From positions 1-64,000 of the forward strand of contig NZ_JADPVH010000011.1 in the NCBI RefSeq assembly GCF_026932795.1: DNA of 64,000 nt, given 5' to 3'. The stretch is from Paenarthrobacter sp. Z7-10 (GTDB taxonomy: Bacteria > Actinomycetota > Actinomycetes > Actinomycetales > Micrococcaceae). The notes beneath the pieces are model-generated. The model saw nothing but the letters and a program-made list of their open reading frames with translations, was not told the DNA's origin and ran no database searches. The position numbers were made by a program, and so were the translations under genes. Position 1 is the first letter of the stretch, and every line of letters starts with the position of its first letter. Below, one piece after another: positions 1 through 64,000 of this stretch.

Positions 1-98
1 ATGAAGGTTTGGAGCATCTGGCGCAGCAGATCCGGGGAGGCCTGCTCGAGCTGCTCGGACAGGAAACGGGTCGGATCGATAGAATAAGGTGCGGTCAT
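1..98 (-). CDS. IS256-family transposase, N-terminal fragment (runs off the window)
   Basis: The reverse strand reads from an ATG at 98 to the window edge and gives about 32 residues beginning MTAPYSIDPTRFLSEQLEQA and continuing with a SPDLLRQMLQTF-like stretch. This is the start typical of actinobacterial IS256-family (mutator-type) transposases, DDE enzymes that move the element by a copy-out mechanism. Only the first helical segment is visible; the catalytic DDE residues lie outside the window, so intactness cannot be judged. The element's terminal inverted repeat should lie between about 130 and 230, where GGTAG-TGGAC-GCTACC-like sequence occurs, but I cannot fix its end. Confidence 0.75.
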   Translation of the reverse strand, partial: MTAPYSIDPTRFLSEQLEQASPDLLRQMLQTF

Positions 99-535
99 CG
101 CGGAGTTCTCCTTCAGGAAAGACATTGGACTGTCATTTCCAAGGATCAGGCGGTGACCGCCTCTACGCTATCGCAACACGCCCATCAGGGCCGGTTACAC
201 CACGGTAGTGGACGCTACCTCTACGAACTCATCTTTTACTCATCCCAAATAATAATAAGCGATGATATTTTGTCCCTTGTTATGTAGCTACATTCCTCAG
301 TGATCACGTTGGGGTGGGCCCCTTTCGGGCACAGCAGACAAGTACATTTTCGTCTAAATCCTAAACAGGGGGTCGCCGGTTCGAATCCGGCAGGAGGCTC
401 CACAAACTCCCTCTGGCCTGCGGAAACGTAGCTCAGGAGGGACAAACATGTCGTCGGCGGGGGCTCGGACCGAATTACATCAGGTTCCCCTGCGGTAGAG
501 AAATGGGGGGCCCTTAGCCGCCGGAGCGCAGGCTG
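99..535. other. Gene-free stretch at the edge of the accessory patch
   Basis: No convincing coding region. It is AT-richer than its surroundings around 230-300. It holds a short perfect palindrome at 149-161 (GGCGGT-G-ACCGCC), the probable outer end of the IS256-type element, and the tRNA-like fragment at 371-402. The reading frames crossing it look like chance frames or the reverse of the tRNA fragment. Confidence 0.5.
371..402 (+). other. tRNA/tmRNA-like 3'-end fragment (T arm and acceptor strand), possible attachment site
   Basis: GCCGG (375-379), loop TTCGAAT (380-386) and CCGGC (387-391) form a canonical T stem-loop, followed by AGGAGGC and TCCA, as in the 3' end of a tRNA or tmRNA. No matching 5' acceptor strand or anticodon arm was found upstream, so this is a fragment rather than a full gene. 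Such 3' ends are the usual core (att) sites of tyrosine integrases, and an integrase N-terminal stub lies 130 bp downstream. The parent tRNA or tmRNA is not identified. Confidence 0.5.
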
Positions 536-748
536 ATGACCAGAGCACGCATCCCGGCAGGTGGGTTTGGCCGCATCGATGTCTCGAAGGCTGTGGATGC
601 CGAGGGTAGACATCGTGCCTGGGCCACCGTCCGGAAGTACGACATCCAAACGCGAACGCTGACCGTCTTCGCGGCCACCAAGGCAAAGGCCCAAAACCGG
701 CTCAAGACCAAAATAGAGGAGTGGCAGAGTCATGGCGGCTCCCTCTGA
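536..748 (+). pseudogene. Truncated site-specific integrase, N-terminal arm only
   Basis: A 70-residue frame starts with MTRARIPAGGFGRID and continues with an R-x-W-A-T-V-R-K-Y-D stretch and a K-A-x-A-Q-N-R-L-K-x-K-I-E-E-W stretch. This layout (glycine turn, beta strands contacting DNA, basic helix) is that of the amino-terminal arm of actinobacterial phage-type tyrosine integrases, normally 380-450 residues long. The core-binding and catalytic domains (R-H-R-Y) are absent, and no continuation is found in other frames before the toxin-antitoxin locus. I infer a relic left by deletion of an integrated element, consistent with the tRNA-like 3' fragment just upstream. Confidence 0.55.
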
Positions 749-827
749 GCGATCCGACCGTAGAGACCCTTATGAACGGCTGGCTCGCTGTCCCAATGGA
801 AGGTTCGGCGGATCGAAGGCGGGTAGT

Positions 828-845
828 GGTACGATACGTCGTACC
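828..845. promoter_or_regulatory. Perfect inverted repeat upstream of yefM, probable autoregulatory operator
   Basis: GGTACGA (828-834), a 4-nt spacer and TCGTACC (839-845) form a perfect 7+7 palindrome. It ends 15 bp before the antitoxin start and just before the ribosome binding site AAGGAG. YefM/Phd antitoxins and their toxin complexes repress their own operons by binding palindromes in this position, so an operator is the likely role. Confidence 0.65.
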
Positions 846-860
846 AAATAAGGAGTCACC

Positions 861-1106
861 GTGGCAATCACCGCCTCAAAAGCCAGGGCCGAGCTGTTCC
901 CGCTCATCGAGCAGGTCAACGCCGATCACACGGCCATCGAAATTGTGTCCAAGAAGGGCAGCGCCGTTCTGATGTCGCTGGCCGATTTCGAGGCCCTTGA
1001 GGAAACGGCCTACCTTCTGCGGACCCCCGCCAACGCAGCCCACCTGCTGGAAAGCATCGCCCAGCACCGGGCCGGAACAGCAGTCATGCGAGAACTGGCT
1101 GAATGA
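861..1106 (+). CDS. yefM: Type II antitoxin, Phd/YefM family
   Basis: An 81-residue protein with GTG start, preceded by AAGGAG at a good distance. It neutralises the downstream YoeB-type ribonuclease and represses the operon. The N-terminal half (MAITASKARAELFPLIEQVN and a following I-E-I-V-S-K-K-G-S-A-V-L-M-S segment) is the Phd/YefM DNA-binding and dimerisation fold. The C-terminal part after the F-E-A-L-E-E-T motif is the toxin-wrapping tail. Length is normal for the family (80-90). The last codons overlap the toxin start (ATGA), typical of translational coupling that keeps antitoxin in excess. Confidence 0.9.
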   Translation: MAITASKARAELFPLIEQVNADHTAIEIVSKKGSAVLMSLADFEALEETAYLLRTPANAAHLLESIAQHRAGTAVMRELAE

Positions 1107-1357
1107 ATATCCTCTTCACCTACAGGGCGGGGGAGGACTACATGTATTGGACTGGCACCGACAAGGCGATGGTTAGACGTATTAGCCTGTTGATCAAAGA
1201 CTGCCAACGAGACGCCTTCGCGGGCATTGGCAAGCCAGAAGCCCTCAAGCATCAGCTCTCCGGATATTGCTCACGGCGAATCACTGATGAGCACCGACTC
1301 GTTTATACCGTCGAACCGGGCCGGCTCGTCATTATTGCGGCCCGCCACCACTATTAG
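1103..1357 (+). CDS. yoeB: Type II toxin, YoeB/Txe family ribosome-dependent mRNA interferase
   Basis: An 84-residue RelE-superfamily toxin that cleaves mRNA in the ribosomal A site. Family hallmarks are all present: G-x-G-K-P-E-A-L-K-like segment around residue 45 (catalytic Glu), LSGYCSRRITDEHRLVY around 52-68 (catalytic Arg) and the C-terminal R-H-H-Y with the catalytic His. Length and the extreme C-terminal tyrosine match active YoeB proteins, so it appears intact. It overlaps the antitoxin by 4 bp and ends the operon. The pair lies in a patch with IS and integrase remnants, which suggests acquisition by transfer and possible retention through addiction. Confidence 0.93.
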   Translation: MNILFTYRAGEDYMYWTGTDKAMVRRISLLIKDCQRDAFAGIGKPEALKHQLSGYCSRRITDEHRLVYTVEPGRLVIIAARHHY

Positions 1358-1502
1358 CTGGGCCGGGAGTTCCAGAACGTCGGGGAAGAAGGCAATACGG
1401 GCACCCCGGGGTTCATGACGCCGGGCAGGTTGCAGGCGTTCTGGGGCTCGGTCACTGCGCTGCGGAGACGGCCGTAATCAGTGGTGATGGTGTCCAACGG
1501 TG

Positions 1503-2009
1503 CTAGCCACCCTTCTCCGCCCGTGCGCGTGCCGACGTCAGATACGACCACCCTGCACCTTCTGAGGTGAAGCCCGCAGCGAGCAGTTCCGGATGGGCCG
1601 CGGCTGAGACGAGCTTGAGGATTCCGCGTTCAGCTGCGGCGACGATGCCGTACTCGATCAGAATGGAAAGTACTTTCTGACGACGAGGTAGCACTTCAGG
1701 CACGTCTATATCCACGATGGTGGCGGTTCTGCTGCCAGGATCGCCAGTAATCAGCATCTGTCCCAGCGCACGTACTGTGCGCTCGACGACAGCCTGGCCC
1801 CAGATAACGGTGCGCCCCGAAGATAGCGCGTCTATCCCCGCAGATGTTGACAGATCGGCTTCACGTAGGCGCCCGAGGTCTCCAGGGTCACGGACCGGGG
1901 TGCAGACGCAAGCCCGCTCCGCTTCGCCTGAAGGCGGGGAGAGCCAAATAACACTGCCATCGAAGTCTCGCTTGGCGCGGTAAAGAAACCCCGTCTGCAT
2001 CTCCTCCAA
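1503..2009 (-). CDS. Hypothetical protein (second gene of a two-gene cassette)
   Basis: 168 residues from a TTG at 2009, or 165 from the ATG at 2000. A GGAGGAG purine run sits right at this point; it leaves a short spacing for the ATG and the start is uncertain. I do not recognise a family. The protein is soluble with no signal peptide or membrane segment, and has an acidic middle with I-V-D-I-D-V-P-E-V-L-P-R-R-Q-K-like text and a helical C-terminus. It lies 27 bp downstream of another unrecognised gene on the same strand, so the two are probably cotranscribed and perhaps translationally linked. The neighbourhood (toxin-antitoxin, IS and integrase remnants) suggests accessory DNA. Confidence 0.6.
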   Translation of the reverse strand: MEEMQTGFLYRAKRDFDGSVIWLSPPSGEAERACVCTPVRDPGDLGRLREADLSTSAGIDALSSGRTVIWGQAVVERTVRALGQMLITGDPGSRTATIVDIDVPEVLPRRQKVLSILIEYGIVAAAERGILKLVSAAAHPELLAAGFTSEGAGWSYLTSARARAEKGG

Positions 2010-2036
2010 AAAGGTGACTCGAATGGCATATTGTGC

Positions 2037-2273
2037 TCACTCTTCAACGGTGGCGGGGGCCCATTCCGCCCAAGAGCGATGGGCCGTGTTATCCGGCAGA
2101 TCGAAGCGAACACCGAGGGGATCGGGGTACTCGTTCCAGTTAAAGATGAGCTCGATCTGCCCATCATGCAACTCAACGGAACGAACGCCGAAACGATCCG
2201 GCTCCACGGCAATCTTCATCGCACGACGTGCGCTCTCGAGCAGGATGCCCGGATCAAGCGGATCGCCCATCAC
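2037..2273 (-). CDS. Hypothetical small protein (first gene of a two-gene cassette)
   Basis: 78 residues starting at GTG 2273 or ATG 2270, with GGAG 6-9 nt upstream. The sequence is acidic and tryptophan-bearing toward the C-terminus (L-I-F-N-W-N-E-Y-P-D-P-L-G-V-R-F-D-L-P, then A-H-R-S-W-A-E-W). I recognise no family, signal peptide or membrane segment. The start lies only about 23 bp from a perfect 28-bp palindrome at 2296-2323, which may be the operator or a 5'-leader hairpin of this two-gene unit. An immunity- or antitoxin-like partner of the larger downstream protein is possible but is speculation. Confidence 0.5.
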   Translation of the reverse strand: MMGDPLDPGILLESARRAMKIAVEPDRFGVRSVELHDGQIELIFNWNEYPDPLGVRFDLPDNTAHRSWAEWAPATVEE

Positions 2274-2295
2274 AAGTCACTCCATCTGGATGTGT

Positions 2296-2323
2296 GGTGT
2301 CGGGAAGTCAACTTCCCGACACC
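2296..2323. promoter_or_regulatory. Perfect 28-bp palindrome upstream of the hypothetical gene pair
   Basis: GGTGTCGGGAAGT (2296-2308), two bases CA, and ACTTCCCGACACC (2311-2323) are exact reverse complements. A 2-nt loop is too tight for a normal RNA hairpin, so a dimeric protein binding site, a cruciform, or a junction of two inverted ends is more plausible than a terminator. It lies 23 bp upstream of the reverse-strand gene starting at 2273, where a promoter or operator would be expected. Confidence 0.6.
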
Positions 2324-2646
2324 GATCAAAAGTAGTCGGCATTTGCGGCGTTTTTACCCCAATCAGGGAAAAGCGTCATGCCTTTGCGCTACGTAGTGCT
2401 AGTTCCTTTTCTGCAGCGCGTCGCCGCGCGGTCTTACCGATTGAGGTGGCGCCGATTTACTCCCTCGCGCCTGGCTTGGCTTCGAGGATGCCGGGTAGGA
2501 CGCGCCCGGTGGGATTGGCAAAGCTTGCTGCGAATTTTCACGATTCAAGATGGAATTCGACGCGGCATTTCATGAAACGAACGCTTTGGACGACCCACAG
2601 CGCATGTCGGACCTCGCAGGAGACGACGTATCAGGGAGCGACGCCG
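2324..2646. other. Gene-free stretch before the Y-family polymerase gene
   Basis: I see no gene with family resemblance here. Several short frames run through it, but none has a ribosome binding site and protein-like composition together. It may contain decayed accessory DNA. Confidence 0.4.
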
Positions 2647-3720
2647 TCACCATCCACCGCGCGTTGGCGTATGTCCCTTCCGGGCATCGTCGGGCATTGT
2701 CATTTCGGCCCGCAGGCCCAGGAGCCGGATTGGACGGCCCGCGTCGATTTCGGCTGCGAGGTTCAAGGCCAGCGCGAGGATTTCGTTCCGGTCGAATGTC
2801 TCTGGAATCTTCCTCGCGTGGGTCTTGGTGAAGAACGGCGCGTACCTAACCTTGAGAGTCAGCCCAACCACGGGCCGTCCTTCGGCCACAACATCCTCAA
2901 GGACACGCGCCGTCAGCTCCCTCAATGCGTCGTCCACCTGGGCAGGCTCCGTCAGGTCACGCTGGAAGGTGGTCTCCCGGCTATGCCCGCGGGGAACCCA
3001 CGGGGTGTCGTCCACATCGCTGGCGCCGTCCCCGCGTCCGAGCTCCGCGTACCAAGGACCCATCTTGGGGCCGAACTCCGGGACCAGGTCTTGAGGGTCG
3101 GATGCGGCGAGCTCGGCGACTGTATTAATGCCGAGTTTGGCCAGCCGGCCCGACACTTTGGTTCCGACGCCCCACAGGTCCTTCGTGGGCCGAGCGCCCA
3201 TGACGTCGAGCCAGTTCCCGGCAGTGAGACGGAAGACGCCTGCCGGCTTGCCGAAACCGGTAGCGACTTTAGCGCGGACCAGGGTGTCTCCGATGCCCAC
3301 GCTGCAATGCAGCCGGGTTCGCTCCAGGACAGCGGCCTGCACCTGCCGGGCGTAGGCTTCCGGATTCTCTGTCTCGGTGCCCATAAAGGCTTCGTCCCAA
3401 CCCAGCACCTGCACGGTGGCGCCGGGCTGCGCGCGCAGGGTAGCCATCACGGTTTCGGACGCCGCGAGGTAAGCCTCCTGATCGACGGGCAGGATCACAG
3501 CGTCCGGAACTTTCCGGGCCGCGACGCGTAAGGGCATTCCGGAACCCACGCCGAACGCCCTGGCTTCGTAGGACGCCGTCGACACCACGGTTCGTTCGGT
3601 GGGGTCGCCCCGACCGCCGACGATGATTGGCTTGCCCGCAAGCTCGGGCCGCCGGAGCACTTCGACCGCCGCGATGAACTGGTCGAGATCGACGTGCAGC
3701 ACCCACAGGATTCCGCTCAC
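2647..3720 (-). CDS. Y-family DNA polymerase (DNA polymerase IV/DinB-like)
   Basis: 357 residues from a GTG at 3720. Error-prone translesion polymerase. The palm motif LHVDLDQFIAAVEVLRRPEL near the N-terminus supplies the first metal-binding Asp. The second acidic motif reads G-W-D-E-A-F-M (usual S-x-D-E-A-Y), keeping the catalytic Asp-Glu pair. S-V-G-I-G-D-T-L-V-R-A-K-V-A-T-G-F-G-K-P replaces the canonical S-I-G-I-A-S-N-K segment, followed by a helix-hairpin-helix (G-V-G-T-K-V-S-G-R-L) and the little-finger domain with R-E-T-T-F-Q. Length is normal. The altered motifs place it in an actinobacterial branch distinct from standard DinB. A longer upstream frame exists but has no family similarity before this start. 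Confidence 0.88.
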   Translation of the reverse strand: MSGILWVLHVDLDQFIAAVEVLRRPELAGKPIIVGGRGDPTERTVVSTASYEARAFGVGSGMPLRVAARKVPDAVILPVDQEAYLAASETVMATLRAQPGATVQVLGWDEAFMGTETENPEAYARQVQAAVLERTRLHCSVGIGDTLVRAKVATGFGKPAGVFRLTAGNWLDVMGARPTKDLWGVGTKVSGRLAKLGINTVAELAASDPQDLVPEFGPKMGPWYAELGRGDGASDVDDTPWVPRGHSRETTFQRDLTEPAQVDDALRELTARVLEDVVAEGRPVVGLTLKVRYAPFFTKTHARKIPETFDRNEILALALNLAAEIDAGRPIRLLGLRAEMTMPDDARKGHTPTRGGW

Positions 3721-4066
3721 GCCACCAGTCTGCCCTAAACATCCCTGGTAAGCATCGGCTCTCCACCGAGCTTGGTGCTGAGTCCGCGGCCTCCGGACCT
3801 TCTTTGAATTCCAGCGCCGTCGACGACCTGCACCGCAACTGTGCCGAGTGCGGCGCGGAGTTCTCGGCGGCAGCCATTCGCGACGGACCAGTGCATTCGT
3901 GGACATTTCGCGGAGGCACAATAGTGCACGGACACCGTTGCAAACGTTGAATTTCACCGGCGCGGTACGGGAGGACGCCTGGCAGGTGCCTACAGGCGCA
4001 AGTCCCTTAATCGGCTGGGCTTTCTTACTGGGCTGATTCTCCATACATTATGGAGAGGAGGGCGAG
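3721..4066. other. Divergent intergenic region between the polymerase and AlkD-like genes
   Basis: No gene recognised. It must hold the promoters of both divergent repair genes. Close to the downstream start, CTCCATA (4039-4045), CAT and TATGGAG (4049-4055) form a perfect 7-bp inverted repeat that runs into the ribosome binding site GAGGAGGG, so the hairpin or a bound repressor could limit translation or transcription of the AlkD-like gene. No clear LexA box was spotted. Confidence 0.45.
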
Positions 4067-4753
4067 ATGGCCGGAATGACTATGACCAATACAACGGTGG
4101 CTGAAGTGATGGCCGAGTTGGCCGCGCTGGAGGATCCGAAAGCGCGGGCGGTGAATGAGAAACACGGTGACGCCCACGGTGTGAATCTTGGCAAACTGCG
4201 GGCGGTCGCGAAGCGGTTGAAGACGCAGCAGGAACTCGCGCGACAGCTCTGGGCAACGGGTGATACCGCGGCAAGGCTTGTGGCGCTCCTGATCTGCCGT
4301 CCGAAGGAATTTGGGCGTGACGAGCTGGACCAAATGATGCGCGAGGCGCGAATGCCGAAGGTGAACGACTGGTTCGTGAATTATGTCGTGAAACAGAGCC
4401 CGCACGCCGAGCAGCTGCGCGGTGCCTGGTTCGCCGATCCGGACCCATTCGTTGCCAGCGCGGGTTGGGCGCTGACCAGCGAACGCGTGGTGAAGAATCC
4501 TGTGGGCCTGGACCTTTCACAATTGCTCGACACCATTGAGGCGCAGATGAAGGAGGCCCCGGATCGCCTGCAGTGGGCCATGAACCATTGTCTGGCCCAG
4601 ATCGGCATCGAGTTTCCCGAGCAACGCGCCCGTGCCATCCGTATCGGTGAGCGCTTGGAAGTGCTCAAGGATTACCCGACACCGCCGAATTGCACCTCCC
4701 CCTTCGCGCCCATATGGATCACCGAGATCGTACGCCGGAAACAGGAAAAATAG
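4067..4753 (+). CDS. DNA alkylation repair protein, AlkD-like HEAT-repeat family
   Basis: 228 residues; ATG at 4067 is preceded by a strong GAGGAGG. AlkD-type glycosylases excise bulky cationic alkylated bases using a superhelical stack of HEAT-like repeats. The whole protein is helical, with the family pattern K-H-G-D-A-H-G-V-N-L-G-K-L-R near residue 35, D-E-L-D-Q-M-M in the middle, N-D-W-F-V-N-Y-V-V (aromatic/acidic cleft residues) and S-A-G-W-A-L-T-S. Length matches the family. Placement divergent from a translesion polymerase suggests a small DNA damage pair. Whether the catalytic Asp/Trp set is complete cannot be settled by eye. Confidence 0.82.
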   Translation: MAGMTMTNTTVAEVMAELAALEDPKARAVNEKHGDAHGVNLGKLRAVAKRLKTQQELARQLWATGDTAARLVALLICRPKEFGRDELDQMMREARMPKVNDWFVNYVVKQSPHAEQLRGAWFADPDPFVASAGWALTSERVVKNPVGLDLSQLLDTIEAQMKEAPDRLQWAMNHCLAQIGIEFPEQRARAIRIGERLEVLKDYPTPPNCTSPFAPIWITEIVRRKQEK

Positions 4754-4888
4754 GACCGATTTCGATTGTGCTGTTGTCGTCACGGCGCTCTTCCAACGCT
4801 CAACTGAGCCAACTCTGCAAGCGAACGGCCACGGACTCTCCAAGCGCGACCGCAGCCGCGGCGTCGGATTTGGCGGTCAGGGGAGTCC

Positions 4889-5470
4889 CTATGGCTGCGG
4901 GTGCCGGCGGCGGTGAGCGCGCCATTCCTCGTCCAGAATCGCGTAGATGTCCAGATCGGCCCATGAACCTTTGAACATCTCGCTGCTGCGGTGATGCGCT
5001 TCATGGCGCATGCCCAGACGCGTGACGAGGCGTGCCGAGGCGGCGTTGCGGCTGTCCATTCGTGCGGTGACTCGGCGCAGACCGAGATCATCGAAGGCTA
5101 GATCCAGCACCGCGGCACAGGCTTCCGCGGCGTACCCCCGATGTGCCGCGGTTGGGTTGAAGACATAGCCGATCTCACCGCCTGCGTGCCGTACCGAGTG
5201 AAAGAACAGTACGACGTCTCCTATCAGGGTGGCCGTATCTGCCAGCTCTACTCCCAGGGTCAGCGACTGGCCCTCCCCGGTGATTTCCCTGCGGCCCAGG
5301 TCACTGGCCAGCCGGGCAGCTATGGTCGACTCGTCCATCGGTTCGAAGGGCAGGTACCGGCACACTTCCGCCTCGCCGCGGTAGGCCAGCAGGGCTGTGG
5401 TGTCGTTGGCGGTCAGTGGCCGCAGCTGCAGCCGCGGGGTGCTGACAGGGTAGTTCGGTCGAAGGTCCAC
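4889..5470 (-). CDS. GNAT-family N-acetyltransferase (RimJ/RimL-like)
   Basis: 193 residues from a GTG at 5470, chosen because the conserved family start (T-P-R-L-Q-L-R-P-L-T-A-N-D) begins ten residues later. The protein would acetylate a protein N-terminus or small amine from acetyl-CoA. It shows the RimJ-like order: RLxLRPL strand, L-x-Y-R-G-E-A-E-V-C-R-Y-L-P, then motif A G-E-I-G-Y-V-F-N-P-x-x-x-x-x-G-Y-A-A-E-A (acetyl-CoA loop) and V-T-A-R-M-D-S-R-N-A-A-S-A-R-L, R-L-G-M-R-H-E near the end. Substrate cannot be predicted. It is convergent with the AlkD-like gene. Confidence 0.85.
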   Translation of the reverse strand: MDLRPNYPVSTPRLQLRPLTANDTTALLAYRGEAEVCRYLPFEPMDESTIAARLASDLGRREITGEGQSLTLGVELADTATLIGDVVLFFHSVRHAGGEIGYVFNPTAAHRGYAAEACAAVLDLAFDDLGLRRVTARMDSRNAASARLVTRLGMRHEAHHRSSEMFKGSWADLDIYAILDEEWRAHRRRHPQP

Positions 5471-5625
5471 TCCGCAATTATTCCAGATCGGGTTAGTGCT
5501 CAGACGCGGTGCAGGGCTGGCGCCCGCGGCACCACTGGACCGCGGTATGGCAGAATCGCAAGCATCCGGCGGAACGACCGGCGTGCGCTGGATTCCACTG
5601 GATCCACCTAACCGCAAGGAGAAGC

Positions 5626-6312
5626 ATGAACAAGCAACCCGACGTCGTCGTCTTCGACGTCAACGAGACTCTTTCGGATATGTCGCCCATGGGGAACAGA
5701 TTTGCAGAGACAGGTGTGCCTGCAAGCCTTGCTAAGCTTTGGTTCGCCACCTTGCTGCGGGATGGATTCGCTCTCACCGCGGCCGGGGACAACAGCCGGT
5801 TCGCCGATGTTGGGGCGGAGGTGCTGCGTGGACTCCTCGGTGGCCTGAAGCTGGACATGGAGCCGGACCAGGCAGTGGAACACATCATGGCGGGTATGGG
5901 AGGCCTGGGCCTGCACCCGGACGTGGTGCCGGGCGTGCGCTCGCTCAGAAGCGCCGGATACCGGTTGGTCACCCTGACCAACGGGTCCACCACAGTTGCT
6001 GAAAACCTGTTCGGTCCGGCTGGTATCCGGGACGAGTTCGACCTCTTGCTTTCAGTCGAGGATGCTCCCGCCTGGAAACCGGCCAAGGCATCCTACGGGT
6101 ACGCCTCGGAGGCTTGTGGCGTGGCCCCGGAGCAGATGATGCTGGTCGCGGTCCACCCCTGGGACATCCACGGTGCCGCGCGGGCCGGCTTAGGCACCGC
6201 ATGGATCAACCGGAACGGGAGTGCCTATCCGGCCTACTTCAACGCCCCGGACTACACCGTGGAATCACTCGAGGAACTTGCCGCAGCGTTGTCGGGCCCA
6301 AGCAGGCATTAA
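5626..6312 (+). CDS. Haloacid dehalogenase type II-like HAD hydrolase
   Basis: 228 residues; ATG at 5626 follows AAGGAGAAG. The HAD core is intact: D-V-N-E-T-L (motif I, nucleophilic Asp) near residue 10, T-L-T-N-G-S (motif II), a Lys in W-K-P-A-K (motif III) and V-A-V-H-P-W-D-I-H-G-A-A-R-A-G (motif IV). This arrangement matches (S)-2-haloacid dehalogenases, which hydrolyse 2-haloalkanoates to hydroxyacids, although V-H-P-W-D replaces the more usual A-H-N-x-D. True substrate uncertain. The gene stands alone, and a strong hairpin follows its stop. Confidence 0.82.
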   Translation: MNKQPDVVVFDVNETLSDMSPMGNRFAETGVPASLAKLWFATLLRDGFALTAAGDNSRFADVGAEVLRGLLGGLKLDMEPDQAVEHIMAGMGGLGLHPDVVPGVRSLRSAGYRLVTLTNGSTTVAENLFGPAGIRDEFDLLLSVEDAPAWKPAKASYGYASEACGVAPEQMMLVAVHPWDIHGAARAGLGTAWINRNGSAYPAYFNAPDYTVESLEELAAALSGPSRH

Positions 6313-6410
6313 TGACCTCGTTGGCTGACTTGAGCACCTTTTAGAGGTCGGTCCGCTGAGCGACTTCGGCCTGCATCATGCGGAGTAGTCCGTTGCGCCT
6401 CGCCGGCGCT

Positions 6411-6450
6411 GGAAGGGTCTGCCGCTGCGGTGGCAACGGCAGACCCTTCC
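6411..6450. terminator. Hairpin between convergent genes
   Basis: GGAAGGGTCTGCCG (6411-6424) and CGGCAGACCCTTCC (6437-6450) pair over 14 bp with a 12-nt loop. It lies between the ends of the HAD gene and the convergent YCII gene. No T-run follows on either strand, so it is a terminator-like hairpin of the kind common in high-GC actinobacteria. Confidence 0.7.
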
Positions 6451-6463
6451 GATGCGGAGGCAA

Positions 6464-6793
6464 CTACATGTTCATGTCGATGAGTTCGAAGATCTTCAAA
6501 CTGAACTTGCCATGGCCGTCCGAGAGGAACGGGTGGCCTTCTGTAAGTGCCTTGGCGGCGTCCAGGTTTTCGGCTTCAATGATGGTGTATCCCTGCAGAT
6601 CCGAGGCGTCGGCGGTAGTTCCATCGTCGACGACGGCGGTGCGGGCTCCGAACGGAGCTCCGCCGTCGGCGAGGGCGGGGCCGACCTTGCCCATCCAGGT
6701 TTCCCGCGCCGCCGTCTGCTCCGCGGATTGCTCCTCGGTGAATTCATCCATTGGTGTGGCCGGACCCCTGTAAATGTAAATGAACTTGCTCAT
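6464..6793 (-). CDS. YCII-related (DGPF) domain protein
   Basis: 109 residues starting M-S-K-F-I-Y-I-Y-R-G. The alpha+beta barrel YCII fold is indicated by the N-terminal strand, the W-M-G-K-V-G-P-A-L-A-D-G-G-A helix-turn, a central V-V-D-D-G segment, the Y-T-I-I-E-A-E-N-L-D-A-A-K-A-L strand-helix and G-H-P-F. Function is unknown for most members; a His-Asp pair suggests hydrolase or isomerase activity. It is last in an operon led by an ArsR regulator and following SRPBCC genes, a common association for YCII proteins and often read as stress or signalling related. Confidence 0.8.
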   Translation of the reverse strand: MSKFIYIYRGPATPMDEFTEEQSAEQTAARETWMGKVGPALADGGAPFGARTAVVDDGTTADASDLQGYTIIEAENLDAAKALTEGHPFLSDGHGKFSLKIFELIDMNM

Positions 6794-6809
6794 GATGATT
6801 TCCCTTCAA

Positions 6810-7280
6810 TTAATCGGTGCTGGGCTGTGGCTGAGAGCGTTGGTTGCTGGTGGACTCCAGGATTTTTTTGAGGGCCTCGAGGTCTTTGCGCATCGCCCGG
6901 CGCATCATCGGGGACATGAAGACCCCGGCGACGGCGGAGAATCCCGAAGGCTCGCCTCTGTTCTGCAGGGACATCCGCGTCGATCCGCCCCCATCCGTCC
7001 AGGTATAAGTGGTCTGCATCGGGAACGGTCCCTGGCTGGTACGCATGACGAGCTTCTCGTGGCGAACCAGTTCCGTGAACTCATAGACGTAATTCAGCCC
7101 CCGGCCCAGGAAATGGGCCGTGAAGGCTACCTGGGACCCAACCGCGAGCGGACGGGGTGTGTGCCAGGTAGCTGAGCGAATGTTCGCATACCAATGCGGT
7201 GCATTGTCGGGGTCGCTGGCGTAGTCCGCCACCATCGACCGCGGTGCGTGGATGAGGAGGTTCGTTTCGACGTTCACCAT
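6810..7280 (-). CDS. SRPBCC-fold (START/Bet v1-like) protein
   Basis: 156 residues from ATG 7280, with GGAGG correctly spaced. It begins [13 protein letters not shown], followed by [14 protein letters not shown], the typical polyketide-cyclase/SRPBCC opening. The strands [13 protein letters not shown] and Y-E-F-T-E-L-V and a C-terminal helix ([13 protein letters not shown]) complete the hydrophobic-pocket fold. It probably binds a lipid or small hydrophobic ligand. It sits 19 bp from the upstream pseudogene and 16 bp from the YCII gene in one operon. Confidence 0.83.
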
Positions 7281-7299
7281 GGTGTTTCCTCCGATCCGG

Positions 7300-7981
7300 T
7301 TAATGTACCGCGACCCAGCGGCCGGTGAAAGCGACCAGTCGGTCCAGGCTCGCAGCCGATTCGTCGACAAGGGTTTCTTCGGCGAAGCTGTTCCCGCGCA
7401 TCTGCGGGCTGATGGTCTTGCGGGCCAGTTGCAGGACGTAATCAGAGAGGACGGGGGAGACCTCAAGTTGCGCGCCGGTGGCCACGGAGAAGTCCCAGGC
7501 GTGGACCAGGAATTCAAGGTTCAGGATATTGGCGACCATGGTGGCCGGCAGTTCCGCGAACCCCATGTCCAAAGTTCCTTCCAGGCCGCGGGCCTGGAAG
7601 GTTTCGAGGGTTGGTTGGGCGGCGTCTGCGATCCGGACCTCGGGTGCGTCTTCCCGATGATCTGGAACCGTGATGCCGAGCGCACGTCCAGGGTCGCCTC
7701 GGCGCTCACCAGCGCAGTGAGGGGATCGGGGGCAGCGGCCCAGTCGTCGGCTCCCGCGTCGCTGCTTGTTGTGAATGTCACCAGGCGGTCGAGGTAATGG
7801 TTCCATCCTTCGGTGTGCCCGATGGCCTCTTCGTCGCTGAGTCCCTCATGGACGAGACGGACGGCGGTCCCGCCCTCAACGCCGCGACGGTCTGCCAACG
7901 CCGCAGCCGCTCCGGTTCGGTGATCAGGGCAAAAGCGGCGTCCGGGTCGACCGGAAGAAAGACAGACTTTTCAATGGGCAT
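7300..7981 (-). pseudogene. SRPBCC-TIGR03086 (maleylpyruvate isomerase-like) fusion, broken by two internal deletions
   Basis: Three consecutive pieces of one protein lie in different frames. Piece one (7981 to about 7879) begins MPIEKSVFLPVDPDAAFALI, an AHSA1/SRPBCC start. Piece two (about 7874-7690) reads G-T-A-V-R-L-V-H-E-G-L-S-D-E-E-A-I-G-H, the SRPBCC C-terminus and linker. Piece three (about 7685-7300) contains [12 protein letters not shown], the core of the TIGR03086/DinB-like four-helix family, ending V-A-V-H. At each junction a stretch of tens of residues expected from family length is missing and the frame shifts, so no full product can form. The start overlaps the ArsR stop (TGATG), as in an originally coupled operon. 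Confidence 0.72.
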
Positions 7982-8298
7982 CAGAGTTCTCCTTGGGCTG
8001 TTTGGTGCAGGGTGGTGGCGTCCGCGACGAGCAGATCCAGTTCGGCCGTCCAGAAGGACTCCAGCGATCCGCGAAGTCTGGACATTCCCCAGGCGTTGAG
8101 GCTGTAGAACCGGTTGCGGCCTTCTTTGCGCGCCTGTACCAGACCAACATCGGCCAGCAGGAGCAGGTGCTGCGAGATTGCCGAACGGCTGACGGGAAAA
8201 TTACGCGTTAAGTCTGTGACGCTCCGTTCGCCGCTGGCGAGGAGCTGGAGCAGTCGGCGCCTGTTCGGTTCGGCCGCCGTTTCGAGGAGATCAGCCAC
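7981..8298 (-). CDS. ArsR-family winged-helix transcriptional regulator
   Basis: 105 residues from the GTG at 8298. Upstream in-frame starts would lie within the operator. The sequence V-A-D-L-L-E-T-A-A-E-P-N-R-R-R-L-L-Q-L-L opens the family; S-V-T-D-L-T-R-N-F-P-V-S-R-S-A-I-S-Q-H-L is the DNA-recognition helix-turn-helix, followed by the wing (K-E-G-R-N-R-F-Y-S-L). No cysteine metal site is visible, so it is probably one of the non-metal ArsR proteins that accompany SRPBCC genes. It heads the operon with the SRPBCC and YCII genes and likely represses it from the palindrome just upstream. Confidence 0.9.
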   Translation of the reverse strand: MADLLETAAEPNRRRLLQLLASGERSVTDLTRNFPVSRSAISQHLLLLADVGLVQARKEGRNRFYSLNAWGMSRLRGSLESFWTAELDLLVADATTLHQTAQGEL

Positions 8299-8306
8299 AT
8301 GTAATA

Positions 8307-8324
8307 CGTTAGTGCACACTAACG
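8307..8324. promoter_or_regulatory. Probable ArsR operator
   Basis: CGTTAGTG (8307-8314), CA, CACTAACG (8317-8324) is a perfect 8+8 inverted repeat 9 bp upstream of the arsR start. ArsR dimers bind such sites over their own promoters, so autorepression is likely. The site also lies upstream of the divergent exonuclease gene. Confidence 0.72.
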
Positions 8325-8409
8325 GATTATGGCAAGCATCTGGATCGAAGCGCCATTGTTGAGGCCTCACAGCCGCCGGAACGAAGATTGTCGTGCCAGA
8401 ATCAGTGGT

Positions 8410-9339
8410 GTGACCGGACGATTGATGCTCCTCGACACCGCTTCGCTGTACTTTCGTGCCTTCCACGGGCTGCCCGACACGATACGGGCGCCGGACGGCC
8501 AGCCGGTCAACGCCGTACGCGGGCTGCTGGATATGATCGCCCGGTTGATTACGGATTTTCAACCGACCGAGCTGGTGGCGTGCTGGGATGACAATTGGCG
8601 CCCACATTGGCGGGTGGCGCTGCTGCCCGCCTATAAGGCGCACCGTCTGGCAGCGGTGGTCCCCGGTGGCAACGATGTGGAGCAGACGCCCGAACTCCTT
8701 GACGCGCAGATTCCGATTATCCGCGAGGTGCTCGGGGCATTGGGCATAGCGGTCCTCGGGGCGCAGGACCACGAGGCCGACGACGTCATCGGCACGTTGG
8801 CGACGCGGGCGCGGACTCCCGTCGATGTCATCACCGGGGACCGCGACCTGTTCCAGCTCGTCGACGACGAATCTGCCGTTCGGGTGGTTTACACAGCCCG
8901 CGGAATGAGCAAGCTTGAGCTGGTCACCGACGCCGTGGTCGTGGCGAAGTACAAGATCGCTCCGAGCCTATATGCGGACTTCGCGGTTCTGCGCGGCGAT
9001 CCGTCGGATGGGATCCCCGGCGTACCCGGCGTGGGGGAGAAGACCGCCGCGGGCTTGTTGGCTGAATTCGGTAATCTCGATGGCATCATCCGGGCCGCCG
9101 CGGATCCGGAGATACCGCTGTCAGCTTCGGTGCGGTCGAAGATCAAGGCCTCTGCGGCCTATCTCAAGGTGGCCCCGCGTGTTGTCAGGGTTGTCCGCGA
9201 CCTTGACCTCCCGGACGTGGAGACGAAGATCCGTCCGCTCGACGGGCCCCGCGTGGAGGCGTTGGACTCGCTGTCCACGAAGTGGGGCCTTGGTGGTTCC
9301 ATGCAGCGGGCGGTGCGTGCGATGGGGCAGGCGTACTGA
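8410..9339 (+). CDS. 5'-3' exonuclease (PolA N-terminal-type flap nuclease)
   Basis: 309 residues from GTG 8410, just before the first conserved strand (R-L-M-L-L-D-T-A-S-L-Y-F-R-A-F-H). It is the stand-alone version of the DNA polymerase I 5' nuclease domain, acting on flaps and RNA primers. Conserved pieces are A-C-W-D-D-N-W-R-P, the acidic site H-E-A-D-D-V-I-G-T-L-A, T-G-D-R-D-L-F-Q-L-V (metal-binding Asp cluster), and the helix-hairpin-helix G-D-P-S-D-G-I-P-G-V-P-G-V-G-E-K-T-A. Length is that of other actinobacterial stand-alone copies. All metal ligands appear retained. Confidence 0.9.
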   Translation: MTGRLMLLDTASLYFRAFHGLPDTIRAPDGQPVNAVRGLLDMIARLITDFQPTELVACWDDNWRPHWRVALLPAYKAHRLAAVVPGGNDVEQTPELLDAQIPIIREVLGALGIAVLGAQDHEADDVIGTLATRARTPVDVITGDRDLFQLVDDESAVRVVYTARGMSKLELVTDAVVVAKYKIAPSLYADFAVLRGDPSDGIPGVPGVGEKTAAGLLAEFGNLDGIIRAAADPEIPLSASVRSKIKASAAYLKVAPRVVRVVRDLDLPDVETKIRPLDGPRVEALDSLSTKWGLGGSMQRAVRAMGQAY

Positions 9340-9595
9340 GCCTGGATAAGACTAAGCCCGGGATAAATGCGACACGGTCCGCAGCTTTCCGGCCGTTTTA
9401 CCAAACCTCTGCTAGAAAGTTTGCCCCGTTTGCTAACGAATGCGCGTTAGGTGCCGTTATTGGATAGTGGCGCCGTCCTGCACGAATGAGGCAATCAGAA
9501 TTCAGCCTTGAATTCATGCTCAACCACGCCGTTGGTCGTTCTGCGGCCATCAGCGTGGTTGTGACCGCGGTGTTCCCGATAAACAGTTTGGTCTC

Positions 9596-10888
9596 ATGAA
9601 AAAAATCGCCCCCCGGGCTTCCATCCTGCCCGGAATAATTGCCCTTGCGCTCGCCTTTGTCTCGCTGTCCGCCGGGGCGGCCACCGCCGTCGAACGACCT
9701 CCTGCCGCCAATTCGGTGACGGCTGACCTGCAGCCGGAGGCCTCGCCAGTGCTGCCTGTGACACCCAAACCGTCCCCGGACCTCGTACTGCCCGGCGGCG
9801 GCGTGGGGCCGCCCATCGGGCCCGCCGGAATACCTTCCCCGACGGATTCGACGCAATCCGATTCGACGCAATCCGCGTCCAGCACCACTTACGCCCACAA
9901 GGTCTATGCCCTGATGAACGCACAGCGGCGGGCTGCCGGTGTGCCGCTGCTGCGCTGGAACGAGGGCGTTGCCGAGGTTGCTCAGGCTTGGGCCAATCAT
10001 CTGGGAGTTGCGACTAAAAGTGCTGCCTTCGACTGGGGGAAGATTCACCGCACCGACGGCGGAGGCGCCGAAATTCCAGACGGTGCCACCTGGTACGGGG
10101 AAATCATTGCCTTCAACTTCTCCGAGGCGAACATCGTGAACTGGTGGATGGGCTCACCATCGCACAAAGCGGCCATGTTGGATGCGAGGGAGAGCGACAC
10201 CGGCGTCGGTGTGGTGGTCCCCACCAGCGGCCCGTATAAGGGCTGGCATCTGGTGGTCGCGAATTTGGCGGGATATCCGAAGCCTCCTGCGCCTGCAGCC
10301 AAACCTGCGCCGCCGGTGTCACCCTTCAAGGATCTGGTGGCTGGACAGATGTTCCTCAAAGAGATGAACTGGATGGCCAGCCGGAAGATCTCCACCGGCT
10401 TTGTCGCGGCGAATGGCACCAAAACGTACCATCCGCTGGAGCGCATCAAGCGTGACGCGATGGCGGCGTTCCTCTACCGGCTGGCAGGCTCTCCCGCCTA
10501 CACGGCGCCCAAAACTTCGCCGTTCGCCGACGTCAAAAGGGGTCAGCAGTTCTACAAGGAAATCTGCTGGCTGGCCAGCAAAAAGATCTCCACCGGGTAT
10601 GCCGGGCCGCACCGGACGAAGATCTTCCGGCCGCTGCAGGTGGTGAACCGTGATGCGATGGCGGCTTTCATGTACCGACTCGCGGGCTCACCTTCCTATA
10701 AGGCGCCGACAAGGTCCGGCTTCACGGATGTGAAGAAGGCCCAAATGTTCTACAAGGAAATTTCCTGGCTGGCTGCGAAAGGCATTTCCACCGGTTGGAC
10801 CGCGACGCATGGCAGCAGGACATTCCGTTCCGTTCAGGGCGTCAACCGGGACGCGATGGCTGCCTTTATGTACCGCTGGGCTCATTAG
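9596..10888 (+). CDS. Secreted CAP-domain protein with three SLH-like repeats
   Basis: 430 residues. A signal peptide occupies residues 1-31 (M-K-K-I then a hydrophobic core ending A-G-A-A-T-A). A Pro/Ser/Thr linker runs to about 96, then the CAP (CysRich/SCP-like) domain at about 98-230 with Y-A-L-M-N-A-Q-R, L-L-R-W-N and W-M-G-S-P-S-H-K. Three repeats follow at about 242-307, 308-373 and 374-430, each with F-x-D, Q-x-F-x-K-E, I-S-T-G and a R-D-A-M-A-A-F-x-Y-R ending, as in S-layer-homology-type modules of actinobacteria. Likely a wall-attached extracellular protein; CAP domains bind lipids or act in wall assembly. Monocistronic. Confidence 0.85.
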   Translation: MKKIAPRASILPGIIALALAFVSLSAGAATAVERPPAANSVTADLQPEASPVLPVTPKPSPDLVLPGGGVGPPIGPAGIPSPTDSTQSDSTQSASSTTYAHKVYALMNAQRRAAGVPLLRWNEGVAEVAQAWANHLGVATKSAAFDWGKIHRTDGGGAEIPDGATWYGEIIAFNFSEANIVNWWMGSPSHKAAMLDARESDTGVGVVVPTSGPYKGWHLVVANLAGYPKPPAPAAKPAPPVSPFKDLVAGQMFLKEMNWMASRKISTGFVAANGTKTYHPLERIKRDAMAAFLYRLAGSPAYTAPKTSPFADVKRGQQFYKEICWLASKKISTGYAGPHRTKIFRPLQVVNRDAMAAFMYRLAGSPSYKAPTRSGFTDVKKAQMFYKEISWLAAKGISTGWTATHGSRTFRSVQGVNRDAMAAFMYRWAH

Positions 10889-10998
10889 CCGGCAAATTTT
10901 GCTGCCCCGCTTCTTCACTCCGTGCGCGTGAATTGCCGCTAGCATCGAGTTGTGTTCAGGATCACGTTCTCGGCGCGATACTGGTGGGAGGAACGTAC

Positions 10999-12306
10999 GT
11001 GAAAAACGACGATGCGGCGCTGTCCCGACGGCGGCTCCTTGGCCTGGGTGCGGGAGCCTTGGTTTCGGGAGCGCTGGCAGGCTGTGATACGTCGACGACG
11101 GCGAGGGGCGCGGCCACCGGAGCGTCGTCATCCCCGCTGGTCTCGGCATCGGGGACGACGAGTGGCCCCACCGCCCACGTGACGGACAGCCAGTCCGCGG
11201 GGGTGACGGACGGGACCACCGAGGGCCCCTCGGCGGGCGCCACCGCGTCCCCTACTCCGGCAGTGCAGGGGCTGGCCGGGATGCCTGCCGTGACGGATCC
11301 GCACAATGTGTATTCGCAGGCGGGAGCCAACATGCTCCTGAGCTCGGTTCGGGCTGATAAACCGCTGGTCTATGTGCCACACAATATTTCCGGAGACGTG
11401 TCGGTGATCGATCCGCATACTTTCACCGTGATCGCGACTTACCACGCAGGCCTGGAAATCCAGCATGTGGTTCCCTCCTGGGACATGCGCACCCTGTATG
11501 CCACGGATGACCTTGGCGACCAACTGCTGCCCTTCGATCCACGTACCGGCAAGCCGGGGAAGCCGATCCCGGCCATGGCGCCGTACAACCTGTATTTCAC
11601 ACCCAACGGCCGATCCGCCATCGTGGTGGCCGAGGCACTGCGTCAACTCTTCTGGTACGACCCGCACACCTGGAAGCAGCAGGACGTGACATCCCTTCCC
11701 GGCTGCGCCGGGATTGACCACGCGGATTTCTCCGCCGACGGCCGCACCGCCGTCTTCACCGCCGAGTTTGCCGGCCGCGTCGCCGTCGTCGACGTTGCCT
11801 CGCACAAGCTCCTGCGCACCATTGACATGCCGCACCGCAATACCCATATGGGGCCGCAGGACATCAAGCTCGCCCCGGATGGCTCGGCTTATTTCATCGC
11901 GGACTCGGACGAAGGTGGGCTGTGGGTCCTCGATCACGCCGCCACCAAGGTGGTGCGGTTCATCCCGACGGGTAAAGGTGCGCACGGCCTGTACCTCTCC
12001 CGCGACGCCAAAAAGCTGTACGTCTCCAACCGGCTGGAGGGAAGCATCAGCGTCCTCGATGCTTACACCGGCGCCAAAGTGACCAAGTGGAAAATTCCCG
12101 GTGGCGGCAGTCCGGACATGGGCAACGTCACCGCCGACGGCGCGCACCTCTGGTTATCCGGCCGGTACGACGGCGTCGTCTACGTCATTTCGACGCGCGA
12201 CGGTTCGGTGACTCACACGATCCCGGTGGGCGCCCAGCCACACGGCCTGTGCGTGTGGCCCCAGCCCGGCCGGTACAGCCTCGGCCACACTGGCATTACC
12301 CGCTAG
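10999..12306 (+). CDS. Tat-exported lipoprotein with YVTN/YncE-like beta-propeller
   Basis: 435 residues from GTG 10999, with GGGAGGA upstream. The N-terminus has a twin-arginine signal (L-S-R-R-R-L-L-G-L-G) and a lipobox (L-A-G-C), so it is probably exported folded and lipidated on the outer face of the membrane. A long Ser/Thr/Gly-rich linker runs to about residue 90. A seven-bladed propeller follows, with repeating D-x-x-T-x-x-V-I, F-S-A-D-G-R, L-A-P-D-G and L-Y-V-S-N-R strands. No enzymatic residues are evident; it may bind a ligand or partner. It is directly followed by a second exported beta-propeller lipoprotein, 10 bp apart. Confidence 0.82.
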   Translation: MKNDDAALSRRRLLGLGAGALVSGALAGCDTSTTARGAATGASSSPLVSASGTTSGPTAHVTDSQSAGVTDGTTEGPSAGATASPTPAVQGLAGMPAVTDPHNVYSQAGANMLLSSVRADKPLVYVPHNISGDVSVIDPHTFTVIATYHAGLEIQHVVPSWDMRTLYATDDLGDQLLPFDPRTGKPGKPIPAMAPYNLYFTPNGRSAIVVAEALRQLFWYDPHTWKQQDVTSLPGCAGIDHADFSADGRTAVFTAEFAGRVAVVDVASHKLLRTIDMPHRNTHMGPQDIKLAPDGSAYFIADSDEGGLWVLDHAATKVVRFIPTGKGAHGLYLSRDAKKLYVSNRLEGSISVLDAYTGAKVTKWKIPGGGSPDMGNVTADGAHLWLSGRYDGVVYVISTRDGSVTHTIPVGAQPHGLCVWPQPGRYSLGHTGITR

Positions 12307-12316
12307 GGTCTCCACC

Positions 12317-13363
12317 GTGCTGATTCGCTTGGGGCGCCTGGCCGTGACGGGAATCACCGCTGCCTTGGTGCTTAGTGCCTGCACCGGCGCACCCGGGACT
12401 CCCGCATCCGCTGCCAAAAGTCAGGCGGCCGGCAGCCCGGCTGCGTCGCCGCCACCGGAGTTCTCCACGCCACCGATTCCGACAGAAACTCCACGTCCCG
12501 CGTCGACGACTTTTTCCGCCACCTTGGCGCAGTGGCGACTGCCCACCCCGGTCACTCGAGCCGTTGGCCTGTCCAGCGGGGCCAATCTGCTGCTCATCGG
12601 CGGACTCTTCGACTCCGGCATCTCCTCGGCAGCCATTACGGACATCAATCCCGCGACCGGGCAGAATCGGCCGCTGGGCATCCTCGCGCGTGGTGTTCAC
12701 GATGCCGGGGGAGCCCATCTCGGAGGCCGCTATTTTATCTTTGGGGGAGGTGGCGCTTCCGTTCTGGACGCGGTGCAGAGCTTTCTGCCGGGCGAGACCC
12801 GGGCAGCGGTGGTGAGTCGGCTCCCGCAGCTGCGTGCTGACTTGTCCGTGGCCGCCAGTGGTCAAGGGGGACCCGCATATCTCGTTGGCGGGTTCGACGG
12901 CACCCACCCTAGCCCGGCGGTGCTGCGCACCACTGACGGGACAACATTCACAACCCTCGCACGGCTGGCGCAGCCCGTCCGGTACGCGGCTGCCGCTGCC
13001 CTGGGACAGCAACTCTGGGTGTTCGGCGGCACGGTTGGCGCCACGCCGACCGATGTCATCCAACGGGTGGACACACGCACCGGGGCCGCGGCCGTCGTCG
13101 GGCACCTTCCCGTTGCGCTGAACGAAGCCGCCGCCGTCGTTGTGGGCGGCACGATCCTGGTGCTGGGCGGCGTGGTTGATGGGCAGCCCAGTTCGGCCAT
13201 CTGGCGCCTGGACCCCGCGACCGGGCATGTCATCCGGGCAGGAACTCTTCCGGAGGCCGTGGCGATGCCGGCCGCCGTCGTGGTTGACGGTGTGGCGTAC
13301 TTGTTGGGCGGCGAGAACCCTGCAGCGCTGGCAACGGTGATCGAGATTCGACCCACCAACTGA
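12317..13363 (+). CDS. Kelch-repeat lipoprotein
   Basis: 348 residues from GTG 12317. Hydrophobic signal with lipobox L-S-A-C at about residue 24, a Pro/Ser/Thr linker, then Kelch-type blades recognisable by repeated G-G pairs: L-L-I-G-G-L-F-D-S-G, Y-F-I-F-G-G-G, Y-L-V-G-G-F-D-G, L-W-V-F-G-G-T, I-L-V-L-G-G-V-V-D and Y-L-L-G-G-E-N. It is cotranscribed with the preceding propeller lipoprotein and likely displayed at the cell surface. No specific ligand can be proposed. Confidence 0.8.
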   Translation: MLIRLGRLAVTGITAALVLSACTGAPGTPASAAKSQAAGSPAASPPPEFSTPPIPTETPRPASTTFSATLAQWRLPTPVTRAVGLSSGANLLLIGGLFDSGISSAAITDINPATGQNRPLGILARGVHDAGGAHLGGRYFIFGGGGASVLDAVQSFLPGETRAAVVSRLPQLRADLSVAASGQGGPAYLVGGFDGTHPSPAVLRTTDGTTFTTLARLAQPVRYAAAAALGQQLWVFGGTVGATPTDVIQRVDTRTGAAAVVGHLPVALNEAAAVVVGGTILVLGGVVDGQPSSAIWRLDPATGHVIRAGTLPEAVAMPAAVVVDGVAYLLGGENPAALATVIEIRPTN

Positions 13364-13404
13364 TCCCGCTGCTCCTGCCGGGCCGGCGGGTGCAGAATGG
13401 ACCC

Positions 13405-14097
13405 ATGATTGACCTGGCCGCGGCGAAAGCAACTTACCGGTCGGCAGCTCTCGTCTTCGCCGATCTTGTCGCTCGGATTCCGGCCGACGATTGGGAGGAA
13501 CCAGGCCTGGGCGAGTGGGACCTGCGCGCGCTCGTGGGGCACACCAGCCGGGCACTCAGCACTGTGATCAACTATCTGCAGCGGCCGGCAGCGAACGAGG
13601 CAGCTTCGAGCCCTGAGCAGTATTTCGCCAGGGCTAAACAGACCGCCTCGGCAGCGAGTCCGGAAGTCAATGCGGTAGCCGACGGGGCAGCCAATCCAGG
13701 CGCCGGCGGGATGGCCATGCCGGACGCCTACGCGGTTGCCGTGGCCGAGCGGGGTCGGCAAGCGGGTCGGCAATTAGGTGCCGAGCCCGCCACTGCGGTT
13801 CGCGTCCTCGTCGACCACGCGCTGGAGTCCGTGGATACTTCGCCCGATGTCCTGATTGAAACCGCGGCCGGTGGTATGTATCTGCGCAATTATCTTCCGA
13901 CTCGGACCTTTGAGCTCGCAGTTCACAGCCTCGACATCGCAGCTGCGGCGGGAGTGGCGGCCGCGTTACCCGCTGATGTCCTGTTGGAGGCAACGGCGCT
14001 CGCGGGCCGGATCGCCGTTGAACTGGGCTGCGGACTGGAGGTTCTCACTGCGTTGACCGGCAGGACGGGTCTTCCGGAGGGCTTCACAGTCGTGTGA
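13405..14097 (+). CDS. Maleylpyruvate isomerase N-terminal/DinB-like (TIGR03083/TIGR03086-type) protein
   Basis: 230 residues; ATG 13405 preferred over the GTG at 13390 because M-I-D-L-A-A-A-K-A-T-Y opens the first helix. The four-helix bundle contains W-D-L-R-A-L-V-G-H-T-S-R-A-L with the metal-binding His, and a second set E-L-A-V-H-S-L-D-I-A-A-A-A with another His-Asp pair. Related enzymes are mycothiol-dependent metalloenzymes. Here the substrate is unknown. The stop codon lies inside a short tandem repeat (14092-14141). Confidence 0.78.
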   Translation: MIDLAAAKATYRSAALVFADLVARIPADDWEEPGLGEWDLRALVGHTSRALSTVINYLQRPAANEAASSPEQYFARAKQTASAASPEVNAVADGAANPGAGGMAMPDAYAVAVAERGRQAGRQLGAEPATAVRVLVDHALESVDTSPDVLIETAAGGMYLRNYLPTRTFELAVHSLDIAAAAGVAAALPADVLLEATALAGRIAVELGCGLEVLTALTGRTGLPEGFTVV

Positions 14098-14141
14098 CTG
14101 TCTTCGTTCCTGCCCGTGTGCGACTGTCTTGGTTCCTGCCC
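14092..14141 (+). repeat. Two-copy tandem repeat straddling a stop codon
   Basis: Copy one is 14092-14115 and copy two 14116-14141; both end GTTCCTGCCC and share (C/T)GACTGTCTT. The TGA stop of the preceding gene is in copy one, and a near match (TGCGA) sits at the same place in copy two. Confidence 0.75.
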
Positions 14142-14168
14142 GGACCTTGGTCCCGTGCCCACGGCATC

Positions 14169-14229
14169 TAAGTAACAGTTGATGCACTCAAAAGGCCGAA
14201 TGAGTGCATCAGCTGCTACCTACTTGGGG
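14169..14229. repeat. Dispersed hairpin element, copy A
   Basis: A long inverted repeat: TGATGCACTCA (14180-14190) and TGAGTGCATCA (14201-14211) pair perfectly around a 10-nt loop, with outer AAGTAACAG and CTGCTACCTACTT arms. The same element occurs at 57393-57458. It lies between a convergent-free gene end and the kinase promoter region, so it may act as a terminator or as a REP-like mobile hairpin. Confidence 0.75.
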
Positions 14230-14297
14230 CAGGCTGCCAGCTGGAGATGCTTCCCGTCGTATATTCTTGCGGGGTGACGACAAAAGGAAGCGGGCTT

Positions 14298-15578
14298 ATG
14301 AATGGGCACCCCGCGGCTGATACCAGTGTGACGCTTCTTGCTGGCCGCTACCGGCTCGGACAGGTCATTGGACGTGGTGGCTCCGCTGCTGTCTATAGGG
14401 CCACCGACGAGAGCCTTGGCAGGGAGGTGGCTCTGAAGCTTTTTCCACCCGGAGTGCCTGACACCGAGGAACTTCGCCGTTACGAAGGCGAAATTCAGGT
14501 CCTGGCACAGTTCAACCACCCGAGCCTTGTGACGCTCTACGATGCCGGAATGGATAGCCCATCCGACGGTGAACCGCGGACCTTCCTGACTATGGAACTG
14601 ATCGATGGACAGGACTTGGGCCGCCGTCTGCGGCAGGGGCCTCTGCCAGCTGTTGACACGGCCGGGGTCGGCGCTGACCTGGCCGCTGCGCTGCACTATG
14701 TCCATTCCCGCGGCGTGATCCACCGGGATGTTAAGCCGGCCAACATTTTGCTGGCGGCAGATCACTCCGGTGTATTCGTCCGGCCAAAGTTGGCGGACTT
14801 CGGTATTGCGAGAATCATCGAGGGTACCAGGCTCACTGTCACCGGCGCCACGGTGGGCACCGCCGGCTATCTGAGCCCTGAACAGGCTACTGGCTCCGCG
14901 GTGGGGCCCGCCAGCGACATCTATTCGCTGGGGCTGGTGCTGCTGGAATGCCTGACGGGCCAGACCGAATACCCGGGCAGCGCTGTCGAGGCGGCCGTAG
15001 CCCGGCTGCATCGTTCGCCCCGGGTCCCACCAGATCTGGGACCGGAATGGGTCAGCCTGCTTTCGGCGATGACAGCTATGGAACCCCAGGATCGGCCGCC
15101 TGCTGCGGACGTCAGCGCTGGCTTGCGGGAGGCTTTCACGGCTCACCTGCAAACGTCGACCAGTAATGCGGCTGATACGACTGAGGTACTGCCTGCACCC
15201 CTGGGGCGCGCGCCACGGCCAGGCACAGCCGATGCGTCAACCCGGAAGTTCTTGCTCGCGGAGTCCGGGCATGGAGGGGGCGAACCCGTATCGGCCCAGC
15301 GCGGACGGGGCGAGTGTGGACGGGCCCAAGCTGGGCGCGGAGAAGATGGACGGGCCGAGTCAGGACGCGAGCCAGGGCCAGGTCCGTTCCGATCGTTTAT
15401 GCAACGCCGGGCGGTGTGGCTGTCCGCCCTGGCCATCGTTGTGCTGATGCTCGCAGTATTAACTGCAGGATTCCTGCAACATTCGGTGCCCCAGTTCCCG
15501 CCGCCGCCGTCCTACCCCACGGTGCCGGGAAATTTGGGGACCCACCTTAGCGAGCTGGAAAGCAGTGTTGCCCCATGA
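14298..15578 (+). CDS. Membrane-anchored Hanks-type serine/threonine protein kinase
   Basis: 426 residues; ATG 14298 is preceded by AAGGAAG 8 nt upstream (a GTG at 14274 is possible). Kinase domain about 18-280: glycine loop G-R-G-G-S-A-A-V-Y, Lys47 in V-A-L-K-L-F, catalytic loop H-R-D-V-K-P-A-N, D-F-G-I-A-R, and S-P-E-Q-A-T in place of APE. A Gly/Arg-rich, charged juxtamembrane linker follows, then a single membrane segment (about 370-395) and a short Pro-rich extracellular tail. There are no PASTA repeats, so it is not a PknB-type wall sensor. It overlaps the next gene by 4 bp, so the lipoprotein may be its partner or sensor. Confidence 0.92.
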   Translation: MNGHPAADTSVTLLAGRYRLGQVIGRGGSAAVYRATDESLGREVALKLFPPGVPDTEELRRYEGEIQVLAQFNHPSLVTLYDAGMDSPSDGEPRTFLTMELIDGQDLGRRLRQGPLPAVDTAGVGADLAAALHYVHSRGVIHRDVKPANILLAADHSGVFVRPKLADFGIARIIEGTRLTVTGATVGTAGYLSPEQATGSAVGPASDIYSLGLVLLECLTGQTEYPGSAVEAAVARLHRSPRVPPDLGPEWVSLLSAMTAMEPQDRPPAADVSAGLREAFTAHLQTSTSNAADTTEVLPAPLGRAPRPGTADASTRKFLLAESGHGGGEPVSAQRGRGECGRAQAGRGEDGRAESGREPGPGPFRSFMQRRAVWLSALAIVVLMLAVLTAGFLQHSVPQFPPPPSYPTVPGNLGTHLSELESSVAP

Positions 15579-16318
15579 TCCGCGCACCCATCCGCTGGTG
15601 GCCTCAACTCGGAGCCGGAGCAGCCGCCATCGTCCTTTTGGCAGGCTGCACGGCGGCACCCGCTGACTTCAACCCAGAAACGGCTCGGCAGCTGCAGACC
15701 CAGGTGCTGGCGGTCAGCGAGGCAGCCGTCAAACACGACTTGCCGGCGGCTGCGGCTTTGTTGGACCAGCTTGACGCAGAACTTGAGGCGGCGGCGGCCG
15801 GCGGCGGCGTCACCCTTGCCCGTTATCGGAGCATCAAAAGGGCCATCGAGCTGGTCCGAACAGATTTGGGAGCTGAGCGCACCCCAATTGCGGTACCAAG
15901 CACTGCCGCGCCCACTGGTGCACCGGGCCTGTCCGCACCAACCACTGCCCCCAGCCCGACCGTCGTCGTCCGGTTTCCTGCGCCGGCAACGATTGCGCAA
16001 GTTCCGCGCTCAGCCCCTGCTTTGAACGTACCCAGCCAAGTGCCCGTTCCTGTCCCGTACTCCGTTCCAATCCCGTTACCAACGCCGTCGACCAACGTAG
16101 GCAACCAAGTCTCCAACGCTCCCGGGACCAGCAACAGTCAGGTCACCGCCAAAAGCAAAAGCAAGGACGCCGGTAAGGGTGCGGCCCCGGGGAACAGCAA
16201 AGACACTGGCAACAGCAAGGGTAGCGGCAACAGCGGGGGCACTGGCAACAGCAAGGGCAGTGGCAACAGCAAGGGTAGCGGCAATGGCGGCGGCCAAGGC
16301 AACGACAAGGGTAAATGA
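15575..16318 (+). CDS. Mucin-like lipoprotein coupled to the kinase
   Basis: 247 residues; ATGA overlap with the kinase stop implies translational coupling. N-terminal signal with lipobox L-L-A-G-C at about residue 25, then a helical segment of roughly 75 residues (V-S-E-A-A-V-K-H-D-L-P-A-A-A-A-L-L-D-Q-L) followed by a long Pro/Ala/Thr region. The last 60 residues are built from G-N-S-K-G-S-G-type repeats rich in Gly, Asn, Ser and Lys. Such proteins are often named mucin-associated surface proteins. The folded helical part could sense a wall ligand for the kinase, but that is inference. Confidence 0.8.
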   Translation: MIRAPIRWWPQLGAGAAAIVLLAGCTAAPADFNPETARQLQTQVLAVSEAAVKHDLPAAAALLDQLDAELEAAAAGGGVTLARYRSIKRAIELVRTDLGAERTPIAVPSTAAPTGAPGLSAPTTAPSPTVVVRFPAPATIAQVPRSAPALNVPSQVPVPVPYSVPIPLPTPSTNVGNQVSNAPGTSNSQVTAKSKSKDAGKGAAPGNSKDTGNSKGSGNSGGTGNSKGSGNSKGSGNGGGQGNDKGK

Positions 16319-16614
16319 GGCACCAAGAGGCTGGCCGGTGACTCGTAACGTCCGGCCGCCTGGCTGCGCTGGATGTTCAGTAGTTCGAATGAACCTTTCC
16401 GTCAACTCTTGAGGAAACCTTGAGCTTCTAAGAGGGCAATCTTGAGGTTCCTTGTGCAGAATAGATAACGTCAGCGGTCCGAGAGACACCGCTGACCCTC
16501 ACGGACACGATCATCGATGTAGTGGTTTCGTGGCGCAGAACCCGGGCTTGCCCGGTGAAGATCCCCGGCCTGAGACTGGGAGTTTTCGACAAGCAGCATC
16601 CCGGTTTGTCCGGT
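16319..16614. other. Intergenic region containing a diverged copy of the terminator sequence
   Basis: No gene seen. Around 16540-16580, GGCTTGCCCGGTGAAGATCC followed by CCGGCCTGAGACTGGGAG resembles the strong terminator immediately downstream (CCGGTGAAGGC...CCGGCCTGAGACACC), so the terminator region looks partly duplicated with a period of about 58 bp. Confidence 0.5.
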
Positions 16615-16660
16615 GAAGGCGTCCCCCGGCCTGAGACACCCGGGGACGCCTTCTGCTTTT
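16615..16660 (+). terminator. Rho-independent terminator of the kinase/lipoprotein operon
   Basis: GAAGGCGTCCCC (16615-16626) pairs with GGGGACGCCTTC (16642-16653), a 12-bp stem followed by TGCTTTT on the + strand. It sits between the forward kinase operon and the convergent Tad operon. Confidence 0.85.
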
Positions 16661-16833
16661 CCAGCACAGAATTTTTGGTTGACCACGACGATGACGCCGA
16701 CGACGGGAACTGGCTCCCGCACGACGCGGTCAATGGTCGAGCGGCCCGCCTCGCCTCCCCAGTTCTGTGATGGCGGATCGGGTGGGCAGCCGGACTGTGA
16801 GCGGAGTGTGAGGGCCTTCGGCTGCTGGGGGAA

Positions 16834-17514
16834 TCATGTCCACAGCAGGGCGACGATGGCCCCGACGAACATCGAGGGTCCGAAGGGGATGGCGCTCTTG
16901 CGGCTTCCGCGGCGGCTTGCGAGCAGCACCAGGCCGGCAGCGGCACCGATAAGGAAGCCGAGGAAGGCACCTTCGGCCAGGGCCCGCCAACCGTGGAATG
17001 CGAGAAACAGTCCCAGCGGGGCCGCCAGCTTCACGTCCCCCATCCCCAGGCCCCGGGGATTGATGATCGCCAGCACCAGGTACAGCACGAAGAGGAGCAC
17101 GGCTCCCAGCACGGCCCGGAGCAGTGAAGCGAACTGGCCTTCGGCGGCGGCGGCGGCAATGAGCAGAACGCTGCCAAGGACAACTGCACGCAGCAAGATC
17201 GGATTGGGCAACAGGCGGTGGCGCAGATCGATGGCCGACAATTCGACTCCGATGGCTGCAAAAAACAGGTACGCCGGCAGGTGCCAGCTGAGCCCGAAGC
17301 GCCAGGCCAGGACTAGAAAGAGCGCAGCCGTGACGAACTCCAGCACCAACGGCGGTACCCTGACCGTTACCGCAGCGCCTGCGCTGTCCGTTGCTGGAGG
17401 CCGGTAGCAGCCCACCGCCCGGCGTACCCACCATCCGGCCATCAGCCCGATGACCGCCGCGCTCACGAGCAGCAGTACTGATGGAGCCGGCCAGGGTGCA
17501 GCTTGCAGGGTCAC
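16834..17514 (-). CDS. Prepilin peptidase (A24 family, TadV/CpaA-like)
   Basis: 226 residues, strongly hydrophobic with about seven membrane segments. The two aspartate motifs of A24 peptidases are present: A-I-D-L-R-H-R-L-L-P-N and G-L-G-M-G-D-V-K-L-A (GxGD). It cleaves the leader of Flp pilin and TadE/F-type pseudopilins at the inner membrane. There is no N-terminal methyltransferase domain, as is normal for Tad-type peptidases. It is the last gene of the Tad operon. Confidence 0.9.
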   Translation of the reverse strand: MTLQAAPWPAPSVLLLVSAAVIGLMAGWWVRRAVGCYRPPATDSAGAAVTVRVPPLVLEFVTAALFLVLAWRFGLSWHLPAYLFFAAIGVELSAIDLRHRLLPNPILLRAVVLGSVLLIAAAAAEGQFASLLRAVLGAVLLFVLYLVLAIINPRGLGMGDVKLAAPLGLFLAFHGWRALAEGAFLGFLIGAAAGLVLLASRRGSRKSAIPFGPSMFVGAIVALLWT

Positions 17515-17560
17515 GTCTTTCCTGCCGTCCCGAAGCCCGTTTGTTGTGACGTTGCGGCGA

Positions 17561-18442
17561 TCATTTGTTCAGGGTATCGATAATGCCGATGGCGGCCGGG
17601 CCAAGCAGCACTATGAACAGCACCGGAAGAATGCAGAACATCAGCGGGAACAGCACCTTGACGGGAATCTCCATCGCCTTTTCTTCGGCTCGTTGCCGGC
17701 GCTTGAGCCGCATCTCGGCCGCCTGCGTGCGCAATACTCCCGAGATGGAAATGCCGTAGAGGTCTGCCTGGATGATGGAGCGGACGAACCTGCGCAGGTC
17801 CACCACCGTGGTCCGGTCGGCGAGGTCCATATACGCTTCGCGCCGGGAGCGGCCCACCTGCATGTCCTGCAGGGTGCGCACCAGTTCCTGCGCCAGGGCG
17901 CCCTTGCCGTTGTAGGCCGCGCGTGCCATGGCCGCTTCGAATCCCAGCCCCGCCTCCACCGCGATGGTCATTTGATCCAGTGTGTCGGGCAGCGCCAGCG
18001 CGATGGCGGTCTGCCGCTCCGTTCCCTTGCTGTAGAGGAGCAGATCGGGAACAAAATAGGCCACAATCACCAATAGGGATGCCAGCAGCAGGCGCACGGC
18101 ACCGGGATCACCGGAGACAAAAAGAAATCCCAGCACCAGCCCGGTACCGGCGAGGAGCACCTTTGCGGACAGCAGCCGTTTCATCGGCCAGGCTGGCGGG
18201 CGGCCGGCGCGGACCAACAGCCGGTCCAGCCGCGCAACGAACCGGCCCGGTGTGAATCGTCGGGCCAGCGCGGACAGCCGCTGGCCTCTCTCCGCATCCG
18301 CAGCCGCAGGAGGAATCAGCCCCCGGGACAGGTTCTGCTCGGCCACCTTGTTCTGATAAAGGCGGGGTGTCAGGGCGGCCCAGCCAATCAGGGGTACGAC
18401 TAGGGCGACGGCGATGGTGGCCAGCAGAACGGCAAGCGGCAC
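17561..18442 (-). CDS. tadC: Tad pilus platform protein TadC (type II secretion F domain)
   Basis: 293 residues. N- and C-terminal membrane segments flank a T2SF domain with the family text L-P-D-T-L-D-Q-M-T-I-A-V-E-A-G-L-G-F-E-A-A and I-Q-A-D-L-Y-G-I-S-I-S-G-V-L-R. It forms the inner-membrane platform with TadB on which the TadA ATPase acts. It lies 15 bp after tadB in the same operon, and the length is normal. Confidence 0.9.
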   Translation of the reverse strand: MPLAVLLATIAVALVVPLIGWAALTPRLYQNKVAEQNLSRGLIPPAAADAERGQRLSALARRFTPGRFVARLDRLLVRAGRPPAWPMKRLLSAKVLLAGTGLVLGFLFVSGDPGAVRLLLASLLVIVAYFVPDLLLYSKGTERQTAIALALPDTLDQMTIAVEAGLGFEAAMARAAYNGKGALAQELVRTLQDMQVGRSRREAYMDLADRTTVVDLRRFVRSIIQADLYGISISGVLRTQAAEMRLKRRQRAEEKAMEIPVKVLFPLMFCILPVLFIVLLGPAAIGIIDTLNK

Positions 18443-18457
18443 AGGAATCCTTATCTC

Positions 18458-19384
18458 CTAGAACTTGAAACTGATGACTTTGCGCAGCCACAGGCCGCCA
18501 GCCAGGAAAAGAAGCGCCGCGGCCACCAGCATGGCGTACCCGATGGGACTCTGGAAGAGCTGAGTAATATAGCCGGGGCTGATCAGGGCAAGAAAGCCGC
18601 CGAGGCCGATCGGCAGGACCATCAGGACCAGGGCCGAGATGCGGCCCTCCGCACTGAGCGCTTTGATCTGCCGGCGGATCTGATTGCGCTCGCGGATGGT
18701 TTGGCCCACCTGATCCAGCACCTCGGCCAGATTGCCGCCCACTTCGCGGTGAATGGCGATGGCCTGGGCCACCCAGAGAAAGTCCTCGCTTTGCATCCGC
18801 GCCGCGGCGGCGTCCAAGGACTCGCCCACGTCGCGGCCCAGTCGCGTTTCATTGATGATGCGCGCAAATTCCTCTGAGGTAGGAGCCTCGGCCTCGGTGG
18901 AGAGGGCGTCAATGGCCCGCAGCAGGCTGTGTCCGGCGCGCAGTCCGCTGGCCATCAGCTGGAGCGAATCGTCCAGCTGATCGCTGAAAGCGGCCCGGCG
19001 GCGTCCGGCCAGGAAACCAAGGACGAACTTGGCGGCAAAGGCAGCGACCAAGGCCAGGACGATGGCCGCGAACGGGCCGGCGATGGCCAGGGCGAAACCT
19101 GACAGCACCACGGTGGGTGCAGCCACGATGATAATGAATTCAGCGGGACGGACCCTCAGCCCGGCCGCCTCCAGGGCCGCACCCAACGCCGGCGCTCCGC
19201 GGAGCTGGAGCAGTATTGCCTCGATGAGCTTCGTCGTTGTGGCAGTAATACCGGCGAGCCTGGACCTCTGATCCACAGCCGGTCCGGTGCGGTTAAGGGA
19301 AACCTTTGGATGTGGCGGGAAAATGGCCAGGACCGCGGCAGCCAAGGCCGCGCAGCACAGCAGCAGGCCGGCTAGCAATGCCAT
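18458..19384 (-). CDS. tadB: Tad pilus platform protein TadB (type II secretion F domain)
   Basis: 308 residues. One N-terminal membrane segment, a pair of mid-protein segments, the cytoplasmic F domain (D-D-S-L-Q-L-M-A-S-G-L-R-A-G-H-S-L-L-R-A and V-G-G-N-L-A-E-V-L-D-Q-V-G-Q-T-I-R-E-R) and a C-terminal membrane hairpin. Partner of TadC in the pilus assembly platform. It follows tadA by about 90 bp, the only notable gap in the operon apart from the one after the pilin. Confidence 0.9.
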   Translation of the reverse strand: MALLAGLLLCCAALAAAVLAIFPPHPKVSLNRTGPAVDQRSRLAGITATTTKLIEAILLQLRGAPALGAALEAAGLRVRPAEFIIIVAAPTVVLSGFALAIAGPFAAIVLALVAAFAAKFVLGFLAGRRRAAFSDQLDDSLQLMASGLRAGHSLLRAIDALSTEAEAPTSEEFARIINETRLGRDVGESLDAAAARMQSEDFLWVAQAIAIHREVGGNLAEVLDQVGQTIRERNQIRRQIKALSAEGRISALVLMVLPIGLGGFLALISPGYITQLFQSPIGYAMLVAAALLFLAGGLWLRKVISFKF

Positions 19385-19475
19385 AGCTTAACTCCCTGGC
19401 AGGTTGCCGCACGCATGTTTCCTGGAGACGCCATTGTCCCAGTCAGCGCCCTCGTCGTCGTCCCCGTCATAGCTG

Positions 19476-21047
19476 TCATCGCCGGCCCGCGTCGGCCGGC
19501 GCACCGCCGAAGACCTGGGGAGACAGCTCGATCCCCAGCTCCTTGAAGCGGTCCGTGAAGCGGGGACGGACGCCGGTGGGCACCGGTTTGCCCAGGAAAC
19601 GGCCGTTGGGATCCAACCCGGCGCTGTAGTCGAAAACGAAGGCATCCTGCAGGGTCACGATTTCCCCCTCCATGCCCTGAACCTCCGTGACATGGGTGAC
19701 ACGCCGGGTGCCATCGCGCAGCCGGGTTAACTGGACAATAACGTCCACCGCTGAGGCTATCTGCTCGCGCACGGCACGCAGCGGAAGGTCCATACCGGCC
19801 ATCAGCACCAGCGTTTCCAGCCGCGAAATGGCGTCGCGCGGGGAGTTGGCGTGCACCGTGGAGAGCGATCCGTCATGGCCGGTGTTCATGGCCTGCAGCA
19901 TGTCCAGGCTCTCGCCACCTCGGCACTCACCGACCACAATCCGATCCGGCCGCATCCGCAGTGAATTGCGCACCAGATCCCGGATGGTGATCTCGCCCTT
20001 GCCTTCTATGTTGGACGGCCGGCTCTCCAGCGTGACCACGTGATCCTGCTGGAGCTGCAATTCCACCGCGTCCTCAATCGTGACGATGCGTTCGTCGGCG
20101 GGAATGAAGGAGGACAGGACATTGAGCAGTGTGGTCTTTCCCGTTCCGGTGCCGCCGGAGACGATGATGTTCAGCCGTCCCTTCACGCAGGCATCGAGCA
20201 GTTCAGCCATTTCCGGAGACAGGGTGCCAAACCCGATCAGGTCGTGCACTTGGAACGGATCCGCGGAAAACTTGCGGATGGTCAGCGAGGAACCGTAGAC
20301 CGCAAGCGGCGGAATCACCGCATTCACCCGGGATCCGTCCGAGAGCCGGGCGTCCACCAGCGGCGAGGATTCATCAATCCGCCGGCCCACCTTGGAGACA
20401 ATGCGCTCGATGACCCGCCTGAGGTGGTCCTCCGAGGCGAACTGCACGCCCGTGAGCGTGAGCTTTCCGCGGTGCTCGGCGTAGATTCTCTGGTGACCGT
20501 TAACCATGATCTCGGTGACGTCGTCGTCGTCGAGCAGCGGCTGCAGCGGACCGTAGCCGATCACATCGTCGGTCACTTCCTTGATCAGCCGCTGCCGTTC
20601 GTCGCGGGTGAGCAGGATCGCCTCCGCCTCCACCACCCGAACCAGTTCCTCCTGGACCAGCTCGTGCAGCGATTCCTCGGTCAGGGAGGAGTCCAGCAGC
20701 CGCGTGCCCATGCGTTCAAAAAGGTCCTGCCCGGCCCGTTGCTTCAGCTTGGCCAGTGCGTCATGCGGCGCCTCGGGGGCGGCTGGCGCTGTCTTCTTTG
20801 GCTTGGTGCCGGCCGCCGTTGGCTTTGCGGCGGTGGCGGCCGTGAGGGAGGGCGATGGGACGGAGGCACGGAAGGGCACCTGGGCGGAGGGCCGGGGCGT
20901 CGCCGCTGGATCCAATGGCGGCGACGGAATCACGCCGGACGACGACGACGGTGCTGCCGCCGAGACTGCCGGCAGCGGCGGCGCGGTCAGCGGCCCGCCG
21001 GCCGCGGGACCGCCATTGACTGCGGCCAGGCGTTCGGCGAGATTCAC
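19476..21047 (-). CDS. tadA: Tad pilus assembly ATPase TadA (CpaF)
   Basis: 523 residues. After a Pro/Ala-rich unstructured N-terminus (about 1-90), the protein shows the secretion ATPase order: N-terminal domain with [19 protein letters not shown], Walker [12 protein letters not shown], Asp box, Walker B region [14 protein letters not shown] and His box [12 protein letters not shown]. It powers Flp pilus extension and possibly retraction. The ATG overlaps the tadZ stop by 4 bp. Confidence 0.95.
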
Positions 21048-22258
21048 AGTGTTCCCCTGCGGTGTCGTGCCTTGCTTTGCCGTTTGGGTGCTGGGACGGG
21101 ACCAGGCGTGAAGCGATTGACCAAGCGCCGGAGTTCTTTGCTGGCTTTGTCCTTTTTGCTGCCCTGCAGCAGGGGGGTGCCCTGATTGGTGGACAGCCGG
21201 ACGGCCCTGCTGAAGGGGATGACCACGTCGGTTTTCCTGCCCAGAGTGGTTTCCACATTGTGCAGGGACAGTCCATCCCGGGGATCGGCGCCGTTGAGCA
21301 CAACATGCGTCGCTGCGGGAACCATGCCGAGAGCCTTGAGTACGTCTAATTCCTTGCGCAGCCCACGGATACTTGGTACATCCATGCCGGCGACGAAGAT
21401 AAAATCCGTGGCGCTGTCGAGCGCCGCGAGGGTGTGATCGGACAGCCCGGCGCCGGTGTCAATCACGACGTAGCGGTATTGACCAGCCAATTGCTCCAGC
21501 AGGTGCGTAATGTCCGCCGCCGAGATGTGGGCTTCGTCGGCGGGCGAGTCCGGAGCGCAGAGGGCGTACAGCCCGCTGGGGTGCGGACTTAAATACGATT
21601 TCAGCACCATGGTGTCCTGCGGGGCCGCGCCCCGGACCGCCTCGGCCAGCGACTGCTCGGGCGCAATTTGGAGCGCATTTGCAACGTCGCCAAACTGCAG
21701 ATCCAAATCCACCAGCACCGTTTCGTGCGGAGCAGAGGCGGCAAGGCCTACGGCTAAGTTGGTGGCGATGGTGGTCTTACCGGCGCCGCCTTTGGGGGAA
21801 ATAACGGCAATGACCCGCCCCTTGGGAGAGGCATCCGACGCGGGCGGCAACGGCGTGAAAGCCTGGCGGCGGTTTGCAGACGACTGAACGGCCCGATGCA
21901 GCAGGGCGTTAATATCCACCTGGTCGGCTTCCGGGTCCAGGACATCGCGGATGCCCGCGCGCATCGCAGCGACGGCAACGTCCGCCGGCCCGGAGTGAAC
22001 CAGCAGAACGCTCACATCGGGGTGCCACCGGTCAATGTCCGAGGCCAGCGCCAAAGCATGGTCCGCCGGAACACCGGGACCCACGACAACGACCTCCGGA
22101 AGCTGGTCAGCAGGGTGCCGGGCGAACAGCTCCGCGGCGCCCCGGGGCAACACAGCAGCATTCCATTCGCGGATCTCGCCAGCCAGTTGACCGGTGGCCG
22201 CTGCCGCAAGCCGATGGACGTAGGTCTGGTCCGGACTGACCAAAACATAGCGGCTCAT
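21044..22258 (-). CDS. tadZ: Tad locus MinD/ParA-like ATPase TadZ (CpaE)
   Basis: 404 residues. The N-terminal 130 residues form a receiver-like domain (V-L-V-S-P-D-Q-T-Y-V-H-R-L and V-S-V-L-L-V-H-S-G) without a clear phospho-acceptor environment. A MinD-type ATPase follows with deviant Walker A S-P-K-G-G-A-G-K-T-T-I-A and V-L-V-D-L-D-L-Q-F-G-D. It positions the pilus machine at its cellular site. 4-bp overlaps with both neighbouring genes imply coupled translation. Confidence 0.9.
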   Translation of the reverse strand: MSRYVLVSPDQTYVHRLAAAATGQLAGEIREWNAAVLPRGAAELFARHPADQLPEVVVVGPGVPADHALALASDIDRWHPDVSVLLVHSGPADVAVAAMRAGIRDVLDPEADQVDINALLHRAVQSSANRRQAFTPLPPASDASPKGRVIAVISPKGGAGKTTIATNLAVGLAASAPHETVLVDLDLQFGDVANALQIAPEQSLAEAVRGAAPQDTMVLKSYLSPHPSGLYALCAPDSPADEAHISAADITHLLEQLAGQYRYVVIDTGAGLSDHTLAALDSATDFIFVAGMDVPSIRGLRKELDVLKALGMVPAATHVVLNGADPRDGLSLHNVETTLGRKTDVVIPFSRAVRLSTNQGTPLLQGSKKDKASKELRRLVNRFTPGPVPAPKRQSKARHRRGTL

Positions 22259-23034
22259 TTGAAGATCCCATCCCTGGTCAGTTCGCGGGTGCCTGTTTCG
22301 GAGGCCGACGACGGCTCCTTGGACAGCCAGATCTTTCCGTTTTCGGATGCAAAGACAAGCTTTTCCACGTCCGGCGCTGTCCTTGCCAAAGTAATCAGGA
22401 CTGCGCCGGCGGGGATGGCAGCTGGAACTGAGCCGGACTGATCGGTGCTGCCAGTGGCAGGCTTTGGCTTCGCCGCAACGCCCTGAACGGCGGTGACCAG
22501 GACCTTTTGCATGCTCAGATGGGTCACAGCTTCCGCGGCAGCACCCGTCGAGGTGCCGGTCGAACCGCCGCCGAAGGAGAAAAGGACACCAACGGTGTCC
22601 CCGGCAACCAGCTGGCCACCAACCACACGCTGCGGGTCCAACTGGATCGTCACTTCCTGCATCCCTGGCGGCAGCGGAACGGATCCGGTTTCGGCGTCCT
22701 TGGCTTTGAGCGTTGCCGGGTCAGCGAAACGGCCTTCAATCAGCTGCTCGCCGGGAACCAAATCCACGGTGGAAACCTTGCCGGCCAATTGGGTCAGGTT
22801 CGTCACGGCGCCGTTGGCCACGGCTTTGGCCGGCAGGCTTTGCAGTGTAATCAGTGGCAGCAGCTTGTCCGCGGCGGTTCCGGAGGCAATCGGAGCGGCG
22901 ACCACGTAGACCTGTTCCGCTTCTGCCCCACGCAGTGCCCGCTGGTCCGCAGCGCTGACGTAATTGGCCAGGACCATGGTTCCAAGGACGGCGAGCACCA
23001 CAGCGGCAACGGCAGCCAGGATTCGGGCTTTCAA
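22255..23034 (-). CDS. cpaB: Flp pilus assembly protein CpaB (SAF domain)
   Basis: 259 residues. One N-terminal membrane segment (R-I-L-A-A-V-A-A-V-V-L-A-V-L-G) and an extracytoplasmic SAF/RcpC-type domain with V-Y-V-V-A-A-P-I-A-S-G-T-A, V-D-L-V-P-G-E-Q-L and V-A-G-D-T-V-G-V-L-F. In Gram-negatives CpaB works with the secretin; here no secretin exists, so a role as periplasmic-face scaffold is inferred. It lies between tadG and tadZ. Confidence 0.88.
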   Translation of the reverse strand: MKARILAAVAAVVLAVLGTMVLANYVSAADQRALRGAEAEQVYVVAAPIASGTAADKLLPLITLQSLPAKAVANGAVTNLTQLAGKVSTVDLVPGEQLIEGRFADPATLKAKDAETGSVPLPPGMQEVTIQLDPQRVVGGQLVAGDTVGVLFSFGGGSTGTSTGAAAEAVTHLSMQKVLVTAVQGVAAKPKPATGSTDQSGSVPAAIPAGAVLITLARTAPDVEKLVFASENGKIWLSKEPSSASETGTRELTRDGIFK

Positions 23035-23046
23035 GAAAGGTGGCTC

Positions 23047-23985
23047 CTACTGGCTCAGGGAAATAAAGAAGGCATTCAGGGCAGGTCCACCCAGCCGGGT
23101 GACCGACCAGTTCTTGGCATCATCGAGGGACACGAGCTGGGTGAAATAACCCTTGATGCCGGTGCAGCCGCAGTCCGCAGTGGGCGATTTGCCCGAAGCG
23201 CCGGGCCAGCTCCAGTCCGTGAGGTGAAAAGCCGCGAAGCCGGAAATGGCATAGGTTGCGTTTTGCCCCTGGCCGGAAGCCACCGAGTAAACGGGAAGCA
23301 GGATGGTGGTGTTGATGATGCTGGACATGGTGCATGGCGGTCCGCTTTTGCCCGGCTGGCTTCCGACCTGTGCGCTGACATCCACCACCGCCGCGCACGG
23401 GCTCGTTTCATCGAGCCAGCCGAACCCGCCCGGGACCACATTGCCGTGAGCATCGGTGCAGGAGGTGCTGGTTTTGATCCAGAGCACCTGTCCGGGCGGT
23501 GTTTGGTTGTAGAGGCAGCGCGGTGTGGTGAAAGGAAAAACTGTGGCGGCGGCCGGGCTTCCCCAAGTCGCCTTGGATTGGGCACTGACGGTGCTGGTTG
23601 GAATGCCCAGGATCGGGGCGAACGCGTTGGCCAGTGCGTGTTGACCGGTGCTGGTCAGCGTTCCAGTGTCCACGGTGACCAAATTCGCAGTGGCGTCCAC
23701 CGTAGCCGTGGCAGCGGAAAGATTGTCATGGGCGTTCTTGCCCGCCAGGGACGCAGCGGTGGTCGAAATGTCCCCGCAGCTGCCCTTGGCGCAGTCCTGG
23801 GCGATCGCCAATGCGGCGGCGTCCGCCCCGGACTGCAATTGGGTGCGTTCAAAGTAGATGGCCCCAACGTCGATCACAATGGCTGTGAAGCCGAGCAGCA
23901 TCACCATGGACAGAGCCATAATGATGGCTACCGCTCCGTGCTCCTGTTGGAGCCGCCGCCGCAGCAGGAGTCCTAGCCGCCGCAT
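23047..23985 (-). CDS. TadG-like pilus/surface protein (Tad domain)
   Basis: 312 residues from ATG 23985, which overlaps the TadE stop by 13 bp. A basic N-terminus (M-R-R-L-G-L-L-L-R-R-R-L-Q-Q-E-H-G) precedes a TadE/G-type membrane segment (A-V-A-I-I-M-A-L-S-M-V-M-L-L-G), then R-T-Q-L-Q-S-G-A-D-A-A-A-L-A. The extracellular part holds at least eight Cys residues and is Ser/Thr-rich. It probably anchors or caps the Flp pilus. A longer upstream in-frame extension is not protein-like. Confidence 0.85.
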   Translation of the reverse strand: MRRLGLLLRRRLQQEHGAVAIIMALSMVMLLGFTAIVIDVGAIYFERTQLQSGADAAALAIAQDCAKGSCGDISTTAASLAGKNAHDNLSAATATVDATANLVTVDTGTLTSTGQHALANAFAPILGIPTSTVSAQSKATWGSPAAATVFPFTTPRCLYNQTPPGQVLWIKTSTSCTDAHGNVVPGGFGWLDETSPCAAVVDVSAQVGSQPGKSGPPCTMSSIINTTILLPVYSVASGQGQNATYAISGFAAFHLTDWSWPGASGKSPTADCGCTGIKGYFTQLVSLDDAKNWSVTRLGGPALNAFFISLSQ

Positions 23986-24368
23986 TTCATGACGCTCTTT
24001 CCGGTGATGGTGATGCTGGTGCCGAACATCCCGGTCAGGAACGCCATCGGGTAGGTGGCGGTCACAGTAACCAGGGCATTGGGAGCACATGATGCGGGAT
24101 TGGCCCCGGTGGATGAAATGGCAATCTGCGCATCCGTCAACGCGGGGCTGAGGGACGGTGCGGCCAGCCGCGTGGCCAGCCGGGAGTCGGCCGGATCGTT
24201 GTGGATGGCCATGGCCCGCACACCCTCGCGGGCCGCACCGCTTAATTCGATTTGGGCGTTATATACCCGTCCAAATTCGATGATCCCGAACAGCAGCAGC
24301 AGCAGAATCGGCACAATGAGGGCAAATTCCACTGCCGCTGCCCCGCGTTCCGAGCCAAAGCGTTTCAC
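23973..24368 (-). CDS. TadE-like pseudopilin
   Basis: 131 residues from GTG 24368, chosen because V-K-R-F-G-S-E-R-G-A-A-A-V-E-F directly opens the conserved TadE motif. No good ribosome binding site is visible, so the start is the least certain in the operon. The hydrophobic helix A-L-I-V-P-I-L-L-L-L-L-F-G-I-I-E-F-G-R-V is typical, and G-A-A-A-V-E-F is the prepilin peptidase site. A Cys pair is in the C-terminal half. It overlaps the TadG-like gene. Confidence 0.82.
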   Translation of the reverse strand: MKRFGSERGAAAVEFALIVPILLLLLFGIIEFGRVYNAQIELSGAAREGVRAMAIHNDPADSRLATRLAAPSLSPALTDAQIAISSTGANPASCAPNALVTVTATYPMAFLTGMFGTSITITGKSVMKCGG

Positions 24369-24462
24369 AACGGCCGTGGCGTTGGATCGGGATAGGTTCC
24401 CCGGTTTGCCCTGCGCAAGGAAGGCGACATCGAGTGGACCACAGCTGTCGGCGCCGCGGTGG

Positions 24463-24681
24463 TTAGCCTGCAGTCGGAGTAGCGTTGAAGGTCTTAGAGG
24501 CCAGACCCGAGAAGAAGGCGGTGAGGTCTTTGCCGAAAAGGCCGACTCCAGCAATAAGGACGACGGCGATGAGGCCAACGAGGAGCGCGTATTCAACGGC
24601 GGTAGCACCGGTTTGTTCGCGGCGCAGGCGTGCCTGCAGGTTGAGACCGAGACAATGAAGGGATGCAAAAAGAGAGACCAT
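24463..24681 (-). CDS. flp: Flp/Fap pilin
   Basis: 72 residues. A basic leader ends at R-R-E-Q-T-G and is followed by A-T-A-V-E-Y-A-L-L-V-G-L-I-A-V-V, the class IVb Flp motif with the essential Glu-Tyr. Cleavage after the Gly would leave a mature pilin of about 48 residues ending with small polar residues. It is the first gene of the reverse-strand Tad operon and therefore the most strongly expressed, with about 95 bp before the TadE gene that may allow separate regulation. Confidence 0.93.
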   Translation of the reverse strand: MVSLFASLHCLGLNLQARLRREQTGATAVEYALLVGLIAVVLIAGVGLFGKDLTAFFSGLASKTFNATPTAG

Positions 24682-25016
24682 GGCTGAGAGACCTTTACTG
24701 TGATGATGCCCGGCAATCCTGAGTGATTCCGCGACATTAATTTCCCAGCTATTACTGGGTTTAAATCATCGGCGGGTGAGCGCCCGTCGGTGTGTAAGAG
24801 AAAGATATCAGAGTAAAGCCCAAAGTCAAAACGGGGATTTTGGGGTTTCGCATCTGCCGGTTTGTTTGCTAAGAACCGGAGGACTCGAAGTCCGGATCTT
24901 GCCACTTTTCTCTGCACCGAGAGGTATCTTTAGCGGGTATGGCGCGGAGGGCGCGTTCTGCGTAGCGTGAGGTGCGGAAGCGAAATATTAACAAAGCTGA
25001 ATCGAGGGGGCACGCC
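24682..25016. other. Divergent promoter region of the Tad operon and the DUF2630 gene
   Basis: No gene. It must contain the flp promoter. Between 24865 and 24905 there is a strong imperfect hairpin (AACCGGAGGACT and AGTCCGGATCTT) that looks tRNA-like at first sight but lacks a full cloverleaf. Confidence 0.4.
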
Positions 25017-25259
25017 ATGGATGGTGCAGAGATACATTCAAGAATCCAAGAACTCGTGGAGCAGGAGCAGGGCTTGCGGGATTCCCCGCCGTCGGAGGGC
25101 GAAGCGGCCTCCCGCAGTGAACGGTTGCGGAACATTGAGGTCCAGCTGGATCAGTGCTGGGACCTGCTGCGCCAGCGCCGGGCGAAACTGGATGCCGGCG
25201 GGAATCCCAACGATGCCAAGGTTCGTCCCGCCGAAGAGGTCGAGGGCTACCGCCAGTAG
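25017..25259 (+). CDS. DUF2630 family protein
   Basis: 80 residues from ATG 25017, preceded by a purine-rich GAGGGGG. The pattern I-x-x-R-I-Q-E-L-V-E-Q-E-Q-G-L-R and R-L-R-N-I-E-V-Q-L-D-Q-C-W-D-L-L-R-Q-R-R-A is the helical hairpin of DUF2630, a small actinobacterial family of unknown function. The last residues (R-P-A-E-E-V-E-G-Y) are also conserved. It is likely monocistronic. Confidence 0.88.
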   Translation: MDGAEIHSRIQELVEQEQGLRDSPPSEGEAASRSERLRNIEVQLDQCWDLLRQRRAKLDAGGNPNDAKVRPAEEVEGYRQ

Positions 25260-25418
25260 CGGCGTCGGCACAGACCCCGGCAGGAATGTCCGGGCTGCGC
25301 GCGGGTTCTGATCCGGCCCCTGCCGCGGGCTGGGGACTGGATCGCACCTGGCCGCGGCTTGTCCGGCGCGCCCGTTAGACTGATTGGAGCCGTTTAACGC
25401 TCCAATAATCGAGGTCTC

Positions 25419-26492
25419 TTGCCAGATTTCAGTGCCCGATTCGCCTCCGCAGCCGAGATTGCCAGCTGGGACGAACATGTCACCGCCAACCCGCACGGCG
25501 GCAATCTGCTTCAGTCCGAGGCGTTTGCGGCCGTCAAGAAAAACTACGGCTGGAAGCCGCTGTATCTGGTCTGCGAATCGGCCACCTACTCCAGCTACAA
25601 CCTGGTGCTGGAGAAGTCCTTTCCACTGCTGGGCAAGCTCTGGTACCTGATCAAGGGTCCGGACGCGGCAGGTGTCGAAGACGTTCCGGCCATGCTGGAC
25701 GCCGTCACGGACTTTGTCCGGAGTGCGCGGCTGAACGTTTTTGCGGTCAAAATCGAGCCGGACATCGTCGACAGCGAGCAGGCCCGTGCCATCCTCGGCG
25801 GCGCTGGCCTTGTCAAAACCTTCAATCTGCAGCCTAATGACAGCACCGCCATCCTGGACATCTCCCCGGAGGAAAACCAGCTGCTGCGCAATCTGCACTC
25901 GCGGGGCCGCAATGCTGTCCGCCGTGCCCTGCGCGAGGGTGTGCAGGTGGTGGCCGCCGAGCCCACCGAGGCAAATTTTCGCACCATGTACGCTCTGATG
26001 TCCGGAACGATTGCGGAAAAGGGCACCACGCAGATCCGCGACTACGGCTACTACAGCAAGTTTTGGGCTGGCTTCACGGCCCGCGGCCAGGGCCGGCTGT
26101 ACTTCGTATACGAGGACGGTCAGGCCAGCGTTGGCGCGTTCGTGATCAACTATGGCCGCAAGGGTACCTACAAGGACGGTGGCTCGCTGCAGAAGCGCTC
26201 CCAGTATGGCGACTCGCATCTGGTCCAGTGGACCGCCATCAATGCGGTCAAGGCACTGGGGGCGACCGAATACGACTTCTGTGGGACCCCGCCATCGGAC
26301 CGGCTCAAGGATCCCACGCACCCGCATCACGGTCTGGGATTGTTCAAGACCAGCTTCTCGAAAACCGTGACGGATTTCGTGGGCTGCTATGACTTGGTCC
26401 TGGGCCGGCTGCGGTACAAGCTGTGGACGACGGTGGGGGAGCGGATCTTCCGCCAGCTCTACACCCGCCGGACGGGCCAGCAGTTCTACTAG
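25419..26492 (+). CDS. FemAB-like peptidoglycan interpeptide bridge aminoacyltransferase
   Basis: 357 residues from a TTG at 25419 with GAGG upstream. Two GNAT-like subdomains: W-D-E-H-V-T-A-N-P-H-G-G-N-L-L-Q-S near the start is the family signature, followed by L-H-S-R-G-R-N-A-V-R-R-A, a central G-R-L-Y-F-V-Y-E-D-G strand, and Y-D-F-C-G-T-P-P-S-D-R-L near residue 290. It uses aminoacyl-tRNA to add amino acids to the lipid II stem peptide, building the bridge found in Arthrobacter-type walls. Which amino acid is added cannot be predicted. Confidence 0.88.
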   Translation: MPDFSARFASAAEIASWDEHVTANPHGGNLLQSEAFAAVKKNYGWKPLYLVCESATYSSYNLVLEKSFPLLGKLWYLIKGPDAAGVEDVPAMLDAVTDFVRSARLNVFAVKIEPDIVDSEQARAILGGAGLVKTFNLQPNDSTAILDISPEENQLLRNLHSRGRNAVRRALREGVQVVAAEPTEANFRTMYALMSGTIAEKGTTQIRDYGYYSKFWAGFTARGQGRLYFVYEDGQASVGAFVINYGRKGTYKDGGSLQKRSQYGDSHLVQWTAINAVKALGATEYDFCGTPPSDRLKDPTHPHHGLGLFKTSFSKTVTDFVGCYDLVLGRLRYKLWTTVGERIFRQLYTRRTGQQFY

Positions 26493-26583
26493 CAACGGGC
26501 GCAGCCGGCAGCGACGGGCGCTTGGCGGCGCCACTACAAGTACGACGACGACGACGGCTGGCGGCCGCCGGAGGAAAGGACAG

Positions 26584-28059
26584 ATGAGCGAGCAGTCCCC
26601 GGAAAAGAACCATCCGGTGCCGCATCCGGGCATGATTCCGGTGGTGCCTGCGGCCAGGCAGAGCTATGCCGCCCGGCGGGTGCTGCGCAAGCTGGTGCAG
26701 GGCGAGGCTCCGCCCACGGCTCCGCTGAGCATTGTGGACCGACTGGCGGGCAGCCCCTACGCCAACCCGACGATCCAAGTAGGCGGCGTGGATGCCTCCG
26801 CCCGCAAGACCATCGATTTTGCCCTGCACCTGGCCGAGACCATGTTCCGATACGGCGCGGGTGCGCTGGAGGTGGAAACGAGCATCATTGCCGTCACCGC
26901 CGCGCTGGGACTGCGCAATATCGAGGTGGACATCACCAACCAGTCCGTCATCATCAACTACGCCAAAAAAGACGCGACACCCATCACCTTGCTGCGGGTG
27001 GTCCGATCCTGGACGAACAACTATGCCGGTCTGGCCAATATCCATGAGCTGGTGACAGACATCGTCTCCGGCGGCGTGGGACGGGATGAATGCGGGCGCC
27101 GGCTGGACGTCATCATCCGCAACCCCAAGCCCTTTCCGCGCTGGATGGTTACCGTGGCCGAAGCACTTTTTGCGGCCATCGTGGTTTCCGTGATCGGCGG
27201 CACAGGATTCGGTTCGCTGGTGGCGCTGCTCAGTAACCTCTTGGTGGGTTTGCTGGCGCGCGTCCTCGGGCGTTGGCGGGTGCCGGACTTCTTCGTCACT
27301 GCCACCAGCTCGTTCGTGGTGACGGCGATAGCGCTGGGGTGTGTGCTGGTTAATGTTCCGCTCTCACCGGCGGTCGTGGTGACAGGTGGCATCCTGCTGC
27401 TGCTGCCCTCCGGCCGTCTCGTCTCCGCCGTGCAGGATGCCATCAACGGCTTCCCCGTCACGGCGGCCGGCCGATTCCTTTCCGCGTTCCTGATCTTCGG
27501 CGCCATCGTCTCGGGCATCGCGGTCGCGCTGGTCTTCGGTGCGCTGTTTGGCTCGCAGCGCTTCGACGTGACGGATCCGCTCTCCGGCGCGCTGCCGCTG
27601 TGGGCCACGCTCCCGCTGGTGGTCCTGGCCACCATCGCCATCAGCATCGCCGAGCAGACCCGAATGAAGTTGCTGCTGCCCACCGGGGTGGTCGGACTGA
27701 TTGGCTACTGCGTCCTCCTGCTGGGCACCGCCGCCAACCTGGGAGACAGATTCGCCCCCGCGCTCGCCGCCGTCGTCGTCGGCATGGCAGCACGAATGGT
27801 GGCGCTGCGGATGGGAGCACCGCAGCTGGTGGTCGCGGTACCGTCCATTCTGTTCCTGCTAGTGGGGTTGTCCATTTTCCGGGCTATGTTCGTGATGACC
27901 ATCACCCCGAGCGCCTCGGTGGAGGGTGCCGTGGGGCTGTTCAATGCACTGATCATCATCATGGCCGTGGCGGCCGGCGTGGTCCTGGGGGACAACCTTG
28001 CCCGCCCGCTCACACGCGGCCAGGGCAGCAACGAAAAGCGCCGGAACCGCCGGCGCTAA
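26584..28059 (+). CDS. Threonine/serine exporter (ThrE) family membrane protein
   Basis: 491 residues from ATG 26584 after GGAGGAAAGGA. The N-terminal cytoplasmic domain (DUF1212) has the marker F-R-Y-G-A-G-A-L-E-V-E-T-S-I and L-G-L-R-N-I-E-V-D-I. About ten membrane segments follow, in the ThrE order (DUF1212 then DUF3815-like C-terminal half in one chain). It exports threonine/serine or similar small solutes. It lies 91 bp after the FemAB gene and may be cotranscribed, which would couple amino-acid export with wall amino-acid use, but this is inference. Confidence 0.85.
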   Translation: MSEQSPEKNHPVPHPGMIPVVPAARQSYAARRVLRKLVQGEAPPTAPLSIVDRLAGSPYANPTIQVGGVDASARKTIDFALHLAETMFRYGAGALEVETSIIAVTAALGLRNIEVDITNQSVIINYAKKDATPITLLRVVRSWTNNYAGLANIHELVTDIVSGGVGRDECGRRLDVIIRNPKPFPRWMVTVAEALFAAIVVSVIGGTGFGSLVALLSNLLVGLLARVLGRWRVPDFFVTATSSFVVTAIALGCVLVNVPLSPAVVVTGGILLLLPSGRLVSAVQDAINGFPVTAAGRFLSAFLIFGAIVSGIAVALVFGALFGSQRFDVTDPLSGALPLWATLPLVVLATIAISIAEQTRMKLLLPTGVVGLIGYCVLLLGTAANLGDRFAPALAAVVVGMAARMVALRMGAPQLVVAVPSILFLLVGLSIFRAMFVMTITPSASVEGAVGLFNALIIIMAVAAGVVLGDNLARPLTRGQGSNEKRRNRRR

Positions 28060-28120
28060 GTCTGGATCGCCGGCTCGGATGGCTGAGTCGGGATTGCCAG
28101 GTTTGGATGCCGCCCGGGCA

Positions 28121-29047
28121 TTATTTGAGGAATTTTGAGGTCCGGCGGTCCGCCAGGATCTTCCCTTCGGTCTGGCAGTGCGGGCAGTACTGCAGCGCGC
28201 GGTCCGCGAAGGACACCTCGCGCACGGTGTCGCCGCAGACCGGACACGCCTGACCCGCGCGGCCGTGGACCCGCATGCTCGACCGCTTGGCATCCTTGAG
28301 CTCGCTGGCCGCTTTACCCACCGCCGAGCTGACCGCTTCGCCGAGAACCGATTCGATGGCTTGGTAAAGGTCCTGGACGTGCCGGACATCGAGCGACTTG
28401 GCGATCGCGAAGGGTGAGATCCGGGCGGCGTGCAGGATCTCGTCGCTGTAGGCATTGCCAATTCCGGCCAACACGCTCTGATTGCGCAGCAGCCCCTTGA
28501 TCTGCCCTGAGCCCGTGGCCAACAACCGCGCCAGCTCCGGATATCCGAAATCGGCCGCCAACGGATCCGGTCCGAGCGACGCGATGCCAGGCACGTCCGA
28601 GGGCTGGCGCACCACATAAAGGGCGAGGCTTTTCCGGGTGCCCGCTTCGGTCAGGTCCAGCCCCCGCGCCTGGCCCTGCTGGGTGAAACGCAGCCTCGCT
28701 GCTATCAATCCGCTGCCGGCTTTGAGGACAGCGGTCGACGGCGATGTGGAGTAGCGCACCCATCCCGCCTTGGCCAGGTGGAAAATCAGGTGCAGCGGTG
28801 GGGGACCGGTGCCCCCGGCCGCGCCGTTTTGAACTGGGACCCCACCAGCCTCGGCGGTCAACTCCAGGTCAAGAAACTTGCCATGCCGGCGAGCGGCGGA
28901 CAAGGTCCGGCCCTCCAAGGCAGCGTACGGAGGATCGGCGGTCTTGAGCACCGAAAATGAGGTGATCTGGATCTTCTCCAGCACGGCCCCTTGCAGCTCT
29001 TCCGCAAGGAAGCTGCCCAGGCCGGCAACCTCCGGAAGTTCTGGCAT
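28121..29047 (-). CDS. Fpg/Nei-family DNA glycosylase/AP lyase
   Basis: 308 residues from ATG 29047. The start M-P-E-L-P-E-V supplies the catalytic Pro2 and Glu3. A mid-region helix-two-turn-helix reads L-A-G-I-G-N-A-Y-S-D-E-I-L-H. The C-terminal zinc finger is C-P-V-C-G and C-P-H-C-Q with the R-x-S-x-F family ending region (D-R-R-T-S-K-F-L-K). It excises oxidised bases. Extra residues after the zinc finger and the P-E-V-A-G-L variation place it in the actinobacterial Nei/Fpg2-like branch rather than canonical MutM. Confidence 0.9.
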   Translation of the reverse strand: MPELPEVAGLGSFLAEELQGAVLEKIQITSFSVLKTADPPYAALEGRTLSAARRHGKFLDLELTAEAGGVPVQNGAAGGTGPPPLHLIFHLAKAGWVRYSTSPSTAVLKAGSGLIAARLRFTQQGQARGLDLTEAGTRKSLALYVVRQPSDVPGIASLGPDPLAADFGYPELARLLATGSGQIKGLLRNQSVLAGIGNAYSDEILHAARISPFAIAKSLDVRHVQDLYQAIESVLGEAVSSAVGKAASELKDAKRSSMRVHGRAGQACPVCGDTVREVSFADRALQYCPHCQTEGKILADRRTSKFLK

Positions 29048-29159
29048 GCCTATATTGTGCTCTGGAAACTGCGCTGCGGGCAACGAACAGCGGTTTATGC
29101 GAACCCGGCCCCCGTTCGGGGTGTCGTATTGACGGCTGGGTTCCCCAACCGGAAACGGC

Positions 29160-29987
29160 CTAGAGGATCTGGCCCACCGGCTGCTTTTTCTCGGCCTGGA
29201 AGCCGTCTTCATTCCGGCCACTGGCCCAATAGCCGGAGAGGGAGACCTGAGACCTCTCAAGGCCATGCCGCACGAAGAGGACGTCCCGCAGCGCTTTCAT
29301 GTAACCGCGCTCGCCGTGCGCAAAAACGTCAACCAGCCCGGGGCGCCAGATGGTTTGCTCGAGCGCGTCGACGATCAGGGTGCCCGTTCCCGCGGGCGCA
29401 CCTGAGCGCAGCAGCCAGGAAATCTCCACCGCTTCCGGTGCGGCGATGCTCTGCACATCAGCATCGCCGTCGACCTCCAGAAAAACGTGGCCCACGGCGG
29501 AAGTGGGCAGCGACTCCACGGCCGCAGCTATCGCCGGAAGCGCGGATTCGTCGCCGGCCATCAGGTACCAGTCAGCGTCAGGATTGGGCCGGTAAGCGCC
29601 ACCCGGACCGGAGATAATCAGCCGGTCGCCGGGCCGGGCGGCGGCGGCCCAGGGCCCGGCGAGCCCTTCGTCCCCGTGCACGACAAAATCTATGGCCAGC
29701 TCGCCCTTCGCGGGGTTGACCCAGCGGATGGTGTAGGTGCGGGTGGCGGGCCAATCCTCGCGGTGCATGTAGTTCCGCAGCGCAAACACGTCCACCGGTT
29801 CGCGGTAGGACACATCCGGACGCAGGAAGTGGATCTTCACGTACATGTCGGTGAAGGTATTTGGCGCAAAGGCCGCAAATCCCGGGCCGCCGGCAATCAC
29901 GCGCACCATGTTCTTGGACAGGCGTTCGGTGCGCAGGACGGTCAGAGTGGCCTGCGGACGCGGTTTGACAGCGGGTGCCGTGGTCAT
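29160..29987 (-). CDS. Siderophore-interacting protein (FAD/NAD(P)H ferric-siderophore reductase)
   Basis: 275 residues from ATG 29987. The FAD-binding beta-barrel contains T-R-T-Y-T-I-R-W (the RxYT-type flavin motif) and F-V-V-H-G-D-E-G-L-A-G-P-W-A (phosphate/pyridine contact). The SIP C-terminal Rossmann part has W-Y-L-M-A-G-D-E-S-A-L-P-A-I and F-A-H-G-E-R. It releases iron from imported ferric siderophores by reduction in the cytosol. An iron-box-like sequence is located about 100 bp upstream. Confidence 0.92.
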   Translation of the reverse strand: MTTAPAVKPRPQATLTVLRTERLSKNMVRVIAGGPGFAAFAPNTFTDMYVKIHFLRPDVSYREPVDVFALRNYMHREDWPATRTYTIRWVNPAKGELAIDFVVHGDEGLAGPWAAAARPGDRLIISGPGGAYRPNPDADWYLMAGDESALPAIAAAVESLPTSAVGHVFLEVDGDADVQSIAAPEAVEISWLLRSGAPAGTGTLIVDALEQTIWRPGLVDVFAHGERGYMKALRDVLFVRHGLERSQVSLSGYWASGRNEDGFQAEKKQPVGQIL

Positions 29988-30083
29988 GGGAGCTCCTGGG
30001 GGATCGCGGTGAACGGTGCAGCGGCGGCTGGCCTTTCCCGGTGCAGCGGCCGGCGGCTGCCACATGCAAGGGCGGGCCGACGG

Positions 30084-30102
30084 GTAGGTGAGGGCAGCCT
30101 TA
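30084..30102. promoter_or_regulatory. DtxR/IdeR-type iron box upstream of the siderophore-interacting protein gene
   Basis: GTAGGTGAGGGCAGCCTTA matches the DtxR/IdeR consensus TTAGGTTAGGCTAACCTAA at 13 of 19 positions by hand alignment, including TAGGT and CCTTA half sites. It lies 97 bp before the SIP start on the reverse strand. An IdeR-like regulator is encoded in this window (49947-50642). Confidence 0.6.
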
Positions 30103-30107
30103 TCAGC

Positions 30108-30893
30108 CTATAGCGGCGGTAACGCCCAGTCGACCGGGTCCGCGCCCTGCTGGTGCAGAAGCTGATTTGCCCTGCTGAAGGGCCGTGAGCCGAAGAATCC
30201 GCGGGACGCGGACAGTGGACTGGGATGGGCCGAGAAAATGATATCGGTGGGCCCCAGCAGCGGACGGAGCCGGAGGGCGTCCTTGCCCCACAGGATGGCC
30301 ACCAGCGGCGTTCCCCGAGCTGTGAGGGCGGTGATGGCCGCATCTGTGACGGTTTCCCAGCCTTTGCCCCGGTGCGAGCCTGTGACGCCCGGTGTCACGG
30401 TCATCACGCGGTTCAGCAGCAGCACGCCGCGCTCGGTCCACGGACTCAGGTCTCCATGCGGAACCGGGGGGATGCCCAGGTCGGTGGAGAGTTCCTTATA
30501 GATGTTGGCCAAGCTGCGCGGCAGCGGCCTGGTCTTTTTATCGGTGCAGAAGGCAAGTCCCACGGAGTGGCCGGGAGTCGGATATGGATCCTGTCCGGCA
30601 ATGAGTACCTTAACCCCGGCCAACGGCTGCTCGAAGGCGCGCAACACCCGGGCCGCAGCCGGTAGGAAGCCTCTGCCGCTGACATGCTCCGTCCGCAGGA
30701 AGGCACCGAGGCGCCGTAAGTCCTGTTCGACGGGCTGCAGTGCCTCCGCCCAGTCCGGGGCCATCCGGCTCAGCGGTGCGTCCGCCAGCCGCTGCAGCGC
30801 GGCCGCCTCCTCTTCCTGGCCGGTGTCCACCGGGGTTCCTGCCGGCGCCAACGGAAACAATGCATCAGAGTTTTCCACTGTTCCATTCTGCAT
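30108..30893 (-). CDS. ung: Uracil-DNA glycosylase
   Basis: 261 residues from ATG 30893. The family-1 UNG motifs are present: [15 protein letters not shown] (catalytic Asp), L-L-L-N-R-V-M-T-V, and [17 protein letters not shown] (leucine loop). It removes uracil from DNA. The N-terminus carries about 30 extra residues that are acidic and Ala-rich. A hexanucleotide repeat abuts the start codon. Its stop is 5 bp from the iron box, so the gene ends where the next promoter begins. Confidence 0.95.
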
Positions 30894-30894
30894 C

Positions 30895-30924
30895 GTTGCC
30901 GTTGCCGTTGCCGTTGCCGTGGCC
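30895..30924. repeat. Hexanucleotide microsatellite in the ung leader
   Basis: Four exact GTTGCC units (30895-30918) and a degenerate fifth (GTGGCC, 30919-30924) lie directly upstream of the ung start codon. Copy number change would alter leader length in 6-nt steps. Confidence 0.85.
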
Positions 30925-31005
30925 GTTCGCGGCGAATGACATGTGTGTGATTCGCCTATACCATGGTGGAATTGGCCTTTTGGGGAACCTGGAATGGAGT
31001 GTGTC

Positions 31006-31428
31006 GTGGCCGAAGCAGCCCAGCTCAACGAAAACAGCCGATTGCGCACGCCAACCAGTGCGCAGGCCACAACGGATATGGGCGAAGCACTGGACCCTGC
31101 CGGCGCTGAGGCCGAACTCGTGACTGCTCCTGGCGAACAGGCATCTTCCCAGCCGGAGTCCGGCCCGCAGAATCCAAGCCCGTCGGCGCTGAGCGAGCGG
31201 GATCGGCAAGTGCTTGCGCTGGAGCGGCAGTGGTGGAAATATGCCGGAGCCAAGGAGCAGGCTATCCGGGAAATTTTTGATTTGTCCGCTACGCATTATT
31301 ACCAGATCCTCAATGCGCTGATCGATACTCAGGACGCGCTGGCGCATGACCCGATGCTGGTGAAGAGACTGCGTAGACTACGAACGTCACGTCAGAGGGC
31401 CAGGACGGCCCGCCGCTTGGGGAACTGA
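31006..31428 (+). CDS. DUF3263 family protein
   Basis: 140 residues if started at GTG 31006 with GGAG 6 nt upstream; ATG 30994 is an alternative. The first 65 residues are low-complexity (Ala/Glu/Ser). The C-terminal domain [23 protein letters not shown] and [14 protein letters not shown] is DUF3263, a small helix-turn-helix-like actinobacterial family. It usually precedes LytR_C genes, as here. The stop codon is the first of three exact repeats. Confidence 0.88.
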
Positions 31429-31460
31429 TTGGGGAACTGATTGGGGAACTGATTGGGGAG
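31417..31460 (+). repeat. 12-bp tandem repeat carrying the DUF3263 stop codon
   Basis: TTGGGGAACTGA occurs three times exactly (31417-31428, 31429-31440, 31441-31452), with a partial fourth (TTGGGGA). Each unit reads Leu-Gly-Asn-stop in the gene's frame, so the stop has been duplicated twice. Confidence 0.95.
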
Positions 31461-31507
31461 TCTGACGTCCAGTCGCCGGCAACAAACCACAAGGACGCCG
31501 CAGTCAT

Positions 31508-32167
31508 ATGAGCAACTATCCTTCGGACGAATTCGATACGGTCCCGGAAAATTCGTCCCGCCTGGGCGTCCACCGCAGTTCCCTCGAAACTCCAGTGCGT
31601 GGCCTAACGCCGCTGGTACTGTTCGCGGTTGCCGCTCTGATTATCGGTCTGGCGGCCTTTTTCCTGATCCCTAAGCTGGGCGGCAGCGGCGCGGATTCGT
31701 CTGCACCGGTGGCCGGTGCTTCCTCCGCAAGCCCATCAGCCAGCCAGTCTCCGTCGTCCGGCACCGCCAACGCGGCCAGCGCCGCGGCCGGGGAAGAGAC
31801 GACCGGGAGTGCTGCCTCGTCGACCTCCGCAGCGGCGGAGACGAACTCCATCCCCGCCACTCCGGCACCGGAAACCACTTCCGCGCCCGCAACGGACAAG
31901 AGCACTCCGGTGAGTGTACTTAGCTCCTTTGCCCCCGGCGGCATGGTGGCCAAGTATGCCGGTGCGATTACCGCCGATGGGTGGACCGTCGGTGAGATGG
32001 CCGAGTGGGGCGGTGCTCCGCAGTCCAGTTCCGTCATCTTCTACAGCGGTCCGGGCCAGCGGGGCAACGCCGAAGCGCTCGGAGCGCTGCTCGGCATTGC
32101 GCAACTGGTCGACTCCAACGAACTGCTGGTGCCCCTCGCCGTGGTCCTGGGTCCGGACGCTCAGTAG
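31508..32167 (+). CDS. Membrane-anchored LytR C-terminal domain protein
   Basis: 219 residues. A cytosolic N-terminus of about 33 residues, one membrane segment (L-V-L-F-A-V-A-A-L-I-I-G-L-A-A-F-F-L-I), a Ser/Thr/Ala-rich linker and a C-terminal LytR_C domain (V-S-V-L-S-S-F-A-P-G-G-M-V-A and V-I-F-Y-S-G-P-G-Q-R). LytR_C domains accompany wall-polymer ligases, but no LCP catalytic domain is present. A wall-associated accessory role is inferred. It follows DUF3263. Confidence 0.85.
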   Translation: MSNYPSDEFDTVPENSSRLGVHRSSLETPVRGLTPLVLFAVAALIIGLAAFFLIPKLGGSGADSSAPVAGASSASPSASQSPSSGTANAASAAAGEETTGSAASSTSAAAETNSIPATPAPETTSAPATDKSTPVSVLSSFAPGGMVAKYAGAITADGWTVGEMAEWGGAPQSSSVIFYSGPGQRGNAEALGALLGIAQLVDSNELLVPLAVVLGPDAQ

Positions 32168-32198
32168 CCGCCGGACCGGCAAGGCAGTCGGAGCTCTG

Positions 32199-32891
32199 CT
32201 ATTTCCGCACCAGCAGCCGGCCGATGGCGCTGTTGGCCAGATCCTGAAGAAGAGCCTGCGGATGGGCAAAAACCTCGACGGCGCCGGCTTCCCGCAGCTC
32301 CGCGTCGCTGGTCCCCCCGCAGGTCAGGCCGATGGTCGGTATGTTCAACTTGGAAGCGGCATAGACGTCCCACACGGAGTCGCCCACGAAGACGGTGTGG
32401 CCCGCTTGCAGGCGGCAGGACTCCAGCGCGGCGGCGACGATATCCGGTGCGGGCTTGCTTTCGGCGGCATCACTGGAGCTGGTGGCGGCATCGATGCAGG
32501 AATCGGCGTCCAACGCCGTTCTCAGGACCGTCAGTTCGTCCTGTCGGGCTGAGGAAGCAAGCACGACGGCGAGTCCCACCTCCCCGCACTGCACCAGCAG
32601 GTCTTTGGCCCCCGCAAAGGGGCGCAGCGCTGGCCAGTGAGTCGAAAAGACGGCGTCGTGCGACGCCTGGAGAACGTCGTCGTCGTTCTTGTTCCGCTCC
32701 TCGCCGAGCAAGTGAGTAATCAGCTTGTCTCCGCCCATGCCAATGGCGCGATGGATCGATGCCATTGGAACGTCCTGCCCGACCCTGCGGAAGGCCTGCC
32801 ACCATGAGATCGTGTGGAGATAGTTGGAGTCGATCAGGGTGCCGTCCACATCGAAGAGGACGCCGAGTTCCTTGCTGCCGTGCAGAGTCAT
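32199..32891 (-). CDS. HAD-family hydrolase (phosphoglycolate phosphatase-like)
   Basis: 230 residues. Motif I L-F-D-V-D-G-T-L-I-D-S, cap domain with G-M-G-G-D-K-L, motif II V-L-A-S-S-A-R, motif III Lys in E-S-K-P-A-P-D, and motif IV V-F-V-G-D-S-V-W-D-V. A phosphatase on a small phosphorylated metabolite is expected. Substrate unknown. It is convergent with the LytR_C gene, 31 bp apart. Confidence 0.88.
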   Translation of the reverse strand: MTLHGSKELGVLFDVDGTLIDSNYLHTISWWQAFRRVGQDVPMASIHRAIGMGGDKLITHLLGEERNKNDDDVLQASHDAVFSTHWPALRPFAGAKDLLVQCGEVGLAVVLASSARQDELTVLRTALDADSCIDAATSSSDAAESKPAPDIVAAALESCRLQAGHTVFVGDSVWDVYAASKLNIPTIGLTCGGTSDAELREAGAVEVFAHPQALLQDLANSAIGRLLVRK

Positions 32892-32944
32892 GCTGCCTCT
32901 CGATAAATCATTGTCGAGCCGTATTTACGTTTGTGGAACTTGCG

Positions 32945-33385
32945 CTAGCTGGCGCTGGCGGACAGAAGGGCGAAAAGGGCATTCCCGTAGGCTTCCGCCG
33001 CGTCCGGATCCTCGTACACCATGGTTCTCCCGGCAATTTCCAATTCCACCAGGAACTGCGTTGATCCATCTGGGGCACTTTCCCGGCGCAGGGATCTGAA
33101 TGTGCCGGCCAGCAGGTCCCTCAGCTGGTCTTCCCGCGGGAGCCACAAGGAGTCCTCAAGATCCACCGAATCCAAGGCCCACTCGGTGGTGCCATTCATG
33201 CCCAACACGGTCCCGGTGGGATATGAATGCGCCTCGATGGTCATATCGCTGACCACAAACACCTCGTTGGCATCCAGGGGGTCGGCACTGTTGACCAGCC
33301 GCTCGATGCAGAAATTATCCCCAGAGGCGGGGGACCATATCAGCCCGGACCGTCTCAGGGCCCGTGCCAGCTCAGTGGAGATCAT
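32945..33385 (-). CDS. Conserved actinobacterial hypothetical protein
   Basis: 146 residues from ATG 33385. The central part (V-V-S-D-M-T-I-E-A-H-S-Y-P-T-G-T and W-A-L-D-S-V-D-L-E-D-S-L-W-L-P-R-E-D-Q-L) is alpha/beta and acidic, and the protein has no signal or membrane segment. I recognise the type as a recurring actinobacterial protein but no established function. It stops 53 bp before the HAD gene and starts 7 bp after the NAD-epimerase stop, so all three reverse-strand genes are probably in one transcript. Confidence 0.75.
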   Translation of the reverse strand: MISTELARALRRSGLIWSPASGDNFCIERLVNSADPLDANEVFVVSDMTIEAHSYPTGTVLGMNGTTEWALDSVDLEDSLWLPREDQLRDLLAGTFRSLRRESAPDGSTQFLVELEIAGRTMVYEDPDAAEAYGNALFALLSASAS

Positions 33386-33392
33386 TTCTGTA

Positions 33393-34427
33393 TTATCCTC
33401 CCGCCCCGCGCGGCTTGAGCTTGGGAGAGCCGGGCACTCCGGAGCCGTAGCCCATGCCCTGGATGGCTTCCACCATGGCGGCCACGGAACTGGTCTTGGG
33501 AGCCCAGCCAAGCTCGCGCCGGATCTTGTCCGAGCTGATGATCGGTGTTTGGGATGCCATGTCCACCCAGCCCGGATCGCTGCGCTGCAGGCGCAGATGC
33601 CAGCTGATTGCGGCGAGGGAACGCAGCACGGACAACGGCAGCCGGATAATGCGCCGCGAGCCCAGAATCCAGCCCAGAATCGGCGGCGTGATCACCGGGT
33701 CTCCGGCCACATTGAAGGCCCCGGCCGCCCGTTTCTCGATCACGCGCCAATAAGCGTCGGCAACGTCGTCCGCGTGCACGGTCTGGAAAGTTAGCTCCCG
33801 GGGCAGCGGCAGCAGCGGCGTTGTCAGCTTGTACAGCAGGAATTTGGGCACCAGCGGTCCCAGGAACAGCCGGCCGACCTCGCTGCCTGCACCACGCTGG
33901 AAGATCAGTCCCGGCCGCAGCCGGCTGACCGGAATCTGGGGGTGTGCGGCTTCAAAGGCATCCAGCAGCCGTTCATTGGCCGCCTTGTGCCGGCTGTAAT
34001 GCGAGGTGTGTATTCCTCCGGTGGGCCAGGTTTCGTCCACCATCCGCTCCTTGGGCCCGGGGCTGTAGGCGCCGATGGACGAGGCATACACCACGTGCTT
34101 GACCTTGGCCTTGACACAGGCCAACAGGATGTTTTCCAGACCTGTGACATTGGTGCGGAACATGGCTCTCTCGTCGTGATTGGGCTGGATGGCCCAAGCG
34201 AGGTTGACCACCACATCGACCCCGGAGAGGGCCTCGCTCAGGAGCGGTCCGGCCCCTGCGGCGCCGATGTCCAGCTGATGCCACTGCACTCCCGCGTAGG
34301 GTTGCCGGTTAGTGTCCGGAATACGGCGGGCAATGCCCAGCAGTGACTCCACTCCCCGAGCCCGCTGAAGGCGGCGCAGGAGGGCCGTGCCCACATTTCC
34401 TGTTGCTCCGATGACTGCAATCCGCAT
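33393..34427 (-). CDS. NAD-dependent epimerase/dehydratase (extended SDR)
   Basis: 344 residues. The Rossmann start reads M-R-I-A-V-I-G-A-T-G-N-V-G-T-A-L, with V-V-N-L-A-W strand, S-S-I-G-A-Y and the Y-x-x-x-K pair (Y-S-R-H-K) forming the SDR active site. C-terminal residues include R-R-E-L-G-W. Substrate unknown: sugar-nucleotide or other. First of a three-gene reverse unit. SD-like AGGAGG precedes the ATG. Confidence 0.88.
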   Translation of the reverse strand: MRIAVIGATGNVGTALLRRLQRARGVESLLGIARRIPDTNRQPYAGVQWHQLDIGAAGAGPLLSEALSGVDVVVNLAWAIQPNHDERAMFRTNVTGLENILLACVKAKVKHVVYASSIGAYSPGPKERMVDETWPTGGIHTSHYSRHKAANERLLDAFEAAHPQIPVSRLRPGLIFQRGAGSEVGRLFLGPLVPKFLLYKLTTPLLPLPRELTFQTVHADDVADAYWRVIEKRAAGAFNVAGDPVITPPILGWILGSRRIIRLPLSVLRSLAAISWHLRLQRSDPGWVDMASQTPIISSDKIRRELGWAPKTSSVAAMVEAIQGMGYGSGVPGSPKLKPRGAGG

Positions 34428-34622
34428 GGAACCTCCTTCTGGTCTTCCTCAACGCGCCGGTGAAATGATTTCCATTGAAGATAAGCCAGCTTATTATCGA
34501 GTAACGTCCTGAACAAGGCCGCAGTTGCCCGTCAGCGCCGCGACTGGACCTAGGATGAGTGTTTGTGCAGCGTGGCCTGAAGCTGTGGCCGCGTCTGCTA
34601 AACGACGGACAGGAGACGCACC

Positions 34623-35054
34623 ATGACCACCGAACCTACCAAGCAGCCGTCGTCGTCGGATGTTCCGCAGGGGTCGCAGCGACCCTCGGCAGCATCGGGG
34701 ACGCCAGCAGGGACGCCAACCGAGACGCCAACAGGGGCGCCGACGGGACGGACCAAAGCCGACGACGCGTCCAGAGCCGCCGTACCAGCCAAGGCACCTG
34801 TCACCCGGGCAGCGGTTGTCTGGGTAGCCGTAGCCGTGGCGCTGGTGATTCTGGTCCTGCTGATCATTTTCTTCATCCAGAACCAGGATCAGGTGAAGGT
34901 GTACTTCCTCGGTTTTGAAGGCTCCTTGGCCTTGGGCATAGCTCTATTTATTGCCGCCGTGGGAGGAGGTATCCTGGTTGCCTTTGCTGGCGGAGCCAGG
35001 ATTGTCCAGTTGCGGATCCAAGAAAGGCGTAACCGGAAACGCAGCCGGCGCTAA
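34623..35054 (+). CDS. LapA-domain (DUF1049) membrane protein
   Basis: 143 residues. The first 65 residues are Thr/Ala/Pro-rich and unstructured. Two membrane segments (V-V-W-V-A-V-A-V-A-L-V-I-L-V-L-L-I-I-F and L-A-L-G-I-A-L-F-I-A-A-V-G-G-G-I) are separated by I-Q-N-Q-D-Q-V-K-V-Y-F-L, the LapA signature. It ends in a basic tail. LapA proteins are linked to lipopolysaccharide assembly in Gram-negatives; in actinobacteria the role is unknown. Confidence 0.88.
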   Translation: MTTEPTKQPSSSDVPQGSQRPSAASGTPAGTPTETPTGAPTGRTKADDASRAAVPAKAPVTRAAVVWVAVAVALVILVLLIIFFIQNQDQVKVYFLGFEGSLALGIALFIAAVGGGILVAFAGGARIVQLRIQERRNRKRSRR

Positions 35055-35088
35055 GCTGCTCCGCACCAGATCTGCGGGGTTGAACGCA

Positions 35089-35619
35089 CTAATCCTTGAG
35101 CGGAATGCCGTTGGCGTCACGCTTGAAGGGATCTGCTCCCACCAGGATCATGATCCCTTCGATGAAGCCCCAGATGCCGCCGATGCCAAAGGTGAAGATC
35201 GTCACCAGGATCTGAACGACTCCTATGGTGGTGTAACCCAAGTAGAAACGGTGGATGCCCAGACTGCCGAGGAAGATGCCGAGCAATCCGCCCACCAGTT
35301 TGGACTTTTGCTCGCTGACCATTTGGTACCCCTGTGGAGTGTACTGCGGCTGTCCATAGGGCTGACCATATTGTCCGGTTTGGCCATATTGCTGTTGGCC
35401 ATACTGAGGGACTGCGGGGCCCGGTTGGCCATATTGCCCGGTTTGGCCGTATTGCTGCTGGCCGTAGGCGGGGGCGTTGGGATCGGGCTGCCCGTATTGC
35501 TGCTGATTTGGCTGGGGCAGGTCCCGTGGGTCCGGCTTATCCAGCGACGGCGGCTGCCCGCCGGACGCGGCCCGATCGGGCGAATCGTCGGGATCTCCTG
35601 CGGTGGGATGTTCGCTCAT
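35089..35619 (-). CDS. TM2-domain protein with Gln/Tyr/Gly-rich N-terminus
   Basis: 176 residues. An N-terminal 100-residue stretch is built from Y-G-Q-(P/T)-type repeats (Q-Q-Q-Y-G-Q and Y-G-Q-T-G-Q), low-complexity and prion-like in composition. The TM2 domain follows ([21 protein letters not shown] and [13 protein letters not shown]), two membrane helices joined by a short turn. Function unknown. The gene converges with lapA and is divergent from groEL. Confidence 0.9.
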
Positions 35620-35788
35620 TTTCTCTCCTCATATGGTGCCTGCCGTGAAAGGCGCGGCGACGGAGCTTGCCTGAGCTTAACGCTATTTCATAGCTGTTCA
35701 GGAAGCTATAGCGGTGCCGCTTCGGCTCGGTTCGTTGGCACCCAACTCTTAACCCACCGCTTCGCCTTCGGCATAAGGGTGGTGAGCG

Positions 35789-35815
35789 CTTGCACTCTCA
35801 TCGGGTGAGTGCTAA
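35789..35815. promoter_or_regulatory. CIRCE element 1 (HrcA operator)
   Basis: CTTGCACTC-N9-GAGTGCTAA matches the CIRCE consensus TTAGCACTC-N9-GAGTGCTAA except in two left-arm positions. It covers the probable -35 and spacer of the groEL promoter, fitting repression by HrcA until heat shock. Confidence 0.93.
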
Positions 35816-35818
35816 TTA
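35790..35818 (+). promoter_or_regulatory. Probable groEL promoter
   Basis: TTGCAC (35790-35795), a 17-nt spacer and TAATTA (35813-35818) fit a housekeeping sigma promoter and overlap CIRCE element 1. Confidence 0.65.
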
Positions 35819-35823
35819 TTGAG

Positions 35824-35850
35824 TTAGCACTCTCCACCGTTGACTGCTAA
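35824..35850. promoter_or_regulatory. CIRCE element 2 (HrcA operator)
   Basis: TTAGCACTC-N9-GACTGCTAA has a perfect left arm and a single mismatch in the right arm. It lies 8 bp downstream of element 1, near the likely transcription start. Confidence 0.9.
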
Positions 35851-35912
35851 CAAAGAGCCATCGGCGGAGGAAGTGAACAGCCAGTGTGGTGAGAGCCAGA
35901 AGGCCGGTGTAA

Positions 35913-37640
<1,728 letters not shown>

Positions 37641-37673
37641 GCCACCCACCCCTGCCTGAGATAGCGCTAAGGC

Positions 37674-37826
37674 GCGCTTCTGCCAAGCGAGGATGGACTC
37701 CGCAAAAAGAGCGCGGAATCCCTCCTCGCTCTAAGTAGGGCGAGCGCCAAGGGTGCTCCTGCCACGCGAGCAGTAAGATTCCGCAAAAAGAGCGCGGAAT
37801 CCATCCTCGCTTTCGGCAGGGGCGCC
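37674..37826. repeat. Two tandem hairpin elements downstream of groEL
   Basis: The core TCCGCAAAAAGAGCGCGGAA (with TCC following) occurs at 37699-37721 and again at 37780-37802, period 81 bp, each with a downstream (C/A)TCCTCGCT. In unit one, GCGAGGAT-GGA and CCTCCTCGC flanks make a long imperfect stem with AAAAAGA near the loop; unit two keeps the core hairpin. These are probably the groEL terminator region that has been duplicated. Confidence 0.8.
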
Positions 37827-37880
37827 TTTGGCGTTTAACCCGAGTGCGGGCTGTTGGCCGGGCCATGAAAGTATGAATTT

Positions 37881-38876
37881 ATGACGATTGTTGCTGCTGC
37901 TGACGGGTCCGCGCTGGGGAATCCTGGTCCGGCCGGCTGGGCCTGGTATGTGAACGATTCCTGCTGGCGCGCTGGGGGCTGGCCGCATGGGACCAACAAT
38001 CAGGGCGAGCTGATGGCAGTGCTTGACTTGCTGCGCTCGACAGCCCATCTGCCGCAGGAACATCTGAGGATCCTGTGCGACAGCCAGTACGTGATCAACT
38101 GTGTCTCAAAATGGACGCCTGGCTGGAAGCGGAAGGGCTGGCGCAAGGCGGACGGTAAGCCGGTGCTCAACGTGGACCTGCTGAAAGACATCGATGCCGC
38201 CATTTCGGGCCGGAACTACAGCTTTGAATGGGTGAAGGGGCATGCCGGCCATGATCTCAATGAGGCTGCTGACGTACGCGCCCGCGCCGTCGCAACGGCG
38301 TACCAGAGCCAATCTCCGGTGCCCCGGGGCCCCGGGTTTCCGGGCGCACTGGACACGGAGACGGACGTGGACAACGGCCCGGGGGTTGAGTCCCCGGGAT
38401 CCGATGAAGCGCCGAATTCGGAAGGTTTGAAATCGGGGCAGCAGTTCCCTTCAGGATCCTATTCCGGGGCCGCAGCTGACGCTGAACCGGATCTGTTCTC
38501 CAGCCTGGCGGATGAGGATATTGCGCCGTTGGAGATCTCCCCCCGGGAGGCCGTGGTTGCGCTGGAACGGGAATTGCTGGCTCCCTCAACGCGGGCGGAC
38601 GCCAGTCGGCTCGCGGTGCTGCTGCATCCGGATTTCGAGGAGATTGGTCAATCCGGGAGGATGTGGACCCGGGACGCCATGCTGGCGGCACTTGAGGACG
38701 AATCCGCAGCCGAGGCCACGATGGAGGTGCTCAACGTGGATGTCTTGGACGGCTCCACCGCGCTGCTGACCTATCGAAGTGCCGGCCGCAGGGGGAGCGC
38801 TCTGCGTACGTCGCTGTGGCGGCTTTCCGGGAGCCAGTGGAAGCTGCGTTTCCACCAGGGCACCCCGGAATCCTGA
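37881..38876 (+). CDS. RNase HI fused to a DUF4440 (NTF2-like) domain
   Basis: 331 residues. Residues 1-145 are RNase HI: A-A-D-G-S-A-L-G-N-P-G (catalytic Asp), N-N-Q-G-E-L-M-A-V (Glu), L-C-D-S-Q-Y-V (Asp) and W-V-K-G-H-A-G-H-D-L-N-E-A-A-D (His and last Asp), so catalysis on RNA-DNA hybrids should be intact. A 60-residue acidic, low-complexity linker follows, then an NTF2-like DUF4440 domain (A-V-V-A-L-E-R-E-L-L and L-H-P-D-F-E-E-I-G-Q-S-G) to the end. DUF4440 usually stands alone; the fusion might bind a small ligand. Confidence 0.88.
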   Translation: MTIVAAADGSALGNPGPAGWAWYVNDSCWRAGGWPHGTNNQGELMAVLDLLRSTAHLPQEHLRILCDSQYVINCVSKWTPGWKRKGWRKADGKPVLNVDLLKDIDAAISGRNYSFEWVKGHAGHDLNEAADVRARAVATAYQSQSPVPRGPGFPGALDTETDVDNGPGVESPGSDEAPNSEGLKSGQQFPSGSYSGAAADAEPDLFSSLADEDIAPLEISPREAVVALERELLAPSTRADASRLAVLLHPDFEEIGQSGRMWTRDAMLAALEDESAAEATMEVLNVDVLDGSTALLTYRSAGRRGSALRTSLWRLSGSQWKLRFHQGTPES

Positions 38877-38918
38877 CAGTGCGAAAATCAGCACCCCGTC
38901 GGCACGGCGGCGGCTGTA

Positions 38919-39092
38919 TTATTCGCCTGCGACGAGAAGCAGCCCGTCGACCTGTACACCGGCGCTGTCGTCATTGTGCCATCGCAGCTCGCCGCCGAGC
39001 AGCTGTGCGTAGAAGGTCGCCAGGACCACCGGTTCGGCACAGTCGAGGGACAAACCAGCGAGCCGCAAGTTACCAGCATTGACCTCAACCAT
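38919..39092 (-). pseudogene. VOC-family (glyoxalase-like) N-terminal remnant
   Basis: From ATG 39092, 57 residues read as R-L-A-G-L-S-L-D-C-A-E-P-V-V-L-A-T-F-Y, then L-L-G-G-E-L-R-W-H-N-D-D and a V-Q-V-D-G-L-L-L-V-A-G-E end. This is the first half of an actinobacterial VOC/glyoxalase protein, which normally runs to about 120 residues. A TAA follows directly, and no continuation is seen beyond it. The stretch is short, but the match of strand-helix-strand pattern is good. Confidence 0.6.
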
Positions 39093-39193
39093 GCTGCGAC
39101 GTTAGGTCTGCGCGTGTCTCCTGTCAATCGATGTGCCTTCCCACACCAAGACTCTCTGCTGTCCACTACTGATTCCTCCGCAGCGGTTTGCCG

Positions 39194-39484
39194 TCAGGCC
39201 ATGAACATCCGCGTGTTCGCCTCCTCGGCCTGGGCGTATTGGGTGGCCGCGGTCGCCAAGGCCGTATTGATGCTTTCCAGCGATACCTCGACCCGCACCT
39301 GGGTGCTGCGCCAGTCGCTGATCAGGGACTGGAAGTTGTTGGCAGCACTGCCGGTCCAGCTGCTCTGCAGATCGAGCAGGTTTCGCTGCATTCTGTCCAC
39401 CTCCGCCCGGAGCTGGTCGATGGAACCTCTGACGGCTTGGCTCTTGCTGGCCAACTCGTCACTATTGACATTGAACTGCGGCAT
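39194..39484 (-). CDS. WXG100-family secreted protein (ESAT-6-like)
   Basis: 96 residues from the ATG at 39484, since M-P-Q-F-N-V-N-S-D-E-L-A begins the helical hairpin. The W-x-G turn is present as S-S-W-T-G at about residue 43, flanked by two long helices (V-D-R-M-Q-R-N-L-L-D-L-Q and A-A-N-N-F-Q-S-L-I). Such proteins are exported by type VII (ESX) systems, often as dimers. No ESX core gene (EccC, EccD) is in the window. A longer upstream frame has no family match. Confidence 0.9.
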   Translation of the reverse strand: MPQFNVNSDELASKSQAVRGSIDQLRAEVDRMQRNLLDLQSSWTGSAANNFQSLISDWRSTQVRVEVSLESINTALATAATQYAQAEEANTRMFMA

Positions 39485-39584
39485 GGGATGTGCCTCCGCT
39501 GGGAAATGGATCGATCCCATGAGGCTATGTCCACGAGTGGGAGCTGACTAGTCCGAAATAGCGGAATGTGGAGGGGGACATGCT

Positions 39585-41084
39585 TTAAGACTCGTGTGCA
39601 GGACGGGACGCCTCGGCCCCGGGGCTTCCTTGATCGAATGGCAGCCGAATAGTCAGTGTTGCCCCGCCGCCCGCGGTCTCGCTCAGCCGGACAATGCCTT
39701 CATGTGAGGCCACAATGGCCGAGACGATGGCCAGACCCAGCCCACTGCCTCCAGTATCGCGGTTTCGGGACGAATCCGCGCGGTAGAACCGCTCGAAGAT
39801 GCGCGGTCCCTCATCTTCGGAAATACCGGGTCCATGGTCGCGGACTTCCAGCACCGACTCGTGTGCTTCCCCTGCCCTGGTGGTTCCCACGGCTATCTCG
39901 ATCGGGGATCCTTCCGGGGTGTAGCGCAGGCAATTTCCCAACAGATTGGCCACCACCTGGCGAAGCTTGGCTTCGTCGCCGCTGATCGGCGCATTCCTGC
40001 CGGGACCGCCGTCGAGCCCCACCACCGTAATCTTCCGCTGTGGTGCCGCGGCCCGCGCGTCTAGGGCGGCATCATGTCCGAGCAGCAGCAGATCCACCGG
40101 CTTGCGCTGCAGCGGGCGCTGCTCGTCGATGCGGGCCAGCATCAGCAGGTCTTCCACCAGCGTGCCCATCCTTTTGGCCTCGCTCTCGATCCGGCCCATC
40201 GCCGTCGTGACGTCCTGCGCGGTGGGCAGCGCGCCATGCCGGTAAAGTTCGGAAAACCCACGAATGGTGACCAGCGGCGTGCGCAGCTCGTGCGACGCGT
40301 CCGCGACGAACCGGCGCATCTGTTGCTCGGAGGCGGTTCGGGCAGCAAACGCCGTCTCAATGTGCGCGAGCATGGCGTTGAGCGAGCCGGACAGCCGGCC
40401 CACTTCGGTGCCCGCATTATCGATGGCCAGCCGGCGGGACAAGTCCCCGGCTGCGATGGCCGCCGCCGTCTTTTCCACCCGGGCCAGCGGCCGGAAGGAG
40501 CGCGAGACGGTCAGGTAAGCGATCATGGTGCCCAGTGCCACGGTGAGCAGCCCAACGCCTGCAACGACAGCGCCCAGCCGTTCCATGGCGGCGTTGAGGG
40601 ATTCATACGGAAGGCCGACGACGACGTAGCCGGTGAAGTTGTTGACGGGAAATCCGCCCGGGGTGTTGGTTTGAATCGGAACCGGGGAGACGATGTAGAC
40701 CCGCCAGGAGTCCTGTCCGTCGCTGCTGGGCACGGTGAACGGGCGGTTGGCCAGTGCGGTGGCCTGCTTGAGGGTGTAATTGCTCAGGACGGGGCGATCC
40801 TGTCCGTCCCTGTTTTCGGCGGACACGTTTCCATCGCTGTCGCAAAAACGGACGTAGTACTGGAACGGGACGGCCCGTGTTCCTGCGGTATCTGCCGTGG
40901 TGACGCCGGCATGGATGATGGACTGCTTATAAGTGTTGAGCTGGCTGTCCATTTGCTGCAGCAGGAAGGCATGCAGCAGCAGATAGGTGGTCCCGCCCAA
41001 AGCCAGCAGGGACGCCGTGAGCAAGGCGCTGATGATGGCCACCAGCTGCGTCCTGAGCGGGGCATTCTTCCAGGTGGAAATCAA
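39585..41084 (-). CDS. Two-component sensor histidine kinase
   Basis: 499 residues. Two membrane segments bracket an extracellular domain of about 150 residues. A HAMP region follows, then the H-box F-V-A-D-A-S-H-E-L-R-T-P-L, N-box L-G-N-C-L-R-Y, G1 D-H-G-P-G-I and F and G2 boxes R-F-Y-R-A-D and G-G-S-G-L-G-L-A-I. It resembles MprB/TrcS-type actinobacterial kinases. It is 12 bp downstream of its regulator gene, from which it is surely cotranscribed. The stimulus is unknown. Confidence 0.95.
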   Translation of the reverse strand: MISTWKNAPLRTQLVAIISALLTASLLALGGTTYLLLHAFLLQQMDSQLNTYKQSIIHAGVTTADTAGTRAVPFQYYVRFCDSDGNVSAENRDGQDRPVLSNYTLKQATALANRPFTVPSSDGQDSWRVYIVSPVPIQTNTPGGFPVNNFTGYVVVGLPYESLNAAMERLGAVVAGVGLLTVALGTMIAYLTVSRSFRPLARVEKTAAAIAAGDLSRRLAIDNAGTEVGRLSGSLNAMLAHIETAFAARTASEQQMRRFVADASHELRTPLVTIRGFSELYRHGALPTAQDVTTAMGRIESEAKRMGTLVEDLLMLARIDEQRPLQRKPVDLLLLGHDAALDARAAAPQRKITVVGLDGGPGRNAPISGDEAKLRQVVANLLGNCLRYTPEGSPIEIAVGTTRAGEAHESVLEVRDHGPGISEDEGPRIFERFYRADSSRNRDTGGSGLGLAIVSAIVASHEGIVRLSETAGGGATLTIRLPFDQGSPGAEASRPAHES

Positions 41085-41096
41085 AACCTGCCGCCG

Positions 41097-41807
41097 CTAG
41101 CGTTTTTCGGCCGTCCGGAGAACATAGCCCACTCCGCGTTTGGTCTGGATCAGCGCGGTGGCGTCCGGATCCGTGTCCACTTTGCGCCGGAGGTAGGAGA
41201 TGTAGGATTCCACGATCGAGGCGTCGCCGTTGAAATCGTATTCCCACACGTGGTCGAGGATCTGTGCCTTGGAGAGTACCCGGTTGGGGTTGAGCATCAG
41301 GTAGCGCAGCAGCTTGAATTCGGTCGGGGACAGCTCAATGGACCGGCCGCCGCGGCGGACCTCGTGCGCGTCGTCGTCGAGCTCCAGATCATCCACCCGA
41401 ATGACGGCGTCGTCGTCGTCCATCGGCTGCGTGCGCCGCAGCACGGCCCGGATTCGAGCCACCACCTCGTCGAGGCTGAACGGTTTGGTGACGTAATCGT
41501 CACCGCCGACGGTCAGGCCAGTGACCTTGTCCTCGGTGTCGTCGCGTGCCGTTAGGAACAACACGGGGAAGTGCCGGCCGGCGGCGCGCAGCCGGCGGGT
41601 GACGGTGAAGCCATCCATGTCCGGCAGCATCACGTCCAGTACTGCGAGATCCGGATTATGCTCCTCCGCCGCGGCCAAGGCTTCGCGGCCGTTTCCGGCG
41701 GCCACCACCTCGAAGCCGGCAAATCGCAGCGAGGTGGAGAGCAGCTCGCGGATATTTGGCTCGTCATCGACAACAAGTAGCTTGGCTTCGGGTCCGGTCT
41801 TTTTCAC
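41097..41807 (-). CDS. OmpR/PhoB-family response regulator
   Basis: 236 residues. Receiver domain with V-V-D-D-E-P-N-I-R (acidic pocket), phospho-acceptor in L-A-V-L-D-V-M-L-P-D-M-D-G, and conserved T-A-R-D and K-P-F; winged-helix output domain with L-S-P-T-E-F-K-L-L-R-Y-L and the C-terminal R-G-V-G-Y-V-L-R-T. First gene of the two-component operon, so it is probably autoregulated. TrcR/MprA-like by pattern; target genes not identifiable. Confidence 0.95.
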   Translation of the reverse strand: MKKTGPEAKLLVVDDEPNIRELLSTSLRFAGFEVVAAGNGREALAAAEEHNPDLAVLDVMLPDMDGFTVTRRLRAAGRHFPVLFLTARDDTEDKVTGLTVGGDDYVTKPFSLDEVVARIRAVLRRTQPMDDDDAVIRVDDLELDDDAHEVRRGGRSIELSPTEFKLLRYLMLNPNRVLSKAQILDHVWEYDFNGDASIVESYISYLRRKVDTDPDATALIQTKRGVGYVLRTAEKR

Positions 41808-41868
41808 ACTTCATATCGTCCTCCCAGTGTCTGGGAATTAGCTGAATGTTGTTTGTGCGTTGCATGGG

Positions 41869-42711
41869 TCAGGCCGGGGCGGTTGCGCTGCGGCGGGCAA
41901 AGATTTCCACCGGCGCCAGCAGGCCGGCGCGGAAGGCAGCCAGCAGATTTGCCATCCGCGGGCCCGCGTTCGATCCGAGCACCAGAGGCAGTCCCAGCGC
42001 CGCGGGACCGGCCCCTGCGGCACGCACCGCGGCCCTTTCCAGGAACTCAACACCAAACGTGCGGCGGTTGCGTTCCGATTCCACCTCGAAGCCTGCGGCC
42101 TCCAACGCATCCGAGTAGGCCAACGGGGAGACCACAAAGGATGATCGGGGATCGGTGGTCCAAGGAAGTGGGAAATCAGGATCCCCCGTCCCAAGCTGCA
42201 TCACGTCATAGATGGCGAAAACACCACCCGGCTTCAGCACCCGGGCGACCTGGGCGAAAACGGCGGCCTTGTCTGCAATGTTCATGCCCACGTGCAGCAT
42301 GGTGGCAACGTCGAACTCCGCGGCTTCGAAAGGAAGCTCGAGGGCCCTGCCGCAGAGGAAAGTCACGCGGTCCATCAAAGAAGTGCGCTCGGTCAGGGAA
42401 CGGGCCACCTCGATGAATTCCGGGGTCAGGTCCACCCCGACAACCGTTGCGGAGAACCGTTCCGCGAAAAGCCGGGCCGGACCGCCAAGACCACAGCCCA
42501 CGTCCAGTACCCGCATCCCGCCGGTGATTCCTGCTCCCCGGGCTAGGTCCTCGGCAGCCTCGACGCCGCCAATGTGCAGCTCGTCCGCGCCGCGCAGATC
42601 CGTTGTGGAGAAATGTTCCGGGTCCACGCCGGTAGCGCGCAGCGCAGAGAGAATCTGCTCTTCAAGGTTCCCCCGGGTGTAGTGCTGGGTTACGTCGTCG
42701 TCGGCGTTCAT
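41869..42711 (-). CDS. SAM-dependent methyltransferase (class I, UbiE/sterol-C24-like)
   Basis: 280 residues from ATG 42711, preceded by GGGAGG. SAM-binding motif I is V-L-D-V-G-C-G-L-G-G-P-A-R, followed by V-V-G-V-D-L-T-P, a D-V-A-T-M-L-H-V-G-M-N-I motif and V-L-K-P-G-G-V-F-A-I-Y-D-V-M-Q. The R-V-L-K-P-G-G-x-F motif pattern fits the UbiE/tocopherol group, acting on a lipid or small aromatic. It stands between the two-component operon and xpb on the reverse strand. Substrate unknown. Confidence 0.87.
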   Translation of the reverse strand: MNADDDVTQHYTRGNLEEQILSALRATGVDPEHFSTTDLRGADELHIGGVEAAEDLARGAGITGGMRVLDVGCGLGGPARLFAERFSATVVGVDLTPEFIEVARSLTERTSLMDRVTFLCGRALELPFEAAEFDVATMLHVGMNIADKAAVFAQVARVLKPGGVFAIYDVMQLGTGDPDFPLPWTTDPRSSFVVSPLAYSDALEAAGFEVESERNRRTFGVEFLERAAVRAAGAGPAALGLPLVLGSNAGPRMANLLAAFRAGLLAPVEIFARRSATAPA

Positions 42712-42776
42712 GCCAACCTCCCACGGATAGCTGATGGGCAGATCATACGCCAACCGCACTCCCGCCGGACAGAGCC

Positions 42777-44435
42777 TCAGGCGGGAGGGCCCGGAACGCC
42801 CTCAATGTCCTTGGCGTCGAGGATTCGGTAGGCGTAGCCCTGCTCGGCCAGAAAGCGTTGGCGCTTGGCGGCGAAGTCCTGGTCCAGTGTCTCCCGGGCC
42901 ACTAGTGTGTAAAACCGGGCGGACCGGCCGTCCGCCTTCGGCCGCAGCAGCCTGCCGAGGCGTTGCGCCTCTTCCTGGCGGGAGCCGAACGAGCCGGACA
43001 CCTGGATGGCCACCGCAGCCTCGGGCAGATCGATGGAGAAATTGGCTACCTTGGACATCACCAGTGTGTGCAGCGTTCCGGCGCGGAACTCATTGAAAAG
43101 CCGCTGCCGCTCCTTGATGGAAGTCTGCCCCTTGATCACGGGCACATCCAGCCGCTGCGCGATTTCGTCCAGCTGGTCGATGTACTGACCGATCACCAGC
43201 AGTTGCTCGCCCTGATGCGCCCGCACCAGCGCTTCGACGACGGCGGTCTTGGTTTCGCTGGTGGCACAGAGCCGGTACTTGTCCGCATCCTCGGCCATGG
43301 CGTAGGCCATCCGTTCGTCGCGTGGCAGGTCCACCCGCACCTCGACGCAGTCCGCCGGCGCAATGTACCCCTGCGCCTCGATGTCCTTCCAAGGCGCGTC
43401 GTAGCGTTTGGGGCCGATCAGCGAAAAGACCTCGCCCTCCCGGCCGTCTTCGCGGACCAAAGTTGCGGTCAGACCCAGTCTCCGCCGGGCCTGCAGATCC
43501 GCCGTCATCCGGAAAATAGGTGCCGGCAGCAGATGCACCTCGTCATAAACGATCAGCCCCCAGTCGTTGGCGTCGAGCAGCTCCAAGTGCGGATAGAGGC
43601 CACCACGCTTCATGGTCAGGATCTGGTAGGTGGCAATGGTGACGGGGCGGACTTCCTTCACCGCGCCGGAGTACTCGCCGATCTCCGCCTCGGTCAGTGA
43701 CGTGCGCTTGAGCAGCTCATCCTTCCATTGCCGCGCGGAGACGGTGTTCGTGACCAGGATCAAAGTCGTGGTCCCGCTGGTGGCCATCGCGCCGGCACCC
43801 ACCAGTGTTTTGCCCGCCCCGCAGGGAAGCACGACGACGCCGGAGCCACCGGCCCAAAAGTTTTCCACCGCCAGCTGCTGGTAGGGCCGCAGTTTCCAGC
43901 CGTCCTCGTTGAGGGCAATCGGATGTGGACGGCCGTCGACATAGCCTGCCAGGTCCTCGGCCGGCCAGCCGATTTTCAGCAGCTGCTGCTTGAGCGCTCC
44001 CCGCTGGGAGGAATGCACGACGACGGTCAGCGGGTCGATCCGCGGGCCCAGCAGCGGCTCGACTTTGCGGGCGTGGACCACCTCCTCGAGCACTAGGAAA
44101 TCATCGGTGCGCAGCACCAGCCCGTGCTGTGGATCCTTTTCCAGCCGCAGCCGGCCATAGCGGGACATCGTTTCTTCGACGTCGATCAGCAGCGCGTGGG
44201 GGACCGGGAACCGCGAATATTTCAGCAGTGTGTCCAGCACCTGTTCGGCATCGAGCCCGGCGGCACGGGCATTCCACAATCCCAACGGCGTGAGCCGGTA
44301 ACTGTGCATGTGTTCGGGTGCCCGCTCCAGTTCCGCGAAGGCCGCGATGGCATGCCGCGCCTCGGTGGCCAGCGGGTGATCCACTTCCAGCAGGATGGTC
44401 TTATCGCTCTGCACGATCAGCGGTCCATCAGTCAT
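42777..44435 (-). CDS. XPB/Ssl2-type DNA repair helicase
   Basis: 552 residues. Superfamily 2 motifs: Walker A P-C-G-A-G-K-T-L-V-G, D-E-V-H (motif II; usual DEAH), T-A-T-L-V-R (motif III), and QRLGRLLRP (motif VI). The N-terminal region before motif I and the R-E-D-G segment are XPB-like. Actinobacterial XPB unwinds DNA 3' to 5' and anneals strands; it is thought to act in repair. It is followed, 90 bp upstream in the same strand, by its usual neighbour at 44526-46988. Confidence 0.93.
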   Translation of the reverse strand: MTDGPLIVQSDKTILLEVDHPLATEARHAIAAFAELERAPEHMHSYRLTPLGLWNARAAGLDAEQVLDTLLKYSRFPVPHALLIDVEETMSRYGRLRLEKDPQHGLVLRTDDFLVLEEVVHARKVEPLLGPRIDPLTVVVHSSQRGALKQQLLKIGWPAEDLAGYVDGRPHPIALNEDGWKLRPYQQLAVENFWAGGSGVVVLPCGAGKTLVGAGAMATSGTTTLILVTNTVSARQWKDELLKRTSLTEAEIGEYSGAVKEVRPVTIATYQILTMKRGGLYPHLELLDANDWGLIVYDEVHLLPAPIFRMTADLQARRRLGLTATLVREDGREGEVFSLIGPKRYDAPWKDIEAQGYIAPADCVEVRVDLPRDERMAYAMAEDADKYRLCATSETKTAVVEALVRAHQGEQLLVIGQYIDQLDEIAQRLDVPVIKGQTSIKERQRLFNEFRAGTLHTLVMSKVANFSIDLPEAAVAIQVSGSFGSRQEEAQRLGRLLRPKADGRSARFYTLVARETLDQDFAAKRQRFLAEQGYAYRILDAKDIEGVPGPPA

Positions 44436-44525
44436 GCACTTCGCCCTTTCGCCCGGTTAAATCGGTTCGCCTGCGTCCCGCGGCGGCTGGTCCAACCCAT
44501 GGTGCCGCGGCTGGCATGCTGACGC

Positions 44526-46988
44526 TCAGTCGGCACCGGCATCCACCATTTCCACGTCCATCACGCGGTGGATCGACACCACGCGCTCCATTTCCCGGTG
44601 TGGGTCGTACACCCGAACCCGTCCGCCGCTGACGGAGAGGGGAACAAGGACCTGGTGCTCCTGATTCCCGCTGCCGTCCACAATGGAGATACTGACCAGT
44701 TTCTTGAGTCGGATGGCCTTGCGCAGAACTTCCATGCCCAATTGTGGAGCCGCTTCCGTGCTTGCCGGAGCCTGCGATGGTTTGCTGCGCAAGGCGGCCA
44801 GCTGAGCCTCCACGTCCGCCTCGGCCAAGGCCTGCCGCGGAACCAGCGGAAGGGCCGACGACGGCGCCGGGGCACTGATGCGCACGATTGCTTCCGCCGC
44901 ATCCGCCATGGCCGGTGCCAGGCCCATCTCCCGCAGCGCCACCGCCACTTCACGGCTTTCAGCCTTGGCGACCAGCACAGTCGGTGCCAGCAGAGACAAG
45001 CCCAGGTGCGCCAGCATGGGAGCCTGCAGCAGCTCAGCGAGCATGGCGTCGTCGTCGCTCTGCAGATAACTGGCCGCGCTTCCAACCCGCAACCGGCCGT
45101 GACGCGCGGCGGTGTCCTCCACCAGGTAGCTAAGCGGCTGCGGGATCCCGGTGGCTGAGTGGTTGGCAAGGAACTCCAGGATCTGTGCACCATTCCGACC
45201 GGCGTCCAGCGCCCGCCGGAGCGAAGCGGCGCTGAAGCGGTAGATGGTGGCCGGCCCCTGTCCTTCGGCTTGGGCCAGCAGCGCCAGCTCGGCGCTCAGT
45301 TCGGGGGTGAGATAGCCGGGGGCGATGGCTGTCAGGTCTGCCTGCAGCAGCACGTGAGCCAGCGGGCGGGGCAGTGAGGTTCTCAGCAGCACCAGTGCGT
45401 CCTCGGGCTGGCCGTGGGCCAGCGCAAGGCCCTCCGGCGTCAGGGCGCCCGAACCCGTCAGCCCCAGCAGCTCGGCCTCGGCCAGGAAACCAGGCAGAAC
45501 GCGCCGCAATCGCCGGGCCAGCCGGGGCCGGCGCCAGGAAAAACGCTGCAGCACCGCCCCGGCGTCGAGCACTGGCACAGTGGAGTTGTCGGGGCGCAGG
45601 TGCGGAGCGTCGACCCGGCCAGCGGTCTGGGACGCTGTTGCTCTCTGGCCGGCATCTGTGACGCAGCCGGCTTCCTCGCTGAGCTCCGCCAGAATGGCCA
45701 AGGTCTGCCCGCGCAGCAGCGGGGCGTCCGGCCGGTGGGCTTCCGCGGCGAGGGCATTGATGACTCCCGCCCCGCGGGGCAATGGCTGGCCGGCCAGCGA
45801 CAGGACGCGCTCCGCATGCAGCCAAGAGGTGGCGATCCGCAACCACTGTTCCTCGCGGGGTAACCGCAACCAGTCGTCGTCGGCCGGCAACCAGCGGCTG
45901 GTGTCAACGTCCAACTGCAGCAGCGAGGCCGCGGCGGCCAACTCCAGCAGCAAGGTGGTTCTGTCCTGGTCGATGCGCAGGGCTTCGGCCAGCCGCCTGA
46001 CCTCCCGGACACCCACCCCGCCGGTGCGCAGGGTCACCAGCGGCTGCGCCCGGACCTGGGACAGCAGCTCCGTTTCCAGCCGAAGGACTTCCGCCACGGA
46101 GCCGAGCGCCGCGTTGGAGCGCAGGGCTGCACTGGTCGAGCTGAGCAGAGCTGTCGGGGGCTGCGGGGAAAAGTTGGGGATAAGAACGCCGCCGCGCAGC
46201 ACCAAAGCAACATCCGAGGGCAGCTCCACATGTGCGTCGTCGAGGGGGATCAGCAGTCCGCGGGCAAGGAGCCAGTCAACGGGATTCGTCCCGCCATGCT
46301 CCAGCGGGCAACTGCGCTGCGCGTTCGGAACCGCGCCCATCGCTCCACCACTGAACCTGGCCAGCAGCACCTCGGTATTTTCCGGGGCGGTCCGCAGGAG
46401 CTCCTGCAAGGCTCCCGGCGCAGCCACCCAGCTGTGCATGGCCTGCGCCGCGTCAACCTCGTTGTCGGCATCGCGGATGCCAGCGCCGGAGCGGTGCAGC
46501 GCCCGCACACATTGCAGCAGCCGCGCACCGATGGCGGGCTGGGTGCGAACGAGGTCCAGGTAACTGCGGCCCAATCCGGCCGGATGCAGACCAATGACTT
46601 CCTTGAGGCTGCTGACGGGAAGGTACGTCTTGCCCCCGGTGCTCCCGGGAACGCGGTATACCAAGGCCATGGCATGCAGGTCCTTAAGAAGGCTCTCCAA
46701 CACCCCAATGGTGCTGCCGAAGATCTGGGGTTTGAGACTGCCCGCAGTGGCGCCGTGGCCGAGATCTTCGTTCGTGCTCAAGTGCAGCACTTCCAGCACC
46801 TGAGTCTGCGGCTGGGTCAACTTGTCCAAGGCCCTGGAGACACTGACCCGGGCACAAGCCCTGGCCGCAAGCGCCGCAAAATCGGGCACCGGTGGAGTGA
46901 TTAAGTCCGGGCGGGCGTCGAAGAGCGAGCGCAGGGACTTGTCGCTGCGCGCCGCCAGTTCTGCCGCTAAAGCCCGGATGGAGGACAT
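44526..46988 (-). CDS. Helicase-associated protein (XPB partner, Helicase_C_3-type domain)
   Basis: 820 residues, mostly helical. The N-terminal part R-S-L-F-D-A-R-P-D-L-I-T-P-P-V-P-D-F-A-A-L-A-A-R is characteristic of the actinobacterial family adjacent to XPB. The C-terminal third (V-R-I-S-A-P-A and a winged-helix-like end with I-V-D-G-S-G-N-Q-E-H-Q) includes a WYL-like strand set, with H-R-E-M-E-R-V-V-S-I-H-R-V at the end. No helicase motifs of its own. It likely forms a complex with XPB or regulates it. Length is typical. Confidence 0.85.
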   Translation of the reverse strand: MSSIRALAAELAARSDKSLRSLFDARPDLITPPVPDFAALAARACARVSVSRALDKLTQPQTQVLEVLHLSTNEDLGHGATAGSLKPQIFGSTIGVLESLLKDLHAMALVYRVPGSTGGKTYLPVSSLKEVIGLHPAGLGRSYLDLVRTQPAIGARLLQCVRALHRSGAGIRDADNEVDAAQAMHSWVAAPGALQELLRTAPENTEVLLARFSGGAMGAVPNAQRSCPLEHGGTNPVDWLLARGLLIPLDDAHVELPSDVALVLRGGVLIPNFSPQPPTALLSSTSAALRSNAALGSVAEVLRLETELLSQVRAQPLVTLRTGGVGVREVRRLAEALRIDQDRTTLLLELAAAASLLQLDVDTSRWLPADDDWLRLPREEQWLRIATSWLHAERVLSLAGQPLPRGAGVINALAAEAHRPDAPLLRGQTLAILAELSEEAGCVTDAGQRATASQTAGRVDAPHLRPDNSTVPVLDAGAVLQRFSWRRPRLARRLRRVLPGFLAEAELLGLTGSGALTPEGLALAHGQPEDALVLLRTSLPRPLAHVLLQADLTAIAPGYLTPELSAELALLAQAEGQGPATIYRFSAASLRRALDAGRNGAQILEFLANHSATGIPQPLSYLVEDTAARHGRLRVGSAASYLQSDDDAMLAELLQAPMLAHLGLSLLAPTVLVAKAESREVAVALREMGLAPAMADAAEAIVRISAPAPSSALPLVPRQALAEADVEAQLAALRSKPSQAPASTEAAPQLGMEVLRKAIRLKKLVSISIVDGSGNQEHQVLVPLSVSGGRVRVYDPHREMERVVSIHRVMDVEMVDAGAD

Positions 46989-47147
46989 CCCTCTAACGCT
47001 ACCGCGGTGCTCCTAATTGGCGCAGCGCGTCGGAGTGGCTGCCCCGGCGATACCTGGCGGGTTGGGCGATTTCTAGTTATCCCGGGTCACTTCCGGCGGT
47101 GCTCGGCGATAGCCGGGGTAGACCCGGCGGTGCCGGTGGTAGCCGGG

Positions 47148-47396
47148 TTAGGCCCGGCGGCGGCGGGCTATTGCCTGCAGCACGCCGATGCACATCAGGA
47201 CGAATGCCAGCGGGAGGCCGAGCATCGCGATCCAGTCCAGCCCAACCCACGGCTGACCACCCGTGAGCTTGATCAGCAGTACGGCGGCCAGCGATCCGAC
47301 GCAGATCAGCGCCAGTACGGCCGTAATGAGGGGCAGTCCTGGCCGATGTGGATCAGCCGCTGCCGGCTCGCTCAACGAGGCGCTGCGCTCAGTCAT
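47148..47396 (-). CDS. Small two-helix membrane protein, hypothetical
   Basis: 82 residues: a polar N-terminus of 22 residues, two membrane helices (L-I-T-A-V-L-A-L-I-C-V-G-S-L-A-A-V-L-L and W-I-A-M-L-G-L-P-L-A-F-V-L-M-C-I) and a basic tail. No family recognised. It is alone between the XPB partner and the csp gene. Confidence 0.72.
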   Translation of the reverse strand: MTERSASLSEPAAADPHRPGLPLITAVLALICVGSLAAVLLIKLTGGQPWVGLDWIAMLGLPLAFVLMCIGVLQAIARRRRA

Positions 47397-47570
47397 GCGG
47401 TAGGCCAGTCATGCAATAACGCTAACAGCGGACGGCAACCGGGCAAAGCCGCGGCCGCGAGGCCGACACGCTAATCTAGAGGCAGTAGACCAACACGCCC
47501 CGATGTTGGCGTGCCCCGTCCGGGGAAGCGCGCCGCGTCGCGACCAAGCCAGACGAACGAGGTAGCTCCA

Positions 47571-47951
47571 GTGCCAACCGGCAAAGTGAAGTGGTACGAC
47601 AATGACAAAGGCTTCGGCTTTCTGACCACCGATGACGGCAAGGAAGTCTTCCTGCACGCCAATGCCCTCCCCGAAGGCGTGACGGAGGTAAAGGTCGGCA
47701 CCCGGATGGAGTTCGGAGTCGCCGATGGCCGCAAGGGCGCCCAGGCGATGGCAGCGCGGATCCTCGATGCGGCGCCGTCCGTGGCGAAGGCCAAGCGGAT
47801 GCCGGCCAAGGATCTGGCCCCGATTGTCCAGGACCTCGTGAGTCTGCTCGAAAGGTCCGTCGGAACTTTGAACAACGGCAAATATCCCGATGGGGATGCC
47901 GCCAGGATCGCGGCCGTCCTGCGCAAGGTTGCCGAAAACTTCGACGCATGA
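47571..47951 (+). CDS. Cold-shock domain protein with C-terminal extension
   Basis: 126 residues from GTG 47571 with GAGG upstream. Residues 1-65 are the CSD: P-T-G-K-V-K-W-Y-D-N-D-K-G-F-G-F-L (RNP1) and E-V-F-L-H-A-N-A-L (RNP2). A further 55-residue helical extension (V-Q-D-L-V-S-L-L-E-R-S-V-G and A-R-I-A-A-V-L-R-K-V-A-E-N) is not part of standard CspA. It binds single-stranded nucleic acids as an RNA chaperone. The stop overlaps the next start (ATGA), so DUF3027 is coupled to it. Confidence 0.92.
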   Translation: MPTGKVKWYDNDKGFGFLTTDDGKEVFLHANALPEGVTEVKVGTRMEFGVADGRKGAQAMAARILDAAPSVAKAKRMPAKDLAPIVQDLVSLLERSVGTLNNGKYPDGDAARIAAVLRKVAENFDA

Positions 47952-48481
47952 TGACCGACACCGAAGGCGATCGTCCGCCCGCCAAACCTGCGGGGAAATC
48001 CGTCGGAGTGCCTGTGTGGCGCACCGGCAAGCCGGACACGGTGCTGGCTGCCGCCGTCGGCGTTGCGCGTGAAGGCATCCGCAGCATCGCTTCGGAAGAC
48101 CAGATCGGCGCGCACCTGGCAGTACGCAGTGAGGGGGAGCGCGTTGCCACCCACCTCTTCGAATGCACGATGCCGGGCTACGAGGGCTGGCAGTGGTTCG
48201 CCGTGCTCGCGCGCGTCTCCCGCTCCAAAACGGCGTCGGTGAATGAGGTAGGCCTGCTGCCCACCGAAAGGTCGGTGCTGGCGCCCGAGTGGGTACCGTG
48301 GGCCGCCCGGGTCCGGCCGGAGGACGCCGAGGCTGCGGCCGAACTGGCCGGCCTTAGCTCGGTGCGGGGCGCCTCATCAGACACCACGGTCGAGGGCCTG
48401 CTGACCGACGGCCAACAGGAGATCGACGACGACGACCGGGACGAGGACCACAACCGGGACCGGGACGCCGGGCAGGATTAG
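47948..48481 (+). CDS. DUF3027 family protein
   Basis: 177 residues. The central fold (V-L-A-A-A-V-G-V-A-R-E-G-I-R-S, F-E-C-T-M-P-G-Y-E-G-W-Q-W, L-L-P-T-E-R-S-V-L-A-P-E-W-V-P-W) is the DUF3027 signature, of unknown function. The last 30 residues are nearly all Asp, Arg, Asn and Glu. Overlap with csp by 4 bp suggests a functional tie to RNA or cold response. Full-length actinobacterial members are longer, so this is the short form. Confidence 0.85.
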   Translation: MMTDTEGDRPPAKPAGKSVGVPVWRTGKPDTVLAAAVGVAREGIRSIASEDQIGAHLAVRSEGERVATHLFECTMPGYEGWQWFAVLARVSRSKTASVNEVGLLPTERSVLAPEWVPWAARVRPEDAEAAAELAGLSSVRGASSDTTVEGLLTDGQQEIDDDDRDEDHNRDRDAGQD

Positions 48482-48489
48482 GCCTGCGG

Positions 48490-48528
48490 GACCGGCGAAG
48501 CCCGCCGACGCGGGCTCCACCGGTTTTT
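48490..48528 (+). terminator. Rho-independent terminator after csp-DUF3027
   Basis: GACCGG and AGCCCGC pair with GCGGGCT and CCGGTT around a short CGAC loop and internal mismatches, and a TTTTT run follows on the + strand. It lies between convergent DUF3027 and serC. Confidence 0.82.
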
Positions 48529-48538
48529 ACGAAAACCG

Positions 48539-49855
<1,317 letters not shown>

Positions 49856-49946
49856 AGCACGTAGGCCGATGGCGTGTGCACACCCCAGTGCGCGAATGTC
49901 AACGCTCGGGTGCTGGCTGAAGTTGACCGCGGAAAGGAATGTGGGT

Positions 49947-50642
49947 GTGACGGATCTGATCGACACCACCGAAATGTATCTGCGGACCATTCTGGAGCTG
50001 GAAGAGGAAAACATTGTGGCCCTGCGGGCGCGCATCGCGGAGCGCCTGCATCATTCGGGACCTACGGTGTCACAAACTATCGGACGGATGGAGCGGGACG
50101 GACTGGTGCTGCTCTCCGGGGACCGGCATCTGGAGTTGACCGACCTGGGCCGCGCAAAGGCCACCGGAGTGATGCGCAAGCACCGGTTGGCCGAGCGCCT
50201 GCTTTCCGATGTCATCGGCCTGGACTGGGCCTACGTTCATGACGAGGCGTGCCGCTGGGAACACGTCATGAGCGAGCGGGTTGAAAAACGGCTGTATGAG
50301 CTGCTGGGCCATCCGGTTGAATCGCCTTACGGAAATCCGATTCCCGGCCTTGCCGCCCTTGGCGGTGCACCAGCGGAGGAGTTTACGGACGGCGTGGTCA
50401 ATCTGCTGCAGGCCATGCCCCTCTACACCTCGTCCGTGCAAGTGGTCATCCGCCGGCTCTCCGAGCGGATACAGGTGGAACCGGAGCTGTTGACGCAGCT
50501 GGATGAAGGCGGTCTGCGGCCCGGAGCCCGAATCTCACTGACACAGGTGGGAGAATACATTTCCGTTCGGGTGCCGGACATCGAAGGCGCCTTGGAGCTT
50601 CCCCCTGAGGTTGCAGCACACGTTTTCGTCTCGCTCAGCTAG
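49947..50642 (+). CDS. ideR: Iron-dependent transcriptional repressor (IdeR/DtxR family)
   Basis: 231 residues from GTG 49947 with AAAGGA upstream. The order matches IdeR: winged helix-turn-helix with I-D-T-T-E-M-Y-L-R-T-I, A-R-I-A-E-R-L-H-H-S-G-P-T-V-S-Q-T; metal-site segment C-R-W-E-H-V-M-S; N-P-I-P-G-L; and a C-terminal SH3-like FeoA domain at about residues 150-225. With Fe(II) it represses siderophore and iron import genes. Divergent from serC. An iron box is in its promoter region and another precedes the SIP gene in this window. Confidence 0.93.
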   Translation: MTDLIDTTEMYLRTILELEEENIVALRARIAERLHHSGPTVSQTIGRMERDGLVLLSGDRHLELTDLGRAKATGVMRKHRLAERLLSDVIGLDWAYVHDEACRWEHVMSERVEKRLYELLGHPVESPYGNPIPGLAALGGAPAEEFTDGVVNLLQAMPLYTSSVQVVIRRLSERIQVEPELLTQLDEGGLRPGARISLTQVGEYISVRVPDIEGALELPPEVAAHVFVSLS

Positions 50643-50927
50643 CTTCCGCGGCAGTCCAGTTCCGGAAGGCCTTTGGAGGACAAGCACAGCGGGCATTACA
50701 GCCTGATTAAAGCCGCTGTCAGACGGCTACAGTGCGGCGGGGCTGGTGGTATTGAAGCGTTATTAGTCCCAGCCTGAAAATGGTGCAGGTTAGCGCTGCT
50801 GTGACCCTTGTCACCTGAAGGAGTGTCCTGGTGGCGGCTTTCCGTAACCGGAATGTGACATTGGGCCGATTCTCATGTACCGTTTCATACGCGCCGACTT
50901 TGACAGAAGTAGGCGCCCTTGAGTGGA
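50643..50927. other. Region upstream of the c-di-AMP riboswitch
   Basis: No gene. It should contain the promoter of the riboswitch-led transcript; GTTTCATAC and CATGTACC-like AT patches near 50875-50890 could be part of it but no clear -35/-10 pair is called. Confidence 0.4.
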
Positions 50928-51112
50928 TTGCCTAGCTCTGCCACCGCTCACGGTCCGTTCGCAACAATCGTCTGGCAGGGGCGGGGGAACCAATATCGGG
51001 CTTCAGAACGAAGCCCTAGGGGTGAAGTCGCACCAGATCCACCGGAAATAACTCCGGTGGATATTTTGCGGCCGGGTGACTCCCATCCGAATCCGACAGC
51101 TTACCTCGCAGG
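50928..51112 (+). ncRNA. c-di-AMP riboswitch (ydaO/yuaA class)
   Basis: The conserved blocks of the ydaO motif occur in order: G-G-G-G-G-A-A-C-C-A-A-T (about 50982-50993), GGGGTGAAGTC (51019-51029), then CCGGGTGACTCCCATCCGAA and TCCGACAGCTTACCTCGCAG near the 3' end (about 51072-51110), with variable hairpins between. It sits 20 bp upstream of an NlpC/P60 gene, the usual actinobacterial arrangement in which high c-di-AMP turns the wall hydrolase off. Exact ends are estimated. Confidence 0.9.
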
Positions 51113-51132
51113 CATTGGGAGAGGCTTCCGTC

Positions 51133-51975
51133 GTGTCTTCAAGCAACACTTGTGCCCGCCACCGTGCGGTCACGGCTAGCGTTAGTCCGCTATCCGCTGT
51201 CTCCAAGGCGGTTACTTCCAATGCCGGAACGGTGGGCCGCCAGGCTGCCGCGATCGCAGCGGCATCCGGTTTGGTTCTGAGTATTGGTCTGCCTGCCCAG
51301 GCGGCTCCGGCGAACCGCATCACGGCGGATTCGGTCACCCCGATCTCGGTTGCTTCGCATCCCATCTCGGTCCCGGCCACCGCATCCTTGAGCTTCGCCC
51401 GTCCCGCGGTCAGTTCCACCCCCGCGCCGGCTCCCGTTCGGACCAGGCACGTTGCGCCAGCGGCCACACGCACCGTTCCGGTAGCCGAGCCGGCGCCCGC
51501 AGTTGCTGTTGATCCCGCCGCTGCAGTAGCCGTGCCTGCCGCCGATCCTGCACCCGCAGCTCCGGCACCTGCAGCGAAGGCAGCCCCGGCACCTGCAGCG
51601 AAAGTGACTCCGGCACCGGCAGCTCCGGCCCCCATCAGCAGCAGTGGCCACGCCGGTGTGGCGGCTGCGGCCTACGCCGGCATTGGCCACCCCTACGTAT
51701 GGGGCGGTACCAGTCCTGCTGGTTGGGACTGCTCAGGCTTCGTCCAGTGGGCCTATGCCCAGGCCGGCATCAGCATTCCGCGGACGAATCAGTGGAGTGT
51801 CATGGTTCAGACCGGTAACCCACAGCCGGGTGACCTGGTGGTCCAGAACGGCGGCGTTCACGTCGGCATCTACGTCGGTAACGGCATGGTCATCAGCGCC
51901 TTGAACCCGAGCGTGGGCACGTTGTTGTTGCCTGCCACGGCTACCGGCACTTCGGTTTTCTACACCATGCGCTAG
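51133..51975 (+). CDS. Secreted NlpC/P60 peptidoglycan endopeptidase
   Basis: 280 residues from GTG 51133, with GGGAGAGG upstream and the riboswitch ending 20 nt before. An atypical long signal region (residues 1-57, hydrophobic core A-A-A-I-A-A-A-S-G-L-V-L-S) ends near A-Q-A-A. A Pro/Ala/Val linker runs to about 170, and the NlpC/P60 domain is C-terminal: W-D-C-S-G-F-V-Q-W-A-Y with catalytic Cys and V-H-V-G-I-Y with catalytic His. It cleaves D-gamma-glutamyl-diamino-acid bonds in the wall. It is the direct target of the c-di-AMP riboswitch and is followed by a paralogue. Confidence 0.9.
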   Translation: MSSSNTCARHRAVTASVSPLSAVSKAVTSNAGTVGRQAAAIAAASGLVLSIGLPAQAAPANRITADSVTPISVASHPISVPATASLSFARPAVSSTPAPAPVRTRHVAPAATRTVPVAEPAPAVAVDPAAAVAVPAADPAPAAPAPAAKAAPAPAAKVTPAPAAPAPISSSGHAGVAAAAYAGIGHPYVWGGTSPAGWDCSGFVQWAYAQAGISIPRTNQWSVMVQTGNPQPGDLVVQNGGVHVGIYVGNGMVISALNPSVGTLLLPATATGTSVFYTMR

Positions 51976-52076
51976 GCCACGAAGTTTTCATCCCAGGCGG
52001 TCCGGTGGCCCGCCCAAAAAAATCTGCCGATCCCCGCATACATGCTGAGCAATCCATCAGTCTCAGGACATTGAAA

Positions 52077-53081
52077 GTGAGCAAGACCATGACTACTCGT
52101 GCAACGATTGCCCGGCACCGTGCCGATGCCCCGAAGACCAACTCGATTGCCGTCATCGCCAAGGCCGTAAGCTCCAACGCCGGCGGCGTCGGTCGGCAGG
52201 CAGCGGTTATTGCGGCCGCCTCCGGACTGGTTCTTAGCACCGGAATCGCCGCCAACGCCTCGGAGCCGGTGACGACACGTGTTTCGGATGCGTCCACGAC
52301 ACTGAACATCAAAGCTGCAACGTCGCACAGAGTCACCGCGGCTGCCAGTGTGAAGATGGCCTTCTCCAAGTCGGAAGTCACCTCGACTCCTGCACCCGTG
52401 GCAGCTCCCAAGCCGGTGGTGCGGGCACAGGCCAGCAAGATTGCTGTCGCGCCGGTTACCCAGACTCCGGGCCCGGTCGTCGAGCAGGCGCCGACGCCCG
52501 CGCCTGTCGGAGCACCGGTGCCTGCGCACGTCGCAGCTCCGGTGCCGGTCCCTGCCCCTGCCCCTGCCCCTGCCCCTGCTCCGGCGCCTGCCCCTGCTCC
52601 GGCGCCTGCCCCTGCTCCGGCGCCTGCCCCTGCTCCGGCGCCTGCTCCGGCGCCTGCCCCGGCACCTGCCCCCGCTCCGGCACCTGCCCCCGCTCCGAAG
52701 CCTGCCCCCGCTCCGAAGCCTGCCCCCGCTCCCGCCCCGCCGGTGCGCAGCGGTGTCGGCGCCACGATTGCGGCGGCCGCATACGCCCAGATTGGTGTGC
52801 ACCAGGACTGCACCGCCTTGGTGAGCAATTCCCTGGCTGCCGCAGGTATCCACTACCACGGCTGGCCAGCCGGCTACATGTCCTTGGGCCGCACGGTTTC
52901 CGCCGCCCAGGCTCAGCCAGGCGACCTGATCTACTATGACAACGCCGGCGCCGGCCTGCCGCACATCGCCGTTTACGTTGGCAACGGCATGGCCATCCAC
53001 GGCGGCTTTAACGGTGGAAACACCCAGCTCTTCACGGCCTACCTTGGCTCCGGCCCGGTCTTCATCGCCATCGGGCACTAG
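52077..53081 (+). CDS. Secreted NlpC/P60 or CHAP-like protein with (Pro-Ala) repeat linker
   Basis: 334 residues, starting at GTG 52077 or ATG 52089; neither has a strong ribosome binding site. The N-terminal part (A-K-A-V-S-S-N-A-G-G-V-G-R-Q-A-A-V-I-A-A-A-S-G-L-V-L-S) is a close paralogue of the preceding protein. The middle has 80 residues of almost perfect Pro-Ala alternation with short interruptions. C-terminal domain: H-Q-D-C-T-A-L-V (catalytic Cys) and L-P-H-I-A-V-Y-V-G-N-G (His), as in NlpC/P60. It lies 101 bp downstream of the first protein and may be cotranscribed under the same riboswitch. Confidence 0.85.
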   Translation: MSKTMTTRATIARHRADAPKTNSIAVIAKAVSSNAGGVGRQAAVIAAASGLVLSTGIAANASEPVTTRVSDASTTLNIKAATSHRVTAAASVKMAFSKSEVTSTPAPVAAPKPVVRAQASKIAVAPVTQTPGPVVEQAPTPAPVGAPVPAHVAAPVPVPAPAPAPAPAPAPAPAPAPAPAPAPAPAPAPAPAPAPAPAPAPAPAPAPKPAPAPKPAPAPAPPVRSGVGATIAAAAYAQIGVHQDCTALVSNSLAAAGIHYHGWPAGYMSLGRTVSAAQAQPGDLIYYDNAGAGLPHIAVYVGNGMAIHGGFNGGNTQLFTAYLGSGPVFIAIGH

Positions 53082-53183
53082 CGAGTCAGTACTAACTGCC
53101 GGCAGTGACAACTGCGGGCTGCAACAACAATCGGCAGCACCGAACACTCTGGGGCGCGAAACGCCACGTACCGGGGTACACTG

Positions 53184-53223
53184 CGCACAAGGACCCGCAC
53201 CATTAGGTGCGGGTTCTTGTGCG
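53184..53223 (+). terminator. Strong hairpin downstream of the NlpC/P60 pair
   Basis: CGCACAAGGACCCGCACC (53184-53201) pairs with GGTGCGGGTTCTTGTGCG (53206-53223), 18 bp with one G-T pair and an ATTA loop. A TTCTTGTG tail follows in the stem itself; no long T-run. The 53082-53398 stretch holds no gene otherwise. Confidence 0.8.
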
Positions 53224-53398
53224 TTCGGCGGCAGACGACGCAGCATCGAAACGCCTTCAGAAAAATGCTGGGCGTGGTCGATTGGCTGAAACGGCCCTGA
53301 ATGTTTAGGCTAGTGCTGAGAATTCACGGCCCGGTCACGCGGAGGGCAGCCGGCTCTCTGGCATCTGCACCGGGTCCTGTGCCGGAAGAGGTCTGCGC

Positions 53399-53899
53399 AT
53401 GCGCACTCTCGTTCTGAATGCCGGATACGAGCCGCTGGCGGTGGTCACCTTCCGCCGGGCGCTGGTGCTTGTGCTCACGGGGAAGGCCAGCGTCATCGCT
53501 GAGGGCGACGATCCGGTGGTTGGCCCGACCGAGATCCTCGCGCGGCCCTCCGTGATCCTGCTCAACCGGTACATTCGGTTGCCCTACAACGAACCGCTGC
53601 CGGCCAGCCGCAGGGGGGTGCTCCGCCGGGACGATCACCGGTGCGGGTATTGCGGCAAGACCGCGGCCACGGTGGATCATGTCCAGCCCAAGTCGCGAGG
53701 TGGCGGTGACAGCTGGGAAAACATGGTTGCCTGCTGCCTGCGCTGCAACAACATCAAAGGGGACCGGACCCCCGCGGAAATGGGATGGAAGCTCCGCGTG
53801 CCGCTGCATCCACCGCGCAGCGGTCACTGGCAGATCAAGGAGTTGGACAGTCCCACCCCCGAGTGGGACGTTTTCCTGGTGCCCGCCTCGGCGGCGTAA
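53399..53899 (+). CDS. HNH endonuclease domain protein
   Basis: 166 residues. N-terminus M-R-T-L-V-L-N-A-G-Y-E-P-L-A-V-V-T is a well-conserved actinobacterial start. The HNH zinc-knuckle site is C-G-Y-C-G-K, D-H-V-Q-P-K-S-R-G-G, and C-L-R-C-N-N-I-K-G-D. It is a nuclease of unknown substrate found as a core gene in actinobacteria rather than as a homing nuclease. Upstream it is separated by a terminator from the wall genes; 33 bp downstream a MobA-like gene starts. Confidence 0.93.
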   Translation: MRTLVLNAGYEPLAVVTFRRALVLVLTGKASVIAEGDDPVVGPTEILARPSVILLNRYIRLPYNEPLPASRRGVLRRDDHRCGYCGKTAATVDHVQPKSRGGGDSWENMVACCLRCNNIKGDRTPAEMGWKLRVPLHPPRSGHWQIKELDSPTPEWDVFLVPASAA

Positions 53900-53932
53900 G
53901 CTGGGGCTCCGTTCGACCGGAAGGGAATTGTG

Positions 53933-54637
53933 ATGCAGCCAGCCCCCGGCGGGCACGTCGAGGCCGCGGTTATTCTGGCAGGCGGACGTTCATCCCGACT
54001 GGGCGGGGTTCCGAAGGCCGCTTTAATCGCCGACGGCGACACGCTGCTGGGCAGCACGGTCGCCGCTGCCCGCGCGGCAGTCGGTGGCGGCAGCGTCGTC
54101 GTCGTCGGTCCGCCCCTCGAGCTCAGCGGGATGCTGCGAGGTGTGCCGCAAGTGGTCATTGTCGGCGAGGATCCCCCTTTTTCGGGCCCTGCCTCTGGTC
54201 TTGCCGCCGGCTTGGATGCCATACCCGCTGGGGCTGCGGTCCCGTCCGGGCAAAGAGCCGAGGGCGCCCCGGACAGCAGTGCCGGTGGCGGCCTGATACT
54301 GGTACTGGCCTGCGATATGCCTTTGGTTCGTACTGCCGTGACGGCGCTGCTTGGCTGGGCTGCGGAAACCCGGCGGGACGGCGATGGATGCCTCGCGGTG
54401 GATAATGGCCGCGAACAGCCGCTGGTGGCGTTGTATCGAAGGAGCCGGCTGCTGCGGGCGGTGGAGAAGGCGCGCGGGCAGGGCGTGCTCGATAACGGCT
54501 CGGTGTTCCGTCTGATTGCTAGTCTGGACATCACCCGGTTGAATGTGCCGCCGGGCTGTACGGCTGACGTCGACACCTGGGCTGATGCGCAGGCGCTGGG
54601 CGTCACCGGGTCCGGTCAAGCAGAGAGGCAGTCATGA
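53933..54637 (+). CDS. MobA-like NTP transferase (molybdenum cofactor guanylyltransferase-like)
   Basis: 234 residues from ATG 53933 (GTG 53930 also possible), with GGAAGGG upstream. Nucleotide-binding start V-I-L-A-G-G-R-S-S-R-L-G-G-V-P-K, followed by D-P-P-F-S-G-P-A and A-C-D-M-P. It transfers GMP (or CMP) to molybdopterin. Coupled by 4-bp overlap to DUF6457. With MoeA and FdhD downstream the locus matures molybdenum enzymes such as formate dehydrogenase. Confidence 0.88.
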   Translation: MQPAPGGHVEAAVILAGGRSSRLGGVPKAALIADGDTLLGSTVAAARAAVGGGSVVVVGPPLELSGMLRGVPQVVIVGEDPPFSGPASGLAAGLDAIPAGAAVPSGQRAEGAPDSSAGGGLILVLACDMPLVRTAVTALLGWAAETRRDGDGCLAVDNGREQPLVALYRRSRLLRAVEKARGQGVLDNGSVFRLIASLDITRLNVPPGCTADVDTWADAQALGVTGSGQAERQS

Positions 54638-54966
54638 AAAGCCAGGAAGAAGTGCTCGAGGATTGGGTCCACGCGTTGCTGGAGGCCTATGAAATCCCGG
54701 ATGTGGACATCGACTCTCATGCGGTATTGAAAGTTGCTGGCCTGGCGGCCCACGCGGTGGTGCGCCCTGCGGCTCCGCTGACCACATTTATTGCCGGCTA
54801 CGCGGCAGGGCTCGCGGCCGGCTCCGGACAGGCCGCCGACGCGACCGCAATGGCGTCCGCACTCGAACTCGCCGGCCGGCTGTCCAAGGCGGAGGGTGCC
54901 TCAGATAAGGAAGCTGGCGCCGAAGCCGAAGCTAAAGCCGGAATCGAAGCCGGCGGTCAGGGCTAG
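54634..54966 (+). CDS. DUF6457 protein
   Basis: 110 residues. N-terminal helices E-D-W-V-H-A-L-L-E-A-Y-E-I-P-D-V-D-I-D and V-L-K-V-A-G-L-A-A-H-A-V-V-R-P-A-A-P-L-T-T-F define the family, then a Glu/Ala/Lys-rich tail. Function unknown; it always sits near molybdenum cofactor genes. Overlaps mobA-like gene (ATGA) and its stop overlaps the moeA GTG (TAGTG), so the three genes are translationally linked. Confidence 0.85.
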   Translation: MKSQEEVLEDWVHALLEAYEIPDVDIDSHAVLKVAGLAAHAVVRPAAPLTTFIAGYAAGLAAGSGQAADATAMASALELAGRLSKAEGASDKEAGAEAEAKAGIEAGGQG

Positions 54967-56459
54967 TGGACCGTTCCGGGCAACAGCTGGCCCCGCGCCA
55001 GGATCCGGCAAACCCGGCCCCGCAGGGCCACGAGCCGCTGCCGGACTGGCTCGCCCCGCGCCAAGATCCGGCGAACCCGGCCCCGCAGGGCCACGAGCCG
55101 CGGCCGGACTGGCCGGCGCCGCGGCAGGCAGCCGGCGCGCAACAGGAGCCGACCGAGCCCAAACCAGTGCTGCCCCAGCCCTGGACACGGTCGCTGTCAC
55201 CGTCGGAGCCGGGCGGATCGGATGGCAAAACCGAGGACGGAACGGAGCCGGCGGTGCGGCCACAACTGGCGTTCCCGTTGGTCCACTTGCCGCACAGCTG
55301 GGACGAGGCCCGGGAACGTGCCTATGAGGCAGCGGCTGCGCTGCCTGCCCATCCGGTGCCGTTGGAGCGCGCCATCGGACGGATCTTGGCGCAGGACATA
55401 GTCGCGCTGCAGGACATGCCGCACTATGCCTCATCCGCCATGGATGGATGGGCGGTGGCGGGAAGTCCGCCCTGGATTTTAGCCGGGCGCGGAGAGCGGC
55501 TGTCGGCGGGCCAAGCCTGCCCGATCGTCACGGGGGGCCTGATTCCACGGGGGGCCAAGGCAGTTTTGCGCAGCGAATCCGGCCGGATCGGCAGGGACGA
55601 CGACGGTCTGCCGGTGCTGCTGCTGGGGGAGCGGGCCCGTCCGGGCGAACCAAAGAACGGCCAGCACATCCGCCGCGCCGCCGAAGAGGCAGCCGCCGGC
55701 GACCTCCTGGTCCGCACTGGCGTGCGCCTGAACCCGGCGCATGTTGCCGTCGCTGCGCTGGCGGGGATGGACAGCATCCAAGTGCTCGGCCAGCCCAATG
55801 TCCGGCTGATTTTCACCGGAGACGAGGTGATTGCGGCAGGTCTTCCAGGTCCCGGCAAGGTCCGGGATACCTTTTCCCCGCAGCTGGCGACCGTGGTGCG
55901 TAACCTGGGTGGCGCCGTCGTCGGCCAGCAGCATGTGCCCGACTCGCAGTCGGATCTGGTGGAGGCGCTCCGGGACCGCCCGGACAATCCGGCCGATGTC
56001 CTGATTACCACAGGCGCCACAGGGGGTTCCAGCGTCGATTTCCTGCGCCCGGCGATCGCCGAATTGGGTGGGACCATGATCATCGATGGCATCGCGATGC
56101 GCCCCGGCCACCCCACGCTGCTGGCCGAATTTCCGGACGGCCGGTTCCTGCTGGGTCTGCCGGGGAATCCACTGGCGGCGATGATGGGGCTGTTGACACT
56201 CGGCGCGCCGCTGCTGGCCCGGCTGGGCAGCGCCTCAAAACCCGTCACCGCCGAAGTGGCGTGCGGCTCCCCGATTCCGGAAAGCCCCGGCCGGACCCGC
56301 CTGCTGCCGTACCGGCTGGTGTATGGACTGGCGTCGCCGGCGAAGTTTACCGATTCGTTCATGATGCGGGGCCTGGCGGCCGCGGACGGTGTCATGCTTG
56401 TGCCCCCGCATGGAGCGCGGATGGGGGATGTCCTGACGACCATTCCGCTGCCGTGGTGA
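54966..56459 (+). CDS. moeA: Molybdopterin molybdenumtransferase MoeA with repeat-bearing N-terminal extension
   Basis: 497 residues from GTG 54966, about 90 longer than typical MoeA. The extension contains a duplicated 21-residue unit (L-A-P-R-Q-D-P-A-N-P-A-P-Q-G-H-E-P), residues 8-28 and 29-49. The MoeA core follows: S-A-M-D-G-W-A-V, T-G-G-L-I-P-R-G-A, I-F-T-G-D-E-V, T-T-G-A-T-G-G-S-S-V-D-F, G-L-P-G-N-P-L-A-A. It inserts molybdate into adenylylated molybdopterin. Third gene of the MobA-DUF6457-MoeA-FdhD run. Confidence 0.93.
   Translation: MDRSGQQLAPRQDPANPAPQGHEPLPDWLAPRQDPANPAPQGHEPRPDWPAPRQAAGAQQEPTEPKPVLPQPWTRSLSPSEPGGSDGKTEDGTEPAVRPQLAFPLVHLPHSWDEARERAYEAAAALPAHPVPLERAIGRILAQDIVALQDMPHYASSAMDGWAVAGSPPWILAGRGERLSAGQACPIVTGGLIPRGAKAVLRSESGRIGRDDDGLPVLLLGERARPGEPKNGQHIRRAAEEAAAGDLLVRTGVRLNPAHVAVAALAGMDSIQVLGQPNVRLIFTGDEVIAAGLPGPGKVRDTFSPQLATVVRNLGGAVVGQQHVPDSQSDLVEALRDRPDNPADVLITTGATGGSSVDFLRPAIAELGGTMIIDGIAMRPGHPTLLAEFPDGRFLLGLPGNPLAAMMGLLTLGAPLLARLGSASKPVTAEVACGSPIPESPGRTRLLPYRLVYGLASPAKFTDSFMMRGLAAADGVMLVPPHGARMGDVLTTIPLPW
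54987..55112 (+). repeat. Two-copy 63-bp direct repeat inside moeA
   Basis: 54987-55049 and 55050-55112 differ in only a few positions and encode the same 21-residue Pro-rich unit. It lies in the non-conserved N-terminal extension, so the duplication is unlikely to touch catalysis. Confidence 0.9.
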
Positions 56460-56496
56460 GTCCGACGCTCGGCGTTGCAGCAACTAAGGAGGATCA

Positions 56497-57405
56497 GTGG
56501 GACGGCTCACACAGCATGTGAAAATGACGAAGTACCGGTTCAGCGCAGCCGGCCCCGGGAACGACGCGGGCAGGGTGTCGGTGGTGCTGCGCGAGGATGC
56601 GCTGGCTGCCGAGGAACCGCTGGAGATCCGGCTCGGGCAAAAGGCCTTCAGCGTCACGATGCGCACGCCCGGGGATGATTTCGACCTGGTGGCGGGCTTC
56701 CTGGTATCCGAGGGTGTGATCTGGCAGCCGGAGCAGCTGGTTTCACTGCGGTTCTGCGCCGGTGAGGACGAAAATGGCCGGCAGACCTTCAACGTGGTTG
56801 AAGCCCAGCTCCGGCCCGACGTCGCCCTGCCCGACACCGGACTGGAGCGGCATGTCTACACCAGCAGCTCCTGCGGCATCTGCGGCACCGCGTCGATCGA
56901 TGCGGTGCGGAAATCCTCGCATTATCTGCTGGCCGACTCCGCGGACCCAGAATCCAGCCGAATACCCGCCGAACTGCTGGCATCGCTCCCGGACCGGCTG
57001 CGCGAACAGCAAAAACTCTTCGAACGCACCGGCGGGGTGCACGCGGCCGGGCTGTTCAGTGCCGCGGGGGAGCTGCTCTGCCTGCGCGAGGACGTGGGCA
57101 GGCACAATGCTGTAGATAAAGTGGTTGGCTGGGCCTTGCGCGAGGGCCGGCTGCCGTTGGCCGGGACCGTGCTGCAGGTTTCCGGCCGGGCGTCCTTCGA
57201 ATTGGTCCAAAAAGCAGCCCTCGCAGGCATTGAGATTCTCGCAGCGGTGAGTGCGCCGTCGTCGTTGGCGGTGGAACTGGCCGCCGAGTCAGGGTTGACG
57301 CTGGTGGGCTTCAGCCGCGGCAGCAGCCTGAACGTGTACACCCATCCGGACCGGGTGCTGGAACGCCCAGCCGGCATTCCTTCCTCCCCTCTCCCAAGTA
57401 AGTAA
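56497..57405 (+). CDS. fdhD: Formate dehydrogenase accessory sulfurtransferase FdhD
   Basis: 302 residues from GTG 56497 with AAGGAGG. The sulfur-transfer site is S-S-C-G-I-C-G-T; E-D-V-G-R-H-N-A-V-D-K and S-G-R-A-S-F-E-L-V-Q-K-A are the other conserved blocks. It passes sulfur from a cysteine desulfurase to the molybdenum cofactor of formate dehydrogenase. The last codons and the TAA stop lie in the hairpin element copy B, so the natural end may have been altered by the insertion. Confidence 0.95.
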   Translation: MGRLTQHVKMTKYRFSAAGPGNDAGRVSVVLREDALAAEEPLEIRLGQKAFSVTMRTPGDDFDLVAGFLVSEGVIWQPEQLVSLRFCAGEDENGRQTFNVVEAQLRPDVALPDTGLERHVYTSSSCGICGTASIDAVRKSSHYLLADSADPESSRIPAELLASLPDRLREQQKLFERTGGVHAAGLFSAAGELLCLREDVGRHNAVDKVVGWALREGRLPLAGTVLQVSGRASFELVQKAALAGIEILAAVSAPSSLAVELAAESGLTLVGFSRGSSLNVYTHPDRVLERPAGIPSSPLPSK

Positions 57406-57458
57406 CAGATAACGCACGCAAAACCCCGAATGAGTGCATCTGCTGTTACTCAGTTGGG
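57393..57458. repeat. Dispersed hairpin element, copy B
   Basis: CCCAAGTAAGTAACAG at the left pairs with CTGTTACTCAGTTGGG-like sequence at the right (CCCAA/TTGGG and GTAACAG/CTGTTAC exact), with GCACGCA and TGAGTGC inner arms. Same arrangement and loop core (CCGAATGAGTGCATC) as copy A at 14169-14229. It overlaps the last 12 bases of fdhD, including the stop. Confidence 0.8.
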
Positions 57459-57491
57459 AATATGCATTTGTATCTATCGGTTGGGTGGAGC

Positions 57492-58574
57492 ATGGAACTC
57501 GGAATTTTCAGCTTTGGCGACATCCACCCCAATCCGGTCACCGGGGAGCGCGTCTCGGCGGCCCAAAACACGGCGGATCTGCTCGAGCGGGCACGGCTGG
57601 CCGACGACGTCGGACTGCACTACGTGGGCATTTGGCGAGCACCCCGGCCGGACTATTCCGTCACCTCGCCGTCCACCGTGCTGGCAGCCATGGCGGCGCA
57701 GACCCACAATATTCATCTGGGCAGCGCCGTGACAGTTCTGAGCACCGAGGACCCGGTCCGGGTGTTCCAGCAGTTCGCCACCTTGGACCTGATCTCCCAA
57801 GGACGTGCGGAACTGACTGCCGGACGGGGTTCATTCATCGAGTCCTACCCGCTCTTTGGCGCCAAGCTGGAGGACTACGACGCGCTCTACGAGGAGAAAA
57901 TCGACCTGCTGCTGCGGCTCAATGCGCAGGAACGAATTACTTGGCGGGGCAATTTCCGGCCCGCGCTGGAGAACGCCCTGATCCTGCCGCGCCCCTTCCG
58001 GCAGGAGCTGGACATCTGGATCGCCACCGGCGGGACGCCGCAGTCAACGGTCAGGGCCGCGCTGCTGGGCAAATCCGTGATGTATGCGATCCTGGGCGGA
58101 GCCGTCACCAATTTTGAACGTCACACGGAGCTGTATCGGCAGACTGCGGCGGAAGCCGGGCACGATGCTGGAACGCTGCGGGTGGGCGCCAGCACGCCGG
58201 GATTGATCCTGCGCCAGGGTGCGCTGGATACCTATCGGCCCTATTGGATGGAATCGATGACCCGGATTGCTTCCGAACGCGGCTTCCCCATGCCCAGCGA
58301 AGTGACCTACCGCGCCCAGAGCGCTCCCGCCGGCGCATTATTTGTCGGTACCCCGGAAGAGGTGGCCAAAAAGATAGTCCGGATGCACTCACATATGCAG
58401 CATGACCGGCAGATCTTCCAGCTGGATTTCTCCTCGGTGCCGCAGAAGCTGGTGCTGGAATCCATTGAACTGCTCGGAACCGAGGTGCTGCCGCTTGTTA
58501 ACCAGGAACTGGGTCACACGGCGACCGGGAGGAAAACGGGCCGGACAGGGTTAGAACTGGCGCGACAGCGTTAG
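57492..58574 (+). CDS. Luciferase-like (LLM class) flavin-dependent oxidoreductase
   Basis: 360 residues from ATG 57492 (M-E-L-G-I-F-S-F-G-D-I). An upstream ATG at 57462 would add ten poorly conserved residues, some of which lie close to the hairpin element. The TIM barrel shows A-D-D-V-G-L-H-Y-V-G-I, A-A-Q-T-H-N-I-H-L-G-S-A-V-T-V-L-S-T-E-D-P-V-R-V-F-Q-Q-F-A, and G-R-A-E-L-T-A-G-R-G-S-F. It uses reduced FMN or F420; substrate unknown. The stop lies in the 20-bp tandem repeat. Confidence 0.88.
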   Translation: MELGIFSFGDIHPNPVTGERVSAAQNTADLLERARLADDVGLHYVGIWRAPRPDYSVTSPSTVLAAMAAQTHNIHLGSAVTVLSTEDPVRVFQQFATLDLISQGRAELTAGRGSFIESYPLFGAKLEDYDALYEEKIDLLLRLNAQERITWRGNFRPALENALILPRPFRQELDIWIATGGTPQSTVRAALLGKSVMYAILGGAVTNFERHTELYRQTAAEAGHDAGTLRVGASTPGLILRQGALDTYRPYWMESMTRIASERGFPMPSEVTYRAQSAPAGALFVGTPEEVAKKIVRMHSHMQHDRQIFQLDFSSVPQKLVLESIELLGTEVLPLVNQELGHTATGRKTGRTGLELARQR

Positions 58575-58628
58575 GACTCGTGCGACAGGGTTAGAACTCG
58601 TGCAGCAGGGCTAGAACTCGTGCAGCAG
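58549..58628. repeat. 20-bp tandem repeat, four copies, across two convergent gene ends
   Basis: Units 58549-58568, 58569-58588, 58589-58608 and 58609-58628 share the pattern (G/C)G(T/C)TAG(A/G)ACT-N8-CAG. The forward LLM gene stops in unit 2 (58574) and the reverse ABC ATPase gene stops in unit 4 (58611). Each unit contains a forward TAG and, on the reverse, a Leu-Leu-His-Glu-Phe-stop-like reading. Confidence 0.92.
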
Positions 58629-59435
58629 CCGCCGGACAAACTGCTGGGTCCGCTCCTGCTGCGGATCCCGCAGCACCTCCGAGGCGGGGCCGCGTTCCAC
58701 CACCACGCCACCGTCCATGAAGATCACTTCATCGGCCATCTGCCGGGCAAAGGCAAGCTCATGCGTGACGATCACCATCGTCCAGCCCTCCTCTGCCAGT
58801 TCCTTGATCACCGTTAACACGTCGCCGACCAGTTCGGGATCCAGCGCCGAGGTTGGTTCGTCGAAGAGCAGCAGTTGTGGCTTGAGCGCCAACGCGCGGA
58901 CAATGCCCACACGCTGCTGCTGGCCGCCGGAGAGCTCGAAAGGGTAAGCGTCCTTCTTCTCCAGCAGGCCGACCCGGTCCAGCAGCCGCTCGGCTTCCTT
59001 GACCACCTCGGCCCGCGGGCGCTTCTGTACCTTAATTGGACCCTCAGTGACGTTCTGCAGCACCGTCATATGCGGGAAAAGATTGTAGTGCTGGAAAACC
59101 ATGGCGCTTCGGTCACGGAGCGCGGAGATCTCCCGGCCGCTGACTTTGGCGCCGAAATCGAGCCGGAGTCCGCTTGAGGTACCGGCTGAACGGCCAGCCG
59201 ATCCACCCGCCGGCCCCTCAGCCGACGCGCCGACGGCGACCGTGCCGCCGTCGGGCATCTCCAGACCGTTGAGGCAGCGCAGTACCGTGGTCTTGCCCGA
59301 CCCCGAGGGCCCGATCAGGGCAACCACCTTGCCCCGATAAACATCAAGGTCGATGCCGCGAAGCACCACATTGGAGCCGAAGGCCTTGGCCAGGTCGCGG
59401 ACCTGCAGCACCGGCGTATCGTTAGTGGGCAACAT
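58611..59435 (-). CDS. Amino-acid (cystine-type) ABC transporter ATP-binding protein
   Basis: 274 residues from ATG 59435, whose start overlaps the permease stop by 14 bp. Walker A G-P-S-G-S-G-K-T-T, Q-loop V-F-Q-H-Y-N-L-F-P-H, signature L-S-G-G-Q-Q-Q-R-V, Walker B L-L-L-F-D-E-P-T and the H-loop V-T-H-E. A Gly/Ala/Ser-rich insert at about 75-95 is unusual. It energises import with the permease and binding protein. The C-terminal end L-L-H-E-F is part of the tandem repeat. Confidence 0.93.
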   Translation of the reverse strand: MLPTNDTPVLQVRDLAKAFGSNVVLRGIDLDVYRGKVVALIGPSGSGKTTVLRCLNGLEMPDGGTVAVGASAEGPAGGSAGRSAGTSSGLRLDFGAKVSGREISALRDRSAMVFQHYNLFPHMTVLQNVTEGPIKVQKRPRAEVVKEAERLLDRVGLLEKKDAYPFELSGGQQQRVGIVRALALKPQLLLFDEPTSALDPELVGDVLTVIKELAEEGWTMVIVTHELAFARQMADEVIFMDGGVVVERGPASEVLRDPQQERTQQFVRRLLHEF

Positions 59436-60087
59436 AGCGGTCCAATCTCTTTTCAAGCAGCGACTGTGCGCTGGAGAGCACCAGGCAGATCACCCAGTAC
59501 ACCGCAGCAGCTTCCAGGTACAAAGCCATGAATTCCTGGCTGAAGGCCGCTACCTGCTGGGCATTGCGGAACAGCTCCGTAACCAGGATCAGGGAGGCCA
59601 GCGAGGTGTCCTTGACCAGCGAAATGAACGTGTTGGACAGCGGCGGTACGGAAACCCGGGCAGCCTGCGGCAGGATGATCCGCACCAGGGCCTGGCCGCG
59701 GGACATCCCGATGGTGTGTCCGGCCTCCCACTGACCCTTGGGCACGGACAGGATGGCGGCCCGGATCACCTCGGCCGCGTAACCGCCCACGTTGAGTGAG
59801 AAGGCGATGATCGCGCTCGGCCACGGGTCCAGCTTCACCCCGACAGTGGGCAGGCCATAGAAGATGACGAACAACTGCACCAGCAGCGGCGTGCCACGGA
59901 TCACGGAGACGTAAAAGCGCGCCACGCCGGAAACCACGGCGTTCCGGCTCAGCCGCATCAAGGCCACGATCAGGGCCAGGATGAGACCGAGCGAAAACGA
60001 CGCCAGCGTCAGCGGAATGGTGCCTTTGATGGCGCCGCCAATCAGCGGTCCCAGAGAACTCCAGATGAGATCCCAGTCGAAAGTCAT
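59422..60087 (-). CDS. Amino-acid (cystine-type) ABC transporter permease
   Basis: 221 residues, five membrane segments. The EAA loop reads A-G-H-T-I-G-M-S-R-G-Q-A-L-V-R-I-I-L-P-Q-A; the N-terminal motif G-T-I-P-L-T-L-A-S and F-V-I-F-Y-G-L-P are as in HisM/GlnP-type permeases. It pairs with itself and the ATPase. Second of a three-gene operon headed by the binding protein. Confidence 0.92.
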   Translation of the reverse strand: MTFDWDLIWSSLGPLIGGAIKGTIPLTLASFSLGLILALIVALMRLSRNAVVSGVARFYVSVIRGTPLLVQLFVIFYGLPTVGVKLDPWPSAIIAFSLNVGGYAAEVIRAAILSVPKGQWEAGHTIGMSRGQALVRIILPQAARVSVPPLSNTFISLVKDTSLASLILVTELFRNAQQVAAFSQEFMALYLEAAAVYWVICLVLSSAQSLLEKRLDRYVAH

Positions 60088-60174
60088 GCTTCAGCCTAAC
60101 CGTGCCGGAAATTGTGCGGGTGGTGCCTGACCGTGGACTCTGACAGGCACTGCCGCGCCACGGGACGCGTCGGC

Positions 60175-60996
60175 TTACTTGGAGACGTCCGCGCCGAAAT
60201 ACTTCATCGAGATCTTCGTCAGCGTTCCGTCCGATTGCAGGTCCGCGAGCGCCTTGTCCACCGCCTTGACCAGCGCGGTGGCGCCCTTGTGGAAGGCAAA
60301 TGCATTTTTGGACTTGTCAGCGGTTTCCGCCGCGATTTTCAGCCCGGCGTTCGGGTTGGTCTTGGTGTAGTCAAGGTAGGTGAGCTTGTCATTGACGACG
60401 GCGTCCACGCGGCCCTGCCGCAGCAGTGCGATGGCCTGGGCCCAGCCCTCGACGGCTTGGACGTTGGCACCGCTTTGCTGCGCCAGTTTGTAGTAGTTGC
60501 TGGTCAGCGACTGGGCCGTGGTCTTACCTTTCAGGCTGTCAAAGCTGGTGATGGAGTTGTCATCAGCCTTGGTCACAATGACTCCGGGCGAAATCGTGTA
60601 GGGAGTGGAGAAATCATACTTCGCGCTGCGTTCGGGGTTGATCGAGATCTGATTGGCGATCATGTCGAAGCGCTTGGCTTCCAGGCCGGCGAAGATGCCG
60701 TCAAACTGAGTCTCGCGGAAGGTCGCCTTAACGCCCAGCTTTGCGGCAACGGCCTTGGCGATCTCCACGTCATATCCGGTCAAGCTGCCGGAGCCGCCCT
60801 CGTGGTAGGTGAACGGCTTGTAGGTTCCCTCGGTGGCAACCACCAGTTCGCCCTTGGACTGCACATCGCTCAGCGACGTGTCCGCCCCACCCGAGGAGGA
60901 CGATGAAGGGCTGGAACCGGCACCGGAGGAGCAGGCGCCGAGCGCCAACGTGATCGCGGCGGCCAGGCCGACGGCGGCAAAACGGCGACGGTTCAT
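60175..60996 (-). CDS. Cystine-type substrate-binding lipoprotein
   Basis: 273 residues. Signal with lipobox L-G-A-C-S-S at about residue 22, a Ser-rich linker, then the periplasmic binding fold: G-T-Y-K-P-F-T-Y-H-E, G-Y-D-V-E-I-A-K-A-V-A-A-K-L-G-V, F-D-G-I-F-A-G-L and Q-I-S-I-N-P-E-R. The pattern (Y-K-P-F-T-Y-H ... Y-D-V-E-I-A-K-A) is that of L-cystine binding proteins (FliY/TcyA group). It is first in the importer operon. Predicted ligand is cystine or a related amino acid. Confidence 0.9.
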   Translation of the reverse strand: MNRRRFAAVGLAAAITLALGACSSGAGSSPSSSSSGGADTSLSDVQSKGELVVATEGTYKPFTYHEGGSGSLTGYDVEIAKAVAAKLGVKATFRETQFDGIFAGLEAKRFDMIANQISINPERSAKYDFSTPYTISPGVIVTKADDNSITSFDSLKGKTTAQSLTSNYYKLAQQSGANVQAVEGWAQAIALLRQGRVDAVVNDKLTYLDYTKTNPNAGLKIAAETADKSKNAFAFHKGATALVKAVDKALADLQSDGTLTKISMKYFGADVSK

Positions 60997-61305
60997 GGGA
61001 TAGTCCTTCTTCCGGGAGTTTCAAAACCAAACCGGGAGTCCCCGGCGGGCGCAGGTTGCGACAGTAGCAGTTGTAACGCGTTTGCGGCCCGCGCTTATTT
61101 CCCCGCATGACGCCGTTGTGACGAAGGCAACCCTGCGCACGGGAAGATCAGGAGGCGGGAAGCGGGAAGTGCGGCTAACCCCGGGGAGCGGGGAGCGGGG
61201 AGCGGGGAGCGGTTAGCGGAGTAGGTTAGCGGCGACACCGCTGAGGTCCTACGCTTATACAGCGGATATACCGCAGTTACACAGCAGTAGTAGGAGAAAA
61301 CCGCC
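60997..61305. other. Intergenic region between the importer and the exporter genes
   Basis: No gene. It contains four exact GGGGAGC units (61183-61210) followed by a related GGTTAGC, and must hold the divergent promoters of the importer operon and the exporter. A second tract GGTTAGCGG recurs at 61211 and about 61224. Confidence 0.5.
61183..61210. repeat. 7-bp tandem repeat (GGGGAGC, four copies)
   Basis: Four exact units in a non-coding region about 96 bp upstream of the exporter start codon. A G-rich tract of this type can form G-quadruplex structure. Confidence 0.9.
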
Positions 61306-63207
61306 ATGAGTATGGAAGGCGCCGCCTGGAGCTCGCTCTGGAGCACAATGCGCTCGGACAAGAGCGGCAATGGCATTTCGAAGGACACGCCACGGCGTAC
61401 CTTGGCCTTCGCCAAGCCCTACCGCGGCCGGCTGGCCTTGTTTGTGGTGCTCTCGGTGATATCGGCCGTCCTGGCCGTGGCCACGCCGGTGCTGGCAGGA
61501 CGCGTGGTGGATGCAATCGTTGCGCGTTCGGACGTGCAGGTGGTCATCAACCTGGCGCTGCTGATCGCCCTCGTCGCGGTCCTGGATGCAGGATTTTCGC
61601 TGGTGATCCGCTGGATCTCCGCCAATCTGGGCGAAGGCGTGATCTTGGACCTGCGCACCTCGGTGTTCAACCATGTGCAGAAAATGCCCATCGCTTTCTT
61701 CACCCGAACGCGAACCGGCGCTCTGGTCAGCCGGCTCAACAATGACGTGATCGGCGCCCAGCAGGCCTTCAGCGGCACGCTCTCCGGCATCGTCAGCAAC
61801 TCCGTTGCGCTGGTCCTGACCCTGATTGTGATGCTCGGGAAGTCCTGGCAGGTGACTCTGCTGGCCCTGGTGCTGCTGCCGATCTTCCTGATCCCGGCCC
61901 GGCGCTTCGGCTCCCGATTGGCTGGCTTCCGGCGTGAAGCGGCCAATCTGAATGCGGACATGAGCACGCAGATGACGGAGCGTTTCTCGGCTCCGGGTGC
62001 CACCCTGGTCAAGCTCTTCGGCCGGCCGGCCGACGAAGCCCGCGAATTCAGCCACCGAGCCCGGCGGGTCCGGGATATCGGCGTCCGCACCGCCGTGATG
62101 CAGTTCGTTTTCTTCAGCGCGCTGATGCTGGTGTCCTCGCTGGCGCTTGCCCTGGTCTCTGGGCTGGGCGGCTACTTCGCCATCCGCGGGCCGCTGGCGG
62201 TGGGCGACGTCGTCGTGCTGGCCCTGCTGCTGACCCGCCTTTACGCGCCGCTCACCGCGCTTGCGAACGCCCGGGTGGACATCATGAGCGCGCTGGTCAG
62301 TTTCGACCGCGTTTTTGAAATCCTCGATCTGAAACCACTGATTGTGCAGAAGCCAGACGCCCGTGAGATTCCGCGGGGCCCGGTTGGAGTGCAGTTCGAC
62401 GACGTCCGGTTCGCCTACCCGTCGGCCGACAAGGTCTCGCTCGCCTCGCTGGAAGATGTCGCGATGCTGGACACCCGGGGAGGGGAAGAGGTGCTGCACG
62501 GCATCAGTTTCCGGGCGGAACCGGGGCAAACCATTGCCCTCGTCGGTTCCTCCGGAGCCGGAAAGTCCACCATCGCCCAGCTGCTCTCGCGCCTGTACGA
62601 CGTCGATTCCGGCGCCGTCCGGCTGGCCGGGGTCGATGTGCGGGACGTGAGCTTCGATTCGCTGCGCCAGACCATTGGCATGGTGACCCAGGACGGACAC
62701 CTGTTCCACGAGTCCATCCGGTCCAACCTGCGCCTGGCCCGACCGGACGCTACCGATGAGCAAATCTGGGACGCACTACACCGGGCACGGCTGCAGGACA
62801 TGATTGAGTCGCTCCCGGATGGGCTGGACACGGTGGTTGGTGAGCGCGGGTACCGGCTTTCCGGTGGCGAGCGGCAGCGGCTGACCATCGCCCGGCTGCT
62901 GCTGGTCCAGCCCGCCGTCGTGATCCTGGATGAGGCGACGGCGGCGCTGGACTCGACGAACGAGGCGGCGGTTCAGGCGGCATTGGGCGAGGCGCTCAAG
63001 GACCGTACCGCGATCGTGATAGCCCACCGTCTCTCCACCATCCGCAGTGCCGACGCCATCTTGGTCATCGAGGGCGGAAACATTGTTGAGCGGGGCACGC
63101 ACGAGGACCTGCTGGCCGCCCGGGGACGGTATGCCGAACTGCACGACACGCAGTTTGCCCAGGCCGTCGCCGCCGTGGTCGACGCCGACGCTCCGCTGGC
63201 CTCCTAG
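61306..63207 (+). CDS. ABC exporter (fused membrane and ATPase domains)
   Basis: 633 residues. Six membrane segments in the first 340 residues form the type 1 exporter core. The ATPase domain at about 365-610 has Walker A G-S-S-G-A-G-K-S-T, Q-loop V-T-Q-D-G-H-L-F-H, signature L-S-G-G-E-R-Q-R-L, Walker B V-V-I-L-D-E-A-T-A-A and A-H-R-L-S-T-I. It is probably a homodimer exporting lipids, drugs or peptides. Substrate unknown. SD TAGGAGA precedes ATG 61306. Confidence 0.93.
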   Translation: MSMEGAAWSSLWSTMRSDKSGNGISKDTPRRTLAFAKPYRGRLALFVVLSVISAVLAVATPVLAGRVVDAIVARSDVQVVINLALLIALVAVLDAGFSLVIRWISANLGEGVILDLRTSVFNHVQKMPIAFFTRTRTGALVSRLNNDVIGAQQAFSGTLSGIVSNSVALVLTLIVMLGKSWQVTLLALVLLPIFLIPARRFGSRLAGFRREAANLNADMSTQMTERFSAPGATLVKLFGRPADEAREFSHRARRVRDIGVRTAVMQFVFFSALMLVSSLALALVSGLGGYFAIRGPLAVGDVVVLALLLTRLYAPLTALANARVDIMSALVSFDRVFEILDLKPLIVQKPDAREIPRGPVGVQFDDVRFAYPSADKVSLASLEDVAMLDTRGGEEVLHGISFRAEPGQTIALVGSSGAGKSTIAQLLSRLYDVDSGAVRLAGVDVRDVSFDSLRQTIGMVTQDGHLFHESIRSNLRLARPDATDEQIWDALHRARLQDMIESLPDGLDTVVGERGYRLSGGERQRLTIARLLLVQPAVVILDEATAALDSTNEAAVQAALGEALKDRTAIVIAHRLSTIRSADAILVIEGGNIVERGTHEDLLAARGRYAELHDTQFAQAVAAVVDADAPLAS

Positions 63208-63305
63208 CCAGACGAGGCTCTTCCTCGGCGGTCAGTGTTCCCGCGAACATCGGGATCCGGGGAAGGGCAGCGCTGTTGGGGAAGGGCAGCGTTGCCGGGG
63301 AAGGA

Positions 63306-63740
63306 TCACGGCTCCCGGAAGAGGGACGTTTGAAGCAGCAGGTTTTTCGCTGGACCGCGAACATCCCATTCAAAGTCGAGCCGGTCCCGTGAGCGGGCGT
63401 CATAGCGGACCCGGTAGTCATCCGGGGCGCACCAATGATCGCTGGACCAACTGCCGGTGGACAGGTCCATGCGGTGGAAGGGCCTGCCATCCGTGAATAG
63501 AACGTCCAGCGCGCATGGTTCGGTCGTCTGGCGCAGCAGATATTCCCGGCTGGCGGGCCCACTGTGCGTCGGCCACATCATGGTGCCCTGTTCGCTTTGC
63601 CGCAGGCCGCCGTCGTCCGCCGTAAAAAGAACGAACCCCATCAAGGTGCCCTCCACGGCGGCGCCGCGGTTGCGCAGGACCCGCTCCAGACGCCAGCGAC
63701 CCAACAGATATGAGCGCAGGTCGGCGACGGCGAAGGTCAT
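63306..63740 (-). CDS. DUF6314 protein
   Basis: 144 residues from ATG 63740 (GTG 63743 in frame just before). Pattern D-L-R-S-Y-L-L-G-R-W-R-L-E-R and Y-D-A-R-S-R-D-R-L-D-F-E-W-D-V-R-G-P-A-K is DUF6314, function unknown, lipocalin-like strand-rich. There is no room for a ribosome binding site: the start is 4 nt from the tRNA-Arg 3' end on the same strand, so its message is leaderless or is processed from the tRNA transcript. Confidence 0.8.
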   Translation of the reverse strand: MTFAVADLRSYLLGRWRLERVLRNRGAAVEGTLMGFVLFTADDGGLRQSEQGTMMWPTHSGPASREYLLRQTTEPCALDVLFTDGRPFHRMDLSTGSWSSDHWCAPDDYRVRYDARSRDRLDFEWDVRGPAKNLLLQTSLFREP

Positions 63741-63744
63741 CACG

Positions 63745-63818
63745 TGCGCGAGGCGGGATTCGAACCCGCGACCTTCCCTTTAGGAGAGGGACGCTCTATC
63801 CTGCTGAGCTACTCACGC
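63745..63818 (-). tRNA. tRNA-Arg (anticodon CCU)
   Basis: Reverse-strand cloverleaf of 74 nt: acceptor GCGTGAG pairs with CTCGCGC, D stem GCTC/GAGC, anticodon stem TCCCT/AGGGA with loop CTCCTAA and anticodon CCT, T stem GCGGG/CCCGC with loop TTCGAAT, discriminator A. CCA is not encoded. It reads AGG arginine codons, rare in high-GC genomes. The DUF6314 gene follows directly. Confidence 0.95.
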
Positions 63819-63907
63819 GTGCTCCGGCAAGGCCGGTGCCTTTTCTACAATACCGGCTACCTTACCGGTTCCGGTGCCATGTCGGTGGTCCGGGCTAGGG
63901 TATTGCT

Positions 63908-64000
63908 GTGGCCACCTCCGCAGCGCAGAATCTCCCAGCCCGCAATGCCCGGCTCCAGCTGGCCGGCACCAGGAGCCTTGTCGGTGCCTGGGCCAAAATC
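63908..64000 (+). CDS. Start of an unidentified gene (cut by the window edge)
   Basis: Open frame from GTG 63908 to the window end, 31 residues (M-A-T-S-A-A-Q-N-L-P-A-R-N-A-R-L-Q-L-A-G then T-R-S-L-V-G-A-W-A-K-I). An AGGG lies about 10 nt upstream. The visible part is too short to assign. Confidence 0.4.
   Translation, partial: MATSAAQNLPARNARLQLAGTRSLVGAWAKI

Follow-up and report, generated by a model that had tools for sequence, protein, structure and literature searches.

The window analysed here, the whole stretch of 64,000 nucleotides from Paenarthrobacter sp. Z7-10, carries similar hairpins at two places some 43 kb apart, and the locus raises the question of whether these are copies of a dispersed element or old terminators shared by descent. 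A first-pass annotation favoured the former, naming 14169-14229 and 57393-57458 as REP/MITE-like copies. Here we report that the hairpin belongs to a family that occurs throughout the genomes of a single group of soil bacteria, in most cases immediately after a gene, and that it is a variant of the REP/MITE-type palindromes and not a member of a named family. The explanation we prefer, with a probability of about 0.68, is a REP/MITE-like, non-autonomous palindrome family in which dispersal is primary and the effect at gene 3' ends is a tolerated or adopted consequence.

A repeat search of the window returned 14169-14228 and 57399-57458 as a two-copy family with 82% identity over 60 nt and a spacing of 43,230. 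With both loci read out, the unit is an imperfect palindrome of 66 bp, consisting of 28-bp arms and a 10-nt centre. The features are as follows.

14163 to 14228, no strand: copy A, whole palindromic element, between the MDMPI_N-domain gene and the protein kinase gene
14163 to 14190, forward strand: left arm of copy A, variable block GTTGAT, alignment A1 columns 3-30
14191 to 14200, no strand: centre of copy A (AAAGGCCGAA), alignment A1 columns 31-40
14201 to 14228, reverse strand: right arm of copy A, variable block GCTGAT read inward, alignment A1 columns 41-68
57393 to 57458, no strand: copy B, whole palindromic element, between fdhD and the luciferase-like monooxygenase gene
57393 to 57420, forward strand: left arm of copy B, variable block GATAAC, alignment A1 columns 3-30
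57421 to 57430, no strand: centre of copy B (AAACCCCGAA), alignment A1 columns 31-40
57431 to 57458, reverse strand: right arm of copy B, variable block GCAGAT
57403 to 57405, forward strand: stop codon TAA of fdhD, inside copy B

The outer end of copy A is degenerate on its left side, and copy B is a mosaic, since its arms carry different variable blocks (GATAAC and GCAGAT). The last codons of fdhD, the product of which has an FdhD-NarQ domain, lie within copy B together with the TAA, as the first-pass annotation had stated; its observation that the outside sequence is unrelated also holds, the flanks of A and B having no visible likeness beyond the unit. On either strand both copies fold better than 200 of 200 dinucleotide shuffles (-30.8 and -32.1 kcal/mol for A and -26.2 and -32.8 kcal/mol for B on the two strands; z -4.8 to -6.7). 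An Rfam scan of the window at gathering thresholds returned only a tRNA and a c-di-AMP (ydaO) riboswitch (50943-51128, 52.7 bits) and placed the hairpins in no known RNA family.

Three further repeats were recorded in the window. A unit of about 25 bp (GTGTGACTGTCTTCGTTCCTGCCC) occurs twice, imperfectly repeated, at 14097-14160, between the MDMPI_N gene and copy A; a 20-bp tandem unit (GACAGGGTTAGAACTCGTGC) occupies 58524-58623, between the luciferase-like monooxygenase gene and a convergent ABC transporter gene; and a 63-bp tandem duplication with 94% identity (54986-55111) lies at the start of a molybdopterin-type gene upstream of fdhD. Across the family, tandem repeats adjoining the elements were not enriched.

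Copies were counted in the genome of the window (G000) and in four other genomes of the genus (G001-G004). With at most 3 mismatches, the core pattern occurred at 27 places in G000 and its reversed control at 0. A covariance model built from these 27 copies gave 86 matches in G000, which are 43 places each matched on both strands, a lower bound as 150 of 824 first-look candidates were scored. Within the window the model matched only copies A and B (E 1.2e-20 and 2.5e-19), by construction because both are among the training copies. Contigs C100, at its start, and C104, at its end, both break inside the element and have 47 identical bases in common, so the assembler has probably split one palindrome between two adjoining contigs, leaving about 42 copies. 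The hairpin pair is thus real by repeat search, by folding against shuffles and by the core-pattern control, and it is part of a dispersed family as first proposed; the contrary case, just two copies that are both conserved, does not describe this genome.

In the congeners the covariance model found 16 places in G001, 34 in G002, 26 in G004 and 0 in G003; the match list of G002 is identical to that of Paenarthrobacter sp. PH39-S1, which is one of the carriers. The model was applied to the five genus genomes, and other genera were searched by exact patterns. Of 59 relatives, 5 contained the exact inner pattern: four genus members out of five and, elsewhere in the order, one relative with a single, chance-looking match. 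Viral contigs (searched by exact pattern), plasmids and phages gave no match. A literature search, with supplements and subscription papers outside its scope, retrieved no description of the family, and a search with four of its sequence words retrieved no paper.

The element consists of two halves, with the consensus CCCAACTNNGTNNCAGNNNNNNGCACTCA, that point towards each other across 10 bases; in some copies the palindrome continues through the centre. Loci were fetched for 118 of 119 places, and 113 were analysed after five had been dropped (2 truncated, 2 with indels, 1 with Ns). The 6-bp variable block was the same in both arms of 48 of the 113 copies, where 2000 shuffles within genomes gave 12.8 on average and 26 at most. 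Common blocks differ by genome (GCAGAT, GCTGAT and GATAAC in G000; CTTATG, GCACCT and others in G002), and mosaics of two common blocks were found in 6/40 copies of G000, copy B among them, 0/15 of G001, 6/33 of G002 and 4/25 of G004. Judged from these patterns, the arms of the family look like exchangeable modules. In G000 the half-site pattern turned up a single clear solo half, at C47:45849, and an additional tandem half, at C52:25636, with 3 matches for the reversed control; as unpaired halves are almost absent, G000 offers no candidate half-pair around a transposase. Terminal inverted repeats, lack of coding capacity and dispersal, which are among the marks of a MITE, are all present in the family.

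Placement relative to genes was determined with a hexamer gene caller trained on these data, for which starts are uncertain and stops exact. Five of the 118 copies lie inside predicted genes (one with certainty) and 3 at contig ends, while 110 lie between two genes, in 41 convergent, 50 same-direction and 19 divergent gaps. Convergent gaps are overrepresented (41/110, versus 108/725 among element-free gaps of at least 40 bp; Fisher p 1.5e-7). Facing 3' ends fall inside the element or within 5 bp of it in 59 of 132 cases (45%), and facing 5' ends in 5 of 88 (6%). Random 66-bp windows in element-free gaps, a crude null in which some gaps are shorter than the element, gave 38% for 3' ends and 28% for 5' ends by the same 5-bp measure, so that the 45% figure alone is weak and the deficit at 5' ends is strong. 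The paired comparison of distances in same-direction gaps works without this null, and there 43 of 50 copies are closer to the 3' end (median 9 versus 93 bp). In addition, 35 stop codons fall on just two element positions. On these counts the element either prefers gene 3' ends or is tolerated there.

By its sequence, a transcribed copy would place a hairpin directly behind a stop codon, on either strand, and such a 3' hairpin could end or protect the mRNA. Intrinsic (Rho-independent) terminators likewise form a stem-loop directly behind stop codons; in contrast to them, the family is one recurrent sequence that has no T-run 3' of the stem (the consensus there is AGTTGGG), with some copies in divergent gaps and one within a gene. 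Among convergent gaps, canonical terminators were found in 1 of 31 that hold an element and in 10 of 79 that do not, and among same-direction gaps in 1 of 47 and 12 of 331, respectively, neither difference being significant and both comparisons having low power; the idea that elements substitute for canonical terminators was set aside on this result. In same-direction contexts there was no excess of G.U pairs on the sense strand (48 G.U versus 63 A.C). Since both the G.U excess and the T-run are missing, dispersal is ranked first and a role at 3' ends second.

Insertion was assessed by tracing 16 sites of G000 into G001-G004 via a neighbouring gene, which yielded 50 orthologous loci (site C102 was traceable from its 5' side only). 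The first-pass annotation had proposed a check for empty sites in close relatives, and by reading and palindrome score the element was absent at 48 of the 50 loci. The covariance model agrees, its at-site matches being confined to loci L088 and L111. Both occupied loci belong to G002, at C49:29313 and C72:5742. Behind fdhD no element was present in the four congeners, where the last residues of the protein are different; at locus L192 the model found two copies about 3 kb beyond fdhD and none at the site. Copy A was absent in both congeners where its neighbour gene was found.

An in-frame copy lies inside a gene with thioredoxin-like and NHL domains in G000, G001, G002 and G004, that of G002 being degenerate (E 1.1e-4 in the covariance model). 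The protein segment concerned measures 62, 66, 66 and 66 aa in these four genomes, respectively, and its counterpart 42 aa in G003, which lacks this copy, and 37-47 aa in nine genomes of other genera (9 of 20 loci with a readable segment; 25 other-genus loci in total). The longer segment in the four carriers shows that insertion did happen. On the other hand, 15 of the 16 places of G001 recur in G004 by their neighbours, and four places (C35:66263, C47:48879, C43:37033 and C124:34939) have the same neighbouring genes in all four carriers, so that much of the family is inherited. The first-pass proposal that the element can move or expand into genes is thus upheld, as past insertion, by the in-frame copy and qualified by the many old, inherited places, and copy B itself altered only the last codons of fdhD.

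These shared places are an argument for an older origin, in which the copies would be vertically inherited long-stem terminators, kept by selection and homogenised by gene conversion between copies. The position at gene 3' ends fits such an origin, as do other long hairpins at site C68:16469 in three congeners. Stem changes were counted in orthologous pairs listed by hand from neighbour-gene matches. Between G002 and G004 (10 copies), 24 compensated changes were counted where the null gave 7.7 (at most 15), beside 36 one-sided ones; this excess, which would speak for the older origin, stems from whole blocks swapped on both arms, and two copies have a nearly unchanged centre. Between G001 and G004 (14 copies, 392 base pairs), 67 pair-breaking one-sided changes stand against 5 compensated ones, for which the null was 2.4 (maximum 7). 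Such mostly uncompensated drift and the strand test argue against an RNA hairpin under strong selection. The inherited-terminator explanation also has to accommodate the empty orthologous loci, the in-frame copy, the 19 of 110 copies between divergent genes, the lack of a T-run and of a G.U excess, and a canonical terminator that adjoins the copy at C80, and we consider it unlikely. On comparative grounds, the copies are read as inserted elements rather than old shared terminators.

G003, which yielded no match to the covariance model, has a repeat of its own, GAGTGTCGA[GC]ATNNGCACCC, with 78 half-units by pattern versus 0 in the control. Twenty loci (L249-L268) hold 23 arrays (e.g. L268:5004-5194 and L266:1298-1504), of which 18 have all plus units before all minus units, 3 have one orientation and 2 are mixed; tandem units are mostly 31-33 bp apart. 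By gap, 10 arrays are convergent, 9 same-direction, 3 divergent and 1 unplaced, and of the facing 3' ends 24 out of 29 are no more than 26 bp away. At three G003 places, neighbouring genes recur beside element sites of other species, and in one case, C68:16469, the gene gap itself is the same. Compared with the window family, the G003 half-unit agrees at 9 of 13 fixed positions (shuffle fraction 0.006).

A third hairpin type, GAGTGGGTACATCTGCCCCTAAA with variants, recurs in G001 and occurs in G004 at these places.

L205:1143-1197, G001: third hairpin type
L147:5710-5764, G001: third hairpin type
L137:2569-2623, G001: third hairpin type
L204:2295-2352, G004: third hairpin type

It matches the G003 half-unit at 15 of 21 positions (0 of 20,000 shuffles) and the window family no better than chance (0.18). 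Taken as sequence likeness, this suggests that the G003 repeat, the third hairpin type and the window family may be one superfamily with species dialects. A further step, which we regard as doubtful, would be a single half-unit plan with dialects that co-evolve with a trans-acting factor recognising the half-unit, serving as species-specific, RAYT-free punctuation of 3' ends. The plan would read GAGT or AGT, about ten bases, then GCACYC or GCCCCT, and would take the form of 66-bp inverted pairs in G000, G001, G002 and G004, of facing tandem arrays in G003, and of GAGTGGGTACATCTGCCCC hairpins in G001 and G004. Each species would arrive at its dialect through an exchange of arms, after which one arm is copied over its partner.

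The same observations bear on the possibility of a binding or uptake-type signal, each half being the site of a DNA-binding protein and the species versions co-evolving dialects. Genome-specific common blocks, the different half-unit in facing arrays of G003 and its 9 of 13 matching positions would be expected of such a signal; the halves of G000 are, however, almost always paired, unlike uptake sequences, and binding to a half-site would not require the variable block to pair. Inverted pairs of Neisseria DNA uptake sequences resemble the family as stem-loops behind genes with species dialects, in the available part of PMC3630211, and differ from it in that the half-units of G000 are almost never solo. 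We hold this explanation to be improbable.

REP elements are described, in the passages of PMC12306157 available, as extragenic, palindromic sequences with a common consensus and many copies per genome, all of which applies to the family. By the same passages, annotated REPs of Escherichia coli are 14-40 nt long and candidates of the survey tool reach 71 nt, so the 66-bp element is above the former range and within the latter. Those passages also give 5,512 putative REPs for Arthrobacter livingstonensis by a permissive tool, which, compared by count alone and not by sequence, may overlap the family. The words Actinobacteria and Arthrobacter are absent from the available text of the paper on GTAG- and CGTC-tagged REPs (PMC3733652). 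As far as the passages of both papers go, REPs and the family are alike palindromic, multicopy, mostly intergenic and often downstream of genes, with some copies in genes.

True REP elements would be mobilised by a RAYT (Y1 tyrosine transposase), here one since lost or overlooked. The dispersal of palindromes behind genes, the word GTAG or GTCG within the arm of many G002 and G004 copies and one Y1_Tnp match in G002 agree with that; yet PF01797 gave 0 matches in G000, G001, G003 and G004 while control genomes were positive, and the REP/RAYT identity was rejected with the domain missing in 4 of 5 genus genomes. The linked REP-type transposase that the first-pass annotation proposed to look for is therefore not present in the window's genome. 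Moreover, the family has no GTAG end tag: the similar word varies (GTAA or GTGG in many G000 copies) and sits inside the paired stem, which at 28 bp within a 66-bp unit contrasts with 5-13 bp in GTAG REPs (PMC3733652, in part), and the arms are mosaic. Mobilisation by a RAYT is very improbable.

MITEs such as Correia, ERIC and RUP, as covered in the passages of PMC10969869 at hand, are likewise short inverted repeats, dispersed and non-autonomous, which act on adjacent genes and contribute coding sequence. The family is shorter than these, the half-site search of G000 gave no candidate for a parent transposon, and no target-site duplication was found, direct repeats at its borders being no commoner than with shuffled partners. 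Rickettsia palindromic elements (same passages) share with it a palindrome inserted in frame in a protein gene; they measure about 150 bp against about 66 bp, and the family is mainly intergenic with one certain coding copy. Lacking the tag, the stem length, the RAYT and the target duplication, the family is filed as a variant and not as a member of a named family.

Integron attC-like sites, suggested by a palindrome of roughly 60 bp that follows genes directly and has CCCAAC...GTTGGG ends, which we take to resemble attC core boxes, can be dismissed, as the neighbours are ordinary chromosomal genes, many places are common to several species, and the integron integrase model TIGR02249 never rose above its cut-off, scoring below it alike in 5/5 genus genomes and 14/14 controls.

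Under the preferred explanation, a non-autonomous palindrome family, copies would be dispersed in trans, through an enzyme or a recombination pathway not encoded by the element, and arms would be exchanged between copies. If this is correct, Paenarthrobacter-like actinobacteria hold a palindrome family unlike the known REP families, by the passages compared, and set apart by its long stem, the lack of a REP transposase and arms exchanged as modules. Dozens of genes would then receive their stop codon or first 3' hairpin from a repeat, and in G003, the species without the window family, a different family would fill the same niche. Closely related species that differ in carrying a copy at a given gene end would make the origin and spread of transposase-less palindromes directly testable.
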